From Chlorobiota bacterium (GTDB lineage Bacteria; Bacteroidota; Bacteroidia; Bacteroidales; F082), in assembly GCA_030618545.1 (NCBI GenBank), contig JAUXDH010000009.1, forward strand, positions 1-33,786: a stretch of DNA of 33,786 nt, read 5' to 3'. The notes under the pieces were generated by a model. It saw only the letters and a program-made list of their open reading frames with translations, did not search any database and had not been told where the DNA came from. Position 1 is the stretch's first letter, and each line of letters starts with the position of its first letter. A program made the position numbers and the translations under genes. Shown piece after piece: positions 1 to 33,786 of the stretch.

Positions 1-626
1 CTGTAAATTTCAGAAGTCTCACTCAATTCCAGTTCAATCACATCCAACAATATTAAATCGGATAGCAGGTGCTCGGTTTTGTATTTTGAGAGGCTGGAAA
101 GTTCAATTGCTTTATCTAAAGTGAGAAAAGGATTTTCTCTTAAATAGAATAATACTTCCTGTACCGGTTTAGAATACACAAACCTGATTTTCTGGTCCTT
201 TTTGCGTTTGGTCCACACTTTCATTAAAACTCCATTCGCCAGCAGATTCTGATCTTCCACCCGAACGTAGGCTTTATAGCTTCCATCGTTATCGGGGGCC
301 TTGTGGATGTGCTTTTTACTAAATGGGATGTCTGCTTCCAGAACAACTTTATCCTCGATCTCCCATTCTTTGGTTGTAAACTTCACCTCAGGCTGGCAAT
401 AATGTTGTGCGGCATGTTCCAGCATGTAGACCTCTTCATCTGATCTAACACCCCTGATCACGCCATTGTCTTTCACACCTATTAATAGTTTGCCTCCATC
501 TGTATTGGCAAAGGCTGACAGCGTACGGGCAATCCTGGAGGCATCGGAGATTTCAAACTTAAAATCCAGTTGCTGGTGCTCGCCCTGGTTGATGAGGATC
601 TTAACCGGATGGATCTTCGTTTTCAT
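1..626 (-). CDS. AlbA_2 (Schlafen AlbA_2-like) ATP-binding / putative transcriptional regulator protein, partial (runs off window)
   Basis: Reverse-strand open frame from ATG at 626: MKTKIHPVKILINQGEHQQLDFKFEISDASRIARTLSAFANTDGGKLLIGVKDNGVIRGVRSDEE..., the typical AlbA_2 motif (DFK...ARTLSAFANTDGGKLLIGVKDNG). Not in the ORF track because it has no stop inside the window. Confidence 0.85.
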   Translation of the reverse strand, partial: MKTKIHPVKILINQGEHQQLDFKFEISDASRIARTLSAFANTDGGKLLIGVKDNGVIRGVRSDEEVYMLEHAAQHYCQPEVKFTTKEWEIEDKVVLEADIPFSKKHIHKAPDNDGSYKAYVRVEDQNLLANGVLMKVWTKRKKDQKIRFVYSKPVQEVLFYLRENPFLTLDKAIELSSLSKYKTEHLLSDLILLDVIELELSETSEIY

Positions 627-776
627 TTTATGGAGAACGGGGAAGTGGAGACTAAAGTATAAACGATAGAAGGTTATAATTGAGGTAAATGACGTTTTTA
701 CTTACTGAAAAGCTGTTACGCAGAGATTCGCAAAGGAGCGCCAAGTTTCGCAAAGAGTCAGGCTAAAACATATCCG

Positions 777-1244
777 TTATATGAACTCAATGTTTTGTTT
801 GCCTATAGTTTTCTCACAGTACTTGCAAAACAGCTTCATATTGCCTTTGTGGTCCTGTTTGACCTGGAATGATGTTGGTACATTTTGGTTATTGGTTACA
901 CATTTGGGATTAATGCACTTCACGATCTTATTCACTATTTCTGGCAGTTGTACCTTTTCTTTCCTGGATACTTCGTAATCCTTGATCTCAATCAATGTTG
1001 CGTTAGGGGCTACAAGGGATACTTTGTTGATTTCATCATCTTTAAAATATTTACCACTGATCTTGATGATGCCCTTCTTACCCAGTTTCTTGCTATCCAG
1101 ATTGGTTCCTAAATATACCTGGTTACTGGTTTCATCAAGACTTAAAATTCCAAAAACCTGGTACACTACGTCTGATGGAATATGATCGATTACCGTTCCA
1201 TTACGGATGGCTGATACTTTGAGTTCGGTACGTTTATTTTTCAT
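777..1244 (-). CDS. pyrI: Aspartate carbamoyltransferase regulatory subunit
   Basis: 155 aa; Cys4 zinc motif C-INPKC...FCKYC near the C-terminus; directly downstream of pyrB. Confidence 0.95.
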   Translation of the reverse strand: MKNKRTELKVSAIRNGTVIDHIPSDVVYQVFGILSLDETSNQVYLGTNLDSKKLGKKGIIKISGKYFKDDEINKVSLVAPNATLIEIKDYEVSRKEKVQLPEIVNKIVKCINPKCVTNNQNVPTSFQVKQDHKGNMKLFCKYCEKTIGKQNIEFI

Positions 1245-1291
1245 TTATTTTTCTTGTTATTTTTTGATTGTTTCAGGTCATCCAAATGGAT

Positions 1292-2209
1292 TCACTTCAA
1301 TCCCAATATCGCCGCGATCAGCGCCTGTCTTACAAAAACTCCATTTCGTGCCTGCTGGAAATAGTAAGCTTTGGGATTGTCATCTACATCTTCGGTAATT
1401 TCATTTACGCGTGGTAAAGGATGCAACACTTTCAGGTTATCCTTGGTATTTTCCAGCATTGAGTTTTCCAGAATATACGCGTTTTTTACTTTTTCGTATT
1501 CCAGCGGATCAGGAAATCTTTCACCCTGAATACGCGTCATATAAAGGATATCAGCAATTGGCATTACCTCCATAAAATCGTTGTATTGATAATATTCAAG
1601 GTTCGCATTTTTAACCCATGTCTTAACTGAGCTGGGCATTTTTAATGAGTCGGGTGACACAAAGTGGAAGGTAGCTCCAAACAAACTCAATGCCTGTACC
1701 AGTGAGTGAACGGTTCTTCCATATTTCAGGTCACCAACCATGGCTATGTGAATATTGTCCAGGCTGCCCTGGGTTTTGCGGATGGAATACAGGTCGAGCA
1801 AACATTGGGTTGGATGCTGGTTAGCTCCGTCTCCGGCATTAAGGATAGGAACGGGGGATACTTCGCTGGCATACCGGGCGCTTCCATCCAAAGGATTTCT
1901 CATCACGATCAGGTCGGAATAGTTACTAACTGTGAGTATGGTGTCTTTTAATGATTCTCCTTTGGTTACACTGGATACATCAGGGCTGGCAAAACCGATA
2001 ATGCTTCCGCCGAGGTACTGGACCGCACTCTCAAAACTAAGTCGTGTACGTGTTGACGGCTCAAAAAACAGGGAGCCAATTACATGACCGTTCAATATGT
2101 TTTGCCTCTGGTTTACTTCAAATTCTTCGGCAATGTCTAGTATCCTTAATATTTCCTCTTTATTGTAATCCGTTATGGAAACAAGGCTTCTGCCTTTCAG
2201 GTTAATCAT
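1292..2209 (-). CDS. pyrB: Aspartate carbamoyltransferase catalytic subunit
   Basis: 305 aa with FFEPSTRTRLSFE, HPTQCLLDLYSI and HPLPRVNEI motifs. Confidence 0.97.
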   Translation of the reverse strand: MINLKGRSLVSITDYNKEEILRILDIAEEFEVNQRQNILNGHVIGSLFFEPSTRTRLSFESAVQYLGGSIIGFASPDVSSVTKGESLKDTILTVSNYSDLIVMRNPLDGSARYASEVSPVPILNAGDGANQHPTQCLLDLYSIRKTQGSLDNIHIAMVGDLKYGRTVHSLVQALSLFGATFHFVSPDSLKMPSSVKTWVKNANLEYYQYNDFMEVMPIADILYMTRIQGERFPDPLEYEKVKNAYILENSMLENTKDNLKVLHPLPRVNEITEDVDDNPKAYYFQQARNGVFVRQALIAAILGLK

Positions 2210-2330
2210 GGGCTGTATGTTTTATGTTGCACAAAAAAAGACGGCTAACCCGTCTTAAATATTTATCCGGCATCGTAGAGATGCTTGCTTGTTCTTTCGA
2301 AGATTGGCTGAAAAGAGAACGATGTTTCAT
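2202..2330 (-). other. Candidate leader ORF (42 codons) reading through the terminator and overlapping the pyrB start
   Basis: ATG at 2330, frame MKHRSLFSQSSKEQASISTMPDKYLRRVSRLFLCNIKHTAHD*, TAA at 2202-2204, 8 nt past the A of pyrB ATG (2207-2209). Below the ORF-track size cutoff. Confidence 0.4.
2233..2256 (-). terminator. Intrinsic terminator / candidate attenuator in the pyrB leader
   Basis: Minus strand AAGACGG-GTTAG-CCGTCTT followed by a T tract; ends 23 nt before pyrB ATG. Confidence 0.75.
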
Positions 2331-2339
2331 TTCAGAAGA

Positions 2340-2347
2340 CAAAGATA
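2340..2347 (-). promoter_or_regulatory. Candidate Bacteroidota -7 box TATCTTTG upstream of the pyrB leader
   Basis: Matches TAnnTTTG; no clear -33 TTTG seen. Confidence 0.4.
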
Positions 2348-2510
2348 CTTTGAAAATGATTTGGCCTTTGCCTAAGATTTCGACAATTGATTAAAGTTGT
2401 TAACAGAAGATTATATTTTCCCCGTTTGCTTCAATCATTTTAAGAGATAAGAGGAAAAACGCCAACAGAATTTCTATCAGCATTTAAGGTTGTATTTTAA
2501 TTATGGGTTC

Positions 2511-3104
2511 TTATTTGGTTTTTATAACCGGCACTGGAAATTGCCCCATGATCTTTGCCACGGTTTTTGGAATTTTGTCTTCTCGCGTTTGCGGGTTATC
2601 ATCAATTTCACCTGAGCCGCTGCCTTCCCATACCAGTTTCTTTTCCTTTGTGTCAAAAACACTGCATGCCAGTGTTCCAACAGTGTAATCATAGGTGTTA
2701 ACAGTGGTGGTTGACATTCCTCCACCCCAGCCCCAGCCGGGTCCGTATCCATAATATCCGCCGTAGCCACCGTAGCCGCCATAACCTCCACCCATGCCGG
2801 TTGTGGTTGCTGTAGTCTGTTGCTTTTGTTCGCTGACGATGTAAAGTGCCACAGTCATATCGCCGCCTTCTTTGACAAAGGTCAGGCCTCTTTTAGTAAA
2901 TTCATCGCCGAATGATTTTTCCAGACGCTCTTTATCAAAAGGGGAAAGTATTTTGTCGCTGTTGTCCGCCCATCCATAGTAAGAATAGGTTTTGTACTGT
3001 GTAAAATCAACGCTTTTGTCATAATCTGAATGAAGCGTCAAACTGGAGCAGCCGGAATAAACCATCAGCCCCAGGACAAATAATGCAAAGAAACTTTTTT
3101 TCAT
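2511..3104 (-). CDS. DUF4136-like lipoprotein
   Basis: Lipoprotein signal MKKSFFALFVLGLMVYSGCSS, then DYDKSVDFTQYKTYSYYGW..., Gly/Tyr-rich region, VGTLACSVFDTKEKKLVWEG. Internal ATG at 3104 preferred over the track start at 3170. Confidence 0.8.
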   Translation of the reverse strand: MKKSFFALFVLGLMVYSGCSSLTLHSDYDKSVDFTQYKTYSYYGWADNSDKILSPFDKERLEKSFGDEFTKRGLTFVKEGGDMTVALYIVSEQKQQTTATTTGMGGGYGGYGGYGGYYGYGPGWGWGGGMSTTTVNTYDYTVGTLACSVFDTKEKKLVWEGSGSGEIDDNPQTREDKIPKTVAKIMGQFPVPVIKTK

Positions 3105-3220
3105 GTTGTAATAATTTAGAGTCTTGATTGAATAATTCACAAAAATCATGCTGGTTTTTTTAAAAAACAAAGTTAACCAAATATTTACCTGACAAAGTCA
3201 TAAGAAGAATTTCTTTAATT

Positions 3221-6200
3221 TTAATATTCAGCCCAGCTTTTTATCGAGAGATCTTCTATTTTGATGCGGGTAAAAGCGTAGATAAATGCACTCGCCAGCC
3301 TGGCATTTGTAATCAAGGGTACATTGAAGTCCACTGCTGCCCGCCTGACAGTGTAGTCGTTATCCAGTTCAGCTTTTGTATTGTCTTTAGGTATGTTGAT
3401 GACGAGGTCAATCTTTTTCTCTTTGATAAAAGAATAGGTATTGGGTTCTTTCATCTCATCAGGCCAGTAAAGCAATTTGGACTTGATACCATTGTTGGCA
3501 AGAAAATGCCGGGTGCCTTTTGTTGCATAAATCTGGTATCCGTTATCAACCAGCATCTGAGCGCTGTTTAATAATTCCGCTTTTGACCTTGCCGGTCCCG
3601 ATGAAATCAGGATGTTCTTGTCCGGAATTCTGTATCCAACAGAAAGCATTGACTTTAATATTGCCTCGTAATAATCATCCCCAAGACATCCCACTTCACC
3701 GGTTGATGCCATGTCAACACCCAGAACGGGGTCAGCTTTGCTCAAACGGGAAAAGGAGAACTGTGGGGCTTTTACTCCGATGTAATCGATATCAAATAAA
3801 GATTTGTTCGGCTTTTCCACCTTTTCACCAAGCATGATCCGGGTGGCATAATCAATGAAGTTTGTCTTCAGTACTTTTGAAACAAAAGGCAGACTCCTGG
3901 AAGCGCGGAGGTTGCACTCAATTACTTTGATATCATTATCCCGGGCAAGGAACTGGATATTAAAAGGGCCACTTATACGTAGTTCTTTGGCTATCCTGCG
4001 ACTGATCTTTTTAATTCTACGAATGGTTTCAACATATACTTTTTGGGGTGGAAACATGATTGTCGCGTCACCTGAATGAACACCTGCAAATTCAATGTGT
4101 TCGGAAATGGCATAAACAATAATTTCACCATCATCGGCTACCGCATCCATTTCTATTTCCTTGGCATCTATCAGGAAGCGAGAAACGACAACAGGGTATT
4201 GCTTGGACACCTGCGTTGCCAGAGTAAGGAAATGCTCCAGTTCATCCTTGTTGGAAACAATGTTCATTGCTGCTCCTGAAAGCACATAAGAAGGCCTGAC
4301 AAGCACCGGAAATCCTACCTTCTCAGTAAATTCGAAAATGTCGGAGGTGGAAGAAAGTTCTTTCCACTCAGGCTGATCCACGCCTATCCTGTCGAGCATT
4401 TCAGAGAATTTATGCCTGTTTTCAGCCTGATCAATAAACCGGGGTGGTGTACCCAGAATGGGTACTTCCCTGCGGTGCAATCGCATAGCCAGGTTATTCG
4501 GTATCTGGCCTCCGGTGGAAACTATTACACCAAAGGGCTGTTCCAGTTCTGCAATGTCGAGCGTACGTTCAAAACTAAGTTCGTCGAAGTACAGTCTGTC
4601 GCAAATGTCATAATCAGTGCTTACAGTTTCAGGATTGTAATTGATCATTACCGACCTGTAACCCGCCTTGTTAACTGTTTGCAGAGCATTTACGGCAGAC
4701 CAGTCAAACTCCACACTGCTACCGATTCGATAAGCCCCGGAGCCAAGAACAATAACCGATTTGCCATCTTTCTCAAAAACAATATCATGTTCGCTGCCGT
4801 GGTATGTCAAATAAAGGTAATTTGTGGAAGCCGGATGTTCCGCCGCAAGCGTATCGATCTGTTTTACCCAGGGAATAATACCTTTTGACTTTCGGTGGTT
4901 TCTCACGTCAGTGATCTCCTTATCGGTGGTTCCGACGGCCTTTTCTTTATAAATCAGCCGGGCGATCTGGAAATCTGAAAAGCCCAGTTTTTTTGCTGCC
5001 AGAAGCACCTGGTCAGGCAACTCTTTAAGTTCATTAAATGATTGCAGAACTTTTACATGCTCATTGATGTTTTTCAACTTTTCAAGGAACCATCGGTCAA
5101 TCTTCGTTTTTTCAAAAATGGATTCCACATCCCAGCCCTGATTGAATGCCTGTTCGATGGCGAAGATCCGCATGTCAGTAGGATTGGATAATTCTGTTTC
5201 AATATCCTCAAAAGCAAGATCCCTGTTGCCTACAAATCCATGCACTCCCAGGCCGGTCATGCGAAGGCCTTTTTGAATTGCTTCTTCAAAGTTTCTGCCA
5301 ATGGCCATTACTTCACCAACACTTTTCATAGAGGAGCCAATTTCTTTTGATACGCCCAGAAACTTATTCAGATCCCATCGCGGGATTTTGCAGACCATAT
5401 AATCGAGGGCCGGTTCAAAAAATGCTGTTGTGGTACGCGTGACACTATTTTTTAACTCATGAAGCCCATATCCCAATCCCAATTTGGCAGCGACAAAGGC
5501 AAGAGGGTATCCTGTAGCTTTTGAGGCGAGAGCGGAAGATCGCGATAGCCTGGCATTAACCTCTATCACACGATAATCTTCGGACTTCGGATCAAGAGCA
5601 TACTGCACATTGCACTCACCAACGATGCCAACCGATTTGATGATCTGAATGGAGAGTTTCCTGAGGTTATGGTATTCTGAGTTGGTCAGTGTTTGAGATG
5701 GGGCAACCACTATGCTTTCGCCGGTATGGATACCAAGCGGATCAAAATTCTCCATATTGCATACCGTGATGCAATTGTCGTATTGGTCGCGAACAACCTC
5801 ATACTCTACCTCTTTCCAGCCTTTTAAGGATTCTTCAACCAATATCTGGGAAGAATACGAAAAAGCCTTGTCAGTAAGTTTTCTAAGTTCTTTTTCGTTG
5901 GAGCAGAATCCGCTTCCCTGACCGCCAAGGGTGAAAGCCGCTCGAATGATAACAGGAAAGCCTATTTCCTGAGCAGCCGACAAAGCTGCAGGAACAGACT
6001 CACAGGCAATCGACCTTGGTGTGTCAATGTTGATCGAATGAAGCTTTTTGGAAAATAATTCCCGGTCTTCTGTTTCGATGATCGCCTCAACCGGTGTGCC
6101 CATGACTTTTACATCATATTTCTTAAGCACTCCGGATTCATGAAGTTTTATACCGCAATTGAGCGCTGTTTGCCCTCCAAAAGCCAGCAGTATGCCCTCG

Positions 6201-6439
6201 GGTTTTTCCTTTTCAATGATCCTTTCAACAAAGTAGGGGGTGACAGGCAAAAAGTAAATCTGGTCAGCAATGCCTTCGGAAGTCTGGACAGTGGCGATGT
6301 TTGGGTTGATCAACACTGTTTTGATGCCTTCTTCTTTAAGCGCCTTCAAGGCTTGTGAGCCACTGTAATCGAATTCGCCGGCTTCGCCTATTTTAAGGGC
6401 GCCGGAGCCGAGGAGGAGGACTTTGTTGATGTTGGTCAT
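3221..6439 (-). CDS. carB: Carbamoyl-phosphate synthase large subunit
   Basis: 1072 aa with duplicated ATP-grasp halves (KVLLLGSGALKIGEAGEFDYSGSQA / KSVIVLGSGAYRIGSSVEFDW) and a C-terminal MGS-like domain. Confidence 0.97.
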   Translation of the reverse strand: MTNINKVLLLGSGALKIGEAGEFDYSGSQALKALKEEGIKTVLINPNIATVQTSEGIADQIYFLPVTPYFVERIIEKEKPEGILLAFGGQTALNCGIKLHESGVLKKYDVKVMGTPVEAIIETEDRELFSKKLHSINIDTPRSIACESVPAALSAAQEIGFPVIIRAAFTLGGQGSGFCSNEKELRKLTDKAFSYSSQILVEESLKGWKEVEYEVVRDQYDNCITVCNMENFDPLGIHTGESIVVAPSQTLTNSEYHNLRKLSIQIIKSVGIVGECNVQYALDPKSEDYRVIEVNARLSRSSALASKATGYPLAFVAAKLGLGYGLHELKNSVTRTTTAFFEPALDYMVCKIPRWDLNKFLGVSKEIGSSMKSVGEVMAIGRNFEEAIQKGLRMTGLGVHGFVGNRDLAFEDIETELSNPTDMRIFAIEQAFNQGWDVESIFEKTKIDRWFLEKLKNINEHVKVLQSFNELKELPDQVLLAAKKLGFSDFQIARLIYKEKAVGTTDKEITDVRNHRKSKGIIPWVKQIDTLAAEHPASTNYLYLTYHGSEHDIVFEKDGKSVIVLGSGAYRIGSSVEFDWSAVNALQTVNKAGYRSVMINYNPETVSTDYDICDRLYFDELSFERTLDIAELEQPFGVIVSTGGQIPNNLAMRLHRREVPILGTPPRFIDQAENRHKFSEMLDRIGVDQPEWKELSSTSDIFEFTEKVGFPVLVRPSYVLSGAAMNIVSNKDELEHFLTLATQVSKQYPVVVSRFLIDAKEIEMDAVADDGEIIVYAISEHIEFAGVHSGDATIMFPPQKVYVETIRRIKKISRRIAKELRISGPFNIQFLARDNDIKVIECNLRASRSLPFVSKVLKTNFIDYATRIMLGEKVEKPNKSLFDIDYIGVKAPQFSFSRLSKADPVLGVDMASTGEVGCLGDDYYEAILKSMLSVGYRIPDKNILISSGPARSKAELLNSAQMLVDNGYQIYATKGTRHFLANNGIKSKLLYWPDEMKEPNTYSFIKEKKIDLVINIPKDNTKAELDNDYTVRRAAVDFNVPLITNARLASAFIYAFTRIKIEDLSIKSWAEY

Positions 6440-6477
6440 GGGGTTAGTTTTAATTGGGAATAGGTTGAATAAAGTAT

Positions 6478-6695
6478 ATAGGGTTTAGGAGGTATAAGGT
6501 GTATAGGGTTTGTATGCGGTATAAGGTATATGGGGTACAAGGATTATAGGGTTTGGTGGGTGCTGAAAACGGTTTAATTATTGTCATTTATTTTTTAAAT
6601 GATTAAATAAGTCATTCATAAAAATTCATTTTGTTTTATCCCCTATACACTCTATACCCCAATACCCTTATACACCCTATCCCTATCATATACCT
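6478..6695. repeat. Degenerate GTATAAGG/TATAGGG-rich arrays in opposite orientations
   Basis: 6478-6560 contains tatagggtttaggaggtataaggtg-tatagggtttgtatgcggtataaggta-tatggggtacaaggat-tatagggttt. 6640-6695 contains the complementary-type cccctatacactctataccccaatacccttatacacccta. Confidence 0.7.
6605..6680. repeat. Flanking direct repeat A of the four-helix-bundle gene
   Basis: attaaataagtcattcataaaaattcatttt...tacccttatacaccc, similar to 7146-7222. Confidence 0.55.
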
Positions 6696-6696
6696 A

Positions 6697-7128
6697 CTAT
6701 CTTAAACCGTTTTTATCATCCTTTCTTTTTTTTACATAGTTAATAAAACCGTTCAAACTGATCTTCGCAGTTTCTATTAGCTGTATTCCTTCATCAAATA
6801 AGGATTTGTCAATATATTCAATGTCTATGCAACTAATCAGATGATCTTTCAACTCATAGATAGAGCCCCTGGATATTCTGTAAAACTGAATTCCTTCCTG
6901 GTAATGATACCTTCCATAACCTTCAGCGATGTTCGCCGTTGAACTCACAGCTGCCTTTCTGATCTGAATGTTCAAATTGTACTTCTCTGTTTCAGGTAAT
7001 ACCGGGATAATCTTTTTATAAAAATATAATTTCATTTTTCTGGCGTCCTTCCAACACACCAAACTCGTAAAATCTTTTTGTTGGTTGTATTCACCTTTCC
7101 CTTCTTCAAAAATATTGTCCTTGTCCAT
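6697..7128 (-). CDS. Four-helix-bundle protein (S23 / 23S rRNA intervening-sequence protein family)
   Basis: 143 aa: FTSLVCWKDARKMKLYFYKKI...QIRKAAVSSTANIAEGYGRYHYQEGIQFYRISRGSIYELKDHL, the typical IVP-family signature. Confidence 0.88.
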   Translation of the reverse strand: MDKDNIFEEGKGEYNQQKDFTSLVCWKDARKMKLYFYKKIIPVLPETEKYNLNIQIRKAAVSSTANIAEGYGRYHYQEGIQFYRISRGSIYELKDHLISCIDIEYIDKSLFDEGIQLIETAKISLNGFINYVKKRKDDKNGLR

Positions 7129-7145
7129 TTTATTGTTTTTATAAA

Positions 7146-7222
7146 TTAATGATTTCTTTCATCTTAATTCATTCTCATTTTGACTTATACCTTATATCCT
7201 TTATACCCTTATACACCCATTA
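7146..7222. repeat. Flanking direct repeat B of the four-helix-bundle gene
   Basis: attaatgatttctttcatcttaattcattctcatttt...tacccttatacaccc, similar to 6605-6680. Confidence 0.55.
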
Positions 7223-8314
7223 CCTCATCCCCATCTTCCACTTTTCAATCGCTTTGATAAAATCCCCGAAAAGGAAGGCCGTATCTGTTGGTCCGCTTGA
7301 AGCTTCAGGATGAAACTGGGTAGTGAAAATGGGTCGTGATTCATGTTTTAAACCTTCGTTGCTCTGGTCGTTGAGGTTAGTGAAGTAGGGAAGCCATCCC
7401 TGCGGAATGCTGTCGGAACCCACCGCGTAACCATGGTTTTGAGAACTCAGGTAAGCCCTGTTTGTGCCAACTTCCAGAACCGGCTGGTTGTGACTTCTGT
7501 GTCCGAATTTTAGCTTATAAGTTTTTGCACCTGCTGCCAGGGCAGTCAGTTGATGTCCCAGGCAAATGCCGAAGATGGGGCGTTCTTCCCCAATGGATTT
7601 TTTGAGGTTGACAATTGTATCCTTGCACATTGTTGGATCTCCCGGACCATTTGATATAAACAACCCATCATATTCTTCCTGGCTGTAATCGTAGTTCCAT
7701 GGCACCCTTATTACGGTAGTGTCATATCTTAACAGGAACCTGATGATGTTGCTCTTCACACCGCAGTCAATAAGCAATATCCTGTATTTTCCATTTCCAT
7801 AAACTATCCTTTCTTTGATGCTGACCTGGTCAACAAGGTTGTCTTTATTGGGGTCATAAAAAGGGATATCTTCATCGATAATGATCCTGGCAAGCATAGA
7901 TCCTTTTTCCCTGATGATTTTGGTTAGCATACGTGTGTCGATACCAAATAATCCGGGTATTTTTTCTTCTTTCAGCCAATCCCCCAGACTCATAGCTGCA
8001 TTCCAGTGGTTAAATTTAGAGGAGTAATCTGAGATGATAAGTCCACTGATGTGGATGTGTTCCGATTCAAAAAACTCGAGCATGCCATCCTGGATCGTTT
8101 TTCCGGGGACACCATAATTACCAATTGAAGGGTAGGTGAGAACAAGGATCTGACCCCGGTAGGAAGGATCTGTCAGGCTTTCCGGATAGCCGGTCATAGC
8201 TGTGTTGAATACGATCTCTCCGGCTGCCGATCCCTCATACCCGAAGGAATGCCCGGTAAACTCAGAGCCATCTTCAAGGATGAGTGATGCTGCTCGATAA
8301 TTGATTTGTGTCAT
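7220..8314 (-). CDS. carA: Carbamoyl-phosphate synthase small (glutaminase) subunit
   Basis: 364 aa; GLFISNGPGDPT, PIFGICLGHQL, TQFHPEASSGP class I amidotransferase motifs. Confidence 0.97.
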   Translation of the reverse strand: MTQINYRAASLILEDGSEFTGHSFGYEGSAAGEIVFNTAMTGYPESLTDPSYRGQILVLTYPSIGNYGVPGKTIQDGMLEFFESEHIHISGLIISDYSSKFNHWNAAMSLGDWLKEEKIPGLFGIDTRMLTKIIREKGSMLARIIIDEDIPFYDPNKDNLVDQVSIKERIVYGNGKYRILLIDCGVKSNIIRFLLRYDTTVIRVPWNYDYSQEEYDGLFISNGPGDPTMCKDTIVNLKKSIGEERPIFGICLGHQLTALAAGAKTYKLKFGHRSHNQPVLEVGTNRAYLSSQNHGYAVGSDSIPQGWLPYFTNLNDQSNEGLKHESRPIFTTQFHPEASSGPTDTAFLFGDFIKAIEKWKMGMR

Positions 8315-8330
8315 GTATAAATTGGTGCAT

Positions 8331-8355
8331 AAAAAAAGACGGCATCGGCCGTCTT
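8331..8355 (-). terminator. Intrinsic terminator / candidate attenuator in the carA leader
   Basis: Minus strand AAGACGGC-CGAT-GCCGTCTT followed by T7; ends 16 nt before carA ATG. Confidence 0.8.
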
Positions 8356-8356
8356 A

Positions 8357-8395
8357 CTAATATAATTGTTGGTTTTTGTTCCGAACTTTAATCAT
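8357..8395 (-). other. Candidate 12-codon carA leader ORF ending at the foot of the terminator stem
   Basis: ATG ATT AAA GTT CGG AAC AAA AAC CAA CAA TTA TAT TAG; the stop is 1 nt before the stem. Confidence 0.35.
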
Positions 8396-8415
8396 AGAAT
8401 CAATTGTTCGGAGTG

Positions 8416-8423
8416 CAAATATA
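8416..8423 (-). promoter_or_regulatory. Candidate -7 box TATATTTG upstream of the carA leader
   Basis: Matches TAnnTTTG; a TTTT tract lies about 19 nt upstream. Confidence 0.5.
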
Positions 8424-8605
8424 ACTTTTGCAGCAATCAGATAAAAGTTTAGTTATTGACAATATTAGTCAGGAATGTTAATAACCTTTACTAACCCCAA
8501 CGCCTGTCAGACGACGGTCCCCTTTTTAACAAGGAGAGGACTTTCGGTGATAAACTCCACGTTTCTATTTCTAATAACAGGGAATGCAATAGAACACGAA
8601 AAACT

Positions 8606-8626
8606 CCTCCCCTTTTGAAGGGGAGG
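8606..8626. repeat. Palindromic intergenic hairpin CCTCCCCTT-TTG-AAGGGGAGG
   Basis: Perfect 9-bp inverted repeat; similar purine/pyrimidine palindromes near 8730 and at 24255-24275. Confidence 0.7.
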
Positions 8627-8758
8627 TTGCCGAAGGCCGGAGGGGTTACAATTAATATTATCAATTCCAACCACCCCTGATCTTTGCTCAGCTAACAAGT
8701 TAGCTTCGCTTCGATCTTCCCATCCTTTGAAAGGAGGGGAGTTGGTAGCAACTATTAC

Positions 8759-8787
8759 AAAAAAAGCCTCCCGAAATCGAGAGGCTG
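8759..8787 (-). terminator. Intrinsic terminator downstream of the COG2403 gene
   Basis: Minus strand AGCCTC...GAGGCT stem followed by a T tract. Confidence 0.8.
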
Positions 8788-8806
8788 CTACGAATACAAT
8801 CGCTTG

Positions 8807-10144
8807 TTACGCAAGTCCTTGTTTTTCTACAAAATCGTTCAGAATACCTTCCAGATTCGGAAAGCCAATTTCCTGAAGGTCATAATAAACCCTGGTGTTG
8901 GGTTTGTCTATTTTTATGATCCTGTTAAGGTCGATGGGTGTGCCAATCACAACCGAATCACATTCGGTATCGTTGATGGTTGTTTCCAGGTCTTTCAATT
9001 GCTGATCGCTATATCCCATGGCAGGTAGTAAGGTTCCAATATTCGGATAAATTTCGAATGTTTCGGCTAGTTTACCCACAACAAAAGGCCGTGGGTCAAC
9101 GAGTTTTGCAGCACCGAATTTATTAGCAGCCACTGTTCCTGCACCGATTTTCATTTCTCCATGCGTCAAGGTTGGTCCATCTTCCACTACCAGTACTTTT
9201 TTTCCTTTGATGATTTCAGGATTATCAACCGTGATAGGCGACGCTCCATCAACAACAATCGCGTCAGGGTTCACCTTCGCGATGTTTTCACGAACTGTCT
9301 GGATACCTGCCTGGTCAGCGCTATCCATTTTATTGATAACAACTACATCGGCAATACGAAGTGTAACTTCTCCCGGATAATACATTAATTCATGCCCGGG
9401 ACGGTGTGGATCTACAACGGTGATGTTGAGATCAGGTTTGTAGAATGGAAAGTCATTGTTGCCGCCATCCCATAAAATGACATCACAGCCATCCGGATCC
9501 TGCTCAGCAGCCCGTACAATAGCTTCATAATCAACACCCGCATAGATCACATTTCCGCGAACGACATGAGGCTCATATTCTTCCATTTCTTCGATGGTGC
9601 ATTTATGTTTGGCAAGATCATCTACAGTAGCAAAACGCTGTACCTTCTGAGCCGCAAGGTCTCCGTAAGGCATAGGATGACGGATAGCAACAACTTTCAG
9701 GTCTTTTTTCATCAGGTATTCAATTACCTTTCTGGATGTCTGGCTCTTGCCACAGCCGGTTCTAACGGCTCCAACAGCAATCACAGGTTTTGTGCTTTTT
9801 ACCATTGTGTCCCTGGGCCCGAGCAAAACAAAGTTTGCACCCGCGGCGTTAACAATGGCACTTATGCTCATTACCTTAGTGTAAGTCACATCACTGTATG
9901 AAAACACACAATCATCCACTTTCAGGTCTTTGATAAGTGCAACAAGTTCTGATTCATCATAAATAGGGATACCTTCAGGATAAAGGTCTCCAGCCAGTTC
10001 TGCAGGATATTTTCTCCCATCAATGTCAGGAATTTGAGCTGCAGTAAAAGCAACAACTTTGTAGTCTTCATTTCCACGGTAATATGTGTTAAAGTTGTGG
10101 AAATCCCTACCGGCAGCGCCGATGATAATCACATTTTTCTTCAT
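8807..10144 (-). CDS. COG2403-type GTPase (cyclic 2,3-diphosphoglycerate synthetase-like)
   Basis: 445 aa: MKKNVIIIGAAGRDFHNFNTYYRGNEDYKVVAFTAAQIPDIDGRKYPAELAG...VGAVRTGCGKSQTSRKV (P-loop)...VVVINKMDSAD. Confidence 0.8.
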   Translation of the reverse strand: MKKNVIIIGAAGRDFHNFNTYYRGNEDYKVVAFTAAQIPDIDGRKYPAELAGDLYPEGIPIYDESELVALIKDLKVDDCVFSYSDVTYTKVMSISAIVNAAGANFVLLGPRDTMVKSTKPVIAVGAVRTGCGKSQTSRKVIEYLMKKDLKVVAIRHPMPYGDLAAQKVQRFATVDDLAKHKCTIEEMEEYEPHVVRGNVIYAGVDYEAIVRAAEQDPDGCDVILWDGGNNDFPFYKPDLNITVVDPHRPGHELMYYPGEVTLRIADVVVINKMDSADQAGIQTVRENIAKVNPDAIVVDGASPITVDNPEIIKGKKVLVVEDGPTLTHGEMKIGAGTVAANKFGAAKLVDPRPFVVGKLAETFEIYPNIGTLLPAMGYSDQQLKDLETTINDTECDSVVIGTPIDLNRIIKIDKPNTRVYYDLQEIGFPNLEGILNDFVEKQGLA

Positions 10145-10347
10145 ATTTAAAACGATTGTTTAAAAGGTTTTTATTTTCGATTTATTGGCTGGCAAATGTA
10201 CGGTATTTGAATTGATTAATTGTTAAAAATTTAACAGGGGCATTGTGTAGTATTGTAATTTAGAATCAGTTTCAAAGAGGCTTCCCTGACCGCAATAAAA
10301 CAGTTAGTGAAATGCTTACTTTTGACACTCCAAATCAAGTTGTGGTT

Positions 10348-12135
10348 ATGATTGAGCATCTGCTGAAAGAAAAAGTAATACAGTCGGTTAAGGATCTTTA
10401 TGGAGCTGAAGTAAGTGTGAAAACCGTTCAGATTCAGAAAACACGTCCTGAGTTTGAAGGTGATTTTACAATTGTTGTCTACCCGTTTCTACGGTTGTCA
10501 AAAAAAGGGCCGGAGCAAACCGCCGAAGAAATTGGAAATTACCTTGCGGATCAGTTGAAGGAAGTTGAATCATTTAATGTGATTAAAGGATTTCTCAACT
10601 TTGTCATGTCCAATAGTTATTGGCTTGCCTTTTTCAACGATAACAGGGATGATGGTTCATTCGGAAAAGTCTATGCCGCGGAAAAGGAAGCTGTGGTTGT
10701 TGAATATTCGGCGCCCAATACCAATAAACCGCTTCACCTGGGGCATGTCAGAAACAACCTCCTGGGCTGGTCAGTTTCGGAGATTCTGAAGGCCAGTGGC
10801 CGAAAAGTAGTTAAAGTGAACCTGGTTAACGATCGGGGAATACACATTTCCAAATCCATGCTGGCCTGGCAGAAGTGGGGTGGGGGCAAAACTCCGGAGA
10901 GTGAATCCATGAAAGGGGATAAACTGGTGGGTGACTTTTATGTGATGTTTGATAAGGAATACAAGTGTCAAATGGTTGAATTGGTTGAATCGGGTATGAC
11001 CAAAGAAGAAGCAGCCAAAAAAGCAACTCTTATTCTTGAAGCCCAGGAAATGCTTCAGAAATGGGAGCAGGGCGATCATGCCACGAGGAAACTCTGGGAG
11101 CAGATGAACGATTGGGTCTACGATGGATTCGATGTAACCTACAAGCGCATGGGAATCGATTTTGATAAAATCTATTACGAATCAAACACCTACCTTCTTG
11201 GTAAAAAGCTCGTTGATGAAGGTATGGAGAAAGGCGTGTTCTTTAAAAAAGATGATGGTTCTGTCTGGTGTGATTTGTCAGAGGAAGGCCTCGATGAGAA
11301 ATTACTCCTCAGGGCTGACCGTACATCAGTTTATATGACACAGGATTTAGGCACTGCCCAGTTAAGGTATGATGACTATCATCCCTCAGATTTGATTTAC
11401 GTTGTAGGTAATGAGCAGAATTATCATTTTGATGTGTTGAAGATCATCATGAAAAAGCTGGGCAGGGAATGGGCGGAGCATATTCATCATCTGAATTATG
11501 GAATGGTGGAGTTGCCCCATGGTAAAATGAAATCGCGTGAAGGGAAGGTGGTGGATGCCGATGATCTGATGGATGAGATGGTGGAAATAGCAAGAAAGAC
11601 AACTGAGGAGTTAGGGAAGTTTGATGACTTTACGCCCGAAGAATCGGCAAAGCTCTATGAAATGTTGGGTCTTGGTGCCCTGAAATATTTCATGCTTAAA
11701 GTCGATCCGATGAGAACCATGCTCTTCAATCCGAAGGAGTCATTGGATTTCAATGGAAATACCGGGCCATTCATTCAGTATACACATGCAAGGATTAAAT
11801 CCGTTTTAAGAAAGGCTGAAGAAAGGGGTGTTTCTTATAGTGACAGATTTGAACTGCCAGGAGCTTTGGAGGAGAAAGAAAAGAATCTGCTAAAGCTTTT
11901 GCACGACTATCGACAAACCGTTCAGATGGCTGCCGAAAACCTGAGCCCGGCGATGGTGGCCAATTATACGTACGAGCTGGCAAAGGAATACAACCAGTTT
12001 TATCACGGGCATCCTATGCTGAAAGAACCTGATGAAAATGTTCGGAATTTCAGACTTGGTCTTTCAGGATTTGTTGGCAATACGATTAAATCAGCAACAG
12101 GATTGTTAGGAATTGAAGTGCCGGACAGGATGTAA
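10348..12135 (+). CDS. argS: Arginyl-tRNA synthetase
   Basis: EYSAPNTNKPLHLGHVRNNLLG (HIGH motif region) and C-terminal ALPHA-type end ...FYHGHPML...LGIEVPDRM. ATG at 10348 preferred to the track ATG at 10312 because a TACTTTTG box lies at 10317-10324. Confidence 0.95.
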   Translation: MIEHLLKEKVIQSVKDLYGAEVSVKTVQIQKTRPEFEGDFTIVVYPFLRLSKKGPEQTAEEIGNYLADQLKEVESFNVIKGFLNFVMSNSYWLAFFNDNRDDGSFGKVYAAEKEAVVVEYSAPNTNKPLHLGHVRNNLLGWSVSEILKASGRKVVKVNLVNDRGIHISKSMLAWQKWGGGKTPESESMKGDKLVGDFYVMFDKEYKCQMVELVESGMTKEEAAKKATLILEAQEMLQKWEQGDHATRKLWEQMNDWVYDGFDVTYKRMGIDFDKIYYESNTYLLGKKLVDEGMEKGVFFKKDDGSVWCDLSEEGLDEKLLLRADRTSVYMTQDLGTAQLRYDDYHPSDLIYVVGNEQNYHFDVLKIIMKKLGREWAEHIHHLNYGMVELPHGKMKSREGKVVDADDLMDEMVEIARKTTEELGKFDDFTPEESAKLYEMLGLGALKYFMLKVDPMRTMLFNPKESLDFNGNTGPFIQYTHARIKSVLRKAEERGVSYSDRFELPGALEEKEKNLLKLLHDYRQTVQMAAENLSPAMVANYTYELAKEYNQFYHGHPMLKEPDENVRNFRLGLSGFVGNTIKSATGLLGIEVPDRM

Positions 12136-12146
12136 AGGTGGATTGA

Positions 12147-12515
12147 AAAAGAACATGGGATGGGATTTGATGAGAATTACTTGTTCTGATTTGTTGAACC
12201 CCGTTGGGGTTACCTGATTTGGGACTTCACTTTTTACCACAGGTTTCACCTATGGTTATTCGTATTAAACCACTTCGTGGTTCAAAAATAATCCTCCAGG
12301 TTTGAGAGTTTTCCGGCAGGGCATTGTGCGATGGCGAGAGACTTTGTGGAACCACCTGTCTGCAGACATGGCTGGTATTCCAAATAATGGGAAAGTTATA
12401 ATTCAAAAGATTTAGCAATCCGCCTGAGCGGATTGAACAAGAATAGCCCTGTACGAAGTGCAGGGTAATAAAACAGAAATGAAACAAGAACCCTGAAAGG
12501 GTTCAACAATAAAGT
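12147..12515. repeat. Upstream copy of a 369-bp direct repeat flanking the IS200/RAYT-like transposase
   Basis: Near-identical to 12924-13292 at a constant 777-bp offset with only scattered substitutions. Begins with a copy of the last 13-14 codons of the transposase (...EHGMGFDENYLF*). Confidence 0.95.
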
Positions 12516-12519
12516 ATAA

Positions 12520-12966
12520 ATGAGTACATACACACAGATTCTTTATCAGCTTGTTTTCGGCACAAAAAACCATGAAATGACTATGATTGAATCAGGTCAG
12601 GAACGACTTTACAGGTTTATCTGGGGGATCTTAAGAAATAAAAATTGCCATTTGTACAGAATTGGGGGAGTAGAAGACCATATACATATCATCACACATA
12701 TACATCCAACTACGGCTGTTGCATATTTAGTAAAAGACATAAAACTCGCTTCATCCGGTTTTATAAAAACTGAAAACATTTTCCCTGATTTTAATGGCTG
12801 GCAGGATGGATACGGAGCATTTACTTACTCTATTTCAGCAAAAGATAATTTAATCGAGTATGTAAAAAATCAGAAAGAGCACCATAAAAAAATAAGTTTC
12901 AGAGACGAATACATCAGTTTGCTAAAAGAACATGGGATGGGATTTGATGAGAATTACTTGTTCTGA
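12520..12966 (+). CDS. IS200/IS605-family (REP-associated type) Y1 transposase
   Basis: 148 aa: MSTYTQILYQLVFGTKNHE..., HUH motif VEDHIHIITH, putative catalytic Tyr in NLIEYVKNQKEHHKKISF. Confidence 0.93.
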   Translation: MSTYTQILYQLVFGTKNHEMTMIESGQERLYRFIWGILRNKNCHLYRIGGVEDHIHIITHIHPTTAVAYLVKDIKLASSGFIKTENIFPDFNGWQDGYGAFTYSISAKDNLIEYVKNQKEHHKKISFRDEYISLLKEHGMGFDENYLF

Positions 12967-13292
12967 TTTGTTGAACCCCGTTGGGGTTACCTGATTTGGG
13001 ACTTCACTTTTTGCCACAGGTTTCACCTATGGTTATTCGTATTAAACCACTTCGTGGTTCAAAAATAATCCTCCAGGTTTGAGAGTTTTCCGGCAGGGCA
13101 TTGCATGATGGCGAGAGACTTTGTGGAACCACCTGTCTGCAGACATGGCTGGTATTCCAAATAATGGGAAAGTTATAATTCAAAAGATTTAGCAATCCGC
13201 CTGAGCGGATTGAACACGAATAGCCCTGTACGAAGTGCAGGGTTACAGAACAGAAATGAAAAAAGAACCCTGAAAGGGTTCAACAATAAAGT
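12924..13292. repeat. Downstream copy of the 369-bp direct repeat
   Basis: See 12147-12515. Confidence 0.95.
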
Positions 13293-13462
13293 CTGGTTCC
13301 CCCTTGGTTTAGCTCTTCCGGCTGGGCATCGTGCAAGGCCATAATCCGCCCCGGGTCTTTCTAACGATTTAACCTGTGCAGGCAGTTTTTTTGCAAGTTA
13401 ATGAAACCCCAATTGAATAATTTTAATTGTTCAATAACCGATGTAAAATTGTAAATTGCCGG

Positions 13463-15559
13463 ATGTTTTTATTGCGGGTAAACCAAATTATAAGTTGGTC
13501 ATTATTATTCGTACTTTTCTTTTTTTCGGATCATTTGTATTCACAAAAAAGCCTCACTGCCATTCAGGTTTCCTCACCTTTGACAATTGATGGTGACATT
13601 GATTCAATATTCCAATTACTTGCTGATTCTGCCTCAGCCTTTATTCAAATGGAACCAGATCTTGGGCAACCATCATCATCACAAACAATGGCCTACCTGA
13701 TGTACGATGACGGGTTTATCTACTTTGCCGTATTTTGTTACCAGGATCCTCAAAGCATTGTCGGCAAAATAACAGCTCGCGACAACCTGTCGAATGATGA
13801 TGATGCTATTACTTTAGTATTAGATGGCTACCATGACAATCGTACAGGATTTGGTTTTTCTGTTAATCCATTGGGCACACAAACGGATTTTCGAATTAGT
13901 GATGATGGCAGAAGCCTGGATGCGAATTGGGATGAGGTATGGCAGTCGGCGACAAGAGTTTATGATTGGGGATGGTATGCTGAGTTTGCCATTCCTTTTG
14001 CAAGTCTTAATTACGACAGGAAAAATACAACCTGGGGATTTAATATTCGCAGGATTTTGCGCTATAATTTCGAAATAGCCTATTGGTCGGGCCAGATGAG
14101 CCAGGATTACCGCTTGTCTCAGGGTGGTTTGTTGAACGGAATAGAAACCAGAAAAGAAAAGGGAATTCTTTCTCTGTATCCCTATGCCACCGGGAGGTAT
14201 GAGGATAGCGATGTAACAGGCGTAAATGGTAAGTTCCTTGGAACTGCAGGTGGTGATATCAGATACCAGTTCAATTCTAATTTAACCGCCAACGTGACTA
14301 TCAATCCCGATTTTGCCACAGTGGAAGGTGACCAGGAACAAATTAACCTCACAAGATATGAGTTGAGTTACCCTGAAAAACGCCTTTTCTTCCAGGAAGG
14401 GAACAATATGTTCATGACCCGTATCCGTAACTTTTATTCCCGTAGGATAGGTGATGTGATCGCAGGTGGAAAATTTACCGGTAAAGCCGGGAAATATAAC
14501 ATGAATATTCTAAGCGTCAAGACTTTTGAATTTACCGATCCGGTGGATGATAGCATTCATCCAACTGCATTTTTTACTGCTGCCCGTGTGAAGCGCGATA
14601 TTTTGAAATCTTCCACAGTGGGTTTGACTTTTGCCGATAAATCATGGGATGGGGGCTATTCCCGATCGATAAGCGCTGATTATGTACTTAACCTGGGGAA
14701 AACCTGGAAATTGACAGGGCAATACGTTGGAAGCGGGCCTGGTGACTGGTGGCCAAACTCAGCCTGGTTTGTGCGTTTTGCCCGCGAGAACAATATTTAC
14801 CATTACCATGTCCGCTATTCAGATATAGGGGAAACTTTCGCTGATAACGTCAACCATACCGGTTTTGTCCGTGATGATGACCGGAGAGAAATTGATGCCG
14901 ATTTAATCTACAAATGGTGGTTGCAAAGTAATGTTATTAGGTATATCAGGGCGTTTTCAAATTATAATGTTTTCTGGAGTCATAAGGGGTATTTAAGAGG
15001 GCAAGGTGCCTTTTTATTGGTCAATACTTATTTTCAGAATAAATTCAACTTCGAGGTATTTTACAATTACGAATACCGGCTTTTTGAAAAAGGCTTCTAC
15101 AATCATAGGTATGGTGTTGAGATAGGTTATAACACCGATGAATGGAGTATGGCCAAACTTAATTACTGGGGTGGGCGAAACTACGACAGGGATTTTCATC
15201 TGCTTAAAGGAATGACCAGGGTGAAGATAACGAAAAAGTTTGCACTCGAATATTCTTTCAATTATCTGAAATACTATCCTGATACTACCAATGCGAGTAC
15301 CTTTATCAATGTGTTATCGGCTTCTTACAATTTCACCAAAGATTTATGGATACAGGTATTCGCTCAAAACAATACCGCGTTCAGCAGAATTTATTTGTAC
15401 GGAAAATTCGGCTGGCGGTTTAAACCACCTTTTGGTGCCGTGTTTCTGGTTTATACCCGTGATGAAATGTTACTCCCGAGCGAGATTAATAGAATTCAGG
15501 AAGACATTTTATATCTAAAGGTGACTTATCCGATTGTGTTTGATTTTAACAAGAAGTAA
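13463..15559 (+). CDS. DUF5916-like outer-membrane protein with N-terminal CBM9/DOMON-like domain
   Basis: Signal peptide MFLLRVNQIISWSLLFVLFFFSDHLYSQ; AIQVSSPLTIDGDID...; FNSNLTANVTINPDFATVEGDQEQINLTRYELSYPEKRLFFQEG. The track start at 13427 is TTG; ATG at 13463 preferred. Confidence 0.85.
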   Translation: MFLLRVNQIISWSLLFVLFFFSDHLYSQKSLTAIQVSSPLTIDGDIDSIFQLLADSASAFIQMEPDLGQPSSSQTMAYLMYDDGFIYFAVFCYQDPQSIVGKITARDNLSNDDDAITLVLDGYHDNRTGFGFSVNPLGTQTDFRISDDGRSLDANWDEVWQSATRVYDWGWYAEFAIPFASLNYDRKNTTWGFNIRRILRYNFEIAYWSGQMSQDYRLSQGGLLNGIETRKEKGILSLYPYATGRYEDSDVTGVNGKFLGTAGGDIRYQFNSNLTANVTINPDFATVEGDQEQINLTRYELSYPEKRLFFQEGNNMFMTRIRNFYSRRIGDVIAGGKFTGKAGKYNMNILSVKTFEFTDPVDDSIHPTAFFTAARVKRDILKSSTVGLTFADKSWDGGYSRSISADYVLNLGKTWKLTGQYVGSGPGDWWPNSAWFVRFARENNIYHYHVRYSDIGETFADNVNHTGFVRDDDRREIDADLIYKWWLQSNVIRYIRAFSNYNVFWSHKGYLRGQGAFLLVNTYFQNKFNFEVFYNYEYRLFEKGFYNHRYGVEIGYNTDEWSMAKLNYWGGRNYDRDFHLLKGMTRVKITKKFALEYSFNYLKYYPDTTNASTFINVLSASYNFTKDLWIQVFAQNNTAFSRIYLYGKFGWRFKPPFGAVFLVYTRDEMLLPSEINRIQEDILYLKVTYPIVFDFNKK

Positions 15560-15683
15560 TGGCAGGTTAATAGAAAGATGAGCCAAGACGCAAGACCTTT
15601 ATTGCTATCCTTATTTTTTAATAATCTTCCGGCTTGTTGAAATTCGACCATTGTTTAATTGCTTCATTCAAATGCCTGAGCAC

Positions 15684-15941
15684 TTAATTTTTAATTATTC
15701 TTCTGATACCTGAATTTACGCCATCGTTCCATTTTAATAAATAAAAACCATCTGGCAATCCAACCAGGTTGATCTTGTTTTTTGTACCGCTCAATTCAGC
15801 GCTGAAAAGTAATTGACCGTTCATTGACAGAACAGAAAAATAAATAGAGTGCGAACTTTTCTTCAAAATATTCAACACATCCTTAACAGGATTCGGATAG
15901 ATCTGCAGTTCATCCTTTTCTGATTCTATCGGCGAAATGCC
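15684..15941 (-). pseudogene. Orphan T9SS type A C-terminal sorting domain (no passenger, no ATG)
   Basis: Open frame GISPIESEKDELQIYPNPVKDVLNILKKSSHSIYFSVLSMNGQLLFSAELSGTKNKINLVGLPDGFYLLKWNDGVNSGIRRIIKN*; in-frame TAA at 15942-15944. Confidence 0.7.
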
Positions 15942-16951
15942 TTAACAACAAGCAATGAAATCAACAATAATAGGACAACTCCCGATAAAACAAAGGCCCA
16001 ATAATTTACTATCCTGGATTCCACATACATTTCATAGTCGCTGAACATGATAGGATAGCCTTCCATTTTCCAACTTACTTTGTTTCCTATTATTTTAGCT
16101 GAGTTTGTGGCAGTGATCAGGCCCGGCATTTCAACTACCTGGGTATAACTATCCATAAAGGCAATTTCAAGCAATTCCTGCCATTTTTTGTTCAAGTCGT
16201 GAAAGAGAGAAGGTTGTAGTTGTTTTAGTTCCCGGAAAGCTTCAATGCCGGTCCATTCAGTATAATAATCAATGAACAGGTTTAGATCTTCTATATCCGC
16301 ATTATCCAGTTTGTAGTCAACGCTGTCCTTATAATAATACAAGTCTATGTTATTAAGCTGTGGGTTATCCAGAATCCTCATGCCGGAATCCATCACCTTT
16401 AAAACTTCTTCTCTGATCAGATGGATCAGATGATCCGTCGCTTTGTCTTCCAACTCCTCAAAAAGCAGGCTGTCCGATTTGCTTACAGGCAACGCGTCAC
16501 CGGAAAGGAAGTCGGCTTCCCTTTTTGATAAATAAGCATGGTCTTTTGATTGATCAAAAGGATTGGTGTGTTTGAATGTCTCCCTGAAAGTAAGGTAAGA
16601 ATAAAAGAACCCAAATTTCTTTTTTATCTCAACATGGCGTGGAATCTTGCGGTACCAGCCGGTATCGTTTTCGATGTCCTCGTTAAGCGCGTCAGAATCA
16701 CGGTAAGTTTTGGAGTAGGTAAGGATATGCTTTTCTTCTCCGGTCGTATCCTTCCGGTAGGCTGTTTTCCAGGTATCATCAACAGGGTATGGCGGAGCCT
16801 GCTTAAACACATCATTTGAATCACCCGAAATGGTGATTATCCTGGTAAAGCTCCCATCTTCATGAACTTTGGTCGTAACAGTTATTTCTGTGCATGCGCT
16901 GAAAGTAAAGATCAGGGCAACAATAATCGAGGTGATGAGGTAATTTTTCAT
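15926..16951 (-). CDS. Hypothetical lipoprotein with C-terminal transmembrane helix
   Basis: 341 aa; MKNYLITSIIVALIFTFSACTEITVTTKVHEDGSFTR...; C-terminal VLSGVVLLLLISLLVVKAFRR. Same strand as the sigma/anti-sigma pair. Confidence 0.8.
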   Translation of the reverse strand: MKNYLITSIIVALIFTFSACTEITVTTKVHEDGSFTRIITISGDSNDVFKQAPPYPVDDTWKTAYRKDTTGEEKHILTYSKTYRDSDALNEDIENDTGWYRKIPRHVEIKKKFGFFYSYLTFRETFKHTNPFDQSKDHAYLSKREADFLSGDALPVSKSDSLLFEELEDKATDHLIHLIREEVLKVMDSGMRILDNPQLNNIDLYYYKDSVDYKLDNADIEDLNLFIDYYTEWTGIEAFRELKQLQPSLFHDLNKKWQELLEIAFMDSYTQVVEMPGLITATNSAKIIGNKVSWKMEGYPIMFSDYEMYVESRIVNYWAFVLSGVVLLLLISLLVVKAFRR

Positions 16952-17022
16952 GACTTTTTACTTTAAGATTTCTAATTAAATTCTACAGTTCGTGTTAGTA
17001 CAGTTGATTCATAAAGGCATGT

Positions 17023-17646
17023 TTAATTGTAATATTTAAGAAGGTTGAATAACCTTAACTGATCTTCAGGCAAAAAGTGCCGAAACTGCTCCAACTTGTT
17101 TATTTCTTTCGCCGAGATTTTACCATTGCTCAGCAGGGCCAGTAACCCTTTTATATCTGTTTCTTCTATTTCGGTTCGTTGAAGGATTTTTCGGAGCTGA
17201 GATGTGCTTAGTGTCTGCAGATCTTTCCAGGATGGTACCGGAGAATTTTGTTGAATCATTTTTTTCGAAGTCGCTTCCAGCTTCTGCATTTTTTCGAGCA
17301 CCATGTATTGTTCAAAACCAAATGCAAGGAATAAAACAACCGAAGCGGCAGCCAGCAGTCGTGTCGCCATGTTGAAAAGCTTTGTGGGTTGGTTGCCGGC
17401 CAGTGAGATTTCTGTTTCGTCATTTTCTATCGCCGACAGGATATTGGATGTAAGACCTTCAGGATTTTCCAGGTGTGGCTGATTTTGCTGAAGAGTTCCG
17501 ATCAGTTTTGCATCGTTTACGGAGGCATGGTAATATTTCATGCAATTATCGCAGTTGTCGAGGTGCCTTTTGAAGGCAGGATCAAATGAAGTGGCCGGCT
17601 CAAAAACCAGCAGATCGATTGACTGTCTGACGTGTTCACAATTCAT
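17023..17646 (-). CDS. Putative anti-sigma factor (zf-HC2-like N-terminus, one TM helix)
   Basis: CEHVRQSIDLL...FKRHLDNCDNCMKYY plus hydrophobic segment LLAAASVVLFLAFGF; overlaps the ECF sigma gene by 4 nt. Confidence 0.82.
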   Translation of the reverse strand: MNCEHVRQSIDLLVFEPATSFDPAFKRHLDNCDNCMKYYHASVNDAKLIGTLQQNQPHLENPEGLTSNILSAIENDETEISLAGNQPTKLFNMATRLLAAASVVLFLAFGFEQYMVLEKMQKLEATSKKMIQQNSPVPSWKDLQTLSTSQLRKILQRTEIEETDIKGLLALLSNGKISAKEINKLEQFRHFLPEDQLRLFNLLKYYN

Positions 17647-18212
17647 ATTTCCCTCCTTTCGTAATCCATTATTTTTTCAAGCTTCTCGCGGATGAACTTC
17701 CTCGCATGGTAAAGATTACTTTTCACCGAAGTCTCTTTTTGCCCCAGGATTTCAACTACTTCTGAACTATTCACTCCCTGGATATCTCTCAATACAAACA
17801 CCATCCTTTGTTTCTCGGGCAGCTCATCAGCAATCAGGTGAATCAATTGCCCCATCTCCTGGTTGTCAAGTTGTACCTGTAAGTCTTGGTGATTCATTTT
17901 ATCCAGGATTTCTGAAACATCCTCTAAGTTCACCTGGCTAAACCGCTTTGCGCTTCTCAGCCTGTCGATGGCGCTGTTGGTTACAATCTTGTATATCCAG
18001 GTGGTGAATTTCATTTTCGGATTATATGATTTGATGTTTCTCCATATTTTAATAAAACTGTCCTGAACGGTATCCCTCGCGTCTTCCTCATTGCATAGTA
18101 TGCGAAATGCAAGGCTGAAGGCATATTGCTGCTGCTGTTCTACCAGTTCTTTAAAGGCGGCTTTGTCACCGCTTTTTATCTTATCAATTATGTCTTTCAA
18201 TTCTAAGGACAT
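17643..18212 (-). CDS. ECF-type RNA polymerase sigma-70 factor
   Basis: LAFRILCNEEDARDTVQDSFIKIWRNI (region 2), LPEKQRMVFVLRDIQGVNSSEVVEILGQKETSVKSNLYHAR (region 4). Confidence 0.95.
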   Translation of the reverse strand: MSLELKDIIDKIKSGDKAAFKELVEQQQQYAFSLAFRILCNEEDARDTVQDSFIKIWRNIKSYNPKMKFTTWIYKIVTNSAIDRLRSAKRFSQVNLEDVSEILDKMNHQDLQVQLDNQEMGQLIHLIADELPEKQRMVFVLRDIQGVNSSEVVEILGQKETSVKSNLYHARKFIREKLEKIMDYERREI

Positions 18213-18317
18213 CAGTTTTAACAGCCTTCTATTAATGATACGATGAAAGTAGTGAAAAGTAAAATGGGGAGGGGAGTTTTTTGTGAAAATGATGAGGTAG
18301 TGATGGAATTATTATAC

Positions 18318-18384
18318 AGAAGACCTGAGACTTTAGACAGAAGACCTAAGACTCTAAACTCTAAACTCTAAACTCTAAACTCAA
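18318..18384. repeat. Tandem repeat: two 21-bp AGAAGACCTrAGACTyTA units leading into (ACTCTAA)4
   Basis: AGAAGACC starts at 18318 and 18339; ACTCTAA at 18351, 18358, 18365, 18372, then partial actcaa. Confidence 0.9.
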
Positions 18385-18421
18385 GACACTTTCCGCTAGT
18401 TGAAAAACAACACATCAGTTG

Positions 18422-18462
18422 CCCCGACCTTTTCCAAAGGAATCCGTAGGGACAGGTCGGGG
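18422..18462. terminator. Inverted repeat CCCCGACCT ... AGGTCGGGG downstream of the DUF1028 gene (terminator or dispersed repeat)
   Basis: 9-bp perfect arms with a 23-nt loop. Confidence 0.5.
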
Positions 18463-18475
18463 AAAGGGAGAAAGG

Positions 18476-19480
18476 TTATTCAATTAATATCTTACCATCA
18501 CCAACAGCAACTCCATCCCTGATCACTCTGTAAACATAAATGCCCGGGCTCACTTCATCAGTATTCCAGGAAAGAGTGGGAGCAGACAGGCCGGAAAACT
18601 CCCTAATTTTAGCTCCTCTTGAATCGAAAATAGAGATGGTCAATCCTTCAAGGGAATTCTGAGGCAAAAACTCAAAGGTAACAGCATGTACTGCCGGATT
18701 GGGAAATACCCTGATTGATCCCTCCGTATCTGTCTCTTCTATTTGTGTGTCGATACAGCCACCCCAATTATCCACTATTGTTTGCAATTGATCGATGGGC
18801 TCAGCTCCGGGGAAAACTTTAGGTACCCGAAAGTCGACATAAAGGCTATCCTCATCATCGTCTGGTTTGGCAACCCTTACAAATGCTGATAAAGAAGACG
18901 TGCCATTGGACAGGCATCTGGTATCAGCTCCTGCTACGTTGGCCCCTTGCAATGCGGCCATCAGTTTGCATACAAGTTCTCCTTCGGTATTCAGAAAGCG
19001 GGCCTCCATCGAATCAAGTATTTGCTGACCCAGTAAGATATTCCCCTGAATCGCGAAATTAGGTCCCGTGATATGGTTTTTGTGATCGAGACAGTTTTCT
19101 CCTGTGAATGCCGCGGATCGAGCAGATTCTCCAAAGAGATCCACAACTCCATACTGCCTGATTCCAGGATTGTTCTGGACATCATTGGCTACGAGCGAAT
19201 CAATGATCTGCTGAGGTGAAAAACCATCATTCATCAACTGTTTTGCATACTGCTGGTTGGAGGGGTGCCAGTATGACTGGGTATGGATAGCGCCGACTCC
19301 GGGATGGACATCGCTGATGATCAGCACGCCTCCCTCAATGTCGTCGTCATCGAGGCATGAAGCGCCTGCACTCCCAACTTCACCGGTTACTGTATCGACA
19401 GCTACAATTGAAAAAGTGTCTTGAGTATAAGAATAGATGCTGAAAATAACCGAAATGACGAGAATGGTAAATTTTTTCAT
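18476..19480 (-). CDS. DUF1028 protein with T9SS type A C-terminal sorting domain
   Basis: FSIVAVDTVTGEVGSAGASCLDDD...GVGAIHTQSYWHPSNQQYAKQLMNDGFSPQQIIDSLVANDVQNNPGIRQYGVVD; C-terminus IRVFPNPAVHAVTFEF...GIYVYRVIRDGVAVGDGKILIE. Confidence 0.88.
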   Translation of the reverse strand: MKKFTILVISVIFSIYSYTQDTFSIVAVDTVTGEVGSAGASCLDDDDIEGGVLIISDVHPGVGAIHTQSYWHPSNQQYAKQLMNDGFSPQQIIDSLVANDVQNNPGIRQYGVVDLFGESARSAAFTGENCLDHKNHITGPNFAIQGNILLGQQILDSMEARFLNTEGELVCKLMAALQGANVAGADTRCLSNGTSSLSAFVRVAKPDDDEDSLYVDFRVPKVFPGAEPIDQLQTIVDNWGGCIDTQIEETDTEGSIRVFPNPAVHAVTFEFLPQNSLEGLTISIFDSRGAKIREFSGLSAPTLSWNTDEVSPGIYVYRVIRDGVAVGDGKILIE

Positions 19481-19512
19481 GTTGTCAGGATTTTGGCCAC
19501 AAGATACGATTT

Positions 19513-19911
19513 TTATTCTTCAACAATTGCCGAAAACTCAATCTCGACCAATGCTTCCGGGATGATGAGCCGGGATACTTCAACCATAGTAGTGGCCGGT
19601 TTGACCATTTTAAAGAACTCACCATGCACCCGGCCAATCTCTTCCCATTTGCTGATATCAGTTACAAATATTCGGGTTCTGATCACATCGTTAAGACTGC
19701 CATCCAGTTCTCTTAATACCCTGTCAGCAATTTGGATGATTCTTCTTGTTTGATCTGCAGGGCTGCCAATGCCTACTATTTTTCCATCATCATCCAGGGC
19801 AATCGTGCCTGTGATTTCAACAATGTCACCATACTTTACTGCCCTGGAATAACCAACGATATCCTCCCATTTTGCACCGGTAGAAATCCGTTTTATTCTA
19901 TGTCTGTCCAT
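19513..19911 (-). CDS. RidA/YjgF family protein
   Basis: SRAVKYGDIVEITGTIALDDDGKIVGIGSPADQTRRII...RTRIFVTDISKWEEIGRVHGEFF...VEVSRLIIPEALVEIEFSAI. Confidence 0.88.
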   Translation of the reverse strand: MDRHRIKRISTGAKWEDIVGYSRAVKYGDIVEITGTIALDDDGKIVGIGSPADQTRRIIQIADRVLRELDGSLNDVIRTRIFVTDISKWEEIGRVHGEFFKMVKPATTMVEVSRLIIPEALVEIEFSAIVEE

Positions 19912-20047
19912 TTAAATCTGTATTCATTGGTTGGAATTGCCATAAAATTAACATTAATTGTGACAATTTGTGATATCTTTTAACAGAAGTGAGACATTTC
20001 CTTAAGATCAAAAACTTAGTTTTGAATCGTATACAAGAAAACGCTTT

Positions 20048-21280
20048 ATGTTCTCCGTTGACCGCTGGCAGGAAATCTTCAGTACCATCAGTAAAAACAA
20101 ACTCCGTACATTTCTTACTGGTTTTAGTGTGGCATGGGGTGTTTTTATGCTCATCATCCTGCTTGGTTCGGGGAGGGGCCTGGAAAACGGTGTTAAGGAT
20201 CAATTCCGTTCTTCTGCTGTGAATACGCTATGGGTGTGGGGGGGAGAGACGAGTCTGGCTTACAAAGGCTTCAAGCCGGGAAGGGATATCTCCTTTGATA
20301 ACCAGGATTATGAATCGGTCAAAAAGGAGGTAGGTGGCATTGAGTATATCGCCGGACGTACATTTGTTTGGGGTGACAACACCATCTCCTACAAAAGTGA
20401 GTATGGTAATTTCGACATAAGAAGTGTCCATCCCGACTATGGATTAATCGAAAAGGTTACGATGAAAGAAGGTCGTTTTGTCAACCCTGCCGACGTTGCA
20501 AAAAACCTTAAAGTAGCTGCAATTGGAATAGGTATAAAAGAAGCCCTGTTTAAAGATCAGCCGGCTTTGGGAGAATACATCAAGGTAAAAGGAATACCCT
20601 TTAAGGTGATCGGTATTTTTGAGGATGACGATGGTCACCGCGACAACCAAAGGGCAGTGTATGTGCCAATAACTACCGCACAGAAAGTTTTTATAGGCCA
20701 GGATCGCGTCCAGACAATGGCTGTTACCGTTGGTTCAAAAGACCTGAATGAAAGCAAACTGATGGAGGATGAGATCAGGGAGATTATCTCTACTCAACAT
20801 GTTTTTGATAAGGAAGACACCCAGGCCATGTTTATCTGGAATGGGGTAGATGAATTCAAACGGTATCTGGATCTATTTGCAGCCATCAGAGCATTTGTAT
20901 GGGTGATTGGGATAGGAACCATCATTGCTGGAATTGTTGGTGTAAGCAATATCATGATGATTTCTGTTAATGAAAGGAGAAAAGAAATAGGTATCAGGAA
21001 ATCATTGGGTGCTACGCCTGTTTCCATCATTATGATGATTATCCAGGAATCACTTTTTATTACCGGATTGGCGGGCTATTTTGGGTTGGTGCTTGGTGTA
21101 GCATTGCTTGAGTTTGCCATGATAAATATTGAATCGGAGTTCTTCAGAAATCCCGATGCAAACATTGGTGTAGCAGTCAGCGCAACCATTTTATTGGTCA
21201 TAGCCGGACTTATAGCAGGATTTGTTCCTGCCAGGAAAGCTGCCCGTATCAAGCCGGTGGAAGCGCTTCGGGACGAATGA
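20048..21280 (+). CDS. MacB-like ABC transporter permease (FtsX domain)
   Basis: DRWQEIFSTISKNKLRTFLTGFSVAWGVFMLIILLGSGRGLENG; ...GIGTIIAGIVGVSNIMMISVNERRKEIGIRKSLGATP...GFVPARKAARIKPVEALRDE. Confidence 0.93.
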   Translation: MFSVDRWQEIFSTISKNKLRTFLTGFSVAWGVFMLIILLGSGRGLENGVKDQFRSSAVNTLWVWGGETSLAYKGFKPGRDISFDNQDYESVKKEVGGIEYIAGRTFVWGDNTISYKSEYGNFDIRSVHPDYGLIEKVTMKEGRFVNPADVAKNLKVAAIGIGIKEALFKDQPALGEYIKVKGIPFKVIGIFEDDDGHRDNQRAVYVPITTAQKVFIGQDRVQTMAVTVGSKDLNESKLMEDEIREIISTQHVFDKEDTQAMFIWNGVDEFKRYLDLFAAIRAFVWVIGIGTIIAGIVGVSNIMMISVNERRKEIGIRKSLGATPVSIIMMIIQESLFITGLAGYFGLVLGVALLEFAMINIESEFFRNPDANIGVAVSATILLVIAGLIAGFVPARKAARIKPVEALRDE

Positions 21281-21347
21281 GTAATAATCCTGGGCCTGGT
21301 GTTGTTCGGGATTACTTCGCCTTCGGCTCACAAAGACGGGAATATGA

Positions 21348-21389
21348 AACCATTAACCATTAACCATTAACCATTAACCATTAACCATT
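21348..21389. repeat. Perfect heptamer tandem repeat (AACCATT)6 just upstream of the second permease
   Basis: Six uninterrupted 7-bp units ending 14 bp before ATG at 21404. Confidence 0.97.
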
Positions 21390-21403
21390 AACTACCTCTC
21401 CCC

Positions 21404-22672
21404 ATGTTCGACAGAGATAGCTGGCAGGAAATATTTCACACGCTGAAGAAGAATAAACTTCGGACTTTGCTCACGGCTTTTGGAGTATTCTGGGGGATAT
21501 TTATGCTCATCATCATGCTGGGATCAGGGGCAGGGCTGGAGAATGGTGTAACTTCCGGAATGGGAAATTTCGCGACCAATAGTTTTTTCGTTTGGACGCA
21601 GCGCACCACTATTCCTTATAAAGGATTTCCAAGAGGAAGATGGTTTGAATTCAAGAATGATGATATCCAGGCCCTCAGGAATAATATACCGGAGATTCAA
21701 TACATCGCACCTAAAATCAGGGGCTGGTCAGCGGGTGATGGCAGCAACAATACTATCCGGAAAAATAAAACCGGTGCATTCTCAATAATGGGAGAGTATC
21801 CCATCTGGAATAAGATCGACCCGATGGAGATGCTCAAGGGACGATTCATTAATGACAACGATATTGAACAGCTCCGGAAAATAGCTATAATAGGAACTCG
21901 TGTTCAGGAACTGCTGTTTGAGCCGGATGAAGATCCAATTGGGGAGTACATCCAGATCCAGGGGGTGTATTTCCGGGTGGCAGGTGTTTTTAAACCCCTG
22001 AATACCAATATCGACTTTGGTGGTGAGAAGGAACAAACTATCTTTCTTCCATTCACCACCCTGCAAAAGACCTATAATTATGGAGATGTTGTAGGCTGGT
22101 TTTCTTTCACATCGGAGCCGAGTGTGCCTGCTTCTCTTGTTGAGGGGAAAGTTCTCCAATTCCTCGCCAGACGCCACAGTATCCATCCCGATGATGAAGA
22201 GGCATTTGGGCATTTTAATCTGGAAGAAGAGTTTAACCAGATGACCGGACTGTTTAATGGCATCAATGTCTTAATCTGGATAGTAGGTATAGGTACCTTG
22301 CTCGCGGGAGTAATTGGTATCAGTAATATCATGCTTGTCATCGTAAAGGAACGTACAAAGGAGATAGGAATTCAGCGGGCATTGGGCGCTACACCCGCCA
22401 GGGTGATGACACAGATCGTTACTGAATCTGTATTTCTGACAGTTATTGCCGGTTATTTCGGACTGTTGATTGGGGTTGCCCTCGTTGAAGGTGTCAATTA
22501 TCTGCTCGTTAGCAGTGGGTCCACAAACGAAATGTTTCAACGCCCTGAAGTGGATTTCAATATCGCCATTACCGCCTTGTTGATCCTCGCTTTTAGCGGT
22601 GCGCTGGCAGGACTGATTCCCGCCCGACGGGCTGTAAGGATCAAGCCTATCGATGCGTTACGGGATGAGTAG
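21404..22672 (+). CDS. MacB-like ABC transporter permease (FtsX domain), paralog of the preceding gene
   Basis: DSWQEIFHTLKKNKLRTLLTAFGVFWGIFMLIIMLGSGAGLENG; ...GIGTLLAGVIGISNIMLVIVKERTKEIGIQRALGATP...GLIPARRAVRIKPIDALRDE. Confidence 0.93.
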   Translation: MFDRDSWQEIFHTLKKNKLRTLLTAFGVFWGIFMLIIMLGSGAGLENGVTSGMGNFATNSFFVWTQRTTIPYKGFPRGRWFEFKNDDIQALRNNIPEIQYIAPKIRGWSAGDGSNNTIRKNKTGAFSIMGEYPIWNKIDPMEMLKGRFINDNDIEQLRKIAIIGTRVQELLFEPDEDPIGEYIQIQGVYFRVAGVFKPLNTNIDFGGEKEQTIFLPFTTLQKTYNYGDVVGWFSFTSEPSVPASLVEGKVLQFLARRHSIHPDDEEAFGHFNLEEEFNQMTGLFNGINVLIWIVGIGTLLAGVIGISNIMLVIVKERTKEIGIQRALGATPARVMTQIVTESVFLTVIAGYFGLLIGVALVEGVNYLLVSSGSTNEMFQRPEVDFNIAITALLILAFSGALAGLIPARRAVRIKPIDALRDE

Positions 22673-22744
22673 TGGGAATAGTTCAAGTTTTTAGTTTGTT
22701 TTAATAACAGTGAAGCTTAACTCTAATCCAGGTAATGTCTGTAA

Positions 22745-23863
22745 TCAAACCCGGAAAACAAGCATTGGTATTTTGCTTGTAGATACCATTTTCTTCAGTT
22801 TATTGGGATGGAAGATTTTATAGAATACGTTTCGCCTTGGAGAGGAAAATGAAATCAATGCTATATCATTCTTACTAATAAAATCTTCGAATCCTTTAAT
22901 CTGGTTTGTACTTTCAATCAATTTACATTGAATATCATATTTACTGTAATCTTTCTTAAGCTGGAGATTCAATTCTTCAACTTTACCCTGTTTTAAAGGA
23001 TCGTTCTCTATATCGATGTGAATGCAATGGATCTTTGTTTTGAAGGGTGAAACAATTTCAAGTAACCTATTGAGGGATGTATTGTCCGACTCATTGAAAT
23101 CGGTAGCGTACATAACGTTTATCAGTTCAAGACCCTGGTATTTTGCAGATTTTGGAACAGTTAGTACCGGATAATTCGTATGCTCAATCACCCGGGTTGT
23201 AACGCTGCCGTTAAATGTACCCTTCCTTTCTTCCTTCCTCTTTGGACCCATGATGATCAAATCCGGTTTATATCTTTTACATAATGCAGTGATAACAATT
23301 TCAGGTCTCCCCCTTAGCAAAGCGTAATGCATTTTTACCTTATTCAGCTTCTCTTCTCCAATATGTTTTCTCAACTCCTGACCAAAATTTACCAGGTTTG
23401 ACTGTGCTTTTTTATATGCCTCCGCGGCTTCAATTCTTTCATGCTTTTGCCAGGATGTGGTATGTTTGACCGGACCGTTCAGGGATGGGTCACTGTATAC
23501 ATAAAGTAACTTTACTTCTGCATCTGTACGTTCAGCCAATCCAAACGCGTATTCACAGGCATTAAAACTAAAATTGGAAATGTCAATAGGGACAAGGATT
23601 TTTCTTTTGTCTTTTATTGAGCTGTCATGCCTGATTTTATCCAGATCATATTCTTTATGGATCTTTAATAAAATGCTTACTGCTTTTTCTGTTTCAGCTA
23701 CCCGAACCTTTAAACTAAAACCTTTCGGGATACTCTCACCGGTATAACCGAATCCTTCATCTGTGAGGAAACATTCAATACCTTCAAGTTCAAACTTTTC
23801 TTTAACAAAACCACCTACATGCAGTTTTTTGAATGATGCGATTGAAACCAACTGATTTTCCAT
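22745..23863 (-). CDS. Tandem UspA universal stress protein with N-terminal DUF2007-like domain
   Basis: N-terminus LVSIASFKKLHVGGFVKEKFELEGIECFLTDEGFGY...; then KRKILVPIDISNFSFNACEYAFGLAERTDAEVKLLYVY...LIIMGPKRKEERKGTFNGSVTTRVIEHTNYPVLTVP. Confidence 0.85.
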   Translation of the reverse strand: MENQLVSIASFKKLHVGGFVKEKFELEGIECFLTDEGFGYTGESIPKGFSLKVRVAETEKAVSILLKIHKEYDLDKIRHDSSIKDKRKILVPIDISNFSFNACEYAFGLAERTDAEVKLLYVYSDPSLNGPVKHTTSWQKHERIEAAEAYKKAQSNLVNFGQELRKHIGEEKLNKVKMHYALLRGRPEIVITALCKRYKPDLIIMGPKRKEERKGTFNGSVTTRVIEHTNYPVLTVPKSAKYQGLELINVMYATDFNESDNTSLNRLLEIVSPFKTKIHCIHIDIENDPLKQGKVEELNLQLKKDYSKYDIQCKLIESTNQIKGFEDFISKNDIALISFSSPRRNVFYKIFHPNKLKKMVSTSKIPMLVFRV

Positions 23864-24160
23864 AGTAAAGTCTTTAATAAGTTTTAATTCATTAGTTTCT
23901 CATTCCATGATCATATGTTATCATATTATAATTATTCATAGGATTGGTTATGAGTTTTTTATTGGATCAAATATTGTCATGTTTCATCTTTCTAACGCAC
24001 AATAAGCTCCATAAATATAGCTATTTTCAGTTGAATTCCCAGCTTTCCGGTAAATTAGATTCCAATAATTTATACTAACCTTCATTTATGAATGATTTAT
24101 TTTGGTTTACTCTCAGTTCTTCCGGGTATAATTCCTGACCATTTTTTACAATTCATAAAA

Positions 24161-24186
24161 AAAGCAAATCCTGAAGGATTTGCTTT
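24161..24186 (-). terminator. Intrinsic terminator downstream of the DUF1015 gene
   Basis: 11-bp stem AAAGCAAATCC-TGAA-GGATTTGCTTT followed by T's on the minus strand. Confidence 0.85.
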
Positions 24187-24254
24187 CAACTGGTTATTAA
24201 ACAGAAATTTCTATTTAGAAGAATAAAAACACCTTTTCGGTATCTCAATCAAAT

Positions 24255-24275
24255 CCTCTCCTTTGAAAGGAGAGG
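24255..24275. repeat. Palindrome CCTCTCCTTTGAAAGGAGAGG
   Basis: Near-perfect inverted repeat of the same style as 8606-8626. Confidence 0.7.
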
Positions 24276-24287
24276 AGCCCGGGTTAC

Positions 24288-25535
24288 TTAACTTAATTCG
24301 TGCACTACCAGACCGGACCGGAGTTTTGGTTCGAACCAGGTTGTTTTGGGCGGCATGATCTCACCACTATCGGCGATGTCGATAAGCTGCTTCATACTTA
24401 CCGGAAAAAGGGCAAAAGCCACCTTCATTTCACCATTGTCAACCCTTCTCGTCAATTCGTCCAATCCCCGGATACCACCGACAAAGTCGATCCGCTTAGA
24501 CGTACGAAGGTCTTTTATGTCCAGTAATGGGTCAAGCACCTGCTTTGTTAATATGGTAACATCCAATACACCAATAGGATTGTTGTCATCGTAGGTGCCC
24601 TCTCTCGCGGTAAGCGCATACCATGTTCTCTCGAGATACATAGAAAATTCATGAAGCTTATCCGGTTTGTAGATTTCAGAGCCTTTCTTTTCAACCACAA
24701 ATCCTTCATTAAGTCGTTGAAGAAACTCGGCCGGCGTCATACCATTCAAATCCTTTACCAGACGGTTGTAGTCGATAATGGTCAACTGGTTGTCAGGGAA
24801 ATGAACGGCCAGAAAATAGTTGTATTCTTCGTTTCCGGTGTGGTTTGGGTTCTTTTGTTTTTTTTCATTGCCAACCAGCGCTGCTGCTGCAGTACGGTGG
24901 TGTCCATCAGCTACGTAGGTTGAAGGTAATTCTGCGAATAGTTCGATAATCCTTTTAACCTTTTCGCTATCGCGCAAAACCCAAAAATGATGGCCAACAC
25001 CATCATCTGCAGTAAAATCGTAGTCGGCTGCATTTTTCTTAACATAACCGTTAACAATTTCATCGATTGCTTCTACAGCAGGATAAGAGAAGAAAACTGG
25101 TTCCATATTGGCGTTGGTGCTCCTTACGTGTTTCATCCGGTCTTCTTCTTTATCCGGTCGGGTAAGTTCATGCTTTTTGATCACATTGTTCATGTAATCA
25201 TCTACACTGGCACAACCGACAATTCCATACTGGGTTTTGCCCCACATCGTCTGAGCGTAAATATAGAGGTACTCATCCTCATCCGGCACCAGCCAGCCCT
25301 TGTCCCTGAATAAATCGAAATTAGAGCGTGCCTTGTCGTACACCTGTTGACTGTAAAGGTTAGTTCCTTCCGCAAGGTCTATTTCGGGTTTAATAATGTG
25401 TAACAATGAGTACTCATTTCCTTTTGCTTCTTCGCGGGCTTCCGCTGAATTCAATACATCGTAGGGTCGGGAAGCCAGTTGTTTAACAATCTCTTTGGGA
25501 GGTCTGAGGCCCTTAAAAGCCTTTAATGTTGCCAT
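24288..25535 (-). CDS. DUF1015 family protein
   Basis: MATLKAFKGLRPPKEIVKQLASRPYDVLNSAEAREEAKGNEYSLLHIIKPEIDL...YVADGHHRTAAAALVG...FFLAVHFP. Internal ATG at 25535 preferred over the track start at 25583. Confidence 0.9.
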   Translation of the reverse strand: MATLKAFKGLRPPKEIVKQLASRPYDVLNSAEAREEAKGNEYSLLHIIKPEIDLAEGTNLYSQQVYDKARSNFDLFRDKGWLVPDEDEYLYIYAQTMWGKTQYGIVGCASVDDYMNNVIKKHELTRPDKEEDRMKHVRSTNANMEPVFFSYPAVEAIDEIVNGYVKKNAADYDFTADDGVGHHFWVLRDSEKVKRIIELFAELPSTYVADGHHRTAAAALVGNEKKQKNPNHTGNEEYNYFLAVHFPDNQLTIIDYNRLVKDLNGMTPAEFLQRLNEGFVVEKKGSEIYKPDKLHEFSMYLERTWYALTAREGTYDDNNPIGVLDVTILTKQVLDPLLDIKDLRTSKRIDFVGGIRGLDELTRRVDNGEMKVAFALFPVSMKQLIDIADSGEIMPPKTTWFEPKLRSGLVVHELS

Positions 25536-25560
25536 TTTTTTTACTTCAATTAGGTTAAGA

Positions 25561-25604
25561 AAAAAAATCCGGCCCGCGTTCAACCTATAAGGAACGGGAC
25601 CGGA
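25561..25604 (-). terminator. Strong hairpin + T tract between the second four-helix-bundle gene and DUF1015
   Basis: Minus strand AATCCGGTCCCGTTC...GAACGCGGGCCGGATT followed by T's; ends about 25 nt before the DUF1015 ATG. Confidence 0.75.
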
Positions 25605-25629
25605 TTTATAAATTAAATCTTTTTTTTCA

Positions 25630-26148
25630 TTAATAGCTACCCATCATATTGTTGTGGTTCAGGTCTTGCTGCATGGTTTCATCGTATCCCATGCGGTTGT
25701 TACCATTCACATTATTGTCATAACTATTTGGGTTGTGGTTGCTATTCTGCGCACGTTGCAGCGATGAGATCAGCGCTCCGATCATCTTGGTCATTTCCAT
25801 AAGTACGCCCCTTGATTCATCTTCATGAGTATCGCTGATGTTTTTGGCATTGTAAGCGACGCTGGTACACACCAGGCATTCACGAATTGAACTTTTCGCC
25901 ATCTTTAAATAATAGATGAACTGGCTTTTGCTCCTGGCAGATCCTTCAGAAATATAGAAAGTGATATTTCTGGCGGATTGGTTCCAACGCTGGATTAGTT
26001 GCGTTTTGTCATCCGTAGGGTAAAGCATGCTAACATCATTAAGCCAGTTAATGTAGTCAAGCGATTTGTGATAGATCCTCAAATCCTCAAACCTAAAAAA
26101 TGTTACCTGCTTCTCTGTCTTCTCCTCTTGATTGTACATAATCTTCAC
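25630..26148 (-). CDS. Four-helix-bundle protein (S23/IVP family) with Asn-rich C-terminal tail
   Basis: FRFEDLRIYHKSLDYINWLNDVSMLYPTDDKTQLIQRWNQSARNITFYISEGSARSKSQFIYYLKMAKSSIRECLVCTSVA, then a low-complexity N/Q/M-rich tail. Confidence 0.8.
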   Translation of the reverse strand: MKIMYNQEEKTEKQVTFFRFEDLRIYHKSLDYINWLNDVSMLYPTDDKTQLIQRWNQSARNITFYISEGSARSKSQFIYYLKMAKSSIRECLVCTSVAYNAKNISDTHEDESRGVLMEMTKMIGALISSLQRAQNSNHNPNSYDNNVNGNNRMGYDETMQQDLNHNNMMGSY

Positions 26149-26248
26149 TAATTTAGTTAAAAATAATTAATTGTTTTTCACTCCCTGCAATTACTCGCAG
26201 AGAGCATAGTTATATTTAGTTTTTAGCTTGACTTCGTTTCTATGACTA

Positions 26249-27169
26249 TTAATTCACCTTAAAGGTTGTATCACCCTCTTCAATGAATGCAATAATCTGA
26301 CGGGCTGCTGCAATTCCTGCATTGATATTTGCTTCGGCAGTCTGTGCTCCCATCTTTTTTGGTGTAAAAAATACACGCGCCGGAAAGGCTTCTTTTAATT
26401 CCTCCGCATTTCCGGGCGCAATATCCGATAAATATTTGAATTCGCTGGAGTCTTCAAGGATTTTTTTCAAGTCTTCCTCGTTGATAACTTCCTTTCTTGC
26501 AGTATTTACAAGCGTTGCGGCACCGCTCAATTTTGACATTAAGTCGTAATTGATCGATTCCTTTGTGTGTTCATTTGCAGGAATGTGCAAACTAATGTAA
26601 TCGCAAAGTCCATACATTTCTTCTGCAGTCCCGCAAACAACTACGCCGTCATTCTCCATTGTTTCATTAGGAATAAATGGATCGAAGGCAAAAACCTCCA
26701 TGCCAAATCCTTTTGCTATTCTTGCCACATGCCTGCCTACATTACCGTATGCATGGATACCAAGCTTCTTGCCATACAATTCGGAACCGGAGGTTCCATT
26801 GAATTGGCTGCGTGCCTGATAAACCATCAATCCAAGGGCTAACTCGGCAACTGCATTGGAATTCTGACCCGGAGTGTTCATCACTACCACTTCATTGGCT
26901 GTTGCCGATGGCAGATCAACATTGTCAAATCCTGCTCCCGCACGGACAACTATCTTCAGGTTTGGTGCAGCCCCAATTACTTCCGGCGTAACCTTATCAC
27001 TACGTACGATTAGCGCTTCAGCGTCTTTAACGGCTGCGACAAAATCATCCTGACTTCCATATTTTTCAAAAAAGTTGCATTCGTATCCAGCCTTATTAAA
27101 AACTGCCTGAATAGCCTCTACAGCTTTAGGAGCAAAAGGTTTTACTGTGGCGACCAATACTTTTGTCAT
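26249..27169 (-). CDS. serA: D-3-phosphoglycerate dehydrogenase
   Basis: VRAGAGFDNVDLPSATANEVVVMNTPGQNSNAVAELALG; GKKLGIHAYGNVGRHVARIAKGFGMEVFAFDPF; adjacent to serC. Confidence 0.92.
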   Translation of the reverse strand: MTKVLVATVKPFAPKAVEAIQAVFNKAGYECNFFEKYGSQDDFVAAVKDAEALIVRSDKVTPEVIGAAPNLKIVVRAGAGFDNVDLPSATANEVVVMNTPGQNSNAVAELALGLMVYQARSQFNGTSGSELYGKKLGIHAYGNVGRHVARIAKGFGMEVFAFDPFIPNETMENDGVVVCGTAEEMYGLCDYISLHIPANEHTKESINYDLMSKLSGAATLVNTARKEVINEEDLKKILEDSSEFKYLSDIAPGNAEELKEAFPARVFFTPKKMGAQTAEANINAGIAAARQIIAFIEEGDTTFKVN

Positions 27170-27200
27170 CTGAATTTATTTTTGGTTTTTGATAATTTGA

Positions 27201-28274
27201 TTAGGCATTCGATTTTTCAAACTCCTGCATGGTTTTCACAAGAGCCTGAACACTTTCAACAGGCAGGGCATTGTATGTAGATGCCCTGAACCCACCAACT
27301 GAACGATGTCCTTTGATGCCGATCATTCCATTACTGCTTGCAAAGTCAAAGAATGGTTTTTCAAGTTCCTGGAATCCGTCTTTCATGACAAAACAAATAT
27401 TCATTAAAGATCTGTCTTCATCACTTTCCACAGTAGACCTGAATAAACTGTTCCTGTCAATCTCGTCATAAAGTAATCCTGCCTTGTGGATGTTGGTTTT
27501 CTGCATCTCTGGTATGCCTCCATTGTCTTTAAGCCAATTTAGTGTTTGTACGGCGGCAAAAACAGACAGTACCGGTGGTGTGTTAAACATGCTTCCCTTA
27601 TCAATATGGGTTTGGTAGTTTAACATTGTCGGAATATACCTTTCAGCTTTACCAAGAATATCGTTTTTCACAATTGCAAAAGTTACACCTGCAGGTGCAA
27701 GATTTTTCTGGGCTCCTCCATAAATAATGGCATATTTCGAAATATCAACCGGACGGCTGAATATATCTGAAGACATATCAGCAACGAGGGGAACCGGAGA
27801 GTCCATATCATATTTGATCTCAGTTCCGTAAATGGTATTGTTGGTAGTAATGTGAAAATAATCCGCGTCTTCAGGAATGGAGTAGTTCTTTGGGATGTAA
27901 TTGAATAACTTATCCTCAGATGAAGCCACAACATCTACCTCACCAAAACTTTGCGCTTCCTTGATGGCTTTTTTCGACCAGGCTCCGGTATTCAGGTATG
28001 CAGCTTTCTTTTTGAACAGATTGAAGGGCACCATAGCGAATTGTGTGCTGGCGCCGCCTCCTACAAATATTACAGAATAGCCGTCTGGAATATTCAATAA
28101 ATCTTTAAACAACTGTTGGGCTTCATCCATCACAGCGACAAATTCCTTGCTTCGGTGTGATACTTCCATCACTGAAAGACCCGTACCGGCAAATTCCCTT
28201 ACCGCTTCAGCGGTTTTTTCGATAGTGTATTCCGGCAGAATCGATGGGCCGGCGTAGAAATTATGTTTTTTCAT
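27201..28274 (-). CDS. serC: Phosphoserine aminotransferase
   Basis: [24 protein letters not shown]...[11 protein letters not shown]...[20 protein letters not shown]. Confidence 0.97.
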
Positions 28275-28305
28275 TTGTTTGATTGATACGTTTTTACAAG
28301 CGTGA

Positions 28306-28313
28306 CAAAAGTA
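28306..28313 (-). promoter_or_regulatory. Candidate -7 box TACTTTTG for serC
   Basis: TAnnTTTG match upstream of the serC ATG. Confidence 0.5.
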
Positions 28314-28397
28314 ATAATTTTACCTTGTTGAGACGTTAATTTCTTAATTTAAATTCATTCTAGAACAACTGCTAATGCGGTCTTCCTGCAATGTGTT

Positions 28398-28428
28398 TTT
28401 GACCACTGAAAGACTTCGTTTACTTTTG
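28398..28428 (+). promoter_or_regulatory. Candidate Bacteroidota sigma promoter TTTG-N19-TACTTTTG for the acyl-CoA reductase gene
   Basis: TTTG 28398-28401, TACTTTTG 28421-28428, ATG at 28433. Confidence 0.7.
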
Positions 28429-28432
28429 CAGC

Positions 28433-29506
28433 ATGATCAGTTTAGAAAAGAGGATAGAGGCATTTGTTAAAACGGGCGGTATACTTCGTAAAACAGCAAA
28501 TCAAAATCTGGCTTTGTCTGCTGAAAGCGCATATCAGAAGCCAGCAGCTCAGCTTGAAAAACTTATTGTTGAAGCCCACCATTATAATGGTTGGTTCACC
28601 GGGGAGATGGTAAGACATATGATTCTGGCAATAGGTGAAAGTTTGCATGAAGAGAATGTGGATACCTGGCTTGCACCCTATCTGTCGATGTTTGATCATC
28701 AAGTACAACAAAAAACAATTGCTGTCGTCATGGCCGGGAATATTCCTGCTGTAGGATTTCATGACTTTCTCTCGGTTTTGATGTCCGGCCATAAACTGAT
28801 CGCCAGGCTGTCTTCGGATGATGATAAATTGCTGCCCGCTATTGCGGACATTCTTGTCGCGATAGAACCGGAATTTGAGGAATTGATCACATTCGAAGAT
28901 GGAAAGCTAAACGGATTTGACGCTGTCATCGCAACAGGCAGCGACAATACTGCCCGGTATTTTGAATACTATTTTGGAAAGTATCCTCATGTCATTCGCA
29001 AAAACAGGAATGGTGTCGCTGTTCTTAACGGAGATGAAAGTAAGGAGGATTTAAACTGTCTTGCTGATGACATATTTCTCTATTTCGGATTGGGATGCAG
29101 AAATGTTTCCAGGATTTTTGTTCCATTGAAATATGACTTTCAAAAGCTTCTCAGTGTAATTGAAAAACGAAATGGAATACTTGAAAACAGTAAATATTTC
29201 AACAATTACGAATATAACAAGGCCATCTACCTAATTAATAAAACCGGTCATTTCGATTCAGCTAACTTGCTGCTGGTTCAGAATGAACAAATTGCTTCAC
29301 CGGTAAGTGTTTTAAATTATGAGTATTACAGTGATTTACACCTGCTCGAAAAAACACTGGAAGCCAGAGAAATGGAAATACAATGTGTTGTTTCTAATGA
29401 AGGCCGCTTAAAAAAGGTCATCCCGTTTGGAAGTACCCAGCAACCCAAACTCTGGGACTATGCAGATGACGTGGATACCATGCGGTTTTTATTAAAGCTT
29501 GATTAA
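28433..29506 (+). CDS. LuxC-family acyl-CoA reductase
   Basis: VVMAGNIPAVGFHDFLSVLMSGHKLIARLSSDDDKLLP...FDAVIATGSDNTARYFEYYFGKYPHVIRKNRNGVAVLNGDES. Confidence 0.85.
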   Translation: MISLEKRIEAFVKTGGILRKTANQNLALSAESAYQKPAAQLEKLIVEAHHYNGWFTGEMVRHMILAIGESLHEENVDTWLAPYLSMFDHQVQQKTIAVVMAGNIPAVGFHDFLSVLMSGHKLIARLSSDDDKLLPAIADILVAIEPEFEELITFEDGKLNGFDAVIATGSDNTARYFEYYFGKYPHVIRKNRNGVAVLNGDESKEDLNCLADDIFLYFGLGCRNVSRIFVPLKYDFQKLLSVIEKRNGILENSKYFNNYEYNKAIYLINKTGHFDSANLLLVQNEQIASPVSVLNYEYYSDLHLLEKTLEAREMEIQCVVSNEGRLKKVIPFGSTQQPKLWDYADDVDTMRFLLKLD

Positions 29507-29578
29507 TATTGAATTAACCTGTTTCAGGAAGTCAATATTAAATCAGCTTTTTCATAAAAATTATTTTTTTTTGAATCG

Positions 29579-29610
29579 TTTGGATATTTAACTGAAACCT
29601 AATACTTTTG
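29579..29610 (+). promoter_or_regulatory. Candidate promoter TTTG-N20-TACTTTTG for rpmE2
   Basis: TTTG 29579-29582; TACTTTTG 29603-29610; ATG at 29645. Confidence 0.65.
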
Positions 29611-29644
29611 CACCGCGAAATTGAACCCTGAAAATAAAGATAAA

Positions 29645-29911
29645 ATGAGGAAAGATATTCATCCTAAGAATTACAGACTGGTTGTTTTTAAAGACATTTC
29701 AAACGATTATGCCTTTCTTACACGCTCAACTGTTAACACGAAGGAAACTATTGAATGGGAAGACGGAAAAGAATATCCGCTGGTGAAACTGGAGATTTCA
29801 CATACTTCTCACCCCTTCTTCACCGGAAAAATGAAACTTGTTGATACAGCCGGTCGTGTTGATAAATTCAAAAGCAGGTATAAGAAACATTTCGATAAGA
29901 AAACCAAGTAG
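29645..29911 (+). CDS. rpmE2: Type B 50S ribosomal protein L31
   Basis: [79 protein letters not shown]; no Zn-binding Cys. Confidence 0.95.
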
Positions 29912-29930
29912 CATCATTTATACACGCAAC

Positions 29931-29962
29931 AACCCCTGTCATATCGGCAGGGGTTTTTTTTT
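29931..29962 (+). terminator. Intrinsic terminator after rpmE2
   Basis: AACCCCTG tcatatcgg CAGGGGTT followed by T's. Confidence 0.92.
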
Positions 29963-29986
29963 GACTTTGAATGAGATACATATTCG

Positions 29987-29994
29987 TACATTTG
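29987..29994 (+). promoter_or_regulatory. Candidate -7 box TACATTTG for the GlmU-like gene
   Basis: TAnnTTTG match 31 nt before ATG at 30026, with TTTG at 29966-29969. Confidence 0.5.
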
Positions 29995-30025
29995 CCTTCA
30001 TAGTTAAATCCACAAACTACATTAA

Positions 30026-31207
30026 ATGAACTGTATCCTTTTTGACGACAACCATCGATCAAACCTTCTTCCTCTTGTTTTTACCCGTCCTGTTGCTGAC
30101 ATCAGGATTGGAATTCTTACCATTCGGGAAAAATGGGAAAAATACCTTGGCGTTAAAACCTCCAGCCTGACTGATGGATATCTGAGTGTGAAGTATTCTT
30201 CAACGGTGGAGGACGACAATTTATTGATTAATGGAGCCGTTCTTCCTGACAAGAACCTCGTGAACCGCATCAAGTCACTCACCCCCGGAGAAGTGATAGT
30301 GAAGGAGGACTTTGTGGTTGCCATGAGAATCGGGAAAGATGAGTTGAATTATGCTGAAATAATTAATGCTTCCGAAGGAATCATCCTTGAGGATGATATC
30401 GTGAAAGTGAAGAATACCTGGGATATCTTTTCAATGAATGGGCAGTCCATCAGGGATGATTTCAGGTTGCTGACGAACAACAGGGAATCAGCGCCGCTAA
30501 GCCATACAAACAATGTTCTGGGTGATCGGGAATTTATATTCCTTGAAGATGGCGCGGAAGTGGAGTACGCCTATCTCAACACCAATAATGGGCCAATTTA
30601 TATTGGCAAGGATGCCATCGTAATGGAAGGCGCCAAGATACGCGGTCCATTTGCCCTGGGCAAAGAGTCAGTTGTAAAAATGGATGCAAAGATATACAGC
30701 GATACCACTGTTGGGCCACACTCCAAGGTAGGAGGGGAGGTGCAGAATTCAGTGATATTCGGTTACACTAACAAAGGACATGACGGTTACCTGGGTAACG
30801 CGGTACTTGGTGAATGGTGCAATATTGGCGCCGACACCAATAATTCTAACCTGAAAAATACCTACGATATTGTGAAGCTTTGGTCTTACCCGGAAAAGCG
30901 ATATGTGAAAACCGGTTTGCAATTCTGTGGAATGATCATGGGTGATCACTCTAAGACAGGTATCAACACTATGTTCAATACGGGTACTGTGGTGGGTGTG
31001 TCATGCAATTTGTATGGCGCAGGTTTTCAGCGCAACTTCATCCCATCTTTCAGTTGGGGCAGTCCTGCGGGACTAAAAGAATATAACCTGAAAAAAGCAT
31101 GTGAAGTTGCTAAAACTGTGATGGATCGCAGGGGAATTGAATTTGACAGTGTTGAAGAAGATATATTCACAGAAGTCCTGAAGCTTTCTGATGGTGAGCG
31201 GAGGTAA
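30026..31207 (+). CDS. GlmU-like putative sugar nucleotidyltransferase / acyltransferase (alternative bacterial GlmU family)
   Basis: MNCILFDDNHRSNLLPLVFTRPVADIRIGILTIREKWEKYLG...; left-handed beta-helix C-terminus GNAVLGEWCNIGADTNNSNLKNTYDIVKLW. Confidence 0.85.
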   Translation: MNCILFDDNHRSNLLPLVFTRPVADIRIGILTIREKWEKYLGVKTSSLTDGYLSVKYSSTVEDDNLLINGAVLPDKNLVNRIKSLTPGEVIVKEDFVVAMRIGKDELNYAEIINASEGIILEDDIVKVKNTWDIFSMNGQSIRDDFRLLTNNRESAPLSHTNNVLGDREFIFLEDGAEVEYAYLNTNNGPIYIGKDAIVMEGAKIRGPFALGKESVVKMDAKIYSDTTVGPHSKVGGEVQNSVIFGYTNKGHDGYLGNAVLGEWCNIGADTNNSNLKNTYDIVKLWSYPEKRYVKTGLQFCGMIMGDHSKTGINTMFNTGTVVGVSCNLYGAGFQRNFIPSFSWGSPAGLKEYNLKKACEVAKTVMDRRGIEFDSVEEDIFTEVLKLSDGERR

Positions 31208-31402
31208 ATAAAAGCATCCCAAAACTATTTGACGGCTGAATTCGATTGGCACATGTTTTGAAACAATCGGTGTTTAATTTTAAAAATCAGGTTAGTAAGA
31301 CGCTGTTTCAGCTTAATCACTTTCTAACCAAATAAATAGATAATTGTTGTGTTTGCAGCGTAAAGCGCTCACTGACAATTTGTCGTCTAAAGCGGAGTAG
31401 AT

Positions 31403-33786
31403 ATGGAAGATATGTTTGCATTGACGGATATAATGGACGCGGAAACGGAATTTTTCCCTTTGCTGTCATCGGAAGATGAGGAATTGATGTATGCTGAGGA
31501 AGTTCCTGATGAGCTTCCAATACTTCCATTACGCAACACCGTTCTTTTTCCCGGTGTAGTTATACCCATTACTGTTGGTCGCGACAAGTCGATTACCCTG
31601 ATTAAAGACTCGTACAAAGGTGATCGTGTAATTGGTGTGGTTGCCCAGAAGGACGCCGAAGTAGAAGATCCAAAGGAAATAGATCTCCATAGAATCGGAA
31701 CTGTTGCCAGGCTGATTAAGATACTTCAGATGCCGGATGGCAACACCACTGCCATTATCCAGGGTAAAAAACGCTTCGAGGTGGTTGACATGTCTCAGGA
31801 AGAGCCTTATTTTAAAGCCAAGGTCAAAGGATTTGACCAGGAAAATGTCTTCCCGGAAAACAAGATGTTCGATGCGCTGATCTCTTCGGTTAAAGATCTC
31901 AATATCCAGATCATAAATAAATCACCGGCCATTCCCAAAGAAGCGGCCTTCGCCATCAATAATATTGAAAGCCCGGTTTTCCTGGTCAACTTTATTTCTT
32001 CCAACCTGAAGGTGGGCAATGACATGAAACAGCAACTGCTGGAGATGACGAATATGGAGATCAAGGGCAAGAAGGTTCTTGAACTTCTGACAAAAGACCT
32101 TCAGATGCTGGATCTGAAACAAGACATACAGCAAAAGGTAAAAGTGGACATGGATAAGCAGCAACGCGACTTTCTGCTTAACCAACAATTAAAAACTATA
32201 CAGGAAGAATTGGGCGGTGGCCCCCATGACCAGGAAATAAAGGAACTTCATGAGAAAGCTGCGGCGAAAAAATGGACAAAAGAAGTAGCTGAAACTTTCG
32301 GAAATGAAATGGCGAAACTTCGGCGCATGAATCCTTCTGCTGCTGAGTATTCCATACAAATGAATTACCTGGAACTATTGGTTGAACTGCCGTGGGAGGA
32401 TTTTACAAAGGATAACCTTGACCTGAGTCATGCCAAAAAAGTTCTGGATGACGACCATTACGGCCTCGATAAAATAAAAGACCGCATCATTGAATACCTG
32501 GCGGTGCTGAAGCTAAAGAATGACATGAAGGCGCCTATCCTTTGCTTTGTTGGCCCTCCGGGAGTGGGCAAAACATCGCTTGGAAAATCAATCGCCAGGG
32601 CTTTGGGACGCAAGTATATCAGGATGTCTCTGGGTGGTGTTCGCGATGAGGCAGAACTGCGTGGCCATCGTAAAACTTACATTGGAGCCATGCCGGGAAG
32701 GATCATCCAGAGTCTTAAAAAAATCAACTCGTCCAACCCTGTCTTTATGCTCGATGAAGTAGATAAGGTAAGCGGTAGCACTTTTACCGGCGATCCCCAG
32801 GCTGCATTGCTGGAGATCCTGGATCCGGAACAGAACAATTCCTTTTACGATAATTACCTCGAGATTGAATATGATCTGTCAAAGATCATGTTCATCGCCA
32901 CGGCCAATACCCTCTCCTCTGTCCATCCTGCTCTGCGCGATCGCATGGAAGTGATCGACCTGAGCGGCTACCTGCTTGAGGAAAAGATAGAGATAGCAAA
33001 GAGGCATCTTATTCCCAAGCAACTTGGTGAACACGGTGTGAAGAAAAGCCAGGTAAGGTTTAGCAAAAAGGTACTGGAAAAGATTATCGATGATTATACC
33101 CGTGAAGCGGGAGTGAGAACCCTTGAGAAAAGGATTGCCAAAGTGATCAGGAACAGGGCGCGGTATATTGCTATGGAAGAAGAGTACAACAGTAGAATCG
33201 ATGTGACTGACATGGATGATATCCTGGGAGTGCCACGATACCAGAAAGACAAAGACATCAGCAATGATGTAGCCGGTGTGGTAACAGGGTTGGCCTGGAC
33301 TGCTGTTGGTGGTGAGATACTCTTCATCGAGGTTAGCCTTAGCAAAGGAAAAGGCAATCTAAAATTGACTGGCAACCTGGGCGATGTGATGAAAGAGTCA
33401 GCCAGCATTGCTTATGAATACCTGAAAGCACATTCCAACCTGCTAGGTTTAGACCCCGATGTTTTTGAAAAATGGAATGTGCATGTTCACGTTCCTGAAG
33501 GGGCTACACCCAAAGACGGTCCCTCTGCCGGAATTACCATGCTGACTGCCCTGGCTTCGGCATTCACGCAACGGAAAGTCAGAAGTAAGATGGCCATGAC
33601 TGGTGAGATTACGCTTCGGGGGAAGATCACTCCCGTTGGCGGTATCAAGGAAAAGATCCTCGCTGCCAAAAGAGCCAGGATCAAGGATATCCTTATTTCC
33701 AAAGAAAACCAGAAAGACATTGGTGAGATCAATAAAGACTTTATCAAAGGCCTCAATTTTGTTTATGTTGACAACATGATGGAAGC
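31403..33786 (+). CDS. lon: ATP-dependent protease La (Lon), partial (runs off window)
   Basis: ATG at 31403: [109 protein letters not shown]; catalytic-Ser motif PKDGPSAG. Confidence 0.97.

Follow-up and report, generated by a model that had tools for sequence, protein, structure and literature searches.

Gene organization of the carA-pyrI region

We found that the window, i.e., the whole stretch of 33,786 nt analysed here, from an uncultured Bacteroidales bacterium, carries on its minus strand a cluster organized as carA-four-helix-bundle protein-carB-DUF4136 protein-pyrB-pyrI. The enzyme subunits encoded are as follows:

7220..8314, minus strand: carA, carbamoyl-phosphate synthase small subunit (TIGR01368, E 1.2e-133)
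3221..6439, minus strand: carB, carbamoyl-phosphate synthase large subunit (TIGR01369, E 0)
1292..2209, minus strand: pyrB, aspartate carbamoyltransferase catalytic subunit (TIGR00670, E 1.2e-110)
777..1244, minus strand: pyrI, aspartate carbamoyltransferase regulatory subunit (TIGR00240, E 5.1e-47)

The four-helix-bundle protein encoded between carA and carB (6697-7128) belongs to the 23S rRNA-intervening-sequence family. A repeat-like CCTCCCCTTCAAAAGGGGAGG stretch (8606-8730) lies upstream of the carA promoter, and a similar one occupies the same place in a relative (L022). An IS200/IS605-type transposase is encoded at 12520-12966, with a score just under the curated cut-off of its family.

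The carA leader

The region upstream of carA is composed of the following elements:

8416..8423, minus strand: sigma-A -7 box of the carA promoter, Bacteroidota type, TATATTTG (identified in the sequence)
8411, minus strand: predicted +1 of the carA transcript, a C, with C C G at +1 to +3 (placed at box+5, not mapped experimentally)
8380..8412, minus strand: hairpin P1, outer arms TCCGAAC ... GTTCGGA and, further in, a UUGAUU/GAUUAA helix; the leader ORF begins within the hairpin
8357..8395, minus strand: carA leader ORF, MIKVRNKNQQLY-TAG, with its stop 1 nt 5' of the terminator stem
8331..8355, minus strand: carA intrinsic terminator (attenuator), AAGACGGC-CGAT-GCCGTCTT plus T run (supported by sequence, folding and family conservation)

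The core arms of P1, CCGAAC (8411-8406) and GTTCGG (8386-8381), can be extended to TCCGAAC/GTTCGGA, and the ATG of the leader ORF (8395-8393) sits between them. A single T separates the stop of this ORF from the terminator, in which the stem arms AAGACGGC (8355-8348) and GCCGTCTT (8343-8336) flank the loop CGAT and are followed by the T run down to 8331, with 16 nt left between the T run and the carA ATG at 8314. The leader as a whole folds with z = -3.5 (0/200 shuffles as good), P1 alone with z = -3.3 and -9.3 kcal/mol from the predicted first base, and the terminator alone with -11.9 kcal/mol and z = -4.2. The upstream gene possesses a terminator of its own (stem 8786-8765).

An earlier sequence-only reading had named the box, the inverted repeat, the ATG in its loop, the micro-ORF and the terminator, and all of them held at every coordinate. 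Its assignment of a T7 tail held only in part, as two of these T also belong to the stem and five follow the paired stem, while its argument that the carA terminator is unlikely to be a leftover, given the separate terminator of the upstream gene, was upheld. The reading had noticed the inverted repeat and missed that its 5' arm begins at the predicted transcription start and that it encloses the ORF start.

The comparison of carA 5' regions which the same reading had proposed as a check was run on the family of the window, from which carA upstream regions were gathered and counted as distinct leaders. The layout box-P1-short ORF-terminator-carA is kept in 44 distinct leaders from 12 genera. 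All 44 have a TAnnTTTG-like box followed, close to carA on its 5' side, by an intrinsic terminator, which in nearly all reads (A)GACGG..CCGTC(T)T7; the family carA leaders without this layout come mainly from genus g2, with a few others. Among 299 control genes (400 kb, two relatives), none showed a promoter box together with an intrinsic terminator ≤65 nt from the start codon, and the layout is therefore not a general feature of these genomes. The controls were drawn from two genomes and the window only, and species within a genus are not independent. The parts of the leader and their conservation are established by sequence comparison, and the carA leader stands far beyond chance.

In genus g2, the carA leaders (L055, L077, L079, L081) retain a 5' CCCCGG hairpin without a proper terminator or ORF. 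The 3' arm of P1 overlaps a second hairpin in these leaders, which, if it terminates, would imply the opposite sign of control; this is unexplained. In turn, nearly complete genomes of genus g14 (G018, G047, G059 and others) carry pyrB with its attenuator (L361, L362, L365), and no carA was detected in them.

The leader ORF

As the start of the leader ORF we accepted an ATG anywhere up to about 30 nt from the box, a definition which somewhat favours reaching the terminator, and a frame was scored as reaching it when open to at least 14 nt before the stem. By this measure, in 44/44 carA leaders the ORF reaches or crosses the terminator, against 19.1 expected from dinucleotide shuffles; the genus-level product for ORF reach, at its most lenient, is 10^-3.6. 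Between the ATG and the stem, stops account for 1/803 codons in frame versus 41/785 and 37/771 in the other frames, and past the stem for 7/443 versus 23/449 and 19/446. The pN/pS of the leader peptide is 0.59 in frame, compared with 0.92 and 1.09 off frame. The open leader frame is established by this comparison, and although no translation data are at hand, the case for a real ORF under translated-frame constraint is well supported.

The majority of carA leader ORFs run through the stem, and 15 of them end in an ATGA overlap with carA. The ORF of the window, which ends 1 nt before the stem, and those of L080 and L035 stop short and depend on the ribosome footprint instead of read-through. 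Work in E. coli showed that a terminator loses most of its efficiency, falling from about 90% to <10%, when a stop codon is placed 5 bp upstream of it (PMC4824070), and that the pyrL terminator is suppressed by translation across pyrL (PMC5021804); because of these results, both end positions, just before and through the stem, should silence the terminator. ORF-coupled attenuation is very likely on the grounds of sequence comparison, in the absence of readthrough data.

The leader peptide shows no run of regulatory codons of the kind expected of amino-acid attenuators, and it is conserved within genera, not between them. Neither Arg nor Gln is enriched in the carA leader ORFs (R 0.054 vs. 0.059 and Q 0.061 vs. 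0.054 off frame); the peptide of the window contains QQ and one R. The stretch before the carA stem is U-rich, with a T fraction of 0.48 compared to 0.25 at 18 ordinary 3' terminators, and pausing there was not measured.

A second copy of the leader at pyrB

A terminator scan of the operon region found AAGACGG-GTTAG-CCGTCTT-T7 directly before pyrB, where the window carries a second copy of the leader (2202-2347):

2340..2347, minus strand: pyrB promoter -7 box, TATCTTTG
2308..2335, minus strand: hairpin P1 of the pyrB leader, CTGAAA ... TTTCAG, its first base being the predicted +1 (C at 2335)
2202..2330, minus strand: pyrB leader ORF, MKHRSLFSQSSKEQASISTMPDKYLRRVSRLFLCNIKHTAHD-stop, 42 codons, running through the terminator and ending 8 nt inside pyrB
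2232..2256, minus strand: pyrB attenuator, AAGACGG-GTTAG-CCGTCTT plus T run

Box and terminator are present in 48/50 pyrB leaders of the family, representing all 16 genera sampled, and stops before the stem number 2/934 in frame versus 64/915 and 52/908 in the other frames. The sequence-only reading had suggested that the place of the ribosome on the micro-ORF could govern terminator folding, and this coupling is strongly supported by the comparative evidence, the ORF reaching the terminator in 47/48 pyrB leaders as it does in 44/44 at carA. It had left undecided whether carA is thereby tied to translation or to nucleotide supply; the same device at pyrB favours pyrimidine supply over arginine or general translation. 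Given that the only pathway served by pyrB is that of the pyrimidines, arginine is much less likely as the signal than pyrimidines, which we consider likely by inference. Overall, the earlier interpretation is supported, as inferred from sequence comparison without measurement in cells.

Transcription start and hairpin P1

In Flavobacterium psychrophilum the sigma-A box spans -12 to -5 (PMC9723704), on which basis +1 was placed at box+5. In 10/13 family genomes (L275, L277, L278, L280-L286) a TAnnTTTG box precedes the pyrE ATG at a distance of exactly 4 nt, and in L274 of 5 nt; judging from these sequences, the pyrE mRNA is apparently leaderless and starts at its own A, in agreement with +1 at box+5. 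At pyrD and pyrG no leader of the carA type was found.

We determined that a pyrimidine-pyrimidine-purine sequence occupies the predicted +1 to +3 in 37/44 carA and 43/48 pyrB leaders, compared with 21/111 control promoters, and that +1 and +2 are both paired in 29/44 and 41/48, respectively, compared with 5/39 controls. The 5' arm of P1 usually begins at the predicted first transcribed base. Starting at +3 costs 2.3 (carA) and 2.8 (pyrB) kcal/mol as opposed to 0.4 in controls; for the carA P1 of the window, dG is -9.3 from +1 versus -4.6 from +3. In a swap test, the first seven bases of carA leaders found better pairing partners in the downstream sequence of the same leader than in leaders from other genera (permutation P 0.0002; Wilcoxon P 0.003 at the genus level), and for pyrB 0/5000 permutations were as good (P <0.0002). 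The P1 arms co-vary between genera while their sequence varies freely (CCGAAC, CTGAAA, CTAAT, TTAAT and others), and P1, where present, encloses or contains the start of the leader ORF. Anchoring of P1 at the start and covariation of its arms are thus established by sequence comparison.

There are exceptions: in most carA leaders of genera g3, g5, g11 and g15, P1 is not anchored at +1, and at carA of g15 and g3 the leaders' own arms have no pairing advantage over swapped ones. The modelled accessibility of the ORF start shows a small mean gain on a +3 start, from 0.54 to 0.59. The motif TANNTTTGNNNYCCGAA alone is not specific, as it also occurs in the same genome before genes which, from their translations, we take to be those of ribosomal proteins L33 and S15, an acyl-CoA ligase and a hypothetical protein. 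Since TANNTTTGNNNYCCGAA precedes other genes too, it is the pairing of P1, and not the CCGAA start, which distinguishes the carA leader. We lean, with no great margin, towards P1 and the start site acting together as a sensor; switching of the start site and the direction of the P1 effect are inferred.

Distribution outside the family

At carA, the same plan (5' hairpin, ORF, terminator) is found in isolated genomes from other families within the order (L207, L250, L230, L240, L252, L260) and likely, by eye, in L258. In turn, most other families lack the pyrB device, with 5/44 pyrB leaders outside the family passing the automatic test. The credible ones are L369, L370, L371 and L407, plus Butyricimonas by eye, and cultured bacteria with the pyrB device include Marinilabilia salmonicolor (L369), an Odoribacter (L370), a Sanguibacteroides and Butyricimonas synergistica DSM 23225 (L372). 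Two calls were set aside: at carA, L264 was unconvincing, and at pyrB, L388 was rejected, as it sits in the tail of the upstream gene.

Other arrangements were also observed, for which no statistical test was made. In L107, L110 and L262, CCCCGGATCAT at the start of the carA RNA is complementary to the carA start ATGACCGGG, and in L215 the first bases CCGG are complementary to ACCGG at the carA start; pairing of this kind in the four leaders could represent pyrC-like direct hiding of carA. In further Bacteroidales families carA leaders have GGTTTT(T) at the predicted transcription start (L239, L242, L244, L251, L273, with a variant in L272; also L203, L237, L253, L257, L271), and in the first five the carA start codon is covered by a ACGATAGA/TCTATCGT helix. 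The GGTTTT(T)-starting leaders are possibly a separate nucleotide-sensing type.

Proposed mechanism

The explanation which we find best, and prefer by a modest margin, is ribosome-coupled attenuation in which a 5'-terminal hairpin controls the start of the leader ORF. As part of it, carA(-carB) and pyrB(-pyrI) would form two transcription units, each with the same attenuator, a view for which the balance tips slightly in favour. With ample CTP and UTP, RNA polymerase would start at the pyrimidine at +1 and the 5' end would close P1; the closed hairpin would hide the start of the leader ORF, no ribosome would follow, and the terminator would halt the polymerase ahead of the gene. Under a shortage of pyrimidine triphosphates, the start would shift by two bases to the conserved purine, leaving P1 weakened or absent. 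A ribosome could then load on the leader ORF and reach or cover the 5' arm of the terminator, resulting in readthrough into the gene; in most species, leader translation would also continue to the gene's own start codon. The same shortage may also make the polymerase pause in the U-rich stretch that precedes the terminator, and at carA this stretch offers room for UTP-sensitive pausing as a second input. The leaders would thereby probably switch pyrimidine synthesis on only at pyrimidine nucleotide shortage. The signal, start-site switching, pausing and the sign of the P1 effect are inferences, made without transcript, start-site, readthrough or translation data. P1 was also considered as an antiterminator, and this was rejected, as the fold of the window leader contains no competing pairing.

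A bolder reading, which could as well prove wrong as right, sees one leader as a two-stage nucleotide sensor, widespread in Bacteroidales at carA and pyrB: the choice of the first base would decide whether P1 hides the leader ORF, and translation of the ORF whether the polymerase passes the terminator. The same joint claim holds that other families have diverged to direct hiding of the carA start codon or to leaders starting with GGUUUU.

Alternative explanations

Among the alternatives, pure pyrBI-type attenuation remains possible. UTP-sensitive pausing in the U-rich stretch would set the distance between ribosome and polymerase, and P1 would sense nothing, merely protecting the 5' end or delaying ribosome loading. 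The leader ORF passing through the terminator with a U-rich stretch ahead of it, as in pyrL, speaks for it, as does the fact that P1 is weak or absent in some genera. Yet, it leaves unexplained the pyrimidine-pyrimidine-purine start, the anchoring of P1 at +1 and its covariation at both operons.

Sensing of translation capacity or of an amino acid connected with carbamoyl phosphate (arginine or glutamine) in the style of classical leader peptides is unlikely. It could draw on the translated leader ORF before a terminator, on carA feeding arginine as well, and on the QQ and single R of the window peptide. Against it, the peptide lacks conservation across genera and has neither a single-codon run nor Arg/Gln enrichment, the same device stands at pyrB, which does not serve arginine, and the window fold contains no alternative antiterminator pairing.

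It is very unlikely that an unknown RNA-binding protein or metabolite recognizes P1 and thereby controls translation of the leader ORF. The structure is conserved and encloses the ORF start; however, its sequence varies freely, unlike a binding motif, it matches no Rfam family, and no PyrR above cut-off was found in 41 genomes. Terminators near start codons can be relics of the upstream gene, but a constitutive or leftover terminator, with ORF and hairpin present by chance, is all but excluded by 92 leaders conserved at two operons, the conservation of frame and the separate terminator of the upstream gene.

Implications and comparison with known systems

The whole case for ribosome-coupled attenuation under P1 control rests on comparative evidence, with no start site or transcript measured. 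In the open-access literature searched (subscription journals being mostly outside its scope), we found no description of pyrimidine attenuation, pyrBI, carAB or reiterative transcription in Bacteroidota, nor, in open-access full texts, any account of the control of pyrimidine synthesis in this phylum. The leaders offer a specific and testable answer at two operons, and cultured strains share the pyrB device. If the proposal is true, a distant phylum unites in one device two mechanisms that in enterobacteria are known separately.

The likeness to Bacillus PyrR attenuation is confined to a terminator in the leader of pyrimidine genes, while both the PyrR binding RNA and a PyrR protein above cut-off are missing. 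The PyrR binding RNA (Rfam RF00515) gave no match at gathering score in the window, nor at E≤10 around the leader, and the protein was above cut-off in 0/41 genomes, the genome of the window being 88% complete. The remark of the sequence-only reading that no Bacillus-type PyrR-binding sequence is present thus held, and absence of the PyrR system was confirmed. No known RNA family of Rfam matched in the window or in 12 relatives; in a relaxed-threshold Rfam search around the leader, S15-Flavobacteria scored 21 bits, far under its gathering score of 46.5. In E. coli, promoter P1 of carAB (not to be confused with our hairpin) and pyrBI sense nucleotides in their first transcribed bases by reiterative transcription; carAB slips on UUU and has no attenuator as far as the review says (PMC6245113). 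Here, in contrast, there is no UUU-type run at +1, except in leaders of genus g6.

Where no paper is cited, statements on pyrC and pyrBI regulation reflect general knowledge of the literature. Of the criteria of the E. coli pyrBI/pyrL type, the leaders fulfil two, a terminator between promoter and gene and a leader ORF open to or through it, while for a UTP-sensitive pause region there is only the T enrichment before the carA stem. As in pyrBI/pyrL, the ORF extends to or across an intrinsic terminator and stops close to the start codon of the gene (in the E. coli genome, the pyrL frame crosses its terminator and stops 3 nt short of pyrB), a U-rich stretch precedes the terminator, and the same enzyme (pyrBI) would be controlled. 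Unlike in pyrBI/pyrL, the ORF start lies inside a hairpin of the first transcribed bases, the device is also present at carA, the peptide has no evident similarity to that of pyrL, and both phylum and promoter type are different.

In turn, the likeness to E. coli/Salmonella pyrC and pyrD consists in a pyrimidine-pyrimidine-purine start and a 5'-terminal hairpin formed by the first pyrimidines, which is weaker two bases later. By the same computation, the 5' hairpin of E. coli pyrC has -9.1 kcal/mol from its TCCGG start region and -5.8 two bases later. Of the criteria of this type, the start region and the dependence of the hairpin on the first two bases are met (the latter not at carA in g3, g5, g11 and g15), while a hairpin over the structural gene's own ribosome site is not met in the window's family and was seen only in other families (L107, L110, L215, L262). 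The pyrC hairpin hides the ribosome site of the gene itself, whereas here a leader ORF would be hidden and the output would be transcription termination. By analogy, the carA and pyrB leaders would work like pyrC, without being filed as members of the pyrC/pyrD type, and the proposed device may be described as the sensor of pyrC driving the output of pyrBI.
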